This document shows, piece by piece, positions 1 to 64,000 of a stretch of DNA of 64,000 bases. The notes beneath the pieces are model-generated. The model had not been told where the DNA came from and searched no databases. It saw only the letters and a list, made by a program, of their open reading frames with translations. The DNA is taken from contig CAJVZC010000003.1 in assembly GCA_913019935.1 (NCBI GenBank), forward strand, positions 1 through 64,000, given 5' to 3'. A program made the position numbers and the translations under genes. Position 1 is the stretch's first letter, and each line of letters opens with the position of its first letter. Source of the DNA: an uncultured Methylococcales bacterium (GTDB taxonomy: Bacteria; Pseudomonadota; Gammaproteobacteria; Methylococcales; Methylomonadaceae).

Positions 1-368
1 ACGGACTCAATCACATGATCGGCCGGCAATACCAACATCAACACGTCTTCAGCGTAATGCTTTTTCAGATGCGCTGCAGCCAACATAATGGCCGGTGCCG
101 TATTTTTACCACACGGCTCAAGCAAAATACCAGAATGGTCAAAGCCACCGTCTTGTAATTGTTGTGCCACCAAAAAACGATGCGCCTCATTACACACCAC
201 TAGCGGGGGCAGTGTTTCTAACGCCAATCCACTAATGCGAGAGACAGTCTCAACAAATAAACTCTGCTCTGAAACAAGATTTAAAAACTGCTTGGGGAAA
301 AGTGTACGGGAAAGCGGCCATAACCGGGTACCGGCGCCTCCGGAAAGAATAATGGGGCAAATTTTCAT
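1..368 (-). CDS. manC: Mannose-1-phosphate guanylyltransferase, 5' part (runs off left edge)
   Basis: Makes GDP-mannose from mannose-1-phosphate and GTP for polysaccharide synthesis. Reading leftward from the ATG at 368 gives 122 residues with the nucleotidyltransferase signature GGAGTRLWPLSR (residues 10-21), PKQF (25-28), a GKNTAPA segment and LPADHVIES near the window edge. This is the standard N-terminal layout of ManC/CpsB enzymes. The rest of the catalytic domain, and any C-terminal mannose-6-phosphate isomerase domain, lie outside the window. It is the most upstream gene of a leftward unit whose next members cannot be seen. The TerB-family gene to its right points the same way, 78 bases upstream. 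Confidence 0.9.
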   Translation of the reverse strand, partial: MKICPIILSGGAGTRLWPLSRTLFPKQFLNLVSEQSLFVETVSRISGLALETLPPLVVCNEAHRFLVAQQLQDGGFDHSGILLEPCGKNTAPAIMLAAAHLKKHYAEDVLMLVLPADHVIES

Positions 369-446
369 GTTCTTATCTTTAAGCCCAGTAGAAACCATAA
401 ACGCGCCACCGGCTTTTAAACTCCTGTTATTAATAAACTATAATCT

Positions 447-896
447 TTAGCGATGATCAACTTGAAGTTTAGTTTTAATATAATCCATATGTGATATATG
501 CAATAAATCAGCTATTTTACGCACTAGATGTTCCTCATAAATATCAAGTTCCCCATCAGCAAAAGCGATTTCCCAGAGCAACTTGATCACAGTTATTTTT
601 TGCTCCTGAGAAAAACCTTTATTAATTAATGATGTAAATTGGTAATAATCGATTGCCTGCGTTCTTTGCTCTTCTGCCAATGCAATTACAGTATTCGCTG
701 CCTCGTCAGAAAGTACAAAATGTTCCTTAATACGACGCACAATCATCGCTTTTTCTTCGGGTCGTACGACATCATCCATATGCATCATTTCTATTAATAA
801 TGCAGCACACGCAAGGTGAAGTTCTTCTTCCTCAACCTGTACCGACTCACTCGGTGCTATATGTTGATCAAAAAATGACTTAATTTTATTTAACAT
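447..896 (-). CDS. TerB-family (tellurite-resistance/DjlA-N-like) helical protein
   Basis: A 149-residue soluble, acidic, all-helical protein. The arrangement of a helix with LLIEMMHMDD, then RRIKEHF, then a second half with KLLWEIAFADGELDIYEEHLVRKIADLL is the duplicated helical pattern of the TerB fold. Acidic residues in the D-G-E-x-D-x-x-E stretch fit the proposed metal-binding site of the family. There are no membrane segments and no signal peptide. Similar stand-alone TerB proteins are widespread in proteobacteria and mostly uncharacterised, so 'tellurite resistance' should be taken as a family name only. It probably has its own promoter in the 115-base gap to its right. Confidence 0.75.
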   Translation of the reverse strand: MLNKIKSFFDQHIAPSESVQVEEEELHLACAALLIEMMHMDDVVRPEEKAMIVRRIKEHFVLSDEAANTVIALAEEQRTQAIDYYQFTSLINKGFSQEQKITVIKLLWEIAFADGELDIYEEHLVRKIADLLHISHMDYIKTKLQVDHR

Positions 897-897
897 A

Positions 898-960
898 TTA
901 ATAACTCGTCTTCAAAATGCGATAAACCAAACTTAACAGACTTTTAAACCACTTAACCAT
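898..960 (-). CDS. Possible 20-residue amphipathic peptide upstream of the TerB gene
   Basis: An ATG at 960 opens a short frame encoding MVKWFKSLLSLVYRILKTSY. Its TAA stop ends one base before the ATG of the TerB-family gene. A GAGAA sequence lies about 6 bases upstream of the ATG. The peptide is cationic and would form an amphipathic helix. Nothing else supports expression. It could be a leader that couples translation to the TerB gene, or chance. Confidence 0.2.
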   Translation of the reverse strand: MVKWFKSLLSLVYRILKTSY

Positions 961-1011
961 AACATTCTCACAAACGCTATAACACACCTAAAAAATACGC
1001 AACTGACGTTT

Positions 1012-1494
1012 CTAGATAATTGTCTTTTCTAAAAAAATCGCCTCCCCTAAAGTCGGGTCAAGCTGATAACCACTAAACCCAGACTTACCGTAGACTTCAC
1101 GGGCTATTTCATTCCCGTATAAAACTTCTAAGGTTAGCTTGCAACAGCCACGTTCTATTGCTAATTGCTCGACACATTTAATTAACTGCGTCGCTAAACC
1201 TTGCTGCCTGAAATCCGCGTGTACAATAAGATCATGAATGTTCAATAACGGCTTGCATTGAAATGTTGAAAAACCCTCAAAGCAATTAATTAACCCCACA
1301 GGGGTTTCATCAAGATAAGCCAATACCGTTAATACATCTTGGCGTTGCGCTAGTTTTTCAATTAAATTTTGCTTTGCGTATTCAGATAACGCTTCACCAC
1401 CGCCCATAGGATCACAGGCATAATGCTCTAATAATGCCATTACCGCTGAGGCATGCCCTGCCTTGTTAAAATCAACCGTGATCAGTTGCAACAT
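1012..1494 (-). CDS. GNAT-family N-acetyltransferase
   Basis: A 160-residue single-domain acetyltransferase of the Gcn5 fold. The acetyl-CoA P-loop is visible as DFRQQGLATQLI (the R/Q-x-x-G-x-A form), preceded by the LIVHADF strand and followed by the family's C-terminal YGKSGFSGY segment. The substrate cannot be told; this subgroup usually acetylates amines of small molecules or peptides. It is the last gene of a tight leftward unit, trpS - membrane protein - this gene, with gaps of only 2-3 bases. Confidence 0.8.
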   Translation of the reverse strand: MLQLITVDFNKAGHASAVMALLEHYACDPMGGGEALSEYAKQNLIEKLAQRQDVLTVLAYLDETPVGLINCFEGFSTFQCKPLLNIHDLIVHADFRQQGLATQLIKCVEQLAIERGCCKLTLEVLYGNEIAREVYGKSGFSGYQLDPTLGEAIFLEKTII

Positions 1495-1497
1495 AAC

Positions 1498-2217
1498 CTA
1501 TGAATAATGCCGACTAATATCAGCAAAAGAAGCGTACAGTAACACACCAACAACAATATAAATAAGGGGTGTCAACAAGGGAAAAAGTCCCGTTCCAACA
1601 ATAGCCAAGAAAAATGAAAAAGCCAATTGCTTTTGGCAAACACCATGAAAGGCTTGTGTCATCGCTTTTCCACGATGCTTCGCTTGAACCCAATTAAAAC
1701 CCTGACAAGTCATTAACGGGTAACTAAACCAACTCACAAAAGACGTCAACATTAGAACCAGAAAAATCAACGTCACAATAGCCGCACGAAAAAGCCAGCC
1801 TAAATATTCACGCACCCCTTGATCAAAAATGCTCTGATCAACTAATTGCCAATCAAAGAAAAAGGACATTATTTTCTCAGGCTCACCACTATAAACATTA
1901 AAAACAGCTCTAAAAACCAGCCAACACAAGGCAAGCATGACCGCCATAGAAAATGCGACCGGTAGGTGTGAGCGCATCATTTTTATAAATACCTTACAGG
2001 ATTGATTTGACTGCTCTGGATCAACATAAGCGGCCATTGACACGGTCATCAAAAAACTAACTGTTGACAGTATAATTCCTAAGGCTAACGATATACGCCC
2101 AACCGATAGCAACACCGTCATGACTAAGAGGTAACTCAACCAAACCCCAGGTCGACACCCTAACAATCGTAAACCGGCTTTAACCCAGTTTAAGAAAGTG
2201 ACCTCTGATTGTTTCAC
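1498..2217 (-). CDS. Multi-pass inner-membrane protein of unknown function
   Basis: A 239-residue protein with about five or six predicted membrane segments. The first covers roughly residues 25-60 as a pair, others lie near 87-108, 135-165 and 195-235, and a polar loop follows the third. The N-terminal pattern W-x-K-A-G-x-R-L-x-x-x-R-P-x-x-W is loosely reminiscent of BPSS1780-type membrane proteins, but I do not recognise it firmly. It lies between trpS (2-base gap) and a GNAT acetyltransferase (3-base gap), so it is almost certainly cotranscribed with them. Confidence 0.6.
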   Translation of the reverse strand: MKQSEVTFLNWVKAGLRLLGCRPGVWLSYLLVMTVLLSVGRISLALGIILSTVSFLMTVSMAAYVDPEQSNQSCKVFIKMMRSHLPVAFSMAVMLALCWLVFRAVFNVYSGEPEKIMSFFFDWQLVDQSIFDQGVREYLGWLFRAAIVTLIFLVLMLTSFVSWFSYPLMTCQGFNWVQAKHRGKAMTQAFHGVCQKQLAFSFFLAIVGTGLFPLLTPLIYIVVGVLLYASFADISRHYS

Positions 2218-2219
2218 TG

Positions 2220-3236
2220 TTATAGCGATCTAATTTTCTGTATCCCTACTGAAGCTCGAATCTTCTGCATAAAAGGAACACTCACTTCCCGTGCTCTCAC
2301 AGCCCCGTCAATCAACGCTTGCTCTATGACATCTGGCGATTGAATAAGCTCATCATAATGTGCTCTAGCTGGCGCAATCTGATCATTAATATATTCAAAT
2401 AAATGTTTTTTCATTTCACCCCAAGCAATCCCCTCCGCGTAGCGTACCCGCATAGCATCAAGTTCAGCAGGTGTTGCAAAGGCTTGGTAAATACTAAATA
2501 AAGTGCAGCTATCTGGATCTTTCGGCTCGCCTGGTTCTAATGAATTAGTTTTAATTTTATTAATCAATTTACGGAATTTCTTTTCTGGGGCAAATAATGG
2601 AATCGTATTATTATAACTTTTACTCATCTTTCGGCCGTCTAATCCAGAAAGTGTAGCCGCATTATTATCCACCACGGCTTCAGGTAAAACAAAATGCTCC
2701 CCAAAAATATGATTAAACCGACCGGCAATATCACGTGCCATTTCAATGTGTTGTATTTGGTCTTTGCCGACGGGAACTTTATGGGCATTAAACATTAAAA
2801 TATCTGCTGCCATTAAAACGGGATAGCTAAAAAGCCCCATGGTTATCCCTTTATCGGGATCGGCTCGCCCTTCCTGTTCATTTTCATCCACCGATGCTTT
2901 GTAAGCATGCGCTCTGTTCATTAATCCTTTCGAAGTCACGCATGTTAGCATCCAGGTTAATTCAAGAATTTCTGGAACGTCTGATTGCCGATAAAAGATT
3001 GCATTTGAAGTATCAAGACCCAGCGCCATCCAGGTGGCGGCAATTTCTAAACTTGACTGCCTTACCCGCTCTGGCTCATGGCATTTAATGAGCGCATGAT
3101 AATCAGCTAAAAAATAATAAGGGGTAACCTGAGCATCATTACTCGCAATAATCGCAGGCCTAATAGCCCCCACATAATTGCCAAGATGCGGCGTCCCTGT
3201 TGTTGTAATACCGGTTAGAACGGTTTGTTTACTCAT
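2220..3236 (-). CDS. trpS: Tryptophanyl-tRNA synthetase
   Basis: Class I aminoacyl-tRNA synthetase charging tRNA-Trp in the cytoplasm. The HIGH-equivalent is TPHLGN, close to the N-terminus, and the KMSKS loop is KMSKSYNN after GLDGR. The frame is open to 3266, but I take the ATG at 3236: it gives MSKQTVLTGITTTG, the normal N-terminus, and 338 residues, the usual size. The 10 extra codons upstream look like leader. It is the first gene of a three-gene leftward unit. Its leader (about 3237-3350) is rich in small inverted repeats and contains a 25-codon open frame with one Trp codon, listed separately. Confidence 0.95.
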   Translation of the reverse strand: MSKQTVLTGITTTGTPHLGNYVGAIRPAIIASNDAQVTPYYFLADYHALIKCHEPERVRQSSLEIAATWMALGLDTSNAIFYRQSDVPEILELTWMLTCVTSKGLMNRAHAYKASVDENEQEGRADPDKGITMGLFSYPVLMAADILMFNAHKVPVGKDQIQHIEMARDIAGRFNHIFGEHFVLPEAVVDNNAATLSGLDGRKMSKSYNNTIPLFAPEKKFRKLINKIKTNSLEPGEPKDPDSCTLFSIYQAFATPAELDAMRVRYAEGIAWGEMKKHLFEYINDQIAPARAHYDELIQSPDVIEQALIDGAVRAREVSVPFMQKIRASVGIQKIRSL

Positions 3237-3258
3237 GGGCCTAAAATCCACTTTAGTA

Positions 3259-3336
3259 CTAGCCAACGGCTAACTGTTTAAAAAATGACCCTGTCCATGA
3301 CAACGCCCGATGCAAAGGGCTAGTCCTGAAATCCAT
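3259..3336 (-). CDS. Possible 25-codon open frame in the trpS leader
   Basis: An ATG at 3336 starts a frame beginning MDFRTSPLHR, containing one Trp codon (LSWTG) and ending KQLAVG. It stops 22 bases before the trpS start. The Shine-Dalgarno is weak. The frame sits between the inverted repeats of the trpS leader. One Trp codon is less than the tandem Trp codons of classic trp leader peptides, so a sensing role is only a possibility. Confidence 0.2.
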   Translation of the reverse strand: MDFRTSPLHRALSWTGSFFKQLAVG

Positions 3337-3347
3337 CAGCCACTAGC
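3260..3347 (-). promoter_or_regulatory. Structured leader upstream of trpS
   Basis: Two inverted repeats are directly visible. The first has 6-base arms, GCTAGT at 3342-3347 and ACTAGC at 3319-3324. The second, TAGCC-GTT-GGCTA at 3260-3272, lies 23 bases before the trpS start. The ACTAGC arm could also pair with the GGCTAGT of the second hairpin, so alternative folds are possible. This resembles an attenuator-like leader, but no clear terminator T-run is present. Beyond this, the 278-base gap to the PilZ gene shows nothing I can call. Confidence 0.3.
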
Positions 3348-3514
3348 GCTAATTAAACAGCGTAATATGCCACAGTCTAACTTGAATAGCTATATTTCAA
3401 GGGCACTCACCTTAGAATTAAGACCACCAAACGCAAAATATTTTTTTATAGTAAACTGATCAGTACCTAATCCACACCAAGCCCCTCAAATTACCAAAAC
3501 AAAGCCACTAAGCC

Positions 3515-3799
3515 ATGTCTTTACCTATTAATAAGCTCTCGACAACAATTCCGATCAGTTATCGCTTCTTTAACAACACTCAACAGTATCAGGGGATATG
3601 CACAACATTGACTGATAATAAGTTAATCTTTAACACTGACTCAACCATCCAGACAGGATGGGCACTGGAAGTCACCTTATCACCACAACAATTATCTGAC
3701 GTTTCTTTTACCGCACTGATTGAAGTAGAATCAAGCACACGCATTGATCACCAACACTTTGAAATTAGTGCTATTATCAGCACCATTAAAGCGCATTAA
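3515..3799 (+). CDS. PilZ-like domain protein lacking the usual c-di-GMP motifs
   Basis: A 94-residue protein consisting of one small beta-barrel domain. The opening IPISYRFFNN, the central ICTTLTDNKLIF and the TALIEV segment match the order of strands in short PilZ proteins found next to housekeeping genes in gammaproteobacteria. The two c-di-GMP contact motifs are not intact. No RxxxR precedes the barrel, and the expected (D/N)-x-S-x-x-G position reads L-T-D-N-K. It may bind a protein partner rather than the nucleotide. queD follows 42 bases downstream on the same strand. Confidence 0.55.
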   Translation: MSLPINKLSTTIPISYRFFNNTQQYQGICTTLTDNKLIFNTDSTIQTGWALEVTLSPQQLSDVSFTALIEVESSTRIDHQHFEISAIISTIKAH

Positions 3800-3841
3800 A
3801 GACTGCCATTACAGACCCTCAATCTGTTAATCAACTGAATT

Positions 3842-4246
3842 ATGTACTCAATCACCAAAGAAATTTATTTTTGCTACGGCCACCGACTAATGAACCATGC
3901 CGGTAAATGCCAACATCTCCATGGCCACAGCGTAAAGGCCGCCATTACCGTTACCGCAGATGAACTCAATAATCACGGAATGGTTTGTGATTTTTCAGAC
4001 ATCAAAGCCAGTGCCAGTGCCTACATAGAAGAGCAATTAGACCATAATTTTTTAGTTTATCAAGATGATCCTATCATCCCATGGCTCAAACAAAATAACG
4101 AACGATTCATGCCTTTAAACGAACACCCAACCGCTGAAGTTCTTGCCAAAATGATTTTTTTTCACATGAAAGAACAGGGCTTCAACATTGAGCAAGTGGT
4201 CCTCTGGGAAACGGCGAGTTCATCTGCTTGCTATCGTGAATCCTAA
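3842..4246 (+). CDS. queD: 6-carboxy-tetrahydropterin synthase QueD / PTPS family
   Basis: Converts dihydroneopterin triphosphate to 6-carboxy-tetrahydropterin in queuosine (preQ0) synthesis; the same fold also serves as 6-pyruvoyl-tetrahydropterin synthase. At 134 residues it is of normal size. Zinc ligands are H14, H27 and H29, and the catalytic cysteine is C23 in GKCQHLHGHS (the C-x3-HGH form typical of QueD). Further on are the DFSDIK segment and the C-terminal WETASSS pterin-binding segment. It is followed after 2 bases by the DUF1249 gene. No other queuosine gene lies in the window. Confidence 0.88.
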   Translation: MYSITKEIYFCYGHRLMNHAGKCQHLHGHSVKAAITVTADELNNHGMVCDFSDIKASASAYIEEQLDHNFLVYQDDPIIPWLKQNNERFMPLNEHPTAEVLAKMIFFHMKEQGFNIEQVVLWETASSSACYRES

Positions 4247-4248
4247 CG

Positions 4249-4698
4249 ATGTCAAAACTACAGCTTGTCAACAAATCGTTTTGCCTTGAAAAAATATGCG
4301 AGTCTAATTATCAAAAACTCTTCACCCTGATACCGCAGATCACCCAAATCAAAGCATCCGCTATAGGCGCCACTAACGCCCCCTTAGCATTACATTTATC
4401 AGTCATTGATCGCGCCCCATACACCTTAACACTAGAACTCAGCCACTGTTTTGAGCAACATGAAACACACGCTTTTGAACCCGCCGTCAACATCAAAGTT
4501 TACTTAGATGCTCAAATGGTCGAAGTCATTCGTCACCACGAACGACCCCATGTCTTTCAATCCATCAAGAGTGCTCGGCATTCCATTGCTATTAGGGACT
4601 ATAAGTGGTCTTTAAATTATTTCCTGGGTCAATGGCTCGATCATTGCCTAAAAAACAACTATCATTTCAACAACACCGAACAGCCTGCCGATACCTAA
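4249..4698 (+). CDS. DUF1249 family protein (YqiB-like)
   Basis: A 149-residue soluble protein without a known activity. The family pattern is visible: LHLSVIDRAPYTLTLELS, then NIKVYLDAQMVEVI, and a C-terminal KWSLNYFLGQWLDHCL. The E. coli relative YqiB sits next to cpdA and nudF, but here the partner is queD, 2 bases upstream. The stop codon lies 1 base from the stop codon of convergent recQ, leaving no room for a terminator between the two genes. Confidence 0.75.
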   Translation: MSKLQLVNKSFCLEKICESNYQKLFTLIPQITQIKASAIGATNAPLALHLSVIDRAPYTLTLELSHCFEQHETHAFEPAVNIKVYLDAQMVEVIRHHERPHVFQSIKSARHSIAIRDYKWSLNYFLGQWLDHCLKNNYHFNNTEQPADT

Positions 4699-4699
4699 A

Positions 4700-6859
4700 T
4701 CAATCCGCCAATGCTCTTTGTAAAGCAGCCTTAACGCAACGAATAACACCGTAACTGTATGCCCCATCTAAGGCATCATAAACTCCACGCAAGGTCTGGT
4801 TCTGTTCATCAGAGGACTCTAAAATAGCGTGCTCAATCACCATTACTTCTTGTTCTGAAACAGGTACAACTTCAGTTAATTTAACCACCCCTGAAGTTAC
4901 CCCTTCAGCTAAATGTGCGTAAACCGTATCCAAAGCAATCTCTCTTCTTTGTGAAATGGCCTCAACAGTCAGACCTGCCATAAAAAAATCCAATGTTGTC
5001 ACAATTGTTTCGGTCATCCGTTTATCATCCGGCAATTTAACAAATTGCTCAATAACAGCTAGGAATTGATCGCCGTAGAGCGCCAACTTACGCTCCCCAA
5101 CACCTGATATCGCCTTAAATTGCTCATTGCTTCTAGGCAACCGGTCTTTCATCTGAACCAATGTTGCATCATGAAAAATTTGATACGGTGGGACTTTCTG
5201 AGATTCTGCGATCTCCCAGCGTTTAGCCCGCAGAGCCTCCCAGAGTCGTTTCTCACGACGCCCCACACTTCCTGAACGAAAAGTATTACCCACATAAGCT
5301 TGTGGAATCCGCTGTTCTTTTCGTAGCACCAAGGTAAGCTCACCGCGTAAAACAGGCCGACATCGTTCGGTTAATTGATAACTCCCATGCCCTTCTAAAT
5401 CAACCGTTATTAAGCCTCTAGCCAAAAGTTGCCGATAAATTGATCGCCATTGGGTTCGCGTTCTATCCACGCCTAAGCCGTACACAGAAAGCTTATTATG
5501 GCCAAAACGAGTGATCCTATCGGTTACTTTACCTTGAAGGACATCGACCAAATACTCTACGCCAAAACGTTGTCCAGTACGATAAACACAAGAGAGTGCT
5601 TGTTGCCCTGCAACGGTGCCATCCCACGTTGCTACGGGCTCTAAACAGGTATCACAATTATTACACCCCTGATGCTCAACCGGCTCACCAAAATATTCCA
5701 ATAGAACCTTACGCCGGCATTCTATTTGCTCACATAAGGCCAACATTGCATCGAGTTTATGTCGCTCAACTTGTTTTTGAACATCACCTAACGTGAGTGA
5801 CTGACTCACCATCTGACGTAGGGTCACCACATCTTGCAACCCATAGACCATCCAGGCATTCGCAGGTAAACCATCTCTCCCTGCCCGGCCGGTTTCCTGA
5901 TAATAAGATTCAATACTCTTAGGTAGATCAAGATGCGCTACAAATCTTACATTGGGTTTATCAATGCCCATGCCAAAAGCAATAGTCGCCACCATGATCA
6001 CCCCCTCTTCCCGCAAAAACCGCAATTGATTGCTCTGCCTCTCTCCAGGTAACATGCCTGCGTGATACGGTAGAGCAGTAATCCCTTGACTGGTTAAGCG
6101 ACTCGCTGTTCGCTCCACCTTCTTTCGGGATAAACAATAGATAATGCCAGAATCTCCGCGATGCTCTTGTTGAATAAAAGCCACTAATTGCTCATGGGGC
6201 TTTTGTTTTTGCAAAATTCGATAGCGAATATTCGGACGATCAAATCCCGCCTTAAAAACCTGGTCACTACCAATCGATAACCGGTCAATAATCTCCTGTT
6301 GGGTTCGAGGATCAGCTGTTGCCGTTAAAGCCATAATTGGCACCTGTGGAAAATGCTCTGCCAACCTCGATAACTGCAAATAACTTTCTCGGAAATCGTG
6401 CCCCCACTGCGACACACAATGCGCTTCATCAACAGCAAACAAGGTTACCTTAATGGTTTTGAGAATAGTCAATAACCCACCTGACAGTAACCGTTCAGGG
6501 GTAATGTAAAGTAATTGTAATTCATTACGCTGTAGCGATGCTTCTATCGACTTCGACACTACCGCTGTCTGGGTAGAATTTAACGTTTCCGCCTTAACAC
6601 CGGCCTGGTGTAGTGCAGTGACCTGGTCTTGCATCAATGCAATTAACGGCGACACAACCACACCAACCCCGCCATCAACCAAGGGAGGGATTTGATAACA
6701 CAACGACTTCCCACCACCGGTGGGCATTAGCACGAGGGAATTTTTTCCCGTCAATGTGTGAGCGATAATGGCTTCTTGAAGCCCTCGAAAACTGTCGTAG
6801 CCAAAAACAGTCTCAAGAACTAATCGTGCCTTTTCAAGATGATTATTATTTTCGGTCAC
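4700..6859 (-). CDS. recQ: ATP-dependent DNA helicase RecQ (long form)
   Basis: 3'-to-5' DNA helicase for recombination and stalled-fork repair. Domains in order: RecA-like ATPase with Walker A TGGGKS (K51) and DEAH (144-147, followed by [10 protein letters not shown]); helicase C domain with RAGRDG; zinc module with cysteines in CEQIEC and CNNCDTC; RQC winged helix; HRDC domain around FHDATL; and a C-terminal extension with helix-turn-helix character ([20 protein letters not shown]). At 719 residues it is about 110 longer than E. coli RecQ, which fits the subgroup with the extra HTH domain. The start is GTG at 6859, with a weak ribosome site. Divergent from gshA. Confidence 0.95.
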
Positions 6860-6966
6860 ATCAAGGTTTTTTTTAATTTGTATTTCAATCTATAATGGGC
6901 GGTCATTATAACTGTATTGCAACACATACAGACGTCCACGACCATTTTTTACAAGGATCTTGCATT

Positions 6967-8544
6967 TTGGATAATCTAACGCCAAAGCGTTTCAGCCAAT
7001 TAATCGACTCCGGCCAAGAAAAACTTATTATAGGCGGACTAAAAGGTATTGAAAAAGAAAACCTAAGATTATCCCAAACAGGTTTTATCGCTCAAACATC
7101 ACACCCCAAGGCCTTTGGAGCTGCCCTAACACACACCAGTATTACCACCGATTATTCAGAAGCCTTGATGGAGCTCATCACACCGCCTTCTGCACAAATC
7201 ACGGAGTCGTTAACTTATCTGAATAATATTCATCAATTTGTTTATGACCATCTTCCTGATGAATTTCTACTTGCCGCAAGCATGCCCTGTGGTATTGATG
7301 GTGACAAAAGTATTCCTATTGCCCAATATGGCACATCCAATATTGGTCAGATGAAACATATCTACCGCCAAGGCCTTGGCCACCGTTATGGACGAACGAT
7401 GCAGGCTATAGCCGGCATCCATTTCAATTATTCTATCCCCGAACAACTGTGGCCAACATTACAAGCCCTAAATAACAATTCACAACCTGCTCAAGACTTC
7501 ATTGCCGATCAATACTTTAATCTTATTAGAAACTTCTTAAATCAAGGCTGGTTGCTACTTTATTTATTCGGCGCCTCACCCGCCATTTGCAAGAACTTCT
7601 TTAAAGATCGCCCTTTGACCCCTAATACTTTTGAGTCTTTTGACAACCATACCTTTTATCTGCCATATGCAACGTCACTTAGAATGAGTGATATTGGCTA
7701 TAAGAGTGACAACCAAGCCGATCTGGAAATTAATTACAACAACTTAGCCGGCTATGTCAACAGTCTCACTGCGGCGATTGAAACACCTTACGCAGATTAC
7801 AAAAAAATTGGCCTTAAAAACAACGGTGAATACAAACAACTCAACACCAATATATTGCAAATAGAGAATGAATTTTATAACACGATACGTCCTAAGCAGA
7901 TTAGTGCTTCTGGTGAAAAACCTACCTTGGCATTACAACGCCGAGGTATTCAATACGTGGAAATCCGTTCGCTTGATCTTGATATTTACCACCCGAACGG
8001 AATCGATACCCATACCGCTCACTTTTTAGAAGCTTTTTTACTGACCTGCTTGTTTCAAGAAAGCCCCCAAAGCACCTCAAAACAGCAACAGATTAACAAT
8101 CAGAACTTATCAACTGTTGCTCATGAAGGACGCCGTCCTGGCTTATTACTCAATCAAAATGGCAAAAACATAACCCTCACAGAATGGGCGACTAACATCC
8201 TAGAAAGCATGGCGCCAATCTGCCAAACCTTGGACCAAGGCCAAATCGGCAGCCCGTATCAAAATGCCTTAACACAACAAATCAACTGCACCACTCAACC
8301 TGAGCAGACCCCTTCGGCTAAAATAATAGCGGATATGCAAAAAAATCAACAACCTTTTGCTCGATTTGCCATTGAACAATCACGCCTGCACGAGCGCCAT
8401 TACCGTCAACAACAACTCAGCGCTGAAGAAACTGACACCTTCACTAAAATGTCAATCTTATCAAAAAAACGTTTAGCCGAAATTGAAGCAAGTGACCGTA
8501 TAAGTTTTGATGATTTTCTGGCACAATATTTCCAACAACACTAA
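6967..8544 (+). CDS. gshA: Glutamate-cysteine ligase (gamma-proteobacterial type)
   Basis: First step of glutathione synthesis: ATP-dependent joining of glutamate and cysteine. The E. coli-type GshA fold is recognisable from [27 protein letters not shown], a [19 protein letters not shown] segment and [11 protein letters not shown] choose the TTG at 6967 over the ATG at 6895. An AAGGAT sits 8 bases upstream, the product has 525 residues (E. coli 518), and residues before it do not look conserved. A TATAAT-like -10 is at 6891-6896. The APS/PAPS reductase gene follows 19 bases downstream, which fits a thiol/sulfur operon. Confidence 0.92.
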
Positions 8545-8563
8545 TAGATTACATACCCTCATC

Positions 8564-9286
8564 ATGATTGACACTTCACTCAACACTGCACAATTACAAA
8601 TAGAGCTGGCTGATAAATCACCTCGCGCTATTCTGAAGTATGCATTGGAACAATTTGATCACATCGCCTTGTCATTTAGTGGCGCTGAAGATGTCATTCT
8701 CATTGATATGGCACTGAATATTAAAAAAGATATTCAAGTCTTTTCACTGGACACCGGACGCCTACACCCTGAAACCTATCAATTTATTGAGCAAGTTCGC
8801 AACCATTACCAACTCAATATTGAATTATTAACGCCAGACTTTAAGACACTCGACCCTTTTGTACAGCAAAAAGGCCTGTTTAGTTTTTTTAAAGACGGCC
8901 ACCAAGAATGTTGTGGTATCAGAAAGGTCCAGCCCTTACAAAGAAAACTGCTTAACCTTGATGCTTGGATAACGGGGCAACGCATGGATCAAAGTTTAGA
9001 TACACGGCAAAATTTACCGGTACTACAAGAAGACGAAGCTTTCTCAACTCCAAATCATACCGTTATAAAATTCAATCCATTGGCCAAATGGAGCTCACAA
9101 CAAGTTTGGGATTATATCGAAGCCTATCAGGTCCCATTTAACACACTCCATAGCAAAGGTTTTGTCAGTATTGGTTGTGAACCCTGCACACGTAGCATTA
9201 CCCCTAATCAACATGAACGCAGTGGCCGTTGGTGGTGGGAAACAGATAAAAAAGAATGCGGCCTTCATGCTGGAAACCTTAAATAA
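8564..9286 (+). CDS. cysH: Adenylyl-/phosphoadenylyl-sulfate reductase (Fe-S type)
   Basis: Reduces APS (or PAPS) to sulfite using thioredoxin or glutathione. At 240 residues it has every key site: PP-loop SFSGAED (38-43), the iron-sulfur cysteine pairs C116-C117 and C205/C208, and the C-terminal catalytic ECGLH with C232. Presence of both cysteine pairs marks the 4Fe-4S form, normally specific for APS, unlike the cluster-free E. coli CysH. The frame is open from 8507, but the ATG at 8564 gives the proper N-terminus and avoids overlap with gshA. No sulfite reductase or ATP sulfurylase gene is in the window. Confidence 0.93.
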
Positions 9287-9330
9287 AAAAATTAACGTCA
9301 CTCACCAAACCTAGCCCTCAAAGAAAAACC

Positions 9331-9705
9331 ATGTCTGATAATAACCTAACCCTTCACCACGTTAGCCTATTGGTTCAAGATACTGAAACTTCCGTGACCT
9401 TCTACCAACGGATGCTAAATCTAGAACGCATTACTCGCCCTGACTTGGAGTACCCAGGCGCGTGGTTTCAGATCGGCAACCAACAAATGCACCTTATTGA
9501 ACTCAGCAACCCTGACCCCATTACCGATCGACCTAAACACGGCGGCCATGACCGCCACGTTGCATTCACAGTCAGCAATATTGATCTCATCGTAGACAAA
9601 CTTGATAAAAATAATATTGGCTATAGCCTAAGCCGTTCAGGACGACGCGCCCTGTTCTTCCGTGACCTTGATGGCAATGCTATTGAGATTTTTGAACAAC
9701 CCTAA
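9331..9705 (+). CDS. VOC (glyoxalase/bleomycin-resistance fold) protein
   Basis: A 124-residue single VOC domain of two beta-alpha-beta-beta-beta units. HHVSLLVQDTETSVTFYQ starts the first unit and RHVAFTVSNIDLIVDKL the second, ending FRDLDGNAIEIFEQ. Metal ligands are plausible at H9, E64 in the HLIEL strand, H82 and the C-terminal E, the glyoxalase I arrangement. The substrate is unknown. A methylglyoxal- or thiol-adduct role would suit the gshA neighbourhood, but this is inference. A bidirectional hairpin follows. Confidence 0.75.
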   Translation: MSDNNLTLHHVSLLVQDTETSVTFYQRMLNLERITRPDLEYPGAWFQIGNQQMHLIELSNPDPITDRPKHGGHDRHVAFTVSNIDLIVDKLDKNNIGYSLSRSGRRALFFRDLDGNAIEIFEQP

Positions 9706-9719
9706 ATTAAATAATGCCG

Positions 9720-9748
9720 AAAGCTGTGGCTATTCTAGCCACAACTTT
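9720..9748. terminator. Bidirectional hairpin between VOC gene and bcp
   Basis: The arms AAAGCTGTGGCT (9720-9731) and AGCCACAACTTT (9737-9748) pair over 12 positions with one mismatch around a 5-base loop. A-rich and T-rich flanks on both sides fit termination of both convergent genes. Confidence 0.6.
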
Positions 9749-9769
9749 CTCTTAAACAACCCAATAACC

Positions 9770-10252
9770 TTAAGGCCGATAATGCAATTGCTGCACTCGC
9801 TCTAGAATCGCTTCAGCATGACCTTCATGATTAACGCCATAGTAAGCTTCAACTAGATCACCGGCTTTATTAATAATAAAGGTTGACCGAAGAATAGCCA
9901 TAGACGTCACACCCGCTCTTACTTTTTCTCGCCAGACATCATAATCCGCACACAACTTACCACTGACATCAGACAATAAGACAACATTTAACTTAAATTT
10001 ATTAATAAAATCCTGATGGCTTTCGCAGCTGTCTTTACTGGCCCCTAATACAACCGTATCAAAACCAGAAAATTCATTTGCCAAACGAGTAAAATCATTC
10101 GCCTCAATCGTACATCCCGGCGTATCATCTTTAGGATAAAAATATAACACCACATTACGTTTACCCTGATAATCATCAAGACTAATACTGTTACCGGCTT
10201 CATTCTCGACAGAAAATGCCGGTGCTTTTTGACCCTTTACTAACATACCCAC
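9770..10252 (-). CDS. bcp: Peroxiredoxin, BCP/PrxQ family
   Basis: Thiol-dependent reduction of hydrogen peroxide and organic hydroperoxides. The peroxidatic cysteine is C47 in DDTPGCTIEANDF, with PKDD and the LYFYP strand of the AhpC/TSA fold before it. The second cysteine found five residues later in E. coli BCP (C-x4-C) is replaced by N52. C76 (KDSCESH) and C101 (KLCADYD) are the remaining candidates for a resolving residue. At 160 residues, length is normal. It has its own unit, with a terminator on its left and the rpiA terminator on its right. Confidence 0.9.
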   Translation of the reverse strand: MGMLVKGQKAPAFSVENEAGNSISLDDYQGKRNVVLYFYPKDDTPGCTIEANDFTRLANEFSGFDTVVLGASKDSCESHQDFINKFKLNVVLLSDVSGKLCADYDVWREKVRAGVTSMAILRSTFIINKAGDLVEAYYGVNHEGHAEAILERVQQLHYRP

Positions 10253-10331
10253 CCCTTTTTGTTTTTTAAACCAACCTTTTGCAACGGTTATAGCCTCAAC
10301 CCGTTACGTTTATTTTCCTTTACTCAAAATA

Positions 10332-10349
10332 TGCCATACCGAAATGGCA
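10332..10349 (-). terminator. Probable terminator after rpiA
   Basis: On the minus strand a 6-base perfect stem TGCCAT/ATGGCA closes a TTCGGT loop and is followed by TATTTT. It lies 27 bases past the rpiA stop. Confidence 0.45.
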
Positions 10350-10375
10350 GCCTATTAATCACCTCCGAAAACTTG

Positions 10376-11056
10376 TTATAAACGCTTTAATTCTTCCACA
10401 ACACCGTCAATGCCGATATAAATAACAGAAGCTAAATCACGAAAAACACCATGCTCAATAACCCCAGGCATCGCATTTAAAGTCGTGTCTATTTGTTCAG
10501 CCGTTAACAAAGACCCAAAATCAACATCTAACACCAAATTGCCATAACTGGTAACAGCAAGCCCACTGTTATTGGCATTAGGCCTTAATACCGCTTGACC
10601 ACCGATCCCTTGTAACGCCTTCACAACCAATTGCCACGAAAAAGGAATTACCTCGACAGGAACAGGAAAACGATCACCAATCTGCCGGACACGTTTACTC
10701 TCATCAATCAAAACGATAAACTTATCAGCCGCTGTTGCTAAAATCTTCTCCCGTACCAAGTCCGCACCTTGTCCTTTAGATAAAACTAAATCATCGGTCA
10801 CCTCATCAGCACCATCGACATAATAATCAAGTTTATTCAAGTGTTCTATAGCCATCATCGGCAACCCTAATCGTTGAGCCTTTTGCATACTCACAATTGA
10901 ACTGGCAACGGTTTGCACAACCAATCCTTCTTCATGATGCCGTTGAGCCAAGGCTTCAATAAAACAATCTGCACTTGAACCGGTTCCTAACCCAACAACC
11001 ATACCCGAGCTAACTTCCATCGCCGCCTTTTTTGCCACTCGCTCTTTATCGTTCAT
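10376..11056 (-). CDS. rpiA: Ribose-5-phosphate isomerase A
   Basis: Interconverts ribose-5-phosphate and ribulose-5-phosphate in the pentose phosphate pathway; also needed to regenerate ribulose phosphates in C1 assimilation cycles. Signatures: GLGTGSSADCFIEAL near residue 23 (phosphate loop), YVDGADEV (catalytic Asp), and KGQGADLVREKI. At 226 residues it is of normal length. It is the last gene of the leftward unit LysR - metallohydrolase - SoxYZ-like carrier - rpiA, 36 bases after the carrier, and is followed by a hairpin. Confidence 0.95.
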   Translation of the reverse strand: MNDKERVAKKAAMEVSSGMVVGLGTGSSADCFIEALAQRHHEEGLVVQTVASSIVSMQKAQRLGLPMMAIEHLNKLDYYVDGADEVTDDLVLSKGQGADLVREKILATAADKFIVLIDESKRVRQIGDRFPVPVEVIPFSWQLVVKALQGIGGQAVLRPNANNSGLAVTSYGNLVLDVDFGSLLTAEQIDTTLNAMPGVIEHGVFRDLASVIYIGIDGVVEELKRL

Positions 11057-11092
11057 AAGTACTCCCTAAATCCATTTTGCAACAACACGCAC

Positions 11093-11887
11093 TCAAGGTT
11101 TAACTTGATATGTTTGTGAAAAGACCTTGCCATCCGTATCAATCGCTTCGGCACGTAATTCACCGGCTGACTGAGGCACAAAATAAAATCTAAAATTAGG
11201 ATCTGCACTAATCGCAATATCCGTCTTAGCCGTCAGTACCGGCTGACCATCAAACGTTACCTTTACTTTTTCCACATAATAAGCTGGACGTATAAAGCGA
11301 CTGACCTGATCCATTTGCATCCCGGTGATATTAGGGTGACTGATTAATAATTGCGCCAAATTGGGCTCATTAGACTGTACGCTACTGGGGAACTTGAATT
11401 TCATACGTCCTAATCGCTGCATCGCCGCATCTAAATCGGCTCCAATCGGGGCCGAACAACCGCCACTGGCTTTAACAAACTTTTTCACCATAACAAGTTG
11501 TCCATCATTCATTTCTGCAATAGCACGCACATAGCTGTAAGAATTAACGCGAAGACGCATAGCAACATCCGCTTTACCACTTAAGGGCGTAAAATTAAAC
11601 TCAGCAGCAAAAGGTATCGGATTCTTATCGACAATCAAGGTGATTTTTTTTATATATTTATCATCCGTCTGATTAATCTTACTGGTCACCCTAATCGGAA
11701 CCAAGGCTGCATCTTCTGCACGGTAAGGCGCCTCTATAGCAATAATATTTTCAGACTCACTAATCGCACGCCCTGAAAAAAACTGCCCCTTCAATGTGTT
11801 TTGCCAAACCGTTTCATCAACACCAGCAGAAACGACGCTAATAAAAGACACTAAACATAAACTCAGAATCACGCTAACTATTTTCAT
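11093..11887 (-). CDS. Quinoprotein dehydrogenase-associated SoxYZ-like carrier protein
   Basis: A 264-residue exported protein: signal peptide MKIVSVILSLCLVSFISVVSA, a SoxY-like domain, a cysteine in VKASGGCSAPIGAD (about residue 144), then a SoxZ-like Ig-fold domain with VKVTFDGQPVLTAKTDIAIS. SoxY normally ends in GGCGG. Here the equivalent cysteine is internal because SoxY and SoxZ are fused, as in the family found beside PQQ-dependent alcohol dehydrogenases. The proposed role is to carry a substrate or sulfur adduct on the cysteine in the periplasm. The partner metallohydrolase lies 18 bases upstream. No quinoprotein dehydrogenase gene is in the window. Confidence 0.8.
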   Translation of the reverse strand: MKIVSVILSLCLVSFISVVSAGVDETVWQNTLKGQFFSGRAISESENIIAIEAPYRAEDAALVPIRVTSKINQTDDKYIKKITLIVDKNPIPFAAEFNFTPLSGKADVAMRLRVNSYSYVRAIAEMNDGQLVMVKKFVKASGGCSAPIGADLDAAMQRLGRMKFKFPSSVQSNEPNLAQLLISHPNITGMQMDQVSRFIRPAYYVEKVKVTFDGQPVLTAKTDIAISADPNFRFYFVPQSAGELRAEAIDTDGKVFSQTYQVKP

Positions 11888-11905
11888 AAATAACCTCTTA
11901 TCCTA

Positions 11906-12838
11906 TTAATCTTCCCACTCTAATTCAGCAAAAACGAATGTGATATTTTTTTTATGGAAAACATCAAACAAGGCCCACTGCCCTGCTGCATTTTGACCCA
12001 CCTCAGCAATAGCTTGTTCAATAAACTTGCCCTCTTTTATCATTGCCCGCACTTCTCTCAATAACAGGGACAAATATGACTCTTGGCGTTGCAATGCAGC
12101 TCGCCAGTTAACAAGAACCGGGCCATGCCCTGGAACCACACGCTTAACCTGTAAACGTGATAACCCTTTTAATTCTTTTAACCAGCCCTTAAGACTGCCA
12201 TCAACCACAGGCAGATGCTCGACAAACAATAAATCTGATAACCATAAGGTCTGGCTATTCTCATCAAGCACAGACAAATCATTATCTGTATGAGCACTAC
12301 CGTGCGCTGTAATGGCCAATATTCTGCCCCCTAAATCCAACGTTAAAGAATCAGTCACCGCAATATCTGGCAACACTATATCTTGTAACGTTAAGTTAAT
12401 CCCTAACTGCTCCACAGCGCGTTGGGTATAAAAAATCGCTCGCGCTTGCAGAGCACGCGCAAGATTCTTATGCCCGATAAATTGCACACCGTTCTCTTTA
12501 AAACTACGATTGCCAAAAATATGATCAGGGTGTACATGGCTATTTATGACATAACAAATCGGCACGTCAGTAATTTTCTCAATCGCCTCTTTCAGTAAAC
12601 GACCTTGCTCTCGATTACCCCCTGAATCCAAAACGGCGACACATTGCTTACCAACCACAAAGCCGATATTAGCTATTGCACCATGATTGGTTCGATTAGG
12701 TAACTCATGGTTGCCTAAATGAAAATATAATCCTGGCGCGACCTTCTGTACTGTAAAAGCCTCCTTTATCTTGGCTTGGCACTGCACTGTGAAAAAACCC
12801 ACCCATAGGCTTAAACTGACTACCCAAAAAGATTTCAT
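11906..12838 (-). CDS. Quinoprotein relay system zinc metallohydrolase (periplasmic MBL fold)
   Basis: A 310-residue metallo-beta-lactamase-fold hydrolase with an N-terminal signal peptide ending near QCQA (residues 1-22). Zinc ligands: HVHPDH in VINSHVHPDHIFGN, the later AHGSAHTDND and the conserved VVPGHGPV. The family co-occurs with SoxYZ-like carriers and PQQ dehydrogenases in methylotrophs, where it is thought to hydrolyse something held on the carrier, though the chemistry is unknown. Its start overlaps the end of the LysR gene by 4 bases (ATGA), so regulator and hydrolase are translationally coupled. Confidence 0.82.
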   Translation of the reverse strand: MKSFWVVSLSLWVGFFTVQCQAKIKEAFTVQKVAPGLYFHLGNHELPNRTNHGAIANIGFVVGKQCVAVLDSGGNREQGRLLKEAIEKITDVPICYVINSHVHPDHIFGNRSFKENGVQFIGHKNLARALQARAIFYTQRAVEQLGINLTLQDIVLPDIAVTDSLTLDLGGRILAITAHGSAHTDNDLSVLDENSQTLWLSDLLFVEHLPVVDGSLKGWLKELKGLSRLQVKRVVPGHGPVLVNWRAALQRQESYLSLLLREVRAMIKEGKFIEQAIAEVGQNAAGQWALFDVFHKKNITFVFAELEWED

Positions 12839-13740
12839 TTCGAACCACTCTCCTTTTGATCACACAATTCTAAAAAAGCTTTCACTGCACGCGACTGAAT
12901 AGCGACTTTCGGCGCAATAATATTCAAATGCCACAACAACCCACTGGTTGAATTTAACCGACGAGCCACTAATCCTTCGCGCTCATAACGCAAAGCCTGA
13001 GAAGAAGAAAAACCAATGCCTAATCCGGCTCTCACAGCCTCTTTAATACCCGAAACACCCATGACTTCTATATTAACAGGAATCTCCAATTTCGCTTTTG
13101 CTAACGCTCTTTCTAAAACCTGACGCGCTCCTGATTCAGGCTCACGCCAAATCACTGGGTAATTAAGTAACGCATGCAGCGGAACCGACTCAGAATACAG
13201 ATAGGAAAGCTCATGACCTTCCGGTAAGACCAACACAATTTCATCCTCTTGCCACGGTATTAATTGATAATTCTTAGGCAATAATTCTCGATCAATCGGT
13301 CCTTCAATAAAACCTAAATCGAGACTACTCAGATTTTTCAGGATTTCATGGGTATTTCCCGTTTTCATAAAGACTTGTACACCGTGATGCAGTGTTTGTA
13401 ATTGCACAACATATTTAGGTAGATAAAAGCTAGCTATGGTCATGGTTGAACCAATCCGAAGTGTCCCTGCATTGATTTCCTGCAAACAACGAACAAATTC
13501 ATTGGCTTCACTAAAGCTTTTCTCAAAATTATTCGCATGCTCTAACAAACTCTCCCCGGCCGGCGTTAAGACAATACGGTGCCCCTCACGCTCATATAAC
13601 GGTTCACCCACAGCACCTTGCAATAATTTCAATTGCCCTGATACCGCCGGCTGACCAATATTTAACGCCTGTGCTGCCCGAGTTATACTACAAAACTTGG
13701 CGACGACACAAAAAGTCAGTAAATGCTGTGGATTCAACAT
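12835..13740 (-). CDS. LysR-family transcriptional regulator
   Basis: A 301-residue LTTR. The N-terminal winged helix-turn-helix (about residues 1-62) begins LNPQHLLTFCVVAKFCSITR, with the recognition helix in AAQALNIGQPAVSGQL. The rest is the two-lobed effector domain (LRIGSTMTIASFYLPKY, ALLNYPVIWREPESGARQ). It resembles the CysB/CbbR side of the family; the effector is unknown. It is transcribed divergently from fdhB-fdhA over 182 bases containing a perfect ATC-N9-GAT box, and it heads an operon with the quinoprotein relay genes and rpiA. Control of both units by this protein is a reasonable inference. Confidence 0.9.
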   Translation of the reverse strand: MLNPQHLLTFCVVAKFCSITRAAQALNIGQPAVSGQLKLLQGAVGEPLYEREGHRIVLTPAGESLLEHANNFEKSFSEANEFVRCLQEINAGTLRIGSTMTIASFYLPKYVVQLQTLHHGVQVFMKTGNTHEILKNLSSLDLGFIEGPIDRELLPKNYQLIPWQEDEIVLVLPEGHELSYLYSESVPLHALLNYPVIWREPESGARQVLERALAKAKLEIPVNIEVMGVSGIKEAVRAGLGIGFSSSQALRYEREGLVARRLNSTSGLLWHLNIIAPKVAIQSRAVKAFLELCDQKESGSK

Positions 13741-13791
13741 AAAAGTGTTTCAAACAAGAGTAACGATTAACAACTAATAAGCCCCTAACTA

Positions 13792-13808
13792 TATCATTTT
13801 TAATGATA
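13792..13808. promoter_or_regulatory. LysR-type operator between the LysR gene and fdhB
   Basis: TATCATT-TTT-AATGATA is a perfect palindrome with 7-base arms. It contains T-N11-A and ATC-N9-GAT (13793-13807), the classic LysR-family box. It lies 52 bases from the LysR start and 114 bases from the fdhB start. A TACAAT at 13841-13846 could be the -10 of fdhB, which would put the box near -53, a usual distance for LTTR activation. Confidence 0.6.
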
Positions 13809-13821
13809 GAAACGTCACAAA

Positions 13822-13885
13822 TAATGACTTGAAAGCAATGTACAATCTACTGTAAAGTTTACCCATTTTTTAGCATAAGTCATTA
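13822..13885. promoter_or_regulatory. Second, wide inverted repeat in the fdh control region
   Basis: TAATGACTT (13822-13830) and AAGTCATTA (13877-13885) are exact 9-base inverse copies separated by 46 bases. They flank the probable fdhB promoter. They may be two half-sites for the LysR protein or another regulator. A chance match of this length is possible but not likely in such a short region. Confidence 0.35.
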
Positions 13886-13922
13886 AATTTGCTAATCATT
13901 TTACAGCTATTAGGGGACCTGA

Positions 13923-15623
13923 GTGGCAACCACACATATTGATGCAGATCAAATCGTCAAAAAAAAACGCAAAGGCCGAAAAGGCCATTCCGTTGACTTA
14001 ACGACCCTCAGAGAAATCCAAGACCTTTTAGGCAATGAACCGCGTCGCGCCGACCTGTTGATTGAGCATTTACATAAAATACAAGACCGGTACCATCATC
14101 TTTCTGACAAGCACTTAACCGCTTTAGCACACGAAATGAACCTATCGACGGCTGAAGTCTTCGAGGTTGCGAGTTTCTATCATCACTTTGATGTTGTTAA
14201 AGCAGGAGAAAATCCACCGCCAAACTTAACGGTTCGGGTCTGCGAATCGGTTTCTTGTGAACTTGCCGGTGCTAAAGACTTGCTCAGTACGCTACAAAAT
14301 ACGCTAGGTGACACGGTCCGCCTCCAACCGGTTCCCTGTGTCGGTCGTTGCCAAGAAGCACCTGTTGCTGTTGTCGGTCAAAATCCAATTGCCCACGCGA
14401 CGGTAGATAAAACCGTTTCCGCTATTGAAACCAAGCAAATTACCGCACCAATAGCTGACTACATAACTCGTGACCAATATGAACAAGACGGTGGCTACCA
14501 AACCTTACACAGTTGTCTCGATGGCGAACGTGATGCCGAACAAATCATTACACTCATGGAGAATTCCGGCTTACGCGGCTTAGGTGGTGCAGGTTTTCCT
14601 GCCGGCAAAAAATGGCGCATTGTCAAAGGTTACTCAGGCCCTAGAATGATGGCCATTAATATCGATGAAGGCGAACCCGGCACCTTTAAAGATCGTCATT
14701 ATCTTGAACAAGACCCACACCGTTTTCTTGAAGGCATGTTAATTGCCGCCACTATAGTTGATTGCGCTGAAATCTATATTTATTTACGCGACGAATATGC
14801 CGGTTGCCGAGAAATTCTGACCCGTGAACTTCAGAATTTAACAAACAACCCACCGTCCGCATCCCATCAGTTGCCTAACATACAACTGCGTCGCGGAGCG
14901 GGTGCTTATATTTGTGGTGAAGAATCTGCCATGATCGAATCCTTAGAAGGTAAACGCGGTATGCCGCGTCTGCGCCCCCCTTATTTAGCCGAAGTTGGTT
15001 TATTTAACCGGCCCACGCTTGAACACAACATGGAGACTGTTTACTGGGTTCGAGATATTATTGAAAAAGGCCCGGAATGGTTTAGTTCGCACGGTCGTCA
15101 TGATCGTAAAGGCTTACGCTCTTTTTCCGTTTCCGGACGCGTCCAAAAACCCGGTGTCCACCTCGCCCCAGCTGGGATCACCATCAAAGAACTGATTGAA
15201 GAATATTGTGGTGGAATGCTACCCGGCCAACAATTTTATGGTTACTTCCCCGGCGGCGCCTCAGGCGGTATTTTACCGGCTTCTCTGGGCGATATTCCTC
15301 TCGACTTTGACACACTCAATCAATACGGCTGTTTTATCGGATCCGCTGCCATCATTGTACTTTCTGATCAAGATAGTGCTAAAGACTGCGCTCTTAACGC
15401 CATGAAATTCTTTGAAGAAGAGTCCTGCGGTCAATGTACGCCTTGTCGCGTAGGGACCAGTAAAGCCGTTGGACTCATGGAGCAATCTCAATGGGATACT
15501 GAACTACTGGAAGAGCTCTCATCAGTCATGTGCGATGCTTCAATCTGTGGTCTAGGACAAGCCGCACCAAATCCATTACGCAGTATTATCAAATACTTCC
15601 CTGACGAATTAACGTCTTCATAA
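13923..15623 (+). CDS. fdhB: NAD-dependent formate dehydrogenase, beta subunit (NuoE-NuoF fusion)
   Basis: Diaphorase part of a cytoplasmic NAD-dependent formate dehydrogenase; passes electrons from the alpha subunit to NAD+. 566 residues. The N-terminal NuoE-like thioredoxin domain has 2Fe-2S cysteines C107, C112, C139 and C143. A NuoF-like domain follows: GLRGLGGAGFPAGKKW (NADH/FMN loop), IDEGEPGTFKDR, GAGAYICGEE, and a 4Fe-4S motif SCGQCTPC near residue 503 with a later cysteine. The fusion matches the fdh1B type of Methylobacterium rather than separate fdsG/fdsB. The start is GTG at 13923 with AGGGG 6 bases upstream. fdhA follows after 16 bases. Confidence 0.93.
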   Translation: MATTHIDADQIVKKKRKGRKGHSVDLTTLREIQDLLGNEPRRADLLIEHLHKIQDRYHHLSDKHLTALAHEMNLSTAEVFEVASFYHHFDVVKAGENPPPNLTVRVCESVSCELAGAKDLLSTLQNTLGDTVRLQPVPCVGRCQEAPVAVVGQNPIAHATVDKTVSAIETKQITAPIADYITRDQYEQDGGYQTLHSCLDGERDAEQIITLMENSGLRGLGGAGFPAGKKWRIVKGYSGPRMMAINIDEGEPGTFKDRHYLEQDPHRFLEGMLIAATIVDCAEIYIYLRDEYAGCREILTRELQNLTNNPPSASHQLPNIQLRRGAGAYICGEESAMIESLEGKRGMPRLRPPYLAEVGLFNRPTLEHNMETVYWVRDIIEKGPEWFSSHGRHDRKGLRSFSVSGRVQKPGVHLAPAGITIKELIEEYCGGMLPGQQFYGYFPGGASGGILPASLGDIPLDFDTLNQYGCFIGSAAIIVLSDQDSAKDCALNAMKFFEEESCGQCTPCRVGTSKAVGLMEQSQWDTELLEELSSVMCDASICGLGQAAPNPLRSIIKYFPDELTSS

Positions 15624-15639
15624 AATCAATACCACGACT

Positions 15640-18411
15640 ATGGCCGCTAACCCAGAAACTACAAAAAACACCATAACCTTCTCTCTGGACGGGGACAATA
15701 TAGAAGCCGCTGCCGATGAAACCATTCTCGAGGCGGCAAAAAGACACGGCAAAGAAATTCCCCATCTGTGTTACAAAGAAGGCCTAAGAGCGGATGGAAA
15801 CTGTCGTGCTTGCGTGGTTGAAATCGAAGGAGAACGTGTTTTAGCACCCTCTTGCTGTAGAGCGCCTACTGAAAACATGCAAGTCAAAAGCCAGAGTGAA
15901 CGAGCACTGAAATCACAAAAAATGGTTCTTGAACTATTACTATCAGATATGCCGGAGCAGGGCCCCTCCCCGTACAAAAAAGATTCAGAGTTAGACCTCT
16001 GGGCTAATAAATTAGCCCTTTCAACCCCCAGATTTCCCAGCCGCGCACAACCCAAAGCAGACACCTCACACCCCGCTATGGCGGTGAACTTAGATGCTTG
16101 TATTCAATGTACACGCTGCGTTAGGGCTTGCCGTGAAGAACAAATGAATGATGTTATTGGCTACGCCAACCGTGGCAAACATTCTGAAATTGTCTTTGAT
16201 ATTGGAGACCCCATGGGCGCCAGTAGTTGTGTGGGTTGCGGTGAATGTGTTCAGGCCTGCCCTACCGGTGCCCTGATGCCGGCTCATAATGTTGGTCTAG
16301 AAACAATCGACAAGACTGTTGATTCAACTTGCCCGTATTGCGGCGTCGGTTGCTTAATCAAATACCATGTCAAAGACAATAAAATCATGTACACCGAAGG
16401 TCGAGACGGTTACACCAATCACCACCGGTTATGCGTTAAAGGTCGTTTCGGATTTAATTATATTGATAACCCTCTGCGACTAACAACCCCACTCATCCGA
16501 CGTGAAGGCGTTGCTAAAAGCACCGAACTTCTGGATCCCGATAATATTAATGACGTCTTTCGCGAAGCCAGCTGGGAAGAAGCTCTGGATTTTGCCGCCC
16601 ATGGTTTTTTATCTATCCGCGACAATATCGGCAATAATGCTTTAGCAGGACTGGGTTCAGCCAAAGGCAGTAATGAAGAAGCTTATCTGTTTCAAAAACT
16701 GATTAGAACTGGATTTGGCTCAAACAATGTCGACCATTGCACCCGACTTTGCCATGCATCATCGGTTGTCGCCTTATTAGAATGTCTTGGCAGTGGCGCG
16801 GTTTCAAACCCTGTATCCGATGTTAGCGATGCCGAAGTTATCATCATTATTGGCTCAAATCCAACGGTCAATCACCCCGTTGGCGCCACCTTTATGAAGA
16901 ATGCCAGTAAAAAGGGCACAAAAATAATCTTAATCGATCCGGCCAAAACCGATATCGCCAAATACGCGTCTTATTCTTTACAGTTTAGACCTGATACCGA
17001 TGTCGCCTTACTCAATGCCATGATGTATACCATTTTGGAAGAGCAACTCCAAGATAATGATTATATTCATGCCCACACTGAGAATTTTGAGGTTATGAGC
17101 GATCATGTCGCCGATTACAGCCCTGAAAAGGTGGCCCCAATCTGCGGCATTGATGCCGAAACCATTCGAGAAGTTTCCAGACTCTACGCTAAATCTAAGG
17201 CCTCTATGATTTTATGGGGCATGGGTGTTTCTCAACATATCCATGGAACCGATAATGCACGTTGCCTGATTTCACTGGCCTTAATGACTGGCCAAATAGG
17301 AAGACCTGGCACCGGCCTACACCCTCTTAGAGGTCAAAACAACGTCCAAGGCGCTTCCGATGTCGGCCTTATTCCGATGGTTTTTCCTGATTACCTCCCC
17401 GTTAGCGACCCTGAAAATCGCATAAAATTTGAAAAACTGTGGCAAACACCACTCAGTGCCGACGCTGGCCTCACGACCGTAGAAATGATTCATGAAATCC
17501 TCCATGGTAATGTTCACGGCATGTATGTTGAAGGTGAAAATCCAGCAATGTCTGATCCGAATCAGAACCATGCCAGAAAAGCCTTTGCAGCCCTCAATCA
17601 TTTAGTTGTTCAGGATATTTTTCTCACTGAGACCGCCGGCTTTGCAGATGTTATCTTGCCTGCTTCGGCTTTCTACGAAAAAAATGGCACTTTTTCCAAC
17701 ACTGATCGACGCGTTCAGATGGGCCGCCAAGCCGTTACGCCACCGGGTCAAGCCAAACAAGACCTCTGGATTATTCAAGAAATAGCCAACCGAATGGGCC
17801 TGAACTGGAATTATCAGGGTCCTGAAGATGTATTCAATGAAATGCGATTAGCTATGGACAGTATTGCAGGAATGACTTGGGATCGTCTACAACGGGAAGA
17901 CTCACTAACTTACCCTCTTGAGCAGGAAGGTGACCCTGGACAGCCTATTATTTTTACTGATGGATTTCCAACCGTTACCGGCCGAGGAAAATTTGTCCCC
18001 GCATCCTACACGCAGGCCGATGAACTCCCTGATGAACACTTCCCTTTTATTTTTATTACCGGCCGACAACTAGAGCACTGGCATACCGGCAGCATGACCC
18101 GCCATTCAGAAACATTAAATGCCTTAGAACCCGATCCTGTTGCTTCGATTCACCCTGAAGACCTAGAAAAATTAGGCATTAAAGCTGGAGAGATCATTAC
18201 TTTAGAATCAAAGCGGGGAAAATTGTCCGCCTATGCCAGAGCAGAAACAAGTATCCAGAAAGGAACTATTTTTATGGCTTTTTGCTATAACGAGGCTAGC
18301 GCCAACCTACTCACTAATGAGGCCCTCGACCCCGCAGCTAAAATACCAGAATTCAAATTTTGTGCCATTAAAGCTTATTCAGGCACCCAAATAGACACCC
18401 GAATTCATTAG
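15640..18411 (+). CDS. fdhA: NAD-dependent formate dehydrogenase, catalytic alpha subunit
   Basis: Molybdenum- or tungsten-bis-MGD enzyme oxidising formate to CO2. 923 residues in order: 2Fe-2S ferredoxin domain (C44, C55, C58, C72/73), two 4Fe-4S motifs (C154/157/160/164 and C197/200/203/207), the MGD-proximal 4Fe-4S (C231, C234, C238, C265), then the molybdopterin domains. The metal ligand is cysteine, not selenocysteine: C371 followed by H372 in DHCTRLCHASSVV. The NuoG-type His-Cys cluster motif is not evident around residues 95-125. The C-terminal MGD-binding part includes TGRQLEHWHTGSMTRHS. A strong hairpin follows. No fdhD or fdhE is nearby. Confidence 0.95.
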   Translation: MAANPETTKNTITFSLDGDNIEAAADETILEAAKRHGKEIPHLCYKEGLRADGNCRACVVEIEGERVLAPSCCRAPTENMQVKSQSERALKSQKMVLELLLSDMPEQGPSPYKKDSELDLWANKLALSTPRFPSRAQPKADTSHPAMAVNLDACIQCTRCVRACREEQMNDVIGYANRGKHSEIVFDIGDPMGASSCVGCGECVQACPTGALMPAHNVGLETIDKTVDSTCPYCGVGCLIKYHVKDNKIMYTEGRDGYTNHHRLCVKGRFGFNYIDNPLRLTTPLIRREGVAKSTELLDPDNINDVFREASWEEALDFAAHGFLSIRDNIGNNALAGLGSAKGSNEEAYLFQKLIRTGFGSNNVDHCTRLCHASSVVALLECLGSGAVSNPVSDVSDAEVIIIIGSNPTVNHPVGATFMKNASKKGTKIILIDPAKTDIAKYASYSLQFRPDTDVALLNAMMYTILEEQLQDNDYIHAHTENFEVMSDHVADYSPEKVAPICGIDAETIREVSRLYAKSKASMILWGMGVSQHIHGTDNARCLISLALMTGQIGRPGTGLHPLRGQNNVQGASDVGLIPMVFPDYLPVSDPENRIKFEKLWQTPLSADAGLTTVEMIHEILHGNVHGMYVEGENPAMSDPNQNHARKAFAALNHLVVQDIFLTETAGFADVILPASAFYEKNGTFSNTDRRVQMGRQAVTPPGQAKQDLWIIQEIANRMGLNWNYQGPEDVFNEMRLAMDSIAGMTWDRLQREDSLTYPLEQEGDPGQPIIFTDGFPTVTGRGKFVPASYTQADELPDEHFPFIFITGRQLEHWHTGSMTRHSETLNALEPDPVASIHPEDLEKLGIKAGEIITLESKRGKLSAYARAETSIQKGTIFMAFCYNEASANLLTNEALDPAAKIPEFKFCAIKAYSGTQIDTRIH

Positions 18412-18419
18412 GAAATTAT

Positions 18420-18446
18420 AAAGGTACTGTTACTCACAGTACCTTT
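18420..18446. terminator. Bidirectional terminator between fdhA and iscA
   Basis: A perfect 11-base stem, AAAGGTACTGT / ACAGTACCTTT, around the 5-base loop TACTC. The arms begin with AAA and end with TTT, so they can act for both convergent genes. Confidence 0.75.
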
Positions 18447-18456
18447 AATAATGGTG

Positions 18457-18786
18457 CTAAACGGAAAAACTCTCTCCACAGCCACAAGCATCTTTCACGT
18501 TAGGATTATTAAAAACAAAGGCTTCATTAATGCCTTCTTGTCGATAATCCAATTCCAACCCTTTAATAAAAGAAAGGTGCTCTTCACTAACAATAACTTT
18601 AACGCCATAACCTTCATGAATTGAATCATGGTCAGTTAATACGTCAGCGTAGGCTAAAGTATAGGCGTATCCCGTACAACCCGATTCTTTAACGCCTAAC
18701 TTCAACCCCAGTCCGTGACCGCGCTGCTCTAATTGACGCTTAATCTGTGTAGCCGCCCGTTCAGTCAATGTAATGGAATTATTCAC
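18457..18786 (-). CDS. iscA: Iron-sulfur cluster assembly protein IscA (A-type carrier)
   Basis: A-type Fe-S carrier of 109 residues. The three cluster-binding cysteines are present: KESGCTGYAYTLAY, and CGCGESF at the C-terminus. The NPNVKDACGCGESF ending is closer to IscA than to ErpA or SufA. The start is GTG at 18786, preceded by AGAGAGG. It is the last gene of the unit trmJ - cysE - cysteine desulfurase - iscA, with an A/T-rich 99-base gap before it that includes a TATAAT (18827-18832). Neither iscU nor hscBA/fdx is nearby. Confidence 0.88.
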   Translation of the reverse strand: MNNSITLTERAATQIKRQLEQRGHGLGLKLGVKESGCTGYAYTLAYADVLTDHDSIHEGYGVKVIVSEEHLSFIKGLELDYRQEGINEAFVFNNPNVKDACGCGESFSV

Positions 18787-18885
18787 GATACCTCTCTTGT
18801 AAATCTCAAATTATAAATACTATTGAATTATACGTTAATTTTTACTTTTAATAATCAATGTTTTATTAGCAATAATTCATAATAC

Positions 18886-20007
18886 TTAAGCATTATTGAT
18901 GATCGATTTAAGTAACTGCATAAACTGATCAATTTCAGCTTTCGTGTTCATTTCTCCTAAACTCACCCTGACAGCACTTTTGGCTAAGGCCGCATCAACA
19001 CCCATGGCCAACAAAACATGACTGGCTTCACCGCCACTGGCACAGGCCGAACCACTCGATACGGCACAACCTTTTTTATCTAACTGCATTAAGATCATTT
19101 CACCATCCATTGCTGGCATGGCAAACTGTACGGTGTTCGGTAGACGCTCAACCCGTTCTGAAAATATCGTCACGCCCGGAATCTGCTCGCGTAATTGTTT
19201 TTCTAAATAATTTCTTAACTGCCTTAACGACTCACTCCTGGCCATCAACGAGACCTGAGCAATTTCTGCTGCTTTACCAAAACCAATAATGGCAGGTACA
19301 TTTTCGGTTCCAGCGCGAAGACCATACTCTTGTCCGCCTCCAATTAATAGTGGTGTAAGCGCATCGGGCTGACGTACGACTAAGGCACCCACTCCCTTGG
19401 GTCCATAAATTTTATGACTGGAAAGAGAAAGCATATCCACGCTCAATGTTTTGATATCAATCGGGATTTTCCCTAAGGCCTGCACCGCATCCGTGTGTAA
19501 CGTTATGGGGGCATGAAGGGTTTTAAAGTACTCGGCTAACTGAGCAATCGGTTGTATCACACCTGTTTCATTATTAGCCATCATGACTGATACTAAGTTT
19601 CCACGCGTTGCTAATCTTGAAGGCGCCACCTTAAAATCAACAACGCCTTGATGGTCAACATTCAAATACTCAATCGCCAAAGCGTCTTTAATAGATAACG
19701 CCGCCTCTAGAACAGATGGATGCTCTATTTTAGAAATAAAAATTTTTGACGATGCAGGATGAACTAAAGAACCTTTAATAGCTAAATTATTCGCTTCTGT
19801 CCCACCACTGGTAAAAATAACCTCCGATGGCTGTGCACCGACCAATGCAGCCACTTGACAGCGCGCTGTATCCAACGCGCTACGCACAACGCGCCCTAAA
19901 CGGTACAAACTGGATGGGTTCCCATAAAAAGAGGTCATGAAAGGTTGCATAGCCTCCAAAACCCTCAAATCCATAGGCGATGTGGCATTATGATCAAAAT
20001 ATATCAT
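18886..20007 (-). CDS. Cysteine desulfurase (NifS/IscS family)
   Basis: PLP enzyme releasing sulfur from L-cysteine as an enzyme persulfide. 373 residues, about 30 shorter than E. coli IscS. The PLP lysine is K199 in SSHKIYGPKG, the PLP-contact HTDAVQ is at 171-176 and the persulfide cysteine is C322 in SSGSACASGG. The active loop and the overall length place it nearer to the shorter NifS-type group I enzymes than to housekeeping IscS. It lies between cysE (60-base gap) and iscA. In many gammaproteobacteria this place holds iscR-iscS-iscU-iscA, but here iscR and iscU are missing. Confidence 0.9.
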   Translation of the reverse strand: MIYFDHNATSPMDLRVLEAMQPFMTSFYGNPSSLYRLGRVVRSALDTARCQVAALVGAQPSEVIFTSGGTEANNLAIKGSLVHPASSKIFISKIEHPSVLEAALSIKDALAIEYLNVDHQGVVDFKVAPSRLATRGNLVSVMMANNETGVIQPIAQLAEYFKTLHAPITLHTDAVQALGKIPIDIKTLSVDMLSLSSHKIYGPKGVGALVVRQPDALTPLLIGGGQEYGLRAGTENVPAIIGFGKAAEIAQVSLMARSESLRQLRNYLEKQLREQIPGVTIFSERVERLPNTVQFAMPAMDGEMILMQLDKKGCAVSSGSACASGGEASHVLLAMGVDAALAKSAVRVSLGEMNTKAEIDQFMQLLKSIINNA

Positions 20008-20067
20008 CGCGTCGTCAACCCTTCAAAATTTTTGTAAACACACCCTCATTCATAAAAATTATTCTTT

Positions 20068-20829
20068 TTAATGCTTCCCTGAACCGTCATCAATTTCATG
20101 AACCTCTAACTCAGGAATGGGTTCTTCTTTATATTCAATACCCGCTTTATTGAGCACCTTCTTCATACCCTCAATTTGACCATCTAACAGATGAATATGA
20201 TCCAATATTTTATTAATTGCATTAGAAACGGGATCAGGAATACCGCTGGCAGTACCGTAAGCATCAAAACCCATTTTATTGGCAATAGCATCACGTTTCG
20301 CACTGGATTGCTTAACTCGTCTTTCAACAACATAAGCTGGAATACCGACTACCGTCACACCCTTTGGCACGTCTTTCAAGACCACCGAATTGGAGCCAAT
20401 ACGAGCGTTCTTTCCAACCACAATAGGCCCTAAAACCTTAGCACCGGCGCCAATAACAACCCCATCTTTCAAACAAGGGTGTCGATTACCCTTTTTCCAA
20501 GCTGTCCCACCTAAAGTTACCCCATGATACAAAGTACAATCATCCCCAATGATCGCCGTCTCGCCAATCACCACACCCATACCATGATCAATAAAAAAAC
20601 GCCGACCAATTTGAACACCGGGGTGAATTTCTATACCGGTTAACCACCGCGACAAATGCGACACAAAACGCCCCAGCCATTTAAACTTCATTACCCATAG
20701 CCGATGACTCACACGATGTAATAACACGGCATGAAACCCGGGATAAGTCGTCACAACCTCCCAAATCGAATGGGCCGCGGGGTCACGGTCAAAAACACAA
20801 TCAATATCTTCTTTTATTCGATTAAACAT
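20068..20829 (-). CDS. cysE: Serine O-acetyltransferase
   Basis: Makes O-acetylserine, the direct precursor of cysteine. 253 residues: an N-terminal helical region ([23 protein letters not shown]) and the left-handed beta-helix of hexapeptide repeats ([44 protein letters not shown]). The C-terminal tail is long and acidic. It lies 7 bases after trmJ and upstream of the cysteine desulfurase, so cysteine supply and sulfur release from cysteine share an operon. Confidence 0.95.
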
Positions 20830-20836
20830 GAAATAC

Positions 20837-21556
20837 CTACTCTTTACTACCCTGAGACATGCGTAAAATACCGCGTAAAATATCTACTTCTCGCGTAGAT
20901 AAACGACTTCGACTATATAACCGTCGCAGCCTACGCATCACGGAATTTGATTGACCTGACTGAATAAAATCAATGGCTGTTAACGTTTCCTGTAAATGTT
21001 GATAAAAACCTTCTATTTGTGTCGATGTGGCCAACGGCTCAGACTCCGGAGATACTTGCTCCACGGCTTTCTGATTAGCCTCAGAATACAACTCATAAGT
21101 AAACACCTGTACCGCTGCGGCAAGATTAAGTGAACTAAAATCCTTATTACACGGAATACGAATTAAATACTGACAAGAATCTAATTCCGCATTGGTCAGC
21201 CCAGAATTCTCGCGACCAAAAACCAATGCCACCTGATTCGTTTGTGCGTCTTGTACAGCTTGTTGTGCACATTGTTTAGCTAGCAATGTCGGCCAACCAA
21301 TGGTCCTGTCACGCGCACTCGCACCCATGACCACCTCACAGTCTGCAATCGCTTCGTTTAATGTGTCACACACCACAGCAGAGGCTAAAACATCATCGGC
21401 ACCTGATGCACGCGCAGTTGCATCCGCACTTGGAAATGTTTTCGGTTTCACTAGATAGAGTTCTGTTAACGCCATATTCTTCATTGCACGCGCAATGGCA
21501 CCAATATTGCCAGGATGCGATGTTTCAACAAGAACAATTCTGATATTAGCTAACAA
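20837..21556 (-). CDS. trmJ: tRNA (cytidine/uridine-2'-O-)-methyltransferase TrmJ
   Basis: SPOUT-class methyltransferase modifying position 32 of tRNAs. 239 residues. The N-terminal [22 protein letters not shown] and the AdoMet-knot segments [17 protein letters not shown] and [21 protein letters not shown] are characteristic of SpoU/TrmJ. The C-terminal extension ends [15 protein letters not shown], as in TrmJ. It starts a leftward unit and is divergent from suhB, the same arrangement as in E. coli. Confidence 0.93.
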
Positions 21557-21638
21557 TGTTATTCCTTACGCGAAATGTACAAATTCTACCAAAATATTTG
21601 TTATCCTATATGGTTTTTACAAATATGTGATATCTACT

Positions 21639-22433
21639 ATGCAACCCATGTTAAACATTGCTGTCCGAGCCGCTCGAAGTGCCGGTGAGTTAATACTACG
21701 CTCCATTGATAACATTGGTGCTTTAAAAGTACACCAAAAGAGCAAAAATGATTTTGCTTCTGAAGTAGATAAATCAGCTGAATATGAAATCATCCGTATC
21801 ATTAACAGCGCCTACCCAGAGCACAGCATTATCGCCGAGGAAAGTGGACATCACCCCGGCAATGATTATGTCTGGATTATTGACCCGCTTGACGGTACCA
21901 CCAATTTTCTTCATGGCTTTCCACAATACGCTATTTCCATCGCCCTAACACACAAAGGAAAACTCACTCAAGCGGTCATTTATGACCCACTAAGAGATGA
22001 ACTATTTTGTGCTAGCCAAGGCGCAGGTGCTTTACTCAATGACCGAAAAATTCGCGTTTCCCAACAATCACACCTCCAAGGATCCCTATTAGGGACCGGA
22101 TTCCCTTTCAAACACCAAAAACATCTCGATGCTTATTTAGAAATGTTTAAGGCCTTACATGTCGATTCTGCTGGAATTCGTCGCACCGGCTCGACAGCCC
22201 TAGATCTTGCTTACTTAGCGGCAGGACGATTAGATGGTTTCTGGGAAATTGGCCTACGCCCTTGGGACATGGCAGCTGGGATCTTATTAGTACAAGAAGC
22301 AGGTGGCGTCGTGACTGACTTCTCATTCGACCACCACTTCATGAAAAGTGGCAACATTATCGCTGGAAATCCAAAAATGCATCAAATTATTTATAATGCA
22401 ATCAACCCGCATATTACAGATTCGTTAAAATAA
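21639..22433 (+). CDS. suhB: Inositol-1-monophosphatase SuhB
   Basis: Mg-dependent inositol monophosphatase; in E. coli SuhB also works with the Nus factors in rRNA antitermination. 264 residues from the ATG at 21639 (MQPMLNIAVRAARSAG). The frame is open to 21495, but the upstream part lies in the trmJ promoter region and is not conserved-looking. Metal-binding motifs: EEESGH-type IIAEESGH, then DPLDGTTNFLHGFP, and the C-terminal LRPWDMAAGILLVQEAGG. It is transcribed away from trmJ. Confidence 0.94.
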   Translation: MQPMLNIAVRAARSAGELILRSIDNIGALKVHQKSKNDFASEVDKSAEYEIIRIINSAYPEHSIIAEESGHHPGNDYVWIIDPLDGTTNFLHGFPQYAISIALTHKGKLTQAVIYDPLRDELFCASQGAGALLNDRKIRVSQQSHLQGSLLGTGFPFKHQKHLDAYLEMFKALHVDSAGIRRTGSTALDLAYLAAGRLDGFWEIGLRPWDMAAGILLVQEAGGVVTDFSFDHHFMKSGNIIAGNPKMHQIIYNAINPHITDSLK

Positions 22434-22473
22434 TAACTTTATCGCTTCTCAAGAAAAATAAATAGGCCGTTAA

Positions 22474-23076
22474 TTACGACACTGTCAACGCAAACATTAC
22501 CGCATTCTCACGACCATTCTCAGTCGGATAATAAGCCTTTCTTTCGCCTATTTTCTTAAAACCATACTTTTTATAAAGTCCAATGGCAGATTTATTCGTT
22601 TTTCTCACTTCTAAGAGCAAGGTATCAACAATCGGTTTTTCTTGCGCCACGCCAATCATTTCCTCCAACAAACGCGCGCCCCAGCCTTCTCCTTGTGCAT
22701 CACTACTTACACAAAGATTCATAATATGCGCCTCATCAACACCAATGGCTAAAACTGCATAACCAAAAACAGCGTGCTCATCCTCACACACCCAACAATG
22801 ATAACCGGGCACAACCATGCAATCGACTAGAATACCTCGAGTCCACGGGTATTTATAAACGCTCTGCTCTATGGCCAAAACAGAATCAATATCTGTCGTT
22901 TTCATCTTACGAATATGCTTTAAACTTTCTGGATCAACTGAACCCGGAAAAATTTTCGCATAAAACTGCCGGTCCGCATCATAAGTAAAAAAACTTTTGA
23001 TCTGTTCAACTAAAACATGGCAGATCAATTTACGCCGTTCTTCAAACAATTCAATACCACCTGTAAATCTAACCAT
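22474..23076 (-). CDS. rimI: Ribosomal protein alanine N-acetyltransferase RimI, start uncertain
   Basis: GNAT enzyme that acetylates the N-terminus of ribosomal protein S18. The RimI core is clear: IEQSVYKYPWT, HIMNLCVSSDAQGEGWGARLL (acetyl-CoA loop), LEVRKTNKSAIGLYKKYGF and YYPTENGREN. The start is open to choice. ATG 22905 gives 143 residues but trims the first strand and lacks a ribosome site. TTG 23028 overlaps the upstream stop as TTGA. ATG 23076 overlaps the glycosylase gene by 52 bases and adds about 57 residues of coding-like sequence. It follows the uracil-DNA glycosylase gene and is probably cotranscribed. Confidence 0.88.
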   Translation of the reverse strand: MVRFTGGIELFEERRKLICHVLVEQIKSFFTYDADRQFYAKIFPGSVDPESLKHIRKMKTTDIDSVLAIEQSVYKYPWTRGILVDCMVVPGYHCWVCEDEHAVFGYAVLAIGVDEAHIMNLCVSSDAQGEGWGARLLEEMIGVAQEKPIVDTLLLEVRKTNKSAIGLYKKYGFKKIGERKAYYPTENGRENAVMFALTVS

Positions 23077-23735
23077 GTTTTTCGTTTCTCTAAGGGTTCC
23101 TGTAATAACTGTGCCGGATGTAAAATCGCCATCAGTGGAATTTCATTACGGTAATGTATTTTACCACTTATTTGACTCATGGACTTGTCGCTAGCCAGCA
23201 AGGCTTTAGCTGCGACTTCACCGACCGCCAAAATCATCTTTGGTTTAACCCATTGTATTTGCTGCTCCAAATAGGGCAAACACTCGTTCACGGCTAACTG
23301 CATGGACTTTGGAGCCTCAACTCCCTTACATTTTACAATAGTGGTCAGATAGACATCCTCACGAATCCAGCCCATTGCACTAATCATTTCTGTTAGTAAC
23401 TGACCCGACTCTCCTACAAAAGGAGCTCCTAAACGATCTTCAGTTTCGTCCGGAGCAGCACCAATAAACATCAAATCCGCACGCTTATTTCCTTCACCGA
23501 CTATGGCATGCGTTCGGTGTTGACAATGCGTGCAACGCTGGCAAGACTCTACATCACTCGCGAGTTGTTGCCAATTCGAGCTATCATTAGCAACACCGTC
23601 ACGCTCTTCCTTTGGCGACTCTAAAGACTCAATACGAGCAGGTACTTTTGTTACCGCGGGTAAAGAATTATTGCGCGAAACCCAAACTTTAATCCCCATA
23701 ACTGCTAAGAATTTTAGTCGCGCCTTTTCCTCCAC
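23025..23735 (-). CDS. Uracil-DNA glycosylase, family 4/5 Fe-S type
   Basis: Removes uracil from DNA to start base-excision repair. 236 residues: a poorly conserved N-terminal 65 residues, then Fe-S cysteines in ESCQRCTHC, GEGNKRADLMFIGAAPDETEDR (motif 1, with GAAPD replacing the usual GEAPG), GAPFVGESGQLL, later Cys ligands in TIVKCKG and NECLPYLEQQI, and the C-terminal LHPAQLL (the usual HPS/HPA motif). It lies 15 bases after leuA and before rimI on the same strand. Confidence 0.85.
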   Translation of the reverse strand: MEEKARLKFLAVMGIKVWVSRNNSLPAVTKVPARIESLESPKEERDGVANDSSNWQQLASDVESCQRCTHCQHRTHAIVGEGNKRADLMFIGAAPDETEDRLGAPFVGESGQLLTEMISAMGWIREDVYLTTIVKCKGVEAPKSMQLAVNECLPYLEQQIQWVKPKMILAVGEVAAKALLASDKSMSQISGKIHYRNEIPLMAILHPAQLLQEPLEKRKTWLDLQVVLNCLKNGVN

Positions 23736-23750
23736 ACCGCCTCCTATCTT

Positions 23751-25292
23751 TTAAACCGTTCCTTTTTGTGGGTGTGACCGCACTGCCGAAGACTTAATTT
23801 TATTAATCGCGTTAATATAAGCTTTTGCTGATGCAATCACAATATCGGTATCTGAGCCTAACCCATTGACAATTTTACCGTCTTGTTCCAAACGAACCGT
23901 GACCTCACCTTGCGCGTCGGTACCATCAGTAATATTATTTACTGAATATAATCTCAGTGCTGCAGAATTATCCACTAACTGATCAACGGCCCTAAGACTC
24001 GCATCTACCGCACCACTGCCTTCTGAATCTGCTGAAACTTCACGATTATTAATACTCAAAGTAACATACGCTCTAGGAATTTCTCCCGTTTCTGAACAGA
24101 CCTTCAATGCAATAAACTTAATTTCTTCATCAGCGTCAATACTTGCCTCAGAAATTAAGGCCTGCAAGTCCTCATCAAAAATATCATGCTTTTTATCCGC
24201 TAGTTGCTTAAAACGGAAGAAGACCTCATTTAATTCCTCCTCACTGGAAAAATCAATGCCAAGTTCAATCATCCGTGTTTTAAAAGCATTGCGCCCGGAA
24301 TGTTTTCCCAGAACCATACGATTGGCTGACCAACCGACGTCCTCAGCACGCATGATTTCATACGTTTCTCTATTCTTTAAAACACCGTCTTGATGAATAC
24401 CCGCTTCATGCGCAAACGCATTGGCCCCAACAATAGCTTTATTGGGTTGCACGGGGAATCCTGTGATACTGGACACTAACTTTGAACAGGTTAAAATTTC
24501 TCGTGTATCCAAAGATGTCTCGCACGGAAATACATCTTGCCGTGTTCGTACCGCCATAACCACTTCTTCAAGCGAGGTGTTTCCTGCCCGCTCACCTAGA
24601 CCATTTATGGTACATTCAACTTGTCTGGCACCATTAATGACTGCAGATAATGAGTTAGCCACGGCTAAACCCAGATCATTATGGCAATGGACAGAAAATA
24701 TCGCCTTATCTGAATTAGGAATACGTTCAATCAAGTTCTTTATCGTTGTTCCGAATTGACCCGGTACACTGTAACCCACCGTATCTGGGATATTTAATGT
24801 GGTTGCACCTGCATCAATCACCGCCTCAAGAATACGGCATAAAAAATCCTCTTCTGAACGACCCGCATCTTCTGGCGAAAATTCCACATTATCTGTATAG
24901 CGCCGCGCTCGTTTAACGGCTCTTACCGCATGTTCAATAACCTCATTCGGCTGCATATTTAACTTCACCTGCATATGGATCGGTGACGTTGCAATAAAGG
25001 TATGAATCCTAGCACTGTTCGCGTGCCTGAGTGCTTCACCAGCACGATCTATATCTTGGTCAAGTGCGCGTGACAAACCGCAAACGGTACTGTCCTTAAT
25101 GACATCTGCCACTGCTTTTACCGCTTCAAAATCACCGATGCTTGCCGCTGGGAACCCAGCCTCCATTACATCAACTTTTAAGCGCTCCAAAGCCTTTGCT
25201 ATTCTAACCTTTTCATCTTTGTTCATTGATGCGCCAGGGCTTTGTTCGCCATCACGCATGGTAGTATCAAAAATTATTAACTTATCTTTCAT
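23751..25292 (-). CDS. leuA: 2-isopropylmalate synthase
   Basis: First committed step of leucine synthesis: acetyl-CoA plus 2-oxoisovalerate to 2-isopropylmalate. 513 residues: TIM barrel with [13 protein letters not shown] and the metal site [13 protein letters not shown], then the linker and the C-terminal leucine-binding allosteric domain. I choose the ATG at 25292 ([11 protein letters not shown]) over 25307, since GGAG lies 5 bases before it. It leads leuA - UDG - rimI. The 125 bases upstream hold a 37-codon open frame with clustered Leu codons that overlaps the leuA start (see separate entry). Confidence 0.95.
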
Positions 25293-25395
25293 GAGCACTC
25301 CATTCATGAAGAAACTTCAGTCCTAGAAAAAACCTACTGGTAGCGATGAGTTTCTTATACTCGGACACAACCACAGCATAATGAACACAACCCAT
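25282..25395 (-). CDS. Candidate leuA leader peptide (37 codons)
   Basis: An ATG at 25395, 9 bases after an AGGG ribosome site, opens a frame that runs without a stop through the whole leuA leader and ends at a TAA inside leuA codons 3-4, overlapping the leuA start by 11 bases. The middle reads [16 protein letters not shown], with Leu codons CTC, CTA, CTG and CTT, and three Val residues before it. A T6 run (FF codons) follows a short CTACCAGTAG repeat. It does not resemble the E. coli leu leader. The Leu clustering and position suggest a regulatory peptide; this is inference. Confidence 0.4.
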
Positions 25396-25417
25396 TACTA
25401 CTGACCCTAAATAAACG

Positions 25418-26161
25418 CTAACTCTTCTTAGCAGCCCGTCTTTGCCGTGCTAAAAGCGCCACAATAGGTCCTGAAACCGCATAACACATTGCCATTAAAA
25501 ATAACATGATTGCAGGTTCAGCAAAGATTATACCAACCACTAACATAACACCAATGGTTACTACAAAACTCACACGGCTTTTAATATCAATATCCTTAAA
25601 ACTGTAATAAGGGAAATTACTAACCATTAACAACCCTGTCATGATTGACAAGAGTAAAGCAAAGTATCTAAATCCACCTTCATCAAAACCAAAACTATAA
25701 GCCTCACTAATCCAAATATAACCGGCTAATATTGCAGCAGCCGCAGGACTTGGAAGCCCTTGAAAATAACGTTTATCAGCCACTTCTAGCTGCGTATTAA
25801 AACGTGCCAGCCTTAATGCGCCACCCGCAACATGAACAAAAGCAGCAAATAACCCCAAATGCCCAAGCTCAGAAAACGCCCACAAATACATAATTATTGC
25901 TGGAGCAATCGCGAAAGAGGTCACATCTGCCATACTATCGTACTGCGCACCGAACTCACTTTGCGTATTAGTAATACGCGCCACACGACCATCCATGCCA
26001 TCTAAAATTTGAGCTACAAAAATGGCTGCTCCTGCTGCTGCAAATTCACCATGAATTGCTGAAACAACGCCATAAAATCCAGAAAATATTGCTGCCGTAG
26101 TTAATAGATTCGGCAATAAATAAATACCGCGCTGACGAATTGTTAGTTTTTTTGATTTCAT
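25418..26161 (-). CDS. pssA: CDP-diacylglycerol-serine O-phosphatidyltransferase
   Basis: Makes phosphatidylserine, the precursor of phosphatidylethanolamine, in the inner membrane. 247 residues with about six to seven membrane segments. The CDP-alcohol phosphotransferase motif is complete: DGMDGRVARITNTQSEFGAQ followed by YDSMAD. This is the membrane type (Bacillus-like), unlike the phospholipase-D-like E. coli PssA. It lies between pfp and leuA on the same strand. The ilv-pssA-leuA neighbourhood recurs in several beta- and gammaproteobacteria. Confidence 0.93.
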   Translation of the reverse strand: MKSKKLTIRQRGIYLLPNLLTTAAIFSGFYGVVSAIHGEFAAAGAAIFVAQILDGMDGRVARITNTQSEFGAQYDSMADVTSFAIAPAIIMYLWAFSELGHLGLFAAFVHVAGGALRLARFNTQLEVADKRYFQGLPSPAAAAILAGYIWISEAYSFGFDEGGFRYFALLLSIMTGLLMVSNFPYYSFKDIDIKSRVSFVVTIGVMLVVGIIFAEPAIMLFLMAMCYAVSGPIVALLARQRRAAKKS

Positions 26162-26253
26162 ATTTTTTTAAAGTTTAGAAAAACAATTTCAGCTAAAACT
26201 TCAACCGTAACGGACAACTTATTAACTTGCCCGTCCGATTAAGTGTTCGCAGA

Positions 26254-27483
26254 TTAATGCTGAACGTCTATGCGTGCGCCCTTAGTTTGTCCAATTTCAT
26301 CTAACATTTCATTAAACCAATCTAACTCCAAATCAAACGGCTTGCCACCCTTAATTCTTGGGAACTCAATGGCACGTAGAACATTACCCTGATCTTCATC
26401 ATGACCCATCACACCTGACTCGCCGCGCAATGCACACTCAACAGCCAAATCTGCACAAGATTTTATTAACCGAATATCTTCAGCATTAGAGGCCGAAGCA
26501 CGACCAAAATAACCCGATTTTTGGATGAGTGTTTTTTCTGCACCAATCATTTTAGAAAACTGCTCACCAAACCATTTTCCTGGATTAACCGCATCTAACT
26601 TGATATGACCAAATGCATCACGCGGCACTTCTTCACCATTGGCCTGCATCTCTGCCACAATGGCTTCTACGCCCGCACCTTCCGAGATAAAAATATTAAT
26701 ACAATCAACATCGTCCATAATATGACGCAAACGTCTCGCTTCTTCTGCAAAATCTATTTCCATTTCTGGAATATAAACCCCATGCACCTCGTAACCATCA
26801 CGATTAAGGCCCAAACCCGGCAACCATTGGCGTTGTTCTAATAACTTTCTATATTCCAACGCTGTCGCCGCAGTCAACCAGCCACAATTTCGACCCATGA
26901 CCTCATGAACGATAAGCATTCTCGGGTTCGAATTATTTTCTGCAACCACATTCTGAAAATAACGCGCCCCTTGCTCAGCAGCAGTCCAAGCACCTAGCGA
27001 CTGCTTAATCGGGAAGACATCATTATCTACTGTTTTCGGCAGACCGATCACTGTTAACCCGTAATCATTATCAGATAAAAAAGCAGCTAAATCAGCGGCC
27101 GCTGTATTCGTATCATCACCGCCCACTGTATGCAAAACGTCAACGCCGTCTTTAATAAGTTGATCGGCGGCCACTTTCTGAGGGTCTTCGCCTTCCTTAA
27201 CCAATCCTCGAGCGACACAGTCTTTTATATTCGTTAACTTGACTCGACTATTACCGATCGGTGAACCACCAAAACCATGTAGCAAGCCTACGTTTTCTCT
27301 AATTTCAGGCGTTACCGAATAATAATCACCTAACAATAAGCCTTTATACCCACTGCGATAACAAATAATCTCAATCGTAGGGTCAATTTCACTATAACGT
27401 TCAATCAAGCTTCCAATAGCAGAACTGAGGCATGGGGCAAGACCGCCCGCCGTAAGAATCGCAACTTTTTTTGGTTTACTCAT
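26254..27483 (-). CDS. pfp: Pyrophosphate-dependent 6-phosphofructokinase
   Basis: Phosphorylates fructose-6-phosphate with PPi, reversibly. 409 residues, longer than bacterial ATP-PFKs (about 320). Two residues decide the donor. The phosphate loop reads GGDD (121-124) where ATP enzymes have GGDG, and the catalytic loop reads PKTVDND (149-155) where ATP enzymes have PGTIDND. Both are the PPi-type residues. Reversible PPi-PFK is typical of methanotrophs and methylotrophs, where it may also act on sedoheptulose-7-phosphate or ribulose-5-phosphate. A terminator separates it from ilvC. Confidence 0.92.
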   Translation of the reverse strand: MSKPKKVAILTAGGLAPCLSSAIGSLIERYSEIDPTIEIICYRSGYKGLLLGDYYSVTPEIRENVGLLHGFGGSPIGNSRVKLTNIKDCVARGLVKEGEDPQKVAADQLIKDGVDVLHTVGGDDTNTAAADLAAFLSDNDYGLTVIGLPKTVDNDVFPIKQSLGAWTAAEQGARYFQNVVAENNSNPRMLIVHEVMGRNCGWLTAATALEYRKLLEQRQWLPGLGLNRDGYEVHGVYIPEMEIDFAEEARRLRHIMDDVDCINIFISEGAGVEAIVAEMQANGEEVPRDAFGHIKLDAVNPGKWFGEQFSKMIGAEKTLIQKSGYFGRASASNAEDIRLIKSCADLAVECALRGESGVMGHDEDQGNVLRAIEFPRIKGGKPFDLELDWFNEMLDEIGQTKGARIDVQH

Positions 27484-27540
27484 ATCTCTTCAATCTTCTA
27501 ATTAAATTTAAAACACTCAATAACATACGCTAAGAAAAGT

Positions 27541-27565
27541 AGATCTGACCAATAAAGCCAGATCT
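27541..27565 (-). terminator. Terminator after ilvC
   Basis: A perfect 7-base stem AGATCTG / CAGATCT with an 11-base loop. On the minus strand it is followed by ACTTTTCTT, 18 bases after the ilvC stop, suggesting that ilvBNC ends here. Confidence 0.55.
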
Positions 27566-27582
27566 TTAATTTCTCAAACTTA

Positions 27583-28626
<1,044 letters not shown>

Positions 28627-28685
28627 TCATAATTAACTATCGATACCTTCTAACCGGTGTCAATAGTCTGTTTTTTATTCTGTTA

Positions 28686-29180
28686 CTACCCCGGTATCAG
28701 GCTACCTGCCCCTCTCGGTAATCCAGTAGCACCGGTACGAACAATTTCAATAATATTATGCGTGCTGATAGCAGCAACAAAAGCGTCTAGTTTTTCAGAA
28801 GACCCCGTCATCTCAATCATGTAACTATTTGAAGTCACATCGATCACCTTGCCACGAAAAATATCAGCCATCCGCTTAATTTCTGCTCGACTACTCGGCT
28901 CCGTCTGAACCTTAATCAACATCAATTCCCGCTCAACATGCACGACATCGGCTAAATCAGTCAATTTAACGACATCAATTAATTTATTCAGTTGCTTAAC
29001 AATTTGCTCAATAACGTCGTCGCTACCCCGCGTCACCAAAGTCATCCTAGATAATGTCACATCATCTGTCGGTGCAACCGTTAGTGATTCTATATTATAG
29101 CCGCGCGCAGAAAACAACCCAGCAACTCGTGACAACGCACCGGCTTCATTCTCAATCAAAATTGATATTATATGCCGCAT
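28686..29180 (-). CDS. ilvN: Acetolactate synthase small (regulatory) subunit
   Basis: Regulatory subunit giving valine feedback to the acetolactate synthase. 164 residues: an N-terminal ACT domain (MRHIISILIENEAGALSRVA) and a C-terminal domain ending in ATGLPRG, as in IlvH-type subunits. Its ATG overlaps the ilvB stop codon by one base, so the two subunits are translationally coupled. Confidence 0.95.
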   Translation of the reverse strand: MRHIISILIENEAGALSRVAGLFSARGYNIESLTVAPTDDVTLSRMTLVTRGSDDVIEQIVKQLNKLIDVVKLTDLADVVHVERELMLIKVQTEPSSRAEIKRMADIFRGKVIDVTSNSYMIEMTGSSEKLDAFVAAISTHNIIEIVRTGATGLPRGAGSLIPG

Positions 29181-30922
29181 TATGCCAACTCCCTATCAAT
29201 AGGCGTACCGGGTGCAACCCTTAACCGCATATCATGATGACCTTTCCCTGCTTCAATCATAGGATAAACATTTTCTTTCTGGTCAGTAATAATATCCAGA
29301 AAAACGGTTCTATCTTTCATGGCAAACGCTTCTTCCAATGCCGGCGTAACATCTTCTGGCTTTTCAATCCGCATACCCACATGACCGTATGCCTCTGCCA
29401 ACTTAACAAAATCAGGCAATGCTTCTAAATAAGAGTGCGAATAACGACCTTGATAGGAGAACTCTTGCCATTGACGTACCATCCCCATATAACGATTATT
29501 CAAATTAATGATTTTGACTGGGGTTTGGTATTGCTGCGCTGTCGATAATTCTTGAATACACATTTGAATACTGGCTTCACCAGTAATACAGGCTACGTCT
29601 GCATCAGGATGTGCCAACTTTACACCAATAGCCGCCGGTAAACCAAACCCCATCGTGCCTAAGCCTCCGGAGTTAATCCAACGTCTAGGCTCATCAAAAG
29701 GATAAAACTGAGCCGCATACATCTGATGTTGACCCACGTCAGAGGTAATAAAAGCATTACCCGCCGTTACCTTATAAAGTTGTTCAACCGCATACTGTGG
29801 CTTAATTAACGCACTTTCACGATCATATTCTAAACAATTAACTGACTGCCATTCTTTAATCTGGTCCCACCACGCCGCCAATGCCTCGGTATCTATTCGA
29901 CTGCTGCTAGCGTTAATTTCAGCGCTTAACTGCTTCAAAACAATACCCACTTCACCAACAATGGGCACATCAACTTTAACCGTTTTAGCAATTGATGCCG
30001 GATCAATATCAATATGAATGATTTTAGCGTACGGGCAAAATTCCGTTAACTTACCTGTCACCCTGTCATCAAAACGGGCGCCAATGGCAATAATGACATC
30101 ACTTTCATGCATGCCCATATTGGACTCATAGGTCCCGTGCATGCCCAACATACCGATAAATTGAGAATCAGTCGCTGGAAAAGCGCCTAACCCCATCAGT
30201 GTACTGGTTACGGGATAACCCAGTTGACGCGAAAAGGCTCGCAACTCATCACTCGCCTCACCTAAAACAACGCCGCCACCAGAGTAAATCATCGGTCGTT
30301 TCGCTGACAATAACAAATCAACCGCTTTCTGTACTTGCCTCTGGTCTCCTTCTCGCGGAGGCTCATAGGAGCGCATATTAACTGTCTCAGGATAGACATA
30401 AGGCACTTTAACATTCGGGTCAGTGATATCTTTAGGGATATCTACGACCACTGGCCCAGGTCGTCCTGTGGTCGCAACATGGAATGCTTTTTTCATCGTT
30501 TCAGCAATATCAGCCACATTTTTAACCAAAAAATTATGCTTCACACACGGCCGCGTAATCCCAACCATATCAACTTCTTGAAAAGCATCACTGCCGATCA
30601 CTGCCGATGGTACTTGCCCAGAAATCACCACGAGGGGGATTGAATCCATATATGCTGTCGCGATGCCAGTCACTGCATTGGTTGCACCTGGACCCGATGT
30701 CACCAACACAACGCCAGGCTTACCGGTTGCACGTGCGTAAGCATCTGCTGCATGCGTCGCTGCCTGTTCATGACGCACAAGTATATGCTGTACATCATCT
30801 TGCTGAAAAATTGCATCATATAGATGCAACACCGCTCCGCCCGGATACCCAAACAGTAATTCTACACCTTCGTCTTTTAGACACTGGACTACAATCTGCC
30901 CACCACTCAGTTCCACACTCAT
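29180..30922 (-). CDS. ilvB: Acetolactate synthase large subunit
   Basis: Thiamine diphosphate enzyme joining pyruvate with pyruvate or 2-oxobutyrate. 580 residues: FGYPGGAVLHLYDA with the downstream catalytic Glu in HEQAATHAADAYAR, FAD-region segments, and the ThDP motif GEASIQMCIQELSTA ... LNNRYMGMVRQWQ. It is the IlvI-like form. The start is ambiguous: ATG 30922 sits only 1 base after GAGGA, whereas GTG 30916 is 7 bases from it and gives MELSGGQ, as in relatives. A good sigma-70 promoter lies about 120 bases upstream. Confidence 0.95.
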   Translation of the reverse strand: MSVELSGGQIVVQCLKDEGVELLFGYPGGAVLHLYDAIFQQDDVQHILVRHEQAATHAADAYARATGKPGVVLVTSGPGATNAVTGIATAYMDSIPLVVISGQVPSAVIGSDAFQEVDMVGITRPCVKHNFLVKNVADIAETMKKAFHVATTGRPGPVVVDIPKDITDPNVKVPYVYPETVNMRSYEPPREGDQRQVQKAVDLLLSAKRPMIYSGGGVVLGEASDELRAFSRQLGYPVTSTLMGLGAFPATDSQFIGMLGMHGTYESNMGMHESDVIIAIGARFDDRVTGKLTEFCPYAKIIHIDIDPASIAKTVKVDVPIVGEVGIVLKQLSAEINASSSRIDTEALAAWWDQIKEWQSVNCLEYDRESALIKPQYAVEQLYKVTAGNAFITSDVGQHQMYAAQFYPFDEPRRWINSGGLGTMGFGLPAAIGVKLAHPDADVACITGEASIQMCIQELSTAQQYQTPVKIINLNNRYMGMVRQWQEFSYQGRYSHSYLEALPDFVKLAEAYGHVGMRIEKPEDVTPALEEAFAMKDRTVFLDIITDQKENVYPMIEAGKGHHDMRLRVAPGTPIDRELA

Positions 30923-31045
30923 ATCCTCAAAAACCGTATTTAACCATAACCACTCTTAGATTTAAGATTCCCAGCACCCAAAACACACACTGAAAACCCA
31001 CTAAGAATAAAAAAAACCAAACCAACTTTAATTCTCTAACCCTTT

Positions 31046-31074
31046 ATCATACTTGTTCCTTGTAAAATTGTCAT
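31046..31074 (-). promoter_or_regulatory. Sigma-70 promoter of ilvBNC
   Basis: On the minus strand ATGACA (31074-31069) and TATGAT (31051-31046) are separated by 17 bases, each 5/6 to consensus. The leader to ilvB is about 120 bases and contains only a six-codon frame with no run of Ile, Val or Leu codons. The rest of this 299-base intergenic region shows only a weak rightward candidate, TTCAAA-N17-TATTCT at 31127-31155, for the next gene. Confidence 0.6.
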
Positions 31075-31221
31075 TTATAGACACAAAAAAACTTTATTTT
31101 TTGCGCCTGTAAACGTCATTTCGCTGTTCAAAAAAAATCAAAATGTTACTATTCTCCTCAATGCCTTCACTAGCCTCATTCAGCAAAAAAACAACACATA
31201 ACGTTAGGTAAATAATCCCCT

Positions 31222-32106
31222 ATGTCCGCTCCCACTCCAGCATTTACGGAATCAGCCGCAACACGACTCCGCCAACTACTAGAACAACCTGAATTACTGG
31301 CAATCCCCGGTTGCCACGATGCTCTTTCTGCAAAACTGTGCGAACAAGCCGGATTTAGCAGTGCTTTTATGAGTGGATTTGCCGTTTCAGCGAGCCGACT
31401 AGGCCTACCAGACACCGGCCTCATTTCTTACGGAGAAATGCTTAATCAAGGACAAAACATCTGCAATGCTGTTTCCATTCCCATCTGGGGTGACGGAGAC
31501 ACTGGATTTGGCAATGCCATCAATATCAAACGAACGGTCCAAGGCTATGCTCAAGCCGGTCTTGCCTGCATCATGCTAGAAGATCAGGTCGCGCCCAAAC
31601 GTTGCGGCCATACCCAAGGAAAATCCGTTGTCAGCCGCGATGAAGCGGCTATGCGGATTCAAGCGGCTGTAGATGCACGAAACGAAGGGGCAGACATTCT
31701 CATTATGGCCCGAACCGATGCCCGAGCCACTCACGGACTTGAGGAAGCCATTATCCGAACTCAAATCTTCCACGAAATCGGCGCAGACATTAATTTTCTA
31801 GAGGCCCCCGAAAGCCTTCAAGAAATGCAGCAATACTGTCAATCTACACCCGGCTATAAACTAGCCAACCTGATTGAACACGGTAAAACCCCTCTCCTTA
31901 GCCACACCGAATTACACCGGATGGGCTACAAGATTGCCGTCTATCCCCTCACCCTACTAAACAACTCTATTCAGGCTATGCAGCACGCCTTAATCGCCTT
32001 AAAAAACGGCCACCCACCACCGGCCGGGCTCAACTTTAACGAACTGACAGAAACGGTTGGTTTTAACGCTTATTATCAGGACGAAGAAAAATATAAAACC
32101 GATTGA
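31222..32106 (+). CDS. Isocitrate lyase / PEP mutase superfamily enzyme (PrpB-like)
   Basis: 294 residues, a TIM-barrel of the methylisocitrate lyase / oxaloacetate decarboxylase group that cleaves or decarboxylates 2-oxo- or 2-hydroxy-acids. Visible motifs: IPGCHDALSAKL, a GDGDTGFGNAIN metal loop, EDQVAPKRCGH (the KRCGH catalytic cysteine loop of lyases), IMARTDARA and FLEAPES. No prpC, prpD or acnD is nearby, so a methylcitrate-cycle role is not supported by context. The stop codon is 3 bases from that of the convergent DUF2797 gene. Confidence 0.82.
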   Translation: MSAPTPAFTESAATRLRQLLEQPELLAIPGCHDALSAKLCEQAGFSSAFMSGFAVSASRLGLPDTGLISYGEMLNQGQNICNAVSIPIWGDGDTGFGNAINIKRTVQGYAQAGLACIMLEDQVAPKRCGHTQGKSVVSRDEAAMRIQAAVDARNEGADILIMARTDARATHGLEEAIIRTQIFHEIGADINFLEAPESLQEMQQYCQSTPGYKLANLIEHGKTPLLSHTELHRMGYKIAVYPLTLLNNSIQAMQHALIALKNGHPPPAGLNFNELTETVGFNAYYQDEEKYKTD

Positions 32107-32109
32107 AAA

Positions 32110-32925
32110 CTACGCCTCCCACTCAACCTCATACCCTGAAAATTTACGGATATTGATAACACCGGTATCTAAAATCAAATACTGCCCCTTGATCCCCTCC
32201 AGCTTTCCAGAAACTTCAGCCTGCTTATCTAGATTAAATGACTTTACTTTCTCCGGATACACTGCCACCGGGAAATGAATATCCACGACCGCCTCCGTTT
32301 CAAGGTACTCAATAGCCTCTTGATCATACGATGCCACTAACGCCGCCAATTCTTCCTGACAATCTAGAACCAACTGATCACGCACCACCCGCAAATCCTC
32401 ATCGCCCACCTGATTTTTCAACATCCGCTGCCAATTAGTTCTATCCTTAACGTGTTTCGCCAAAATAACCTCGATTAGACCCGATAAATGCCGCGATTTT
32501 ACTTTGAAAATTGGCAAAGCCTGGACAGCCCCTTGGTCAATCCAACGCGTAGGAATTTGTGATCCGCGTGTAATGCCTACCTTAACACCCGATGTCTTAG
32601 CCAAATAGACAAAATGAGACTGCATACAAAACGCCTCTCCCCACTCAGGCTCTCGACAAGTCCCTTGGTCAAAGTGACATTGCTCTGGCTTCATAATGCA
32701 CATATCACACCGAGCTAACGATATAAAACAAGGATAGCAATGACCTTGGCTAAAGCTTTTCTTTGTCTGACGCCCACAATGTACACAAAAAATCTTACCG
32801 GTATGACGTAAAACAATAGACCGCCCAATCAAAGCATTCAAGTTAACGCGCTCATCTGTCAACGGCAATTGATAACCAACAGTCTCACCCAAATCAACAA
32901 TCATCTTTCTTAACTGTCCTAACAT
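32110..32925 (-). CDS. DUF2797 family zinc-binding protein
   Basis: 271 residues. The N-terminal half carries cysteine pairs suited to zinc: FCVHCG, YPCFISLARCDMC and CHFDQGTCREPEWGEAFC. A GIY-YIG-like stretch, HFVYLAKTSGVKVGITR ... IPTRWIDQGA, follows. A helical tail with several charged residues ends the protein. This is the arrangement of DUF2797 proteins, of unknown function; the nuclease-like core lets one guess at a nucleic-acid role. It is a single gene, with its own promoter presumably in the 145-base gap shared with ppa. Confidence 0.8.
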   Translation of the reverse strand: MLGQLRKMIVDLGETVGYQLPLTDERVNLNALIGRSIVLRHTGKIFCVHCGRQTKKSFSQGHCYPCFISLARCDMCIMKPEQCHFDQGTCREPEWGEAFCMQSHFVYLAKTSGVKVGITRGSQIPTRWIDQGAVQALPIFKVKSRHLSGLIEVILAKHVKDRTNWQRMLKNQVGDEDLRVVRDQLVLDCQEELAALVASYDQEAIEYLETEAVVDIHFPVAVYPEKVKSFNLDKQAEVSGKLEGIKGQYLILDTGVINIRKFSGYEVEWEA

Positions 32926-33070
32926 ACACCCTCTAAAATACTTAATAACTCAAAATAAACACCACTGCACCACTAGATAAATACTAACAATGTCTTAAAA
33001 AACAAGCTATTCTTTAACCAACTAACCCTGTCGTGTTTTTTAAATACAATTTAAACATTAAGGAATCCAT

Positions 33071-33637
33071 ATGCCCTTATACAACGTTTCTGCGGGTAAG
33101 AACACACCACATGATATCAACGTCATTATCGAAATACCCGCACAAGGAAATCCCGTTAAATACGAAGTTGATAAAAAATCTGCCGCTTTATTTGTCGACC
33201 GCTTCATGGGCACGGCCATGCAATACCCCAGTAACTACGGCTACATCCCCCAAACATTATCCAGCGATGGCGATCCCGTTGATGTTCTGGTGGTCACACC
33301 CGTACCACTCTTATCCCGGTGCATCATTCGCTGTCGGCCGGTTGGCCTGCTTGATGTGACTGACGAAGCGGGGCCAGACCCCAAAATACTCGCTGTTCCG
33401 ATAAAAAAACTAACCTCTTTTTATGACCATATCGACGAGTACCAAGATTTCCCCGACGCCTCTTTAACCACCATCGCTCATTTCTTTGAGCATTACAAAG
33501 ATCTAGAAGAAAATAAATGGGTGCAAGTCAAGGGATGGCTAAGCAAAAAACACGCCTATGATGAAATAACAAAATCGATTACCCGCTATCAAATTAACCA
33601 ACAAAATCGCCGCGAATTAGACCGAAGATCACCTTAA
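33071..33637 (+). CDS. ppa: Inorganic pyrophosphatase, family I
   Basis: Hydrolyses PPi to two phosphates. 188 residues. The active-site acidic motif is DGDPVDVLV, followed by [15 protein letters not shown], with the N-terminal [18 protein letters not shown] and [11 protein letters not shown] typical of soluble hexameric bacterial enzymes. With a PPi-dependent phosphofructokinase in the same genome, PPi level would be a metabolic control point. The next gene, a TIGR04282 glycosyltransferase, starts 4 bases after the stop. Confidence 0.95.
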
Positions 33638-33641
33638 CAAT

Positions 33642-34274
33642 ATGCCCTACCTTTTCAGTGAAGCCCGCATACTTGTCTTCAGTAAAGCCCCCATACCAGG
33701 ACAGGTGAAAACCCGACTCTGCCCCCCGCTAACCGCTCAAGCAGCAACTCAGGTACACCAACAACTAACCACCGAAACCTTAACGATGGCCTGTACAGAA
33801 GCCATTTGCCCAGTTCAGCTTTGGTGCAGCCCATCACCTACACACATTTTTTTTAAAACACTGGAAAAAAGATTCCCTATTACCCTAAAAAAACAATCAG
33901 GCACTCATTTAGGGGAAAGAATGCATCATGCCTTCAAAACAGCTCTTCAGTCTGCACAACACGTCATCCTGATCGGGTCGGATTCACCGTCGCTATCACC
34001 TAAGATTTTAAAAAACGCTATTACGGCACTCCAGAACAATTACGATATTACTCTAGCACCAGCAATAGATGGCGGCTATACGTTAATCGGACTCAACCAA
34101 CCACAGAAACTGCTCTTTAAGGACATTAATTGGGGGAAAGAAGACGTTCTAAACACAACACTTAAGCGCATCAAGACCTTGTCGCTTAACTACTACGAAC
34201 TACCTCTACAATGGGATGTTGACACCCCTGAAGACCTAACACGCTATCAAACACTGAATACACGCCCTACTTAA
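33642..34274 (+). CDS. TIGR04282-family glycosyltransferase (DUF2064)
   Basis: 210 residues, a GT-A-fold nucleotidyltransferase-like protein. Motifs: [39 protein letters not shown] (the DxD-like acidic motif), [12 protein letters not shown] and WDVDTPEDL. The family name links it to arsenosugar biosynthesis in some bacteria, but no arsenic gene is visible here. It overlaps the end of convergent panD by 4 bases. Confidence 0.8.
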
Positions 34275-34651
34275 GCGGCTTGCACTGGGATAGCGTGTCC
34301 ACAACGAACCACTTCATTGGCATCGTTAAAATAAATTAATTTGGGCTTAAAAGACTCTAATTCTTGTGCTTCTAGCGCAGCATAAGCGCAAATTATCACT
34401 AAATCACCCTTACTGGCTAATCTCGCTGCCGCCCCGTTCACAGAAATAATACCAGAACCATCCTCTGCCCGAATGGCATAGGTCGTAAAGCGCTCACCAT
34501 TATTAATATTATAAATGTGAATTTGCTCATACTCGCGGATTCCGGCCAACTCGAGAAATTTGCCGTCTATTGCACAAGACCCTTCATAATCAAGCTCTGA
34601 ATGAGTAACACTCGCTCGATGTAGTTTTGCTTTGAGCATTGTTGTTTGCAT
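34271..34651 (-). CDS. panD: Aspartate 1-decarboxylase proenzyme
   Basis: Makes beta-alanine for pantothenate. 126 residues. Self-cleavage between G24 and S25 (DYEGSCAID) creates the pyruvoyl group. The N-terminal [12 protein letters not shown] and the [10 protein letters not shown] and [13 protein letters not shown] segments are standard. It follows panB-panC on the same strand after 86 bases, a gap containing a GC-rich stretch and a T-run in minus-strand orientation. Confidence 0.95.
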
Positions 34652-34737
34652 AAGTAAAATATTTATATCTTTAATAACAGAACATTATGCCTCAACATAA
34701 ATAAATGCACAACAAAAAAGCCCCGCCTCAAGCTACT

Positions 34738-35595
34738 TTAAAGGTCACTCCGCAGCACCTGAATATTATCAATTAAACGCGTTTGACCCAATACCGCCGC
34801 CACAAGGATCACCCATACTTGATTGTCGCTGGCAGCCGGAAGTAATGTATCAGCACTACAAATTGAGAAAAAATCAACTTTAAACCCTGCCCGCTCAAGT
34901 GAACTCATCTGCTCTTTTTCTAAAGCATCCCAATCCCTGCGGCCATTGTTTATTTGACCCTCCGCCTTAACTAAAGATTGATACAATAACGGCGCAATCT
35001 GACGCTCCAAACCACTTAAATAGGCATTTCTAGAACTTAAAGCCAACCCATCGCTCTCACGAACAGTTGGTACCCCTACCACTTGCACCGGAAAATTTAA
35101 CTCCACAATCATTCGACGTATAATCAACAATTGTTGAAAATCCTTCTCCCCCAAAAATAATTGGTGCGGCTGCACAATATTAAGCAACTTACAAACGACT
35201 GTCGCAACCCCTGAAAAATGTCCTGGCCTAGACAGACCACAATGACGCCCCGAAAGATCACCAACATCCACGACGGTACTCGCCCCAGAGGAATAAACAA
35301 CTGAATCCGTCGGCAAAAACAGCAAATCAACCCCTAAATGCTCCAGTTTTTGCCGATCTTCATCCTCAGTTCGCGGGTAAGCACTCAAGTCTTCATTCGG
35401 GCCAAATTGCAAGGGATTAACAAAAATACTCACAACGACCTTATCGGCACTGTTTTGCGCTTGCTCGACTAAATGCAAATGTCCCGCATGGAGATTACCC
35501 ATTGTCGGCACAAAGGCTACTTTTCTACCCTTAAAACGCCATTGATCGATACATTGGCGTACAGAATCAATATCCCTAGAGACTTTAACCTTCAT
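34738..35595 (-). CDS. panC: Pantothenate synthetase
   Basis: Joins pantoate and beta-alanine using ATP. 285 residues. ATP-binding HIGH-like VPTMGNLHAGHL, the LFLGEKDFQQLLIIRRM loop with the conserved Gln-Asp equivalents, and the SSRNAYLS (KMSKS-like) loop are all visible. The start overlaps the panB stop codon by one base. Confidence 0.95.
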   Translation of the reverse strand: MKVKVSRDIDSVRQCIDQWRFKGRKVAFVPTMGNLHAGHLHLVEQAQNSADKVVVSIFVNPLQFGPNEDLSAYPRTEDEDRQKLEHLGVDLLFLPTDSVVYSSGASTVVDVGDLSGRHCGLSRPGHFSGVATVVCKLLNIVQPHQLFLGEKDFQQLLIIRRMIVELNFPVQVVGVPTVRESDGLALSSRNAYLSGLERQIAPLLYQSLVKAEGQINNGRRDWDALEKEQMSSLERAGFKVDFFSICSADTLLPAASDNQVWVILVAAVLGQTRLIDNIQVLRSDL

Positions 35596-36410
35596 CAGAA
35601 ACCATGTTCTAGTGACGGAAACTCCTGCGCTTTAACTTCTTTAACGAACGCCCCAACAGCGGCCTGAATAGTGCTCGATTCGGCCATATAGTTCTTTGAA
35701 AAACGCGGGCGCTTTCCAACACTAATATCTAAAATATCATATAAAACAAGAACTTGACCATCACAATGACCGCCCGCACCAATCCCAATAATAGGAATAC
35801 TCAAAGCCTGACTCAGGCGCTCCGTCAACACACTGGGTACACATTCTAAAACCAATAAACTAATACCTGCCTGCTCAAGCGCAACAGCCTCCTCAATAAT
35901 TTTATCAGCAGCCACCACGCTTTTCCCTTGCACCGCATAACGCCCCAATTGATTTATCGACTGTGGCAACAGCCCCAAATGACCACAAACAGGAACCCCC
36001 TCTGCGACTAAAGCGGAAACAATCTCCGGTTTCGATCCCTCTATCTTCACCATTTGGGCGCCGCTCTCGCGTAGTAATCGCGCCGCATTATGTAACGCCA
36101 AATCAATGCTCGCACAACTCATAAACGGCAAGTCAGCAAGCACTAAAGCTCTCTTATTCGTTTTGACAACACATCGGGTGTGATAAACCATGTCATCCAT
36201 AGAGACTGCTAACGTGCTACTACTCCCTTGTACAACCATACCCAGAGAGTCACCCACCAAAATTACATCAACACCTGCCTCATCAACCAATTGCCCAAAA
36301 CTAGCATCATAAGCGGTTAAACACGCGATCTTCTCGCCACGCGCCTTCATATTAATCAAATCCAAAACGGATAACAGCCCTTCTCGAGCGGCCACTGGGT
36401 ATAACGTCAT
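35595..36410 (-). CDS. panB: 3-methyl-2-oxobutanoate hydroxymethyltransferase
   Basis: Adds a methylene-THF-derived hydroxymethyl group to 2-oxoisovalerate. 271 residues from the ATG at 36410 (E. coli 264). The frame is open to 36464, but that overlaps folK by 34 bases and adds non-conserved residues. Metal site VGDSLGMVVQG, CLTAYDASFGQLVD at the start, VKIEGS, VCGHLGLLPQS and GIGAGGHCDGQVLV are standard. The preceding gap to folK is 20 bases. It uses the product of the IlvC/IlvD branch encoded in part elsewhere in this window. Confidence 0.95.
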   Translation of the reverse strand: MTLYPVAAREGLLSVLDLINMKARGEKIACLTAYDASFGQLVDEAGVDVILVGDSLGMVVQGSSSTLAVSMDDMVYHTRCVVKTNKRALVLADLPFMSCASIDLALHNAARLLRESGAQMVKIEGSKPEIVSALVAEGVPVCGHLGLLPQSINQLGRYAVQGKSVVAADKIIEEAVALEQAGISLLVLECVPSVLTERLSQALSIPIIGIGAGGHCDGQVLVLYDILDISVGKRPRFSKNYMAESSTIQAAVGAFVKEVKAQEFPSLEHGF

Positions 36411-36430
36411 AATATATTTTCTTTCATTTT

Positions 36431-36934
36431 TTAAGTCATTTTGACCAGCCCAGACAATGGGCAATCTAAAGCCAACTGCGCTATCGACCCCAATCCCGGC
36501 ACTTGCGCTGTGTCATCAATCTCCACCAAAGGGTAAATAACAAAAGCGCGCTCAGCAAGACCCGGATGCGGCACAACCAAATCCGGCACCCGAATACACT
36601 GTTCACCAAACAATAATAAATCAAGGTCTAGGGTTCTTGGCCCCCAACGCTCGCCCGTCCGCAATCGGCCCTGAACATTCTCGATCTTCTGTAAAGCACG
36701 CAATAAAATCAGCGCGGGCAAGCCCGTAACCACTTTTATCACTGCATTAGTATAATCAGGTTGATTGCTGGGCCCCATCGGCGGACTACGGTAAAGCGAC
36801 GAAAAAGCAACCTCTTCCACCTTGTCAAGAGCATTGATCGCACTACGCGCCTGCTCAATTTGCATAACAGGATCAGCTAAATTGCTCCCCAACCCAACAA
36901 ATGCAACGGTTTTTTCTTCACGGCAATCCATCAA
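36431..36934 (-). CDS. folK: 2-amino-4-hydroxy-6-hydroxymethyldihydropteridine pyrophosphokinase
   Basis: HPPK of folate synthesis. 167 residues with VGLGSNLADP, YRSPPMGPSNQPDYTNAV, the ENVQGRLRTGERWGPRTLDLDLLLFG signature (positions from about 84 to 110) and VPHPGLAERAFVIYPL. Its ATG overlaps the pcnB stop (ATGA). The order pcnB-folK-panB-panC-panD is widespread in gammaproteobacteria. Confidence 0.95.
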   Translation of the reverse strand: MMDCREEKTVAFVGLGSNLADPVMQIEQARSAINALDKVEEVAFSSLYRSPPMGPSNQPDYTNAVIKVVTGLPALILLRALQKIENVQGRLRTGERWGPRTLDLDLLLFGEQCIRVPDLVVPHPGLAERAFVIYPLVEIDDTAQVPGLGSIAQLALDCPLSGLVKMT

Positions 36935-38280
36935 GAGATCACAACGCGCTTATCTCGTGTTGTTGTTTTTCGTCGCCGACCTCTTTTCTTTACGCCCTGC
37001 ACCGACCGAACCATTTCTTTTTTGCGCTCATTATCAGCCTCCTGAAAATCAGTCCACCACTGCGCCAACTCTGGATCCGCATTACCGGTATCTGCTCTAA
37101 GCACTAAAAAATCATAAGCTGCTCGAAAACGCGGATGCGCTAAAATACGAAAAGCACGCGCTCCTCCTCGTTGCTCAAAACGTGGCTGCAAGCCCCAGAC
37201 CTCTCGCATAGATAGACCGACTCTTTTAGGAAAAGCAGTATACTTCACCTGAAACGCGATCACTTCATTACCGGCCTCCTGAAAGGCTAAAAACACATTC
37301 ATGCCTTCCTGTACTTTTATCGCCACCAAACTTTGTACGGCATCCCACAAAAAAGCCGCTAATAAAAAATAAGGCGTTACCGGTTTTCCTTCTGCTATCC
37401 GTGAATCGGTATTGGCTAATGCTTGAAGCAATAATGCACGAGGATAATCACCTTTAGACTGCCTCAAGCGCTTATCTGTATCGGGGAAAAGAACTGCAAA
37501 TAAACGATAATTTTCCAATAATTCAAAAACCCTAACCGCTGCCCCAGATAAAAATAATTTCAAAATCTCATCATAAAGACGCGCTGACGGAACATCTTGC
37601 AGTAATTCAGCCATCCCACCAATAGCGCCCGCACTATCAGAATCTAACTGAAAATCTAACTTGGCTGAAAACCTAACAGCCCGCAACATTCTCACTGGAT
37701 CCTCGCGGTAACGCACTGCAGAATCGCCAATTAAACGTAAAACACCCTGCTGGTGATCGTTATACCCATCAACGTAGTCAATAATTGAAAAGTCACGAAT
37801 ATTGTAATATAACGCGTTGACCGTAAAATCTCGACGCCACACATCCTCTTCAATCGTTCCATAAACATTATCACGCAACAAACGCCCATTTTCGTGAACC
37901 CGCTCGGTCCCTGATTCGTCATGCGCTGATCCTCTGAACGTAGCTACTTCAATAATTTCACGACCAAAATGGACATGCGCCAACCTAAATCGTCGCCCAA
38001 TTAATCTGCAATTACGAAAAACAGCCTTGACCTGCTCAGGACTCGCATCGGTTACCACATCAAAATCTTTCGGCTCAAGTCCTAGCAACAAATCCCTAAC
38101 ACAACCCCCAACAAGATAGGACTGGTAACCATTGCTTTTAAGCCGATAAAGCACCTTAAGCGCATTAGCACTAATTTGCGCTCTCGACACCGTATGTGCT
38201 GATCGTGGGTAAACGACAAAACCTGGCTCAGAATCAGAGAGCTCTGACGGCGAAACAAGTTTTTTTATAAAATCAAAAAT
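36931..38280 (-). CDS. pcnB: Poly(A) polymerase I, probable AUU start
   Basis: Adds 3' poly(A) tails that mark RNAs for decay. Nucleotidyltransferase fold: VGGCVRDLLLG, KDFDVVTDA and RRFRLAHVHFG; a basic C-terminal tail (KKRGRRRKTT). The first in-frame ATG/GTG/TTG is the GTG at 38190, but it lies inside conserved sequence: E. coli has PREQHAISRKDISENALKV where this frame has PRSAHTVSRAQISANALKV. Extending upstream, the only plausible start before an in-frame TAG is ATT at 38280, giving MFDFIKKLVS (449 residues) with AGGGA 7 bases before it. E. coli pcnB is known to start at AUU with MFTRVANF. So I place the start there. Confidence 0.9.
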   Translation of the reverse strand: MFDFIKKLVSPSELSDSEPGFVVYPRSAHTVSRAQISANALKVLYRLKSNGYQSYLVGGCVRDLLLGLEPKDFDVVTDASPEQVKAVFRNCRLIGRRFRLAHVHFGREIIEVATFRGSAHDESGTERVHENGRLLRDNVYGTIEEDVWRRDFTVNALYYNIRDFSIIDYVDGYNDHQQGVLRLIGDSAVRYREDPVRMLRAVRFSAKLDFQLDSDSAGAIGGMAELLQDVPSARLYDEILKLFLSGAAVRVFELLENYRLFAVLFPDTDKRLRQSKGDYPRALLLQALANTDSRIAEGKPVTPYFLLAAFLWDAVQSLVAIKVQEGMNVFLAFQEAGNEVIAFQVKYTAFPKRVGLSMREVWGLQPRFEQRGGARAFRILAHPRFRAAYDFLVLRADTGNADPELAQWWTDFQEADNERKKEMVRSVQGVKKRGRRRKTTTRDKRVVIS

Positions 38281-38283
38281 AGA

Positions 38284-38292
38284 CCTTTCCCT
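38284..38292 (-). promoter_or_regulatory. Ribosome binding site of pcnB
   Basis: AGGGAAAGG on the minus strand. The AGGGA part ends 7 bases before the ATT at 38280. This decides the pcnB start, since there is no standard start codon between the in-frame stop upstream and 38190. Confidence 0.6.
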
Positions 38293-38442
38293 ATAAATTA
38301 AATTCTTGGCAACATTCTACCAGTTAGATAAATTTTCGTACAAATATCACTGAATTAAAAACCAAAAACCTTGACCTTTTGGTCAATTTATTATTAGCTA
38401 TCAGATAGGTATACATGACATTCAACCGAGGGGACTTTAACT

Positions 38443-38685
38443 ATGACAACAAAATCATTACCTGATCTTAAAAGCATTACCGCTATTTTTAACTCCGTTC
38501 AAGATATTTTAATGAACAAGGTAGTCAAAACATTACTGGAGACACCACTTTTAGCTAGCCTATTTGTTACCGACTTTGCCATTTTACTTTTTCTTCGCCC
38601 CCCCGTCCTCTTTTCACTCATCATGTTAGGTGGGCTGGTCGGTCTGGCAATGTACTTCGGCCAAAAACTGGCTTTATTCAAATAA
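38443..38685 (+). CDS. Small membrane protein of unknown function
   Basis: 80 residues: a polar N-terminal 28 residues, then two membrane segments (about residues 37-55 and 58-74) separated by an RPP turn, and a short polar tail. No family recognised. The ribosome site is GAGGGGAC, 10 bases before the ATG. The RDD gene starts 28 bases after its stop, so the two membrane genes are probably cotranscribed. Upstream is an inverted repeat, TTGACC-TTTT-GGTCAA at 38371-38386. Confidence 0.55.
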   Translation: MTTKSLPDLKSITAIFNSVQDILMNKVVKTLLETPLLASLFVTDFAILLFLRPPVLFSLIMLGGLVGLAMYFGQKLALFK

Positions 38686-38713
38686 ACAAACTCACAGAAT
38701 ATTCGCAGAAACC

Positions 38714-39148
38714 ATGCCAATCAAACAAAAAAATACCCCTGATCACCCAGGGTTTTTCCGCCGTTTATCTGCCATTTTCTACGATATATTCCTCTTAGTA
38801 GCCTTATTGTTTATTTTTACAGCAATTGCCTTACCGTTTAATGATGGCGAAGCGATTACCCCTAGCCCTTTATATCTTGGATACCTTATCAGCATCTGCT
38901 TTTTATTTTTTGGCTGGTTCTGGACTCATGGTGGACAAACACTAGGTCTACGCGCATGGAAGCTACAAATCTTAACGACATCCGGGCAACCCCTAAGTTG
39001 GAGAAATGCTTTTTCCAGATTCATCTGGGCAACTCTTTCTTGGGGATTATTCGGACTGGGTTTTATTTGGATTTTATTCGACAAAGAAAAAAAGTCCTTA
39101 CATGACAGGCTTTCTGGCACCCAAGCTTTTATTACCTCTGAGGATTAA
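38714..39148 (+). CDS. RDD-family membrane protein
   Basis: 144 residues from the ATG at 38714; the frame is open further upstream but that region overlaps the previous gene. The family pattern is visible: GFFRRLSAIFYDIFLL (the R-x-x-A-x-x-x-D of RDD), a second membrane segment, GQTLGLRAWKLQI, and a third segment with GLGFIWILFDKEKKSLHDRLSGT. RDD proteins are poorly defined; some act as Na+/Li+/K+:H+ antiporters. It is convergent with lptG, 13 bases apart. Confidence 0.82.
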   Translation: MPIKQKNTPDHPGFFRRLSAIFYDIFLLVALLFIFTAIALPFNDGEAITPSPLYLGYLISICFLFFGWFWTHGGQTLGLRAWKLQILTTSGQPLSWRNAFSRFIWATLSWGLFGLGFIWILFDKEKKSLHDRLSGTQAFITSED

Positions 39149-39161
39149 TAATACCGCCCAT

Positions 39162-40229
39162 TCATCGCAATGATGAAACGATTACACTAGCCACAGCCAG
39201 AATAGTTAAACTCGGCAAAATACCCATTAACATCGGATCAAAACCATAGACCAAGCCCATATAACCAACCACTTTGTTAAAAAGATGGAACCCAACGCCC
39301 AATATCGTACCCACGAGAATCCTAAAACCAATACTCGTCACCCGATTTACTTTTACCACAAAAGGAACGGCTATTAAAATCATCACCACAATGACAACTG
39401 GGCTCGTTAAACGATTCCAAAAAGCTAACTCCAACACATCGGCTTTCTGGTCATTTTTCTTTAAAAACTGTATGTAATGAAACAAGTTAACAGAAGAAAG
39501 TGTCTCAGGCTTGACCAAAACAATATCTAAAAACCGCTGAGTTATTGCAAAAGGCCAGACTTTTTCTTCCGATTGAGTTAACAGCACTTTCTCAAGATCA
39601 ACCTGAACCGCAGAAACACCTCGAGCCAACCATTCATTTTCCTTTACAAAAGTTGCCTCATCCATAAATGAAAAAGCTTTTAAACGACGCTGCTCATCTA
39701 ATTCATAAACCAGTAACTGTCCTAAATCACCTTCACCATTGAACTTTCTGACATTAATGAAGTTTTTTCCATCCCGTAACCAGAAACCATTCTCACTTTT
39801 GGTCATCAAGTCATTATTTTGCGCCTCAGAACGCATGGTTTTAGCTTCAACCATCGCATCGGGAACAATAAATTCACTCACGCTTGTGGCCAGTATAACG
39901 ACCACTAAACCTGCGCACATAACCGCTTTAACAATACCCGAAAGAGACAGTGATGCGGCTTGCATAGCCACTAACTCATGGTTATTCGCCATTGTACCCA
40001 AAGCAACCAAACTCCCTAACAGGGCTGCCGATGGGGTTAAAACATAAAAAACCGACGGGGTTGTTAAGAGCAAATAATAAACAATCTGCTCAAGACCGTA
40101 ATCCCCTTTTCCGAGATCCCCCAATTCATCCGCAAAAGTAAATAAATTATAAAAAGTCAGTAAAATTAAAATCGCAACAAAATAAGCCTTTAAGACCTCT
40201 AAAGCAATGTAACGCGTCAACACAGTCAT
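39162..40229 (-). CDS. lptG: LPS export ABC transporter permease LptG
   Basis: Inner-membrane permease that, with LptF and LptB, extracts lipopolysaccharide. 355 residues with three N-terminal membrane segments, a periplasmic beta-jellyroll domain (about 130-265), and three C-terminal membrane segments. MTVLTRYIALEVLKAYF and LLTTPSVFYVLTPSAALLGSLVALGTMANNHELVA (read as segments) are typical of LptG. The start overlaps the lptF stop by 4 bases (ATGA). Confidence 0.93.
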   Translation of the reverse strand: MTVLTRYIALEVLKAYFVAILILLTFYNLFTFADELGDLGKGDYGLEQIVYYLLLTTPSVFYVLTPSAALLGSLVALGTMANNHELVAMQAASLSLSGIVKAVMCAGLVVVILATSVSEFIVPDAMVEAKTMRSEAQNNDLMTKSENGFWLRDGKNFINVRKFNGEGDLGQLLVYELDEQRRLKAFSFMDEATFVKENEWLARGVSAVQVDLEKVLLTQSEEKVWPFAITQRFLDIVLVKPETLSSVNLFHYIQFLKKNDQKADVLELAFWNRLTSPVVIVVMILIAVPFVVKVNRVTSIGFRILVGTILGVGFHLFNKVVGYMGLVYGFDPMLMGILPSLTILAVASVIVSSLR

Positions 40230-41353
40230 TTAGCAAACCTTTGTCTATAAAGCAGCTTTATCCATGGCAACCCAAAAAATCGAAGCATTAATACCACCCA
40301 CACACCCATCATGAGAACATACACCCACATAAAACTAACCCAAAATGGCAGCACGCCTTTCAATAACCAGCCCTGACTAAAGTGCTGTAAATTCGCATAA
40401 CTAAAATAAATCAAGAATGCGACCGTGACATTACCGTAAACACCTCCACGCGGCGTTAATTGTGCTAACGGAACAGCTAAAAGCCCTAACATCAAAATAC
40501 CCAGAGGAATAGTAAGTCGTCGCTGTATTTCAGCGCCATTACGCAACGAAGAACCCAACCATAACTCGGTTATAGACAAGGCTTCAATAGGATAACTGGG
40601 TAATTTCTTTTCCTTATGAAGCAACAATCCATACTTGTCAAAACGCTCTATCACAACATCTACTTGGCCAGGTTTTCCACTGACTCTTTCGGCATCTTGC
40701 AATACAATATAACGCCCACCCGGCAGATCTTCGAGCTGGCCATATTCTGCGTTAATAACTTCAATATCTTTAGTTTTTTTATTGGTTGCAAAAATATTAT
40801 GCATCCTATTATTTTCATCAATATCTTCAATGAAAAAGTTCAAATCACCGTGCTGACGAAAACTGCCTGAAATCAATCCTCTCAATTCAAACTGCTGTTG
40901 ATCTTGGTGTTGTATTTCAACTATATTGGATTCTGCCCAAGGAATGGCCCATAACGACAAGCACAAACTCACAAGACTTACGGGTAATAAAAAAATAGCC
41001 ATAGATTGATAAATACGCGCTACCCCTGCACCCCCAGAGGCAATAGCATCTATCTCATGATCACGATACATCCGCCCCAAAACAACTAAAACAGCAATAA
41101 AAATTGCCGCCGGTAAAAAATTAATACCAATCCCTAACGCCTTATAACCAACAATTTGCATCACTGCCTCGCTAGAAACCTGACCTTCGACGGCCTGACG
41201 CAAAACTTTTGAGAACTTTTGACCCACTAAAATAACAACAATAACGAATAAAACAGATAATGCCGTTTTAAACAATTCCCACGCAATCATTTTATCAAGC
41301 ACCATAAACCAACGCTGGCGCCTAGACTTAGCAAACGAATTTATTTTCTGCAT
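40226..41353 (-). CDS. lptF: LPS export ABC transporter permease LptF
   Basis: Partner permease of LptG. Membrane topology as in LptG; segments VLVVLGRMYRDHEIDAIASGG and LLAVPLAQLTPRGGVYGN are characteristic. I choose the ATG at 41353 (MQKINSFAKS; 375 residues) because AAGAGAG precedes it directly. 41305 (MVLDKMIAWE) gives a core closer to E. coli LptF but lacks a ribosome site, and 41416 would begin inside the promoter. lptF-lptG is divergent from pepA, the usual gammaproteobacterial order. Confidence 0.9.
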   Translation of the reverse strand: MQKINSFAKSRRQRWFMVLDKMIAWELFKTALSVLFVIVVILVGQKFSKVLRQAVEGQVSSEAVMQIVGYKALGIGINFLPAAIFIAVLVVLGRMYRDHEIDAIASGGAGVARIYQSMAIFLLPVSLVSLCLSLWAIPWAESNIVEIQHQDQQQFELRGLISGSFRQHGDLNFFIEDIDENNRMHNIFATNKKTKDIEVINAEYGQLEDLPGGRYIVLQDAERVSGKPGQVDVVIERFDKYGLLLHKEKKLPSYPIEALSITELWLGSSLRNGAEIQRRLTIPLGILMLGLLAVPLAQLTPRGGVYGNVTVAFLIYFSYANLQHFSQGWLLKGVLPFWVSFMWVYVLMMGVWVVLMLRFFGLPWIKLLYRQRFAK

Positions 41354-41395
41354 CTCTCTCTTAAAAAAAACTGTTATAAGGTATATTATACGCCG

Positions 41396-41412
41396 GTGTA
41401 GCGCAGCTACAC
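41396..41412. promoter_or_regulatory. Palindrome in the lptF/pepA divergent promoter
   Basis: GTGTAGC-GCA-GCTACAC, perfect 7-base arms around three bases. It lies between TATATTAT sequences (41382-41389) and the pepA start. It could be an operator, or a hairpin in the pepA mRNA leader. There is no T-run, so not a terminator. Confidence 0.35.
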
Positions 41413-41442
41413 ACACTGCCTAAAAACAATTTTGGAAAAATC

Positions 41443-42942
41443 ATGGAATTTTCGCTAATAACATCGCCCGCTGAATCTACACATATTGACTGTCTTATTT
41501 TAGGCATTTTTGAGAATCATAGGCATAGCCAAGAAAGTTCAGAGTTTAACACGCAAACGCAAGGTCTCATTGACAACCTCATTAAACGCGACAGTTTTGA
41601 TGGAACTCTGGGTAAAACGCTAACCATAAACTTCATTCCAAACCATACATATCAGCGTTGTGTACTGGTTGGATTAGGCCGTCAAGACCAACCTATTTCC
41701 AGTAAAAATTACCGCAAAGTATTAACTAGCGCCATCAAGGCATTAAACAACACTCCGGCAACTTCTGCTACTTGTTGCCTAACAGAAACGCCTGTTGAAA
41801 ATCAAAATTACGCTTGGAAAACACGTCAAGTTGTTGAAATTTTTCAGGGCTCCTGTTATCAATTTGGCGACTTAAAAAGTAACTTTGAAAGCACTATCAA
41901 ATTAACCCATATCGCTATAGCCACACCCAAAGATAACTTATTAGATGGTGAAATCGGACTAACACAAGGTATTGCCTTAGCAAATGCCGTAGAATTCACA
42001 AAAAACCTTGCAGACTCTCCCGGAAACATCTGCACGCCAAGCCATCTCGCTGAAAAAGCTTTAGCCCTCAGTGAGCAAAACAACCACCTTTCCACTGACA
42101 TCCTCGAAGAGGACGAAATGGCCGAATTAGGCATGGGCGCACTGCTCTCGGTTAGCCGTGGTAGTCGTCAACCGGCTAAATTAATCATCTTGAATTACCA
42201 AGGTGGCAAGCCAGAATCAAATCCCATTGTCTTAGTCGGCAAAGGCTTAACCTTCGATGCCGGCGGCATATCACTTAAACCCAGCGCCGGTATGGACGAA
42301 ATGAAATATGATATGTGTGGCGGCGCCAGTGTATTAGGTGTCTTTCAGGCACTCTCAGAACTCAATTTACCACTCAATGTTATTGGCCTGGTTCCAACCT
42401 CTGAAAACATGCCCGACGGTGATGCCAACAAACCCGGTGATATTGTGACGAGTATGTCTGGGCAAACTATCGAAATACTGAATACCGATGCAGAAGGCAG
42501 ACTCATTCTATGCGACACCCTGACTTATGCTGAGCGATTCAACCCCGAAGTGGTCATTGACCTAGCCACACTCACTGGCGCTTGCATTACTGCTTTAGGT
42601 CGCCACCCTAGTGGATTGTTAGGCAACGACGACGCTCTATGTGCTGATTTACTTTCAGCTGGAACCACAGCCTGCGACCCAGTTTGGCGTTTACCCCTTT
42701 GGGAAGAATACCAAGATCAATTAAAATCGAATTTTGCCGACATGGCCAATATTGGCGGCCCTGCTGGTGGCACTATTACAGCCGCCTGCTTCCTCTCACG
42801 TTTCAGCAAGAATTTCCGCTGGGCGCATTTAGATATTGCCGGCACAGCATGGAAATCTGGCGACCAAAAAGGCGCCACCGGTCGCCCTGTACCTCTACTC
42901 ACACAATTCTTAATCGATTTTTCCAACAATGCCTGCAATTGA
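41443..42942 (+). CDS. pepA: Leucyl aminopeptidase (cytosol aminopeptidase)
   Basis: M17 metallopeptidase with two metal ions; in E. coli PepA also binds DNA at XerCD recombination and carAB sites. 499 residues: N-terminal macro-like domain, then the catalytic domain with LVGKGLTFDAGGISLKPS (catalytic Lys and metal Asp), NTDAEGRLILCD (signature) and DLATLTGAC. Length is normal. holC overlaps its end by 14 bases. Divergent from lptF. Confidence 0.95.
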   Translation: MEFSLITSPAESTHIDCLILGIFENHRHSQESSEFNTQTQGLIDNLIKRDSFDGTLGKTLTINFIPNHTYQRCVLVGLGRQDQPISSKNYRKVLTSAIKALNNTPATSATCCLTETPVENQNYAWKTRQVVEIFQGSCYQFGDLKSNFESTIKLTHIAIATPKDNLLDGEIGLTQGIALANAVEFTKNLADSPGNICTPSHLAEKALALSEQNNHLSTDILEEDEMAELGMGALLSVSRGSRQPAKLIILNYQGGKPESNPIVLVGKGLTFDAGGISLKPSAGMDEMKYDMCGGASVLGVFQALSELNLPLNVIGLVPTSENMPDGDANKPGDIVTSMSGQTIEILNTDAEGRLILCDTLTYAERFNPEVVIDLATLTGACITALGRHPSGLLGNDDALCADLLSAGTTACDPVWRLPLWEEYQDQLKSNFADMANIGGPAGGTITAACFLSRFSKNFRWAHLDIAGTAWKSGDQKGATGRPVPLLTQFLIDFSNNACN

Positions 42943-43357
42943 TTTCTATATTCTCACGACCACCAGCGAACAAAAACGTTATCAATTTGTTTGCAAACTA
43001 GCCGAGAAGATTTTTAAACAAAAGCAAAAAGCTTTTTTTCTAACACCTTCAATTCAAGCCAGTGAAACCCTCGATGCCTTGTTATGGACATACAAGGCAA
43101 GTAGCTTTATCCCGCATCATATCGCTCAAGAAAAAAAACCTTCAATGAATGAGCAGTTACTCATTGGCGACCAAAACATCCCTCAAGATTGGCGCGATAC
43201 ACTAGTCAACTTAACCGATCAACGCGTTCCCAATATAGAAAAACTAAACCGCATTATTGAGATCATTGATGCCAATGACACGCATAGAGAGGCAGGCCGA
43301 CAACGTTATCGGTACTATAAAAGCATGAATTTACAACCCAACACACATAAAATTTAA
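42929..43357 (+). CDS. holC: DNA polymerase III chi subunit
   Basis: Clamp-loader accessory subunit that binds SSB. 142 residues: IDFYILTTTSEQKRYQFVCKL at the N-terminus, DALLWTYKASSFIPHHIAQEK, and RQRYRYYKSMNL near the end. It matches HolC in size and pattern. The start overlaps pepA by 14 bases, and valS follows after 84 bases; pepA-holC-valS is a conserved order. Confidence 0.93.
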   Translation: MPAIDFYILTTTSEQKRYQFVCKLAEKIFKQKQKAFFLTPSIQASETLDALLWTYKASSFIPHHIAQEKKPSMNEQLLIGDQNIPQDWRDTLVNLTDQRVPNIEKLNRIIEIIDANDTHREAGRQRYRYYKSMNLQPNTHKI

Positions 43358-43441
43358 CCTTTTTTCGCTGAACCAATTTAGCTTCGAGCCACAATCAGGT
43401 TAAAATAAAAAAATTTACTTCGCTTAATTTAAATTATCCTC

Positions 43442-46252
43442 ATGGAAAAAACCTATAACCCACACACAATAGAACAAAACTGGTACCGCCACTGGGAGGA
43501 TAAGGGCTATTTCTCACCTCAAGAAGGTGAAAATGCCTACTGCATCATGATTCCTCCTCCCAATGTAACGGGTAGTCTACATATGGGGCATGCCTTTCAA
43601 GACACTATCATGGATATCCTAACGCGTTTCCATCGTATGCAAGGCGACTCGACCCTATGGCAAGTAGGAACTGACCACGCTGGAATCGCAACGCAAATGG
43701 TTGTCGAGCGACTGATAGAAAGTGAGGGAAAAACACGCTTTGATTACGGTCGAGCCCCCTTCATTAAAAAAGTATGGGAATGGAAAGAAGAATCGGGCGG
43801 CACGATCACCCAACAACTTCGACGTATGGGATCCTCCCTCGATTGGTCAAGAGAACGCTTTACTATGGATGAAGGGCTTTCTGAAGCCGTGCAAGAAGTT
43901 TTTATAACACTTTACCGTGAAGGACTTATTTACCGCGGTAAAAGACTCGTTAACTGGGATCCTGTCCTGCATACCGCAGTTTCAGACCTTGAAGTACTCT
44001 CTGAAGAAGAAAACGGCTCTTTATGGCATATGCGCTACCCGCTCAGCGACGGTTCTGGCCATATGGTGGTCGCCACAACCCGTCCTGAAACTATGCTGGG
44101 TGACTTCGCCGTAGCCGTTCACCCTGACGATGAACGTTATCAACATCTCATCGGAACATGGGTTAAATTGCCACTAACCAACCGAGAAATACCTATCATT
44201 GCTGACAGCTATGTAGATCCAGAATTTGGTACCGGTTGCGTCAAGATTACTCCAGCCCATGATTTTAATGATTATGACGTCTGGCTACGCCACCGTGATC
44301 AATCGACTATTCAGGCCTTACCGCATGGCGGACTTATTAACCTTTTCACGCCTAATGCAACCATCCGAGAAAATGACAGTACCGAAGATCAATTAATTCC
44401 AGCTGCCTACGTCGGTCTTGATCGTTTCGATGCCCGTAAAAAGATTATTCACGACCTTGACGCCCTAGGTCTACTGGATAAAATTGAAGACCATAAATTA
44501 ATGGTTCCGCGTGGTGATAGAACCCATTCCATTATTGAACCGCTATTAACCGATCAATGGTACGTTAAAACAAAACCACTCGCTGAGCCTGCCATTGCTG
44601 CTGTTGAAAATGGTGATATCCGCTTCGTCCCTGATAACTGGAAAAACACCTATTTCGAATGGATGAACAATATTCAAGATTGGTGTATTTCGCGACAAAT
44701 ATGGTGGGGTCATCGTATCCCGGCTTGGTATGATGATAACGGCACTATCTATGTAGGACGTTCTGAAGCAGAAATTCGCCAACAACACCAACTGTCAAAT
44801 GACATCTCACTTCGACAAGACCCAGATGTTCTAGATACGTGGTTTTCATCGGCACTGTGGCCTTTTTCAACACTCGGTTGGCCAGAAAAAACAGCTGAAC
44901 TCGATCAATACTACCCCACCAGCGTCTTAGTCACTGGCTTTGACATCATCTTTTTTTGGGTCGCCAGAATGATCATGATGGGACTCAAATTTATGGGGGA
45001 CGTACCCTTCAAGGATGTTTATGTTCATGGCCTAGTGCGTGATTCTGAAGGTCAGAAAATGTCTAAATCAAAAGGCAATGTCCTCAATCCAATTCACGTC
45101 ATTGATGGCATTGACCTTGAAAGCTTAGTCAACAAACGAACATCTGACATGATGCAACCCCATCTATCAGAAAAAATAGAACGTGCGACGCGCAAAAGTT
45201 ACCCTGATGGTATTCCCGGTTATGGAACCGACGCTTTACGCTTTACCTTTGCTTCTATTGCCTCAACAGGACGAGATATTCGGTTAGATAGCCATCGGAT
45301 AGAAGGTTACCGTAATTTCTGTAACAAACTATGGAATGCGGCACGTTATGTTTTAATGAATACAGAGAATCAAGATAATGGTACGAACAATAATGTCATT
45401 GAATTTTCTCAAGCTGACTACTGGATAACCTCTCGCTTTCAACAAGTTGTCACGGTGACCACTGAGGCCATTGATAATTATCGGTTCGACCTTGCCGCCC
45501 AAGCCATTTATGACTTTACCTGGAATGAATATTGTGACTGGTATCTTGAATTAGCCAAAATATCTTTGCAAGATGGCAATCCAGAACAACAACGCGGCAC
45601 CCGAAAAACACTGGTATCAACGCTGGAAAAATTACTCCGCTTAGCACACCCTTTCATGCCTTTTATCACCGAAGAGATCTGGCAACGTGTTGCACCACTA
45701 ACCGGCAATCATGACGACTCAATTATGTTGCAGTCATACCCCAAGACCGACAGTCAACTTATCAATAACACAGCCATCACAGAAATTACCTGGGTTATGA
45801 ATTTCATTCTCGGTATACGCCGTATTCGTGGTGAAATGAATATTGCTCCCGGTAAAAAACTTAATGTTCTCTTACAACACGGCACCCCTGAGGACCGTGA
45901 GTTAACGCATTCAGCGCAGCACTTTTTAACTAAACTAGGCCGCCTCGAATCCATTACGTGGCTAGAAAACAGTGAAATACCTCCTGAATCAGCTATTGCT
46001 TTAGTGGGTACCTTACAAATTTTAATCCCCATGTCAGGTCTAATCGATAAAGCGGCAGAAATAAGTCGCCTTGAGAAAGAAATAGTAAAAGTCAGCAAAG
46101 AACTCCCTCGTATTGAAGGAAAACTGAAAAACCCTAATTTCATCGACCGCGCACCACAATCCGTCATTGATAAAGAAAAAGAAAAACTAACAAACCTAAA
46201 CCTTTCACTCTCACAATTAAACGAACAACTTCAAAAAATAACACAACTCTAA
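43442..46252 (+). CDS. valS: Valyl-tRNA synthetase
   Basis: Class I synthetase charging tRNA-Val, with editing of mischarged threonine. 936 residues: HIGH-equivalent [12 protein letters not shown], the connective-peptide editing domain with [29 protein letters not shown], the anticodon-binding helical domain, and the C-terminal coiled-coil arm ([20 protein letters not shown] onward). Complete and normal in length. Confidence 0.96.
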
Positions 46253-46341
46253 GCGCCAATAACAACCCATATATTTCAAACAAATAGTAGACAATACGAC
46301 TATTCCTTCTATCTTTAACAAGATCAAAAGGAATAGTCGCC

Positions 46342-48057
46342 GTGGAAACCAAAACCGTACCTAAAATAAAATTCGGACTCATTAGAACCCTTATTACCAA
46401 AGGGCTTCTCAATGAAACAGATACACCCGAACTTATTAAACAAGCTAAGAAAAAAAAGATCTCAGTACTGCGCTATATTCTGAACCAACAACTTGTTGAC
46501 AGTACGAGTATTGCAATGACGGCTGTTGAAGAATTCGGCTTATCCTATTTAGATATTGATGCTATCGATGTACTCAAACTACCCCTTTCAGAATTAACAA
46601 ATTCATTAATTCGAAAACACCAAGTTTTACCGTTATTTAAGCGCAATAACACCTTATTTATTGCTTTATCGGACCCAACCAATAGCCACACCCTCAATCA
46701 AATAAAATTTCACACCCGCCAACAGACCGAAATTATTATTGTTGAAGATCATAAGCTCACTGCAAAGATACAGGTCTGCCTTGATGCTCAGGAAACAACC
46801 ATCGAAGAAATACTGGATGAAAACATCAGTATTATCGAAGAGGAAGACCCTGTTGATGTACCACAAAATCAAGTCGATAACTCACCCGAAATTGATGACG
46901 CGCCTATTGTTCGATTCGTCAAACAAATTCTCGTAGATGCCATCAAAAAAGGCGCCTCCGATATTCATGTTGAACCTTACGAGCACTTCTTTAGAATCCG
47001 ATTCCGGGCTGATGGCATTTTACAAGAAATTGCAACCCCGCCTAGCAATATGGCCAACCGCATGATTTCACGCATAAAAGTCATGGCAAAAATGGACATT
47101 GCCGTACGTCGTATCCCTCAAGACGGTCGAATAAAAATCAAATTATCGAAAGATGAATTTATCGACTTCCGTGTCAATACATGCCCTACTTTATACGGTG
47201 AGAAAGTAGTGCTTAGAATCTTAGATCCCAGTAGTGCTAAATTAGGTATTGAAGCGCTCGGTTTCGAAAAAGAACAAATGAAACACTTCATTCATGCGAT
47301 CAATCAACCCTATGGTTTAATCCTGATTACTGGCCCAACAGGTAGCGGGAAAACAGTCACATTGTATACGGCACTTAATATCCTCAATTCACCGCAGCTC
47401 AATATATCAACAGCCGAAGATCCTGTTGAAATAACGTTACCAGGCATTAATCAGGTCAACATGAACCCTAAAGCTGGCATTGACTTTTCTACCGCACTAC
47501 GCGCATTCCTAAGGCAGGACCCCGATGTCATTATGGTCGGTGAAATCAGAGACCAAGAAACCGCTGAAATATCAGTCAAGGCAGCACAAACGGGCCATTT
47601 AGTCCTTTCGACCTTACACACCAATGATGCCCCGCAAACACTGAACCGCCTCATTCAAATGGGGATTCCTCCCTACAATATTATTTCATCAATACAATTA
47701 ATTGTTGCTCAACGACTACTCCGTAAATTATGTGAACACTGCAAAAACCCTGAGACGCTGCCTGATCAAATCTTACTGGATACCGGGTTTACTCAAGACT
47801 CACTTAAAGAACTAACACTCTTTAGTGCTCAAGGCTGTAAACATTGCAATCACGGTTATATCGGCCGAATAGGCATCTATCAAGTAATGCCTATCAGTCA
47901 TAGCATGCAGAAACTTATTTTAAACAACTGCGATTCCAGTCAACTGGAAGCACAATGCCAATCAGAAAATATTTTAAATTTAAGACAATCAGCCCTGGTA
48001 AAAGTCGGCACCGGCATCACCAGTCTCGAAGAAGTTAACAGGGTCACAAGAGGTTAA
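46342..48057 (+). CDS. pilB: Type IV pilus assembly ATPase PilB
   Basis: Hexameric motor for pilus extension. 571 residues: N-terminal MshEN-like domain (about 20-150), then the secretion ATPase with Walker A GPTGSGKT, an Asp-box containing TAEDPVEITLPGINQV, Walker B VIMVGEIRDQETAEI, the His-box HLVLSTLHTNDAP, and zinc cysteines in CEHCKN and CKHCN. The start is GTG at 46342 with AAAAGGAA about 8 bases before. pilC follows after 4 bases. No pilin gene and no pilD is adjacent. Confidence 0.95.
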   Translation: METKTVPKIKFGLIRTLITKGLLNETDTPELIKQAKKKKISVLRYILNQQLVDSTSIAMTAVEEFGLSYLDIDAIDVLKLPLSELTNSLIRKHQVLPLFKRNNTLFIALSDPTNSHTLNQIKFHTRQQTEIIIVEDHKLTAKIQVCLDAQETTIEEILDENISIIEEEDPVDVPQNQVDNSPEIDDAPIVRFVKQILVDAIKKGASDIHVEPYEHFFRIRFRADGILQEIATPPSNMANRMISRIKVMAKMDIAVRRIPQDGRIKIKLSKDEFIDFRVNTCPTLYGEKVVLRILDPSSAKLGIEALGFEKEQMKHFIHAINQPYGLILITGPTGSGKTVTLYTALNILNSPQLNISTAEDPVEITLPGINQVNMNPKAGIDFSTALRAFLRQDPDVIMVGEIRDQETAEISVKAAQTGHLVLSTLHTNDAPQTLNRLIQMGIPPYNIISSIQLIVAQRLLRKLCEHCKNPETLPDQILLDTGFTQDSLKELTLFSAQGCKHCNHGYIGRIGIYQVMPISHSMQKLILNNCDSSQLEAQCQSENILNLRQSALVKVGTGITSLEEVNRVTRG

Positions 48058-48061
48058 CCCA

Positions 48062-49282
48062 ATGGCTAAAAACAATACACCGAGTGAATATATTTGGCGC
48101 GGCATTGACACTACAACAGGCCTTCCCACTAAAGGCACTATTAGCAGCCCAAATTTAATCAGTGCACAGACAGAACTTCGTCGCCAAGGCACACGAATCA
48201 TCAATATAAAGATTAAACCCAAACCCCTACTAACCGCACGAAAGAAAAAAATAACCAGCAAAGATATTGCTATTTTAAGTCGGCAATTAGCGACTATGTT
48301 GGAAGCTGGTGTTCCATTAGTGCAAGCCTTTGAAATTACAGGCAAAGGCCATGACAATGAAAGTATGAAAGCATTACTACTTGATATCAAACAAGACATT
48401 GAAAACGGCTTATCGTTTACCGAAGCACTCGAAAAAAGACCCGACTATTTTGATGACCTCTTCTGTAGTCTAGTGGCAGCTGGTGAACAAGCCGGTGTTT
48501 TAGAAACCTTACTCGATAAAATTGCAACATACAAAGAAAAAACCGAGTCACTCAAAGCAAAAATAAAAAAAGCACTGACTTATCCAATCGCCGTACTGGT
48601 TGTCGCGGCCTTAGTCACCGCAATACTACTGCTTTTCGTAGTTCCTGTCTTTGAAGAGCTTTTCCAAGACTTTGGCGCCGATCTACCACTGTTTACCCGT
48701 TTAGTTATTGACCTATCCCAATGGTTACAAGCCTATTGGTGGCTTGTATTAAGTGTCTTGTCAGTAATCATAATGACTTTACGCTTTTATCATAAGCGCT
48801 CGGCTCGTTTTCGTCATACCCTTGATCGCATGTACTTGCATATTCCGGTGATTGGCCCCATTCTCCGTAAAGCGGCTATCGCTCGCTTTGCCCGGACGCT
48901 ATCAACAATGTCAACAGCCGGCGTTCCCTTAGTAGATGCTCTAACCTCTGTTTCTGGTGCAACCGGCAATCATGTCTATTGCCAACAGGTCCTTGTTATT
49001 CGCGATAAAGTGTCAACGGGGCAACAACTACAACTCAGTATGCAACAGACTGGAGTTTTCCCTTTTCTTATTATTCAAATGGTTGCTATTGGTGAAGAAT
49101 CAGGTTCTATGGACAAAATGCTTAGCAAAGTAGCTGATTTTTATGAAGAAGAAATTGATAATGCTGTTGATAACCTAAGTGACTTACTCGAACCTTTAAT
49201 CATGGTTATTCTAGGCGGATTGGTTGGCAGCCTAGTGGTTGCGATGTATCTCCCTATTTTTAAGTTAGGATCCGTCATTTAA
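48062..49282 (+). CDS. pilC: Type IV pilus inner-membrane platform protein PilC
   Basis: Inner-membrane partner of PilB. 406 residues with two T2SSF domains. The first has LSRQLATMLEAGVPLVQAFEI and a membrane segment near residues 175-200. The second has FARTLSTMSTAGVPLVDALTS, ending in the C-terminal membrane segment LIMVILGGLVGSLVVAMYLP. Two further membrane helices surround the cytoplasmic domains. Normally pilD follows; here the next gene after 115 bases is coaE. Confidence 0.95.
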   Translation: MAKNNTPSEYIWRGIDTTTGLPTKGTISSPNLISAQTELRRQGTRIINIKIKPKPLLTARKKKITSKDIAILSRQLATMLEAGVPLVQAFEITGKGHDNESMKALLLDIKQDIENGLSFTEALEKRPDYFDDLFCSLVAAGEQAGVLETLLDKIATYKEKTESLKAKIKKALTYPIAVLVVAALVTAILLLFVVPVFEELFQDFGADLPLFTRLVIDLSQWLQAYWWLVLSVLSVIIMTLRFYHKRSARFRHTLDRMYLHIPVIGPILRKAAIARFARTLSTMSTAGVPLVDALTSVSGATGNHVYCQQVLVIRDKVSTGQQLQLSMQQTGVFPFLIIQMVAIGEESGSMDKMLSKVADFYEEEIDNAVDNLSDLLEPLIMVILGGLVGSLVVAMYLPIFKLGSVI

Positions 49283-49397
49283 ACGCCAAATCAGCGCTCC
49301 GGACAGCCCTAATTTTTATCCTGATTAAGTTTCCTAAACGTTATAATGTCATTTAAAATTTATTTTTTGATTATAACGGCCATTCAAATAATTAATT

Positions 49398-50003
49398 ATG
49401 CTAAAAATTGGACTCACTGGTGGCATTGGTAGTGGTAAAAGCACGGCCGCAAATCATTTTGAGTCACTAGGCGTTCCTGTTATTGATGCCGATGAAATAG
49501 CCCATCAACTCACACAACGCGGACAACCTGCCCTACAACAAATAGCCGTACATTTTAATTCCTGTATCGATAGCCAAGGGCACTTACTACGAGCCGAACT
49601 ACGCGAACTAATCTTCTCAAACCCTACTCAAAAACAACGTTTAGAAAATATTCTTCACCCCCTCATTCGCAACGAAATACTGGCGCAACTACTACAATTA
49701 AAAAGTGACTACGCGGTACTGTGCATCCCGTTACTCGTCGAGAAAAACTTATTTAACTGGGTTGATAGAACGCTTGTCATTGACTGCCCAGAAGCACTCC
49801 AGATTAACCGCGTTCAAAAAAGAAACAACCTATCAATACCTCAAATTAAAAAAATTATCGATTGCCAAGCCTCACCAGAATCCCGGTTATCAGAGGCTAA
49901 TGATATAATTACCAATAATGGTAGCACTCAAGAACTTGCAGAAGCCGTCAAAAAACTGCACAATTTCTATCAATCACTATGCAACCCCTTAACTGATCAA
50001 TAG
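49398..50003 (+). CDS. coaE: Dephospho-CoA kinase
   Basis: Last step of CoA synthesis. 201 residues: P-loop GLTGGIGSGKST at residues 5-16, VIDADEIAHQL, and HPLIRNEIL. Follows pilC, as in Pseudomonas, but without the intervening pilD. A TATAAT at 49342-49347 suggests that coaE has its own promoter. zapD begins 4 bases after the stop. Together with panB/C/D it completes part of the CoA path in this window. Confidence 0.95.
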   Translation: MLKIGLTGGIGSGKSTAANHFESLGVPVIDADEIAHQLTQRGQPALQQIAVHFNSCIDSQGHLLRAELRELIFSNPTQKQRLENILHPLIRNEILAQLLQLKSDYAVLCIPLLVEKNLFNWVDRTLVIDCPEALQINRVQKRNNLSIPQIKKIIDCQASPESRLSEANDIITNNGSTQELAEAVKKLHNFYQSLCNPLTDQ

Positions 50004-50006
50004 TCC

Positions 50007-50780
50007 GTGAATACATTCCTATCCTACGAATTTCCGCTCAAAGAACGCATTCGACTCTTTATGCGTCTGGAACACCTTTTTCAACAATTTGACCATTGCT
50101 TACAGGGTACAACTGTTTGGGATCGACGTGCTGCAATTGATGGGCTTCATTCAATTATTACTTTATTTGCACGAAACGATATTAAATCCGCGATTTTAAA
50201 AGAATTAGAGCGTCACACCTCAATCTTAACAATGATCTCTAAGAATGAAGATGTTGATGATTCCAAACTAGAATCTATCTTACAAGAACTACAAACCGTC
50301 AGCCAATCGCTCTACCAATGTAACGGGAAAATAGGGATCGCTATTATTGAGGGTAACGAACTTTTAAAATCCGTTACCCAACGAACCTCTATTCCAGGTG
50401 GCAGTTGCTCTTTTGATCTCCCTGGATTTCATTATTGGTTAGAACAAAGCCCAGACCAGCAACGCAATGACCTTAATAAATGGTCTGAGTCATTTTCTGA
50501 CATTCGCCATGCTATCGATCTCGTACTAAAATTTATTCGCCAAAGCAGCACGCCTTCTCAAGAGATTGCAAAAATGGGCTTTTATCAAAATAACCTAAGC
50601 CAATCCTCTTCCTACCAGCTCATCCAAATACGTGTCGATAGAACCATCCCCTGTTATGCTGAAATCAGTGGTGGCAAGCATCGTTTCTCAATTCGCTTCA
50701 TGATACCTTCTAAAGATGGCGGACGACCGACTCAAACACAAGCGGATATTCCTTTTGAAATTACGCGTTGTTTATTATAA
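50007..50780 (+). CDS. zapD: Cell division protein ZapD
   Basis: Binds and bundles FtsZ. 257 residues, with the family N-terminus NTFLSYEFPLKERIRLFMRL, GSCSFDLPGFHYWL, and the C-terminal KHRFSIRFM. The start is GTG at 50007. coaE-zapD is conserved in gammaproteobacteria, usually followed by yacG; here the small zinc protein YacG is absent, and the convergent mutT gene ends 25 bases away. Confidence 0.92.
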   Translation: MNTFLSYEFPLKERIRLFMRLEHLFQQFDHCLQGTTVWDRRAAIDGLHSIITLFARNDIKSAILKELERHTSILTMISKNEDVDDSKLESILQELQTVSQSLYQCNGKIGIAIIEGNELLKSVTQRTSIPGGSCSFDLPGFHYWLEQSPDQQRNDLNKWSESFSDIRHAIDLVLKFIRQSSTPSQEIAKMGFYQNNLSQSSSYQLIQIRVDRTIPCYAEISGGKHRFSIRFMIPSKDGGRPTQTQADIPFEITRCLL

Positions 50781-50805
50781 ATACCGCCCCACAAAAAAAT
50801 ACTCT

Positions 50806-51738
50806 CTACACTAAAAAAGCACGAATTCCTGCTACCCCTTGTCCTCCGCATTCATAGACTGATGTCAAATCGGAGTCCATCATTCCACCCAATGCATAAA
50901 CAGGTATATTTACTTGTGCAACTAATTCCTGAAAATACAACCAACCCAGTGGTTTAGCTTCAGGGTGAGTAGCAGTGCTTTTTACCGGAGCTAAAACCAC
51001 AAAATCTACACCGATCGCTTCTGCCTGTTGCAATTCAGCACGGTTGTGACAAGAGGCTCCCACCCAACCCTCAACCTCAGGGCGTTGATCAAGTGCCATT
51101 AAATCCTTACTGGTTAAATGTAAATTAGCTATTGGAAAATCACCGACCCGAAGAGCAGAGTTCACCATTAATATCACCTGATTCTTCTTACAAAAAAACG
51201 TTGCGTATTCAAGTAACTCTTGCAAATCAGTTGCGGCCACTAATTTTGTTCGCAACTGAATCAATTTAACGTTGTTCTCAACTAAATGAGGCAGTGTTCT
51301 TTGAAGTGAAACTAGACTGTCATCACCGACTATCGGATAGTGACTCGGCAATTGGATGGCATTAACAATAGCGTTATTAGCTGCAGGAAAGGCATAATGC
51401 TTTAAAGCCTCAACAGGCACCCAACGAATAACTTGACCTTCATTAGAGCAAACAGGCCCCATAAACGCATCAACTTTCCAGACCCACAACTTTACCCGTA
51501 AATCAGAATATTGATGATTGATAGCAATCAATGGCCTTGCACCTTTGACGCTCAACCCTAACTCTTCTTTAAGTTCCCGAATTAGGGCGCCCTCAGCGGT
51601 TTCTCCCCGTTCCAACTTACCTCCAGGAAACTCCCAGCGGTCACCTTGATGCACTGACTTGGGCCGATAGGCAATAAGCACTTCACCGCGCGCATTCGTG
51701 ACAACACCCACGGCCACCTGCAAGGTATCATCAGACAC
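50806..51738 (-). CDS. mutT: Nudix hydrolase MutT fused to a ThiE-like domain
   Basis: 310 residues in two domains. The N-terminal MutT domain (about 1-130) has the Nudix box at residues 39-61 (G-x5-E-x7-REL-x-EEL) and would clear 8-oxo-dGTP. The C-terminal domain (about 145-310) resembles a thiamine-phosphate synthase barrel: LIQLRTK, LMVNSALRVGD, LHLTSKDLMAL, VLAPVKSTATHP and YALGGMM. This fusion is common in gamma- and betaproteobacteria; the ThiE-like part usually lacks proven thiamine activity. It lies 2 bases after argJ. Confidence 0.9.
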   Translation of the reverse strand: MSDDTLQVAVGVVTNARGEVLIAYRPKSVHQGDRWEFPGGKLERGETAEGALIRELKEELGLSVKGARPLIAINHQYSDLRVKLWVWKVDAFMGPVCSNEGQVIRWVPVEALKHYAFPAANNAIVNAIQLPSHYPIVGDDSLVSLQRTLPHLVENNVKLIQLRTKLVAATDLQELLEYATFFCKKNQVILMVNSALRVGDFPIANLHLTSKDLMALDQRPEVEGWVGASCHNRAELQQAEAIGVDFVVLAPVKSTATHPEAKPLGWLYFQELVAQVNIPVYALGGMMDSDLTSVYECGGQGVAGIRAFLV

Positions 51739-51740
51739 AT

Positions 51741-52955
51741 TTATGTCCGGTATTCCGCATTAATACGAACATAATCATAAGATAAATCACAGGTCTTGAT
51801 TGTTTGTTGCGCAACCCCTCGGCCTAAACGCACTGTAATTGTTATTTCTTCAGCGTCCATCACTTCCTGACCTGCCGCTTCAGTGTATTGACTATCTTTA
51901 GTGCCTGCGTTCACAATACAAATCTCACCTAGAAAAATAGAAACCTTGTCTAATGCAAAGTCCTCAATACCTGCTCGACCGACTGCTGCCAATATTCGTC
52001 CCCAATTCGGGTCACTTGCAAAAAAGGCTGTCTTAACCAAAGGTGAATGTGCAATTGTTTTACCCACCTGAACAGCTTCCTGATCATTCTTCGCCTGACT
52101 AATAACAATTGATATTAATTTTGTCGCGCCCTCACCGTCCCTAACAATAGCTTCAGCCAACTCAGAAAAAACGTCATTAACAACAGCACAAAAATACTGA
52201 TAAGACTGACTTCCTTCAAGCAATTCAGGCACATCTGAGTGACCGCTTGCCATTAACACACAAGCATCATTAGTTGAAGTATCTCCATCGACAGTAATAC
52301 GATTAAATGACTGTTCAACAGCATGTTGTAAACACCGTTGCAGCAATCCATCTTCAATCTTAGCGTCGGTAGCCACAAAAGATAGCATGGTTGCCATATT
52401 AGGCTGTATCATTCCCGCCCCTTTAGAAATACCGGTTATGGTAATACTCCCCTCATCCAATGACACTACTTTCGAGACACCTTTAGGAAAAGTATCCGTG
52501 GTCATTATTGCCTCGGCAGCCTGCGCCCAATTATCTTCTGATAAATTGTCAATCGCTTTAGGCAAAGCTTGAGTTATTTTTTCAACCGGTAACGATTCGC
52601 CAATAACGCCTGTCGAAAAGGGCAAAACCTGCTCCATACGCCCTCCCGTTATCTGTGATAAGGTCAAACATACTGATTGCGCATCTTGAAGACCTTTAGC
52701 CCCGGTACCCGCATTCGCATTACCGGAATTAATAACTAACCAACGCGGCTCTTTTCTCAAATTCTGTTTAGCCAATACCACAGGAGCTGCACAAAAGGCA
52801 TTCTGCGTAAAAACCGCACTACACGTAGATTCTGGATCCATCGCAACAACCAATAAGTCATCGCGTACACATTGTTTTATTTGCGCACAATAAGTACCCA
52901 GTAACACACCATCTACAGCACGCATAACTGGAAATTTTGGAACCCCTACTGCCAT
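51741..52955 (-). CDS. argJ: Bifunctional glutamate N-acetyltransferase / amino-acid acetyltransferase
   Basis: Recycles the acetyl group of N-acetylornithine to glutamate in arginine synthesis. 404 residues. Self-cleavage site with nucleophile T189 in KGAGMIQPNMATMLSF; the conserved NSGNANAGTG, DTSTND and DPNWGRILAAVGRAG are present. The argJ-mutT order is common. The N-terminus reads MAVGVPKFP, as in relatives. Confidence 0.95.
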   Translation of the reverse strand: MAVGVPKFPVMRAVDGVLLGTYCAQIKQCVRDDLLVVAMDPESTCSAVFTQNAFCAAPVVLAKQNLRKEPRWLVINSGNANAGTGAKGLQDAQSVCLTLSQITGGRMEQVLPFSTGVIGESLPVEKITQALPKAIDNLSEDNWAQAAEAIMTTDTFPKGVSKVVSLDEGSITITGISKGAGMIQPNMATMLSFVATDAKIEDGLLQRCLQHAVEQSFNRITVDGDTSTNDACVLMASGHSDVPELLEGSQSYQYFCAVVNDVFSELAEAIVRDGEGATKLISIVISQAKNDQEAVQVGKTIAHSPLVKTAFFASDPNWGRILAAVGRAGIEDFALDKVSIFLGEICIVNAGTKDSQYTEAAGQEVMDAEEITITVRLGRGVAQQTIKTCDLSYDYVRINAEYRT

Positions 52956-52984
52956 GACTCACATCCCATTATATTTATTATTTT

Positions 52985-54124
52985 CTATCGAAAAAAAAGA
53001 ATTCGTATTCCCCGAACCGACGCTATTTCTTGGGTTATCTTTTCGCAGTGTTTTTTACAATTATCAACGACCAAATCATGTTCAAGGGGCGACAATGAAA
53101 ATATGACTTCCAGTTCTACCGCACCATTAAGATAATGAATTTTAATATCATCCACTAGGCTGTAGTAATCCCCCAGACAATCTCGAATACCATTGATCAA
53201 TTCTTTTCTTGATGGTAACCAATCATCAATCGACTCTTTTTGCTCATCATCTTCAGGATCAGTATGCACCAAGACATCAGCGATATTGTCAAATTGTACT
53301 AACAATTGATTACGCACCGTATCGGCAATCATATGACCCTCTGAAACACTGATATACGAATCAACCTGAATATGGAGATCGACATAAATATCTTCGCCCA
53401 TACGCCGAGTCCGTATCAAATGAATATTAATAACCCCATCAACAACTGAAATAGCTTGGCGCAAAGCATCAAGCTCATCATCTGAAATAGCCGTATCCAC
53501 TAACTCTTTTAAGCTCTCCATGATGAGTGACACACCAATCTTAGCAATCATTAAACTCACTAAGACAGCGGCAATCGCATCGGCATAACCGTAACCCAAA
53601 AGCATGGCCGCAATGCCTATCAAAACTATAACGGACGAAATAGCATCACTACGATGATGCCAAGCATTGGCCAACAACAATTTAGAACGGGTTTTTTGGG
53701 CAACCTTTTTCGTGAAATGGAATAACCACTCATTACAAAAAATCGATATTCCCGCAATATACAACGTTAATTGATCGGGAATGAGCAATCTACCATCGCC
53801 TAAAATACGACTCACAGCATCCCAAGATATCCCTGCAGCAACAACGATTAACCCACAACCTAGAACTACTGTTGCTAAGGTTTCAAATCGGGCATGCCCA
53901 TAGGGGTGATCTTGATCAGGTTGCTTACTTCCTAGCTTAATAGCGACCAAGACAACAGCATCACTCAGTAAATCAGCGAGAGAATGAATACCATCGGCAA
54001 TCAATGCAGACGATTGCCCCAGTACACCTGCAGATACTTTCACAACAGCTAAAAAAATATTAACTAGCGCGGCAACCAGCGTTGCGTGAGACTTCAGCTG
54101 AACATCGTTATGCTCTGTCATCAT
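52985..54124 (-). CDS. Cation diffusion facilitator (CDF) metal efflux protein
   Basis: Exports divalent metal ions (Zn, Fe, Co or Mn) against protons. 379 residues: six membrane segments, with metal ligands ADGIHSLADLLSD in TM2 and HHRSDAISS in TM5, the HPYGHARFET turn, and a cytoplasmic ferredoxin-like domain with MGEDIYVDLHIQVD and GHMIADTVR. A second, extra C-terminal part (from about residue 290) is longer than in FieF. The motif D-x3-D/H-x3-D suggests Fe/Zn rather than Mn. It follows tusA after 6 bases, in one unit with the ThiI-like gene. Confidence 0.88.
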   Translation of the reverse strand: MMTEHNDVQLKSHATLVAALVNIFLAVVKVSAGVLGQSSALIADGIHSLADLLSDAVVLVAIKLGSKQPDQDHPYGHARFETLATVVLGCGLIVVAAGISWDAVSRILGDGRLLIPDQLTLYIAGISIFCNEWLFHFTKKVAQKTRSKLLLANAWHHRSDAISSVIVLIGIAAMLLGYGYADAIAAVLVSLMIAKIGVSLIMESLKELVDTAISDDELDALRQAISVVDGVINIHLIRTRRMGEDIYVDLHIQVDSYISVSEGHMIADTVRNQLLVQFDNIADVLVHTDPEDDEQKESIDDWLPSRKELINGIRDCLGDYYSLVDDIKIHYLNGAVELEVIFSLSPLEHDLVVDNCKKHCEKITQEIASVRGIRILFFR

Positions 54125-54130
54125 TATATT

Positions 54131-54358
54131 TTAGTCACCCACGATAATATTAATCGTGAACTCACCGGCATTATTATTTGCTGATAGAATCTGATGCCCA
54201 TTAATACGGCACCAAGCCGGAATATCTTGCATGACACCAGGATCCGTACAAACTACTTCTAATTGATCCCCCAGAGCCATCGTTTTAATTTTATCTTGCA
54301 CCCGTATGACTGGCATAGGGCAAAGTAAACGTCGAGCATCTAAAAATTGCTTATTCAT
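54131..54358 (-). CDS. tusA: TusA-family sulfurtransferase
   Basis: Small sulfur carrier. 75 residues, with the conserved cysteine C13 in ARRLLCPMPVIRV, and the fold's GDQLEVVCTDPG segment. The ATG at 54358 overlaps the stop of the upstream PP-loop gene as ATGA; the ATG at 54367 would add three residues. The coupling strongly suggests that the carrier works with the ThiI-like protein, passing persulfide sulfur. Confidence 0.88.
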   Translation of the reverse strand: MNKQFLDARRLLCPMPVIRVQDKIKTMALGDQLEVVCTDPGVMQDIPAWCRINGHQILSANNNAGEFTINIIVGD

Positions 54359-55395
54359 ACATGCCATTCTTTAGGTATTTCCTCACTTGACAACGGCGTA
54401 ACCAAAAATGACTTTTCTTCCCCTTGCTGTGTCATTTTAACCTCTACTTGTTCAGCCTCCCGTCCCTGACTATAACGAGCCGTTATCTGAGCAGCCAACC
54501 AACAATCCTGCTCAGAAAGGGTACCGTCAATTAGTACCAGTGGGCCTGGATGACTAACCGTTGTCATCGTTTGAAACATATTTTTATAGCCCTGTAAAAA
54601 ATTATTCTCGCCTTCTTCTCGAGCAATAATCATCTTAAAATGAGCCTTCGGTCGCAGATGACGTCCCACCTTCAACAACATAACGTCATCTAACTCATAC
54701 TCTTTCTTACCTCTTGCGGTCCATAAATCTACCAACTTGTCAGAATAGCTTTTATCCGTTAAAAAACAACACCCACCAGCGGGCTGTGCGTATTCAGTAA
54801 AACCAAATTGTTCTGCCAAAGCCATTTGGGGTTTTCGTGTTCGACCGCTGAAATCATATAACTCTTCTCGGTTAACCCAACCTTCTTTCTCGGGCAGGGT
54901 TTCAGGTAGATTTTTTGCACACAATGGCCTTAACAAACGCTCATTGGCACCTGACTCTCTGGCGATGACCGGCATCGTATCTTTTCGTTGAGACATCGGT
55001 CGCTGCCCGATCACCTCACCGGTAATGATAAAATCAAAATCATTCTCTTCTATCCACTGCTGAGCCTTTTGCACCATAAAAACCTTACAATCCAAACACG
55101 GGTTCAAGTTGGCACCATACCCATGCTGTGGATTTATCAACACATTCTTATACTCCTCAATAACATCAATAATGTGCAGTTTTATCCCCAGTTGCTCAGC
55201 AACCCATAATGAATTATTTCGCTTAGGCTTGGCTTTATCTTTTTTACGAATAGCATGGGTATGACCCTCCACACAAAAACCCGTGAAAAAGTTGATCCCT
55301 TCTACGTGAACCCCTTGTTCCATAATTGCTTTGGTCGCTAACATGGAATCAAGACCTCCTGAGATAAGAGAAACGGCTTTCTTCTGTTTTTTCAT
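54355..55395 (-). CDS. ThiI-like PP-loop ATPase with C-terminal NFACT-R-like domain
   Basis: 346 residues. The N-terminal N-type PP-loop is SGGLDS (12-17). Further cysteines follow in NPCLDCK (C100/C103) and AGGCCFLTD (C209/C210). The GEVIGQRPMSQ segment is ThiI-like. The C-terminal part contains LDDVMLLKVGRHLRPKAHFKM and NNFLQGY, resembling the NFACT-R RNA-binding domain seen fused to ThiI-like proteins. It lacks the THUMP domain of true ThiI and the rhodanese domain. It would adenylate and thiolate an RNA base, probably with sulfur from TusA; the target is unknown. Often misannotated as MnmA. Confidence 0.75.
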   Translation of the reverse strand: MKKQKKAVSLISGGLDSMLATKAIMEQGVHVEGINFFTGFCVEGHTHAIRKKDKAKPKRNNSLWVAEQLGIKLHIIDVIEEYKNVLINPQHGYGANLNPCLDCKVFMVQKAQQWIEENDFDFIITGEVIGQRPMSQRKDTMPVIARESGANERLLRPLCAKNLPETLPEKEGWVNREELYDFSGRTRKPQMALAEQFGFTEYAQPAGGCCFLTDKSYSDKLVDLWTARGKKEYELDDVMLLKVGRHLRPKAHFKMIIAREEGENNFLQGYKNMFQTMTTVSHPGPLVLIDGTLSEQDCWLAAQITARYSQGREAEQVEVKMTQQGEEKSFLVTPLSSEEIPKEWHV

Positions 55396-55626
55396 TACTT
55401 TATTTATTCTTAAAAACGAACATTATACGTTAACTATTCCCCATAAAGCTAACGAACGGAGCAATCGCACAGCTTCTACTGACAACACTATTCATTCTGT
55501 TTTTACATTCAAAACCAACCTTTCATTCGACATGATCCTGTGTATATAGCCACTCAACACCTCAACAAACAACGTTCACCATAAATTTAAGTTATAATTG
55601 TCATTTTTTTTATCGCCTTAAAAACC

Positions 55627-56550
55627 GTGCCAAGTAACTACAAAAAGCCCACGACATTTCAAGACTTAATTCTTGCTCTGCAATCCTTTTGGTCTGAACA
55701 CGACTGCACCATTTTACAGCCTCTCGATATGGAAGTTGGTGCCGGTACCTTTCATCCCGGAACCTTTCTTCGCGCCATTGGTCCTGAGCCTTGGCGTTCA
55801 GCCTATGCACAACCGTCACGTCGTCCAACTGATGGTCGCTTTGGAGAGAACCCCAACCGATTGCAACATTATTATCAATTCCAGGTCGTCCTAAAACCCT
55901 CGCCTGATAATATTCAGGAACTCTATTTAGATTCTTTGCGTTACTTAGGTCTCGACTTACTTGAACACGATATTCGTTTTGTCGAAGACAACTGGGAGTC
56001 CCCAACGTTGGGTGCATGGGGTTTAGGCTGGGAAGTCTGGCTTAACGGCATGGAAGTCACCCAGTTTACCTATTTCCAACAAGTCGGCAGCCTAGATTGT
56101 CGACCGGTAACCGGTGAAATCACTTATGGTCTTGAACGCATTGCAATGTACTTGCAAAATGTACAAAGCGTTTACGATTTGACTTGGAACACAAATAGCC
56201 AGGGCCGCGTCAGCTACGGCGATATTTTCCACCAAAATGAAGTTGAAATGTCTCACTTTAATTTCACCCACGCCAACACTGACTTTCTCTTCTCCAGTTT
56301 TGATAACTACGAACAGGAATGCAAAAAACTCATTGACCAGAAACTCTCCTTACCGGCTTATGAAATGATCCTGAAAGCATCCCATGTTTTCAATCTCTTA
56401 GATGCACGTCATGCAATCTCCGTAACCGAGCGTCAACGCTATATTCTACGTGTCAGAGAGATGTCAAAGGCCGTTGCCGAAAACTATTACCAAGGAAGAG
56501 AAGCATTAGGCTTTCCAATGCTTAACAATAAGAAGACTCAAAATGACTGA
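55627..56550 (+). CDS. glyQ: Glycyl-tRNA synthetase alpha subunit
   Basis: Catalytic subunit of the heterotetrameric GlyRS. 307 residues: [13 protein letters not shown], then [39 protein letters not shown] and [15 protein letters not shown]. The start is GTG at 55627. A TATAAT lies at 55593-55598. The end overlaps glyS by 8 bases. Confidence 0.96.
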
Positions 56551-58609
56551 TACCAGACCCCTACTTTTTGAACTCGGCACAGAAGAGTTGCCCCCTAAAA
56601 CCTTATTAACATTGAGCAATGCTTTATTAGCTAACATAACGCAATCGTTATCAGATGCTGAATTAACTTTCGGTCAAACCAGCATTTTTTCAACCCCCCG
56701 TCGGCTAGCGGTTTTAATTGAAGACGTTCTTGTTCAACAGCCTGACAAAACAACTGAAAAACGCGGACCCGCTATTAAGGCTGCCTTTGATTCTGACGGC
56801 AATCCAAGTCGAGCGGCACTGGGCTTTGCTTCAGGTTGCGGAACAACGGTTGATCAATTATCCCGTTTAAAAACAGACAAGGGTGAATGGCTGTCTTTTA
56901 ATCACGAAGCCAAGGGACAATCCGCCAGTCTTTTAATCCCGGAATTTATCACTCACAGCCTTAAAAAACTACCTATTGCCAAACGCATGCGTTGGGGTGA
57001 TTCTGCCACTGAATTTGTACGCCCTGTTCATTGGGCCGTCTTACTCTTCGGCACAGAACCCTTAAACTGTGAAATTTTAGGTGTTAAAACCGGCCAACAT
57101 ACTTTTGGTCACCGCTTTCACGCACCAAAAGCTATTTTTATAAACCATCCTTCAGACTATCAGCAGTGCTTACTTGAAGACGGTTACGTTATCGCCAATT
57201 TTGAACAACGCAAGCAAATTATCTATAACGCCACCCTGAAAGCCGCTAAAAAAGTAGGTGGCACAGCGGTTATCAACCCATCCCTCCTTGAAGAAGTTAC
57301 CGCCCTTAATGAGTGGCCCGTCCCTGTCACGGGGGATTTTGATTCACGTTTTCTTGCGCTACCTGCTGAAGTATTGATTACCACAATGCAAGTGAATCAA
57401 AAATATTTTGCTGTGACCGATAATAATGGGAAATTATTACCCCACTTTATTACTTTCAGTAACATTGAAAGCACCCACCCTCAATCTATTAAAGAGGGTA
57501 ACGAAAGAGTTATTCTTCCACGCTTAGGTGATGCCGAATTTTTCTGGAAACAAGACCGTCATTTAAAGCTATCAGAACGTACCCCACAACTGGCTACTAT
57601 TATTTTTCAAAAAACACTCGGCACCTTACTTGATAAAACGCGGCGACTGGAAGCGCTAACTACGCATTTATCAACAAAGCTAGCTATTGCTCCTGAGCAC
57701 AGCTTACGCGCTGCACTGTTAGCTAAAACAGACCTAATCACCGAAATGGTGGGTGAATTTCCAAGTCTTCAAGGTATCATGGGGCGTTATTACGCCTTAG
57801 CAGATAACGAGCCCACTGAAGTCGCTCAAGCACTTGAGGAACAATACTACCCCAAACAATCCGGTGGCCCCACACCTGAAAGCCCAACCGGACAGATACT
57901 CGCTCTTGCCGACAAAACCGACACGCTCGTGGGTATTTTTAGTGCCGGCCTTATTCCTAGCGGTGACAAAGACCCTTATGCATTACGGCGTGCAACACTC
58001 GGAATCATTCGTATTATTATTGAGAAACGTCTAGACATTAACATCACTGAATTAATTAGCTTCAGTCTTAGCCAATTTAACCATGACTTTGACCGCACTC
58101 TCACCGAACAAAAAATAACCACCTTCGTCAATGAGCGACTCAAAGGCTACACGCTTGAGCAAGGCTTTACCATTGACCAATTTGAATCAGTCATGGCTGT
58201 TTCATCAGGGAACCTACTGGATTTTTATTTAAGACTACAAGCTGTTCGAGACTTCCGCAAACTGCCTGAGTCTAACAGCCTATCTGAAGCCAATAAACGC
58301 ATCAAAAATATCTTACGAAAAGGTGAATCGTCATCTCATTCTACTGTTGACAATCTTGTTGAAGAACAAGAACTCACCTTACTTGCCGCTACACGCTCTG
58401 CAGAAGAAGATATTCAACCTTTCATTGCGGCGAGTAATTATACCGGCGCATTAAATCGTCTGGCTCAACTTAAAGAGGACGTTGATTTGTTTTTTGAACA
58501 CATCATGGTTAATTGTGATGATCTGACCTTACGTGCGAGTCGATTAGCCTTATTGCATAAAGTTGAAAACTTGTTCCTGAAAATTGCTGATATTTCAAAA
58601 TTACAATAG
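56543..58609 (+). CDS. glyS: Glycyl-tRNA synthetase beta subunit
   Basis: tRNA-binding subunit of GlyRS. 688 residues: [47 protein letters not shown] and a C-terminal DALR-like helical domain with [11 protein letters not shown]. Complete. glyQ-glyS-gmhB is a tight operon with overlaps of 8 and 1 bases. Confidence 0.96.
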
Positions 58610-59154
58610 TGTCTGCCCATAAATTTATTTTATTAGACCGTGACGGTGTCATTAACCACGACTCAGATCATTACATTAAATCAGCTGAAGAATGGCTTCC
58701 GATAGCGCAAAGCCTTGAGGCTATTGCCTTACTCAATTCGCACGGCTACAACGTTATTGTGATCACCAACCAGTCAGGTCTGGCACGTGGCTATTTCAAC
58801 ACCACAACACTCCAAGCCATGCACGATAAAATGCATACTATGGTCAAGCAGAAAGGCGGTAAAATAGAAGCTATTTATTACTGCCCACACCAGCCCGAGG
58901 ACCACTGTACCTGCCGAAAACCTAAACCAGGACTATTAAAACAGTGCAGTGAAGATTATAATTTTCAGTTAACAGAAACCTTTTTTATTGGTGACAAACT
59001 CAGTGATATTAAAGCCGCCCAAGCTGTTGGCGCCACCCCCCTTTTAGTGAAAACTGGAAAAGGACAAAAGACGTTAACCAACAACCCTAACCTTACGATT
59101 AACTTTTTTAATAATCTCTATGACTGCGCCCAATTCATCATTTCAAGGCAATAA
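58609..59154 (+). CDS. gmhB: D-glycero-beta-D-manno-heptose 1,7-bisphosphate 7-phosphatase
   Basis: HAD phosphatase in the ADP-heptose path for LPS inner core. 181 residues: nucleophile motif LLDRDGV (D10, D12), VITNQSGLARG, the zinc loop YYCPHQPEDHCTCRKP, KPGL and FIGDKLSDIKAAQ. The start is GTG at 58609, overlapping the glyS stop by one base. The next gene overlaps its end by 35 bases. Confidence 0.95.
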   Translation: MSAHKFILLDRDGVINHDSDHYIKSAEEWLPIAQSLEAIALLNSHGYNVIVITNQSGLARGYFNTTTLQAMHDKMHTMVKQKGGKIEAIYYCPHQPEDHCTCRKPKPGLLKQCSEDYNFQLTETFFIGDKLSDIKAAQAVGATPLLVKTGKGQKTLTNNPNLTINFFNNLYDCAQFIISRQ

Positions 59155-59881
59155 AACCCTACTTTATATACGCTCAGCCTTGCTGTTTTTTTGCGTTATC
59201 TGCCTGACTCTTTCCATGGGCGTAATTATACTGGCACTAACAATCTTTCCCTTTAGCGTACGCTATAAGTTAGCCCATTTTTGGGCAACCACTGTCTTAT
59301 GGTTAACCAAATTAATCTGCCAATTAGATTACCGTATCGAAGGCCTGGAAAACATCCTTAAAAATCAAAATGCAATTATTTTGTGCAAACATCAGTCAGC
59401 TTGGGAAACCATAGCCTTATATGCCATCTTCCCCCCTCAAGTCACCGTCTTAAAAAGGGAATTACTTTGGCTACCTATTTGGGGCTGGGCTGCGGCAACA
59501 TTAAAACCCATTGCGTTGAACCGTCAAAACCAACTTGCTGCATTAAAAAAGTTAATACGCGACGGTAAAGCAAGACTTAATGAAGGGTTATGGGTTCTTA
59601 TTTTCCCAGAAGGGACCCGAACAAAACCGGGCGTAGCCACAAAATTCAATCTAGGCGGCTGTTTACTTGCTGAAAAAAGCCAATACCCTATTATACCTGT
59701 CGCCCACAACGCTGGAGAATTCTGGCCCCGCTATAGTTTCTTAAAATATCCCGGGACCATTACTGTTCGTATAGGCCCTGTTATCGCCAGTGAAGGTAGA
59801 AAAGCCATTGAATTAAACTACGAAGCCGAAACCTGGGTTGAAACTGCCATGCAAGACATTCACCTCACAAACACACACTAA
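59120..59881 (+). CDS. Lysophospholipid (1-acyl-glycerol-3-phosphate) acyltransferase family protein
   Basis: Membrane acyltransferase of the PlsC family. 253 residues: an N-terminal membrane segment (about 17-42), catalytic KHQSAWET (His with a Glu where most family members have the Asp of HX4D), LKRELLWLPIWGW, FPEGTRT and IPVAHNAGEFWPR. This HX4E form is typical of the copy that follows glyQS-gmhB in Pseudomonas and relatives, separate from the main plsC. Its start overlaps gmhB by 35 bases. Confidence 0.88.
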   Translation: MTAPNSSFQGNKTLLYIRSALLFFCVICLTLSMGVIILALTIFPFSVRYKLAHFWATTVLWLTKLICQLDYRIEGLENILKNQNAIILCKHQSAWETIALYAIFPPQVTVLKRELLWLPIWGWAAATLKPIALNRQNQLAALKKLIRDGKARLNEGLWVLIFPEGTRTKPGVATKFNLGGCLLAEKSQYPIIPVAHNAGEFWPRYSFLKYPGTITVRIGPVIASEGRKAIELNYEAETWVETAMQDIHLTNTH

Positions 59882-59989
59882 TTTTGTAAAAATAACGCCT
59901 TAAGAGCCAAAATGAATAAGTCATTAAAAATGGTCTATGAATTAACGTATAATCAGCCGTTATTGCTAACTATTATTTAACAAATACTT

Positions 59990-60439
59990 ATGAAACAACT
60001 GGCTCTCATGCTTTTTTGCGCATTACTACTTACCGGCTGTACTGATGAAAAAAGCCAATACCAAGAACACGTTCTTAAATTGATGAAAACCGATCAAGAC
60101 CTGATTGATTATAAGCTCGACCCTAAAGAAATAACCAGTTGTGTTGTTGATACCAGCGGAAAAAATATGATTGGCTTTTTTTCTTGGGACCCTAGACGTG
60201 CTCCAATCTATTTGGCCTATACCCGACTCATTCAATTCAAATTAAACCTGAGCACACTGTCCAATCAAGCAGAAGGCAGTCCGAAAAACGACCCTAAAAA
60301 TGAATTGAATGAACTTAGAGAAATATTTGGTTCTGCGCAAGCATTAGCGGATGCCCACAGAAACTTTAGTGACAGCGTTTTAGGGTGCTTTGAATCCCTG
60401 ACTTCAAAAACAGATCCTGATAACGAAAAGCTTCTTTAA
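59990..60439 (+). CDS. Small lipoprotein of unknown function
   Basis: 149 residues. A lipoprotein signal peptide with lipobox LLTGC (C17). The rest is helical and charged: YQEHVLKLMKTDQDLIDYKL, CVVDTSGK, then a helix with NELNELREIFGSAQALADAH and CFESL. No family recognised. A TATAAT at 59948-59953 precedes it, and a strong hairpin follows. Two cysteines in the mature part (CVVD and CFES) could form a disulfide. Confidence 0.6.
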   Translation: MKQLALMLFCALLLTGCTDEKSQYQEHVLKLMKTDQDLIDYKLDPKEITSCVVDTSGKNMIGFFSWDPRRAPIYLAYTRLIQFKLNLSTLSNQAEGSPKNDPKNELNELREIFGSAQALADAHRNFSDSVLGCFESLTSKTDPDNEKLL

Positions 60440-60445
60440 CTAATC

Positions 60446-60478
60446 TGTACCGGAAGACACCCCGTGTCTTTCGGTACA
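60446..60478. terminator. Hairpin between the lipoprotein gene and the glutaredoxin-like gene
   Basis: TGTACCGGAAGACAC / GTGTCTTTCGGTACA, a 15-base stem with one mismatch or wobble and a CCC loop. It lies between convergent genes; a T-rich stretch follows only at a distance, so termination is likely but not textbook. Confidence 0.5.
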
Positions 60479-60537
60479 CCCTTAATTTCACACCCTTTTT
60501 TTGAAAAAACGCTCACTCACTCTATTTTAGATCCATT

Positions 60538-60798
60538 TCAATCCAATATTTCTGCAACAAACAACTGCACTTGTTGTTCAGTAAAAGGCCAATGTAACTC
60601 TTGTCCTGATTCAACGTGACATAACACCGGAATAATCAATTCATAAGCCGCTAAATACTCGGTCTCATCGACTATGTCAATTTTGTTCAATACGAGTTCT
60701 GTTGGAAATTGTGCCATAACCCATAAAACCAACTTCTCAGCCTGCTCACATAAATGACAACCTTCAGTTCCCAATAAAACCAGTCTCGAATTTATCAC
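60538..60798 (-). CDS. Glutaredoxin-like protein (DUF836 family)
   Basis: 86 residues, thioredoxin-fold, with CHLC (C14/C17) in LLGTEGCHLCEQA and cis-Pro in LIIPVLCH. This is the short DUF836 type, usually found alone; probably a dithiol reductant or metal-handling protein. It lies 4 bases after metH, so it is cotranscribed with a cobalamin enzyme that needs reductive reactivation, though any functional link is speculation. Confidence 0.78.
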   Translation of the reverse strand: MINSRLVLLGTEGCHLCEQAEKLVLWVMAQFPTELVLNKIDIVDETEYLAAYELIIPVLCHVESGQELHWPFTEQQVQLFVAEILD

Positions 60799-60802
60799 CT
60801 CT

Positions 60803-63800
60803 TTAGTCCTGTAGATTCGGTGCTAGCCAACGCCTCGCTTCTTCCATTGACCAGCCTTTTCTCTGCGCGTAATCAGTTAACTGATCCGTCGTTATTTTAC
60901 CTACATTAAAAAACCGCGCATCAGTATGCGCTAAATACCAACCACTCACAGCTGCCGTAGGATACATCGCATAACTTTCAGTTAATTCAATCCCGGTATG
61001 TTCTGTGGCTGACAACAAACTAAAAAGCTTATCTTTTTCAGTATGATCCGGACAAGCAGGATACCCTGGCGCTGGCCGAATACCCTCATAAGACTCCTTA
61101 ATCAGCGCTTGATTATCGAGCGTCTCATGACGGCTATAGCCCCAATAATTTACTCGCACCTGTTGATGCATATATTCTGCAAAAGCTTCTGCCAATCGAT
61201 CCGCTAAGGCCTTGAGCATAATCGCACTATAATCATCGTGCTGTCTTTCAAACTCGGCTAATTTCGCTTCTATACCTATACCCGCAGTCACTGCAAATGC
61301 CCCAATATAATCCTGACGCCCTGCCTCACTAGGCTCCAAAAAGTCCGCTAAACAATAGTTAGCTTTACCCGGAACCTTACTGTTCTGTTGACGCAGATGA
61401 CATAATGTTTCACGTATGGAAGACCGTTGTTCATCGTCATAAATCACAACATCATCGCCTTGACTATTTGCGGGGTAAAAACCGAAAACTCCTTTTGCAG
61501 ATAACCAATTTTCAGCAATAATTGATTCCAACATCACTGAGGCATCTTGAAATAGAGCCTTCGCATGCTCACCGACGACACTGTCCTCTAAAATTGCTGG
61601 ATAGCTCCCCGCTAACTCCCATGTCTGGAAAAACGGAGACCAATCTATAAAACCAGACAACGTTTCTAACGGTACATTATCTATAACTTTGGTGCCTAAA
61701 AATGATGGCCGACATGATTGACTATTGGTAAGCTCAAATTTATTAGCTCGCGCCTCCGCCAAAGTCAGTAAGGTACTTTTTGCTTTTCGCCCCTTATGAC
61801 GCTCCCGAACTTGTTGATATTCAGCCTGAGTAGCGTTCACAAAAGCCTCTTTTTTATCCTGACTTAATAACTTATTAGCCACCCCTACGGCTCTTGATGC
61901 ATCAGCCACATAAACACTAGGACCATGATAATTATGCTCAATCTTAACAGCCGTATGCGCACGTGACGTCGTTGCCCCACCGATCATTATCGGAATATCA
62001 AATTCCAGACGTTCCATTTCTTTGGCAACATGAACCATTTCATCCAACGAGGGTGTGATCAACCCACTTAGCCCAATAATATCGACATTTTCCTCTTTTG
62101 CCCGTTGCAAAATAGTACTGGCTGGCACCATGACGCCCAAGTCAATTACTTCATAGCTATTACACTGCAAAACCACACCGACAATATTCTTACCAATATC
62201 ATGAACATCGCCCTTAACTGTCGCCATTAATATTTTACCGTTGCTTTCAACCTTACCTGCCTTTTCTTTTTCCATAAAAGGCAATAAATAAGCTACCGCT
62301 TTTTTCATGACTCTTGCCGACTTAACCACTTGAGGCAGAAACATTTTTCCGGCACCAAATAGATCCCCTACCTCATTCATGCCATCCATTAATGGCCCTT
62401 CAATCACTTTTAACGACAGGTCAAAGCCTTGACGTGCCTCCTCGGTATCTTCCTCAATATACTCAGTAATGCCTTTAACCAACGCATATGAAATTCGTTT
62501 ATTAACCGGCTCATTTCGCCAACTTAAATCCTCTTTCTTAACACCGCTACTACTGCCGCCTACAAATTGTTCAGCCAATGCCAATAATTTTTCCGTCGCA
62601 TCAGCATGCTGATTAAGTACAACCTCCTCCACCGCTTCTTTTAATGCTTTCGGAATATCATCATAAACCGCTAATTGCCCTGCATTAACAATCCCCATGT
62701 CCATGCCTGCTTGAACAGCGTAATATAAAAAAACAGCATGTATTGCCTCTCTTACCGGCTCATTGCCACGGAAAGAAAAAGACACATTAGAAACACCACC
62801 AGAAATTAATGCATGCGGTAATGCCGCTTTTATTTCCCGTGTTGCTTCAATAAAATCCACACCATAATTATTATGTTCGTCAATTCCAGTGGCAATAGCA
62901 AAAATATTGGGATCAAAAATAATATCTTCCGCAGGAAACCCAACGTCTTCTGTTAGAATTTTATAAGCCCTTCGACAAATCTCAACTTTTCGATCCTGTG
63001 TATCTGCCTGCCCCGTCTCATCAAAAGCCATTACAATCACAGCAGCACCATAACGCTTAACTAGCCGAGCTTGCTGTTTGAAAATTTCTTCACCCTCTTT
63101 AAGGGAAATAGAATTAACAATTCCTTTACCCTGAATACACTTGAGTCCTGCTTCAATTATGTCCCATTTAGAAGAATCAATCATCACCGGAACTCTTGAA
63201 ATATCCGGCTCAGAGGCAACTAATAGCAAAAACCTGACCATGGCTTCTTTTGACTCCAACATACCCTCATCCATGTTGATATCAATAACCTGCGCACCAT
63301 TAACCACCTGCTGCCTGGCAACGTCTAATGCGGCCTCATAATCTTCTTCAACGATTAATCGCTTAAAACGCGCCGACCCCGTTACGTTAGTCCTTTCACC
63401 AACATTAACAAACAAAGACTCAGGGCCAATAGTAAATGGCTCTAAACCCGAAAGGCGACATTTTTTCTCTAGCGTTGGTAATTTCCGAGGCGGGTGTTTT
63501 TCTACCGCCTGGATAATAGCTTTAATATGCGCAGGTGACGTTCCACAACAACCCCCAATGATATTAATATAGCCACTTTTAGCCCAATCATTTAATTCAA
63601 CGGCCATCGCCTCAGGCAATTCGTCGTACTCACCAAATTCATTTGGTAATCCTGCATTGGGGTGTGCTGAAACATTCGTTTCAGCAAGCGTACTTAATTC
63701 TTCCACATATTGGCGCAATTCGCCGGCACCTAGGGCACAATTAAAGCCAATTGATATCGGTTCAATATGACGAACCGAATTCCAAAAAGCTTCCACCGTT

Positions 63801-64000
63801 TGCCCAGACAAGGTTCGCCCTGAGGCATCGGTAATCGTGCCAGAAATCATAACGGGATAACGCGTATTAGTCTTCTCAAAATACTGATCAATAGCAAAAA
63901 GGGCCGCCTTTGCATTGAGCGTATCAAAAATAGTTTCAACCAATAAAATATCTGCACCGCCATCAATCAGACCCGTTATCGCTTCCGTATAGGCGACAAC
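60803..64000 (-). CDS. metH: Cobalamin-dependent methionine synthase (5' end beyond right edge)
   Basis: Transfers the methyl group from 5-methyl-THF to homocysteine. About 1065 residues are visible; the reading frame continues past the right edge, so roughly the first 160 residues are missing. Domains in order: homocysteine domain with zinc cysteines in GFNCALG and GGCCGT, pterin-binding domain ([14 protein letters not shown]), B12-binding domain with [15 protein letters not shown] (His axial ligand), and the AdoMet reactivation domain with [15 protein letters not shown]. Normal composition. The promoter and any B12 riboswitch lie outside the window. The glutaredoxin-like gene follows after 4 bases. 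Confidence 0.96.

Follow-up and report, generated by a model that had tools for sequence, protein, structure and literature searches.

A predicted tRNA 4-thiouridine synthase with PP-loop and NFACT-R_2 domains, coupled to a TusA-like sulfur carrier in lineages without ThiI

The PP-loop/NFACT-R_2 protein that an uncultured, methane-oxidizing Methylococcales bacterium encodes next to a TusA-like sulfur carrier is very probably the tRNA 4-thiouridine (s4U) synthase of lineages lacking ThiI. This prediction draws on gene coupling, domain make-up, cysteine invariance, ThiI exclusion, and co-occurrence with the s4U eraser RudS, all of which were computed here. s4U at position 8, for which ThiI is usually held responsible, is among the commonest tRNA thiolations and serves both as a near-UV sensor and as a mark in tRNA quality control. 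The original prediction, made from a stretch of 64,000 nucleotides (the window), proposed thiolation of an RNA or another substrate by a separate path. Its PP-loop thiolase coupled to TusA stands, whereas the substrate, which it regarded as unknown, can be predicted as tRNA s4U because the family and ThiI are mutually exclusive and the co-occurrence with RudS is strict.

Burroughs and Aravind (RNA Biol 11:360, 2014) reportedly defined the NFACT-R domain and predicted a new tRNA 4-thiouridylation pathway with TusA-like proteins. That pathway has the same domain make-up, TusA association, and predicted product as the one described here, but it was reportedly derived from domain architecture and neighborhood, whereas the current study tested the exclusion of ThiI, the association with RudS, and the identity of the active site. 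The basic idea of s4U formation by NFACT-R and TusA is treated as already published. What is added here, besides the results of these three tests, is a connection to a question left open in the paper on RudS. No experimental study of an NFACT-R thiolase was found in the literature searched.

The three genes of the cluster are as follows.

54355 to 55395, minus strand: PP-loop/NFACT-R_2 protein, predicted tRNA 4-thiouridine synthase; 346 amino acids (aa), with SGGLDS at residues 12 to 17, a CxxC formed by C100 and C103, GGCCFL with C210, and NFACT-R_2 at residues 244 to 344.
54131 to 54367, minus strand: gene of a TusA-like sulfur carrier, whose product has 78 aa when started at the first ATG and 75 aa when started at position 54358; Cys-Pro motif CPMP.
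52985 to 54124, minus strand: cation exporter of the CDF family (379 aa), encoded by the third gene of what is probably an operon.

Transcribed from 55395 to 52985, the PP-loop gene, tusA, and the CDF gene are co-directional and probably constitute one operon. The stop codon TGA of the PP-loop gene (54357 to 54355) lies over the ATG at 54358 to 54356, i.e., codon 4 of the listed tusA reading frame, which creates a four-base ATGA overlap. Many homologues align from this start, but the in-frame upstream ATG at 54367 is a possible alternative. All three genes and the overlap described in the original prediction are thus present. Promoter and terminator scans at the cluster gave results no better than those for shuffled sequences. 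The closest named relatives are Methylococcales metagenome-assembled genomes (MAGs). Elsewhere in the window, a gene at 50806 to 51738 (minus strand), downstream of an argJ-like gene, combines a NUDIX (MutT-like) domain and a ThiE-like thiamine-phosphate synthase domain in one protein, as judged by eye from its translation.

In the Pfam search, NFACT-R_2 (PF18297) was detected with 121.5 bits (cut-off, 26.9; E = 2e-35), C-terminal to the PP-loop domain at residues 4 to 160, which is the arrangement that defines the family. Similarity to PP-loop enzymes was only partial (ThiI, 48 bits; MnmA, 41 bits), and neither a THUMP nor a rhodanese domain was matched, the PP-loop part beginning near residue 6. 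The initial description of a PP-loop thiolase that has an NFACT-R-like end and lacks these two domains is borne out by the profile search and by the structure prediction proposed along with it, in which NFACT-R structures were matched. The AlphaFold2 model has a mean pLDDT of 84.5, with low confidence in the GGCCFL loop (205 to 213) that holds C209 and C210. Foldseek ranked ThiI (2c5s) first, followed by MnmA, LarE (including a [4Fe-4S] form), and TtuA, and the NFACT-R part matched FBPS and RqcH (FbpA/RqcH-type; 5h3w, 8s1u); since whole-chain TM-scores were low (about 0.35), these matches apply at the level of domains only. With RqcH/NEMF/FbpA (NFACT-R_1), the protein thus shares the NFACT-R domain and the matched structures, but it lacks NFACT-N and the coiled coil, and its NFACT-R domain is fused to a PP-loop enzyme.

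Membership in ThiI or MnmA proper was ruled out by scores and missing domains. The ThiI model TIGR00342 yielded 48.4 bits against an equivalog-domain cut-off of 264.5, and the MnmA models TIGR00420 and NF001138 yielded 38.1 and 40.1 bits against 236.95 and 284, respectively, far from the firm placement in MnmA that would have contradicted the proposed separate path. A separate MnmA scored above the cut-off in each of the 41 genomes tested, whether or not they have the PP-loop/NFACT-R_2 gene, and the host genome has its own MnmA at 460 bits; the gene is therefore no substitute for MnmA, and the claim of a path distinct from both enzymes is upheld. With ThiI, the protein shares the PP-loop ATP pyrophosphatase domain and a GEAxGQxxSQ-type motif, its TGEVxGQxxxSQ (TGEVxGQRPMSQ) matching TGEALGQxxSQ/TGEALGQxSSQ of ThiI, and by inference the product s4U. 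It differs by the absence of NFLD, THUMP, and rhodanese domains and by the presence of NFACT-R_2, a separate co-encoded TusA, and MnmA-like active-site cysteines. With MnmA (TrmU, the tRNA 2-thiouridine(34) synthase, in its CxxC-C type), it has in common the PP-loop, the positions of Cys102 and Cys199, the [4Fe-4S]-type CxxC, and, probably, sulfur supplied by TusA, but it carries NFACT-R_2 in place of the central and C-terminal domains of that enzyme.

The cysteines C100, C103, C209, and C210 occur at the positions given in the original prediction. All 68 homologues have C41, C100, C103, and C210, and 67 of them have C209. One divergent homologue (locus L055 of genome G087) lacks C209, a portion of the stretch following C41, and a linked tusA, and its NFACT-R end is shortened. 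In the profile-profile alignment with MnmA proteins, C103 aligns with Cys102 and C210 with Cys199, and C100 occupies the place of the Asp preceding these in the DxxC-C type. The profile that the catalytic half matches best is that of MnmA, an enzyme of C2 chemistry, by a small margin over ThiI (E = 3e-16 versus 1e-12). Together, C100, C103, and C210 make up the CxxC plus third conserved cysteine of [4Fe-4S] thiolases; in CxxC-C enzymes of this kind, Thermus MnmA for example, a [4Fe-4S] cluster is present (PMC8584467). An s4U synthase devoid of an iron-sulfur cluster, in which a persulfide passes from TusA to C210 and C103 acts as the other catalytic cysteine, following the earlier scheme for Escherichia coli MnmA, is a variant of the best explanation and compatible with its s4U part. 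The alignment of C103 and C210 with both MnmA cysteines and the nature of TusA as a persulfide carrier suit this variant, but the invariant third cysteine C100, which completes the CxxC-C pattern of [4Fe-4S]-binding MnmA, TtuA, and LarE homologues, makes it rather unlikely.

The TusA-like protein was recognized by PF01206 (76 bits) and has a Cys-Pro motif, DARRLLCPMPVI. Its score with the NCBIfam TusA equivalog NF001423 was 55 bits (cut-off, 78). A second TusA-like protein of the host genome is encoded beside a siroheme-synthase-like gene (G000 contig 2, 48313 to 48519, minus strand; L074:1495-1731) and scored 43 bits, so that neither of the two reaches the equivalog cut-off. The pairing of the PP-loop gene with tusA was surveyed in four sets of homologous loci, and tusA adjoins the PP-loop gene in 19 of 20 order-level, 20 of 22 named, 23 of 29 distant, and 9 of 9 class-level loci. 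This gene order, conserved in 71 of 80 loci, is far beyond chance; some loci keep it although their PP-loop proteins are only about 50 to 55% identical and the surroundings differ. The neighborhood survey suggested in the original prediction therefore did not yield the result that would have spoken against it, i.e., a TusA that fails to co-occur elsewhere. Other recurrent upstream neighbors vary by lineage, with glyQ/glyS in Methylococcales and ALA-dehydratase-like, cyclase-like, and phosphatase-like genes in distant genomes. A dependence on TusBCD was also considered and rejected: DsrH/TusB was present in 36 of 39 genomes irrespective of the PP-loop gene and is therefore not discriminating.

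The CDF protein (PF01545, 171 bits; PF16916, 74 bits) has the site-A residues H47, D51, H156, and D160, which 46 of the 48 linked homologues retain; such an HDHD site is typical of zinc transport, and we take the exporter to be presumably a zinc-type CDF. Its dimerization domain is followed by about 80 extra residues, whose final stretch may duplicate a domain of this kind. Counting only near full-length matches under a strict length cut, beyond which a few more partial matches exist, the CDF gene follows in 17 of 20 order-level, 15 of 22 named, 3 of 29 distant, and 5 of 9 class-level loci, i.e., chiefly within Methylococcales and in certain other Gammaproteobacteria. The tusA linkage is kept widely and the CDF linkage mainly near home, which indicates that the PP-loop/TusA pair is the core and the exporter a frequent companion. 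In one distant genome (L087 of G066, 7569 to 12953), the PP-loop gene is located about 3 kb away from a tusA-CDF pair; these two genes can accordingly stay together without it. The linkage in the order-level, named, and class-level loci is what would be expected if the cluster were a metal-handling unit whose cysteine pairs bind the metal that the CDF protein exports. This is very improbable: a near full-length CDF gene occurs in only 3 of the distant loci while tusA occurs in 23, the cysteines occupy the positions of a thiolase active site, and the zinc-typical HDHD site provides no explanation for an NFACT-R thiolase. Metal binding by C100/C103 and C209/C210, offered originally as the reason for the exporter, is not supported; the cysteines suit a CxxC-C active site of a thiolase.

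The distribution of the protein points to a role as an s4U synthase. NFACT-R_2, ThiI, and DUF1722, the tRNA-binding domain of RudS and used here as the RudS marker, were searched in the same genomes, namely, 309 family-balanced genomes of Gammaproteobacteria (class sample) and 249 genomes of the phylum (phylum sample), two partly overlapping sets. PF18297 was detected in 154 genomes of the class sample (about half), in 34 of the phylum sample, and in 55 of 61 relatives. ThiI was found in 27 class-sample genomes (full-length matches, 24 of them over the curated cut-off) and shared none with NFACT-R_2 (expected, 13.5; P = 2e-9); the 82 ThiI genomes of the phylum sample likewise shared none with the 34 carrying NFACT-R_2 (expected, 11.2; P = 4e-7). 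Genomes are not independent samples or events in such counts, and some are drafts, but the pattern holds at the family level and inside one order. Within Methylococcales, ThiI exceeded the cut-off in 0 of 38 genomes, and it is on these relatives that the absence of ThiI from the host rests, as its genome is 65% complete.

Overproduction of RudS reduces tRNA s4U by a factor of 4.7 to 26 without affecting 2-thiocytidine, which identifies RudS as an s4U-specific desulfidase among the tRNA thionucleosides tested (PMC11417400). The same 2024 study noted two RudS-bearing groups without ThiI, in which a synthase of different architecture may exist, and left the s4U enzyme open (PMC11417400). In our samples, DUF1722 was present in 88 class genomes, 73 with NFACT-R_2 and 15 with ThiI, and in 70 phylum genomes, 17 with NFACT-R_2 and 53 with ThiI; it was absent from all genomes that have neither synthase (0/128 and 0/133, respectively). 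Among the ThiI-negative class genomes, it occurred in 73 of 154 with NFACT-R_2 versus 0 of 128 without (Fisher, 3e-24). The corresponding counts are 44 of 73 versus 0 of about 50 (an approximate total) for ThiI-less families of the class sample and 35 of 53 versus 0 of 6 for genomes of Methylococcales with and without the PP-loop/NFACT-R_2 gene. Such co-occurrence is what one expects of a writer paired with its eraser; most simply, then, s4U would be written by the NFACT-R_2 protein, and the family is a strong candidate for the missing s4U synthase of RudS-positive, ThiI-negative organisms. The host itself encodes an intact TudS-DUF1722 RudS of 308 aa (G000 contig 2, about 3637 to 4563, minus strand; L102:1138-2064) with the motifs CLLG, CPEV, and SPSCG. 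PF04463 and PF08349 were above the cut-off in all four RudS proteins scanned, i.e., those of the host and of distant genomes with the PP-loop/NFACT-R_2 gene. In none of the loci examined was RudS physically linked to the PP-loop gene. About half of the genomes with the PP-loop/NFACT-R_2 gene have no RudS; this is to be expected if the eraser is optional, yet these genomes lend no support. In a ThiI-bearing class genome (G544 contig 25, 27078 to 28575), thiI has a DUF1722 match as its immediate neighbor, so that writer and eraser are physically linked there.

The same distribution bears on whether the thiolase instead serves another RNA position or base (s2U, s2C, or an rRNA site) or a small molecule, the ThiI exclusion and the RudS link being by-products of phylogeny. 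The catalytic half does align best with MnmA, both catalytic cysteines included, NFACT-R is otherwise known from the ribosome-associated RqcH/FbpA, and TusA feeds s2U34 synthesis in E. coli. However, MnmA is intact in every genome tested, RudS is specific for s4U within the range of thionucleosides noted above, and phylogeny alone would not readily produce so strict an absence of DUF1722 from genomes without a synthase at the family level or within one order. We regard a different substrate as improbable.

For s4U synthesis, the family and the SGGLDS motif suggest that the PP-loop domain would adenylate a tRNA uridine with ATP, presumably at position 8, the usual site of s4U. NFACT-R_2, going by what is known of its family, may replace the NFLD/THUMP domains of ThiI in RNA binding. 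Persulfide sulfur from a cysteine desulfurase would reach the TusA-like protein and be delivered directly, taking over the role of the ThiI rhodanese domain; the conserved gene coupling indicates that the TusA-like protein is probably the sulfur donor. Transfer to the adenylated U8 would take place at the site of C100xxC103 and C210, by way of a cluster or a cysteine. The cysteine pattern points to an active site that probably holds a [4Fe-4S] cluster, as in CxxC-C MnmA, TtuA, LarE, and methanogen ThiI. The latter, the [3Fe-4S]/[4Fe-4S] U8-tRNA sulfurases of archaea, resemble the predicted enzyme in s4U synthesis with a CxxC and, as deduced here, an Fe-S cluster, but they are ThiI-family enzymes and are not known to have an NFACT-R or TusA partner.

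The candidate accounts for every RudS-positive, ThiI-negative case in the sampled genomes and is found in about half of the family-balanced class genomes. Thiolation at C4 would thereby have been solved independently, by reuse of an active site resembling that of MnmA, and an orphan TusA paralogue would gain a function. There is an even chance, in our estimation, that the main s4U route of Gammaproteobacteria, counted by family, is not ThiI but a [4Fe-4S] PP-loop thiolase with an MnmA/TtuA-style site, an NFACT-R domain that aims it at C4 of U8, and a dedicated, directly docking TusA. If this is true, s4U, near-UV sensing, and the RudS eraser of these bacteria would all hinge on iron-sulfur chemistry that is sensitive to oxygen.
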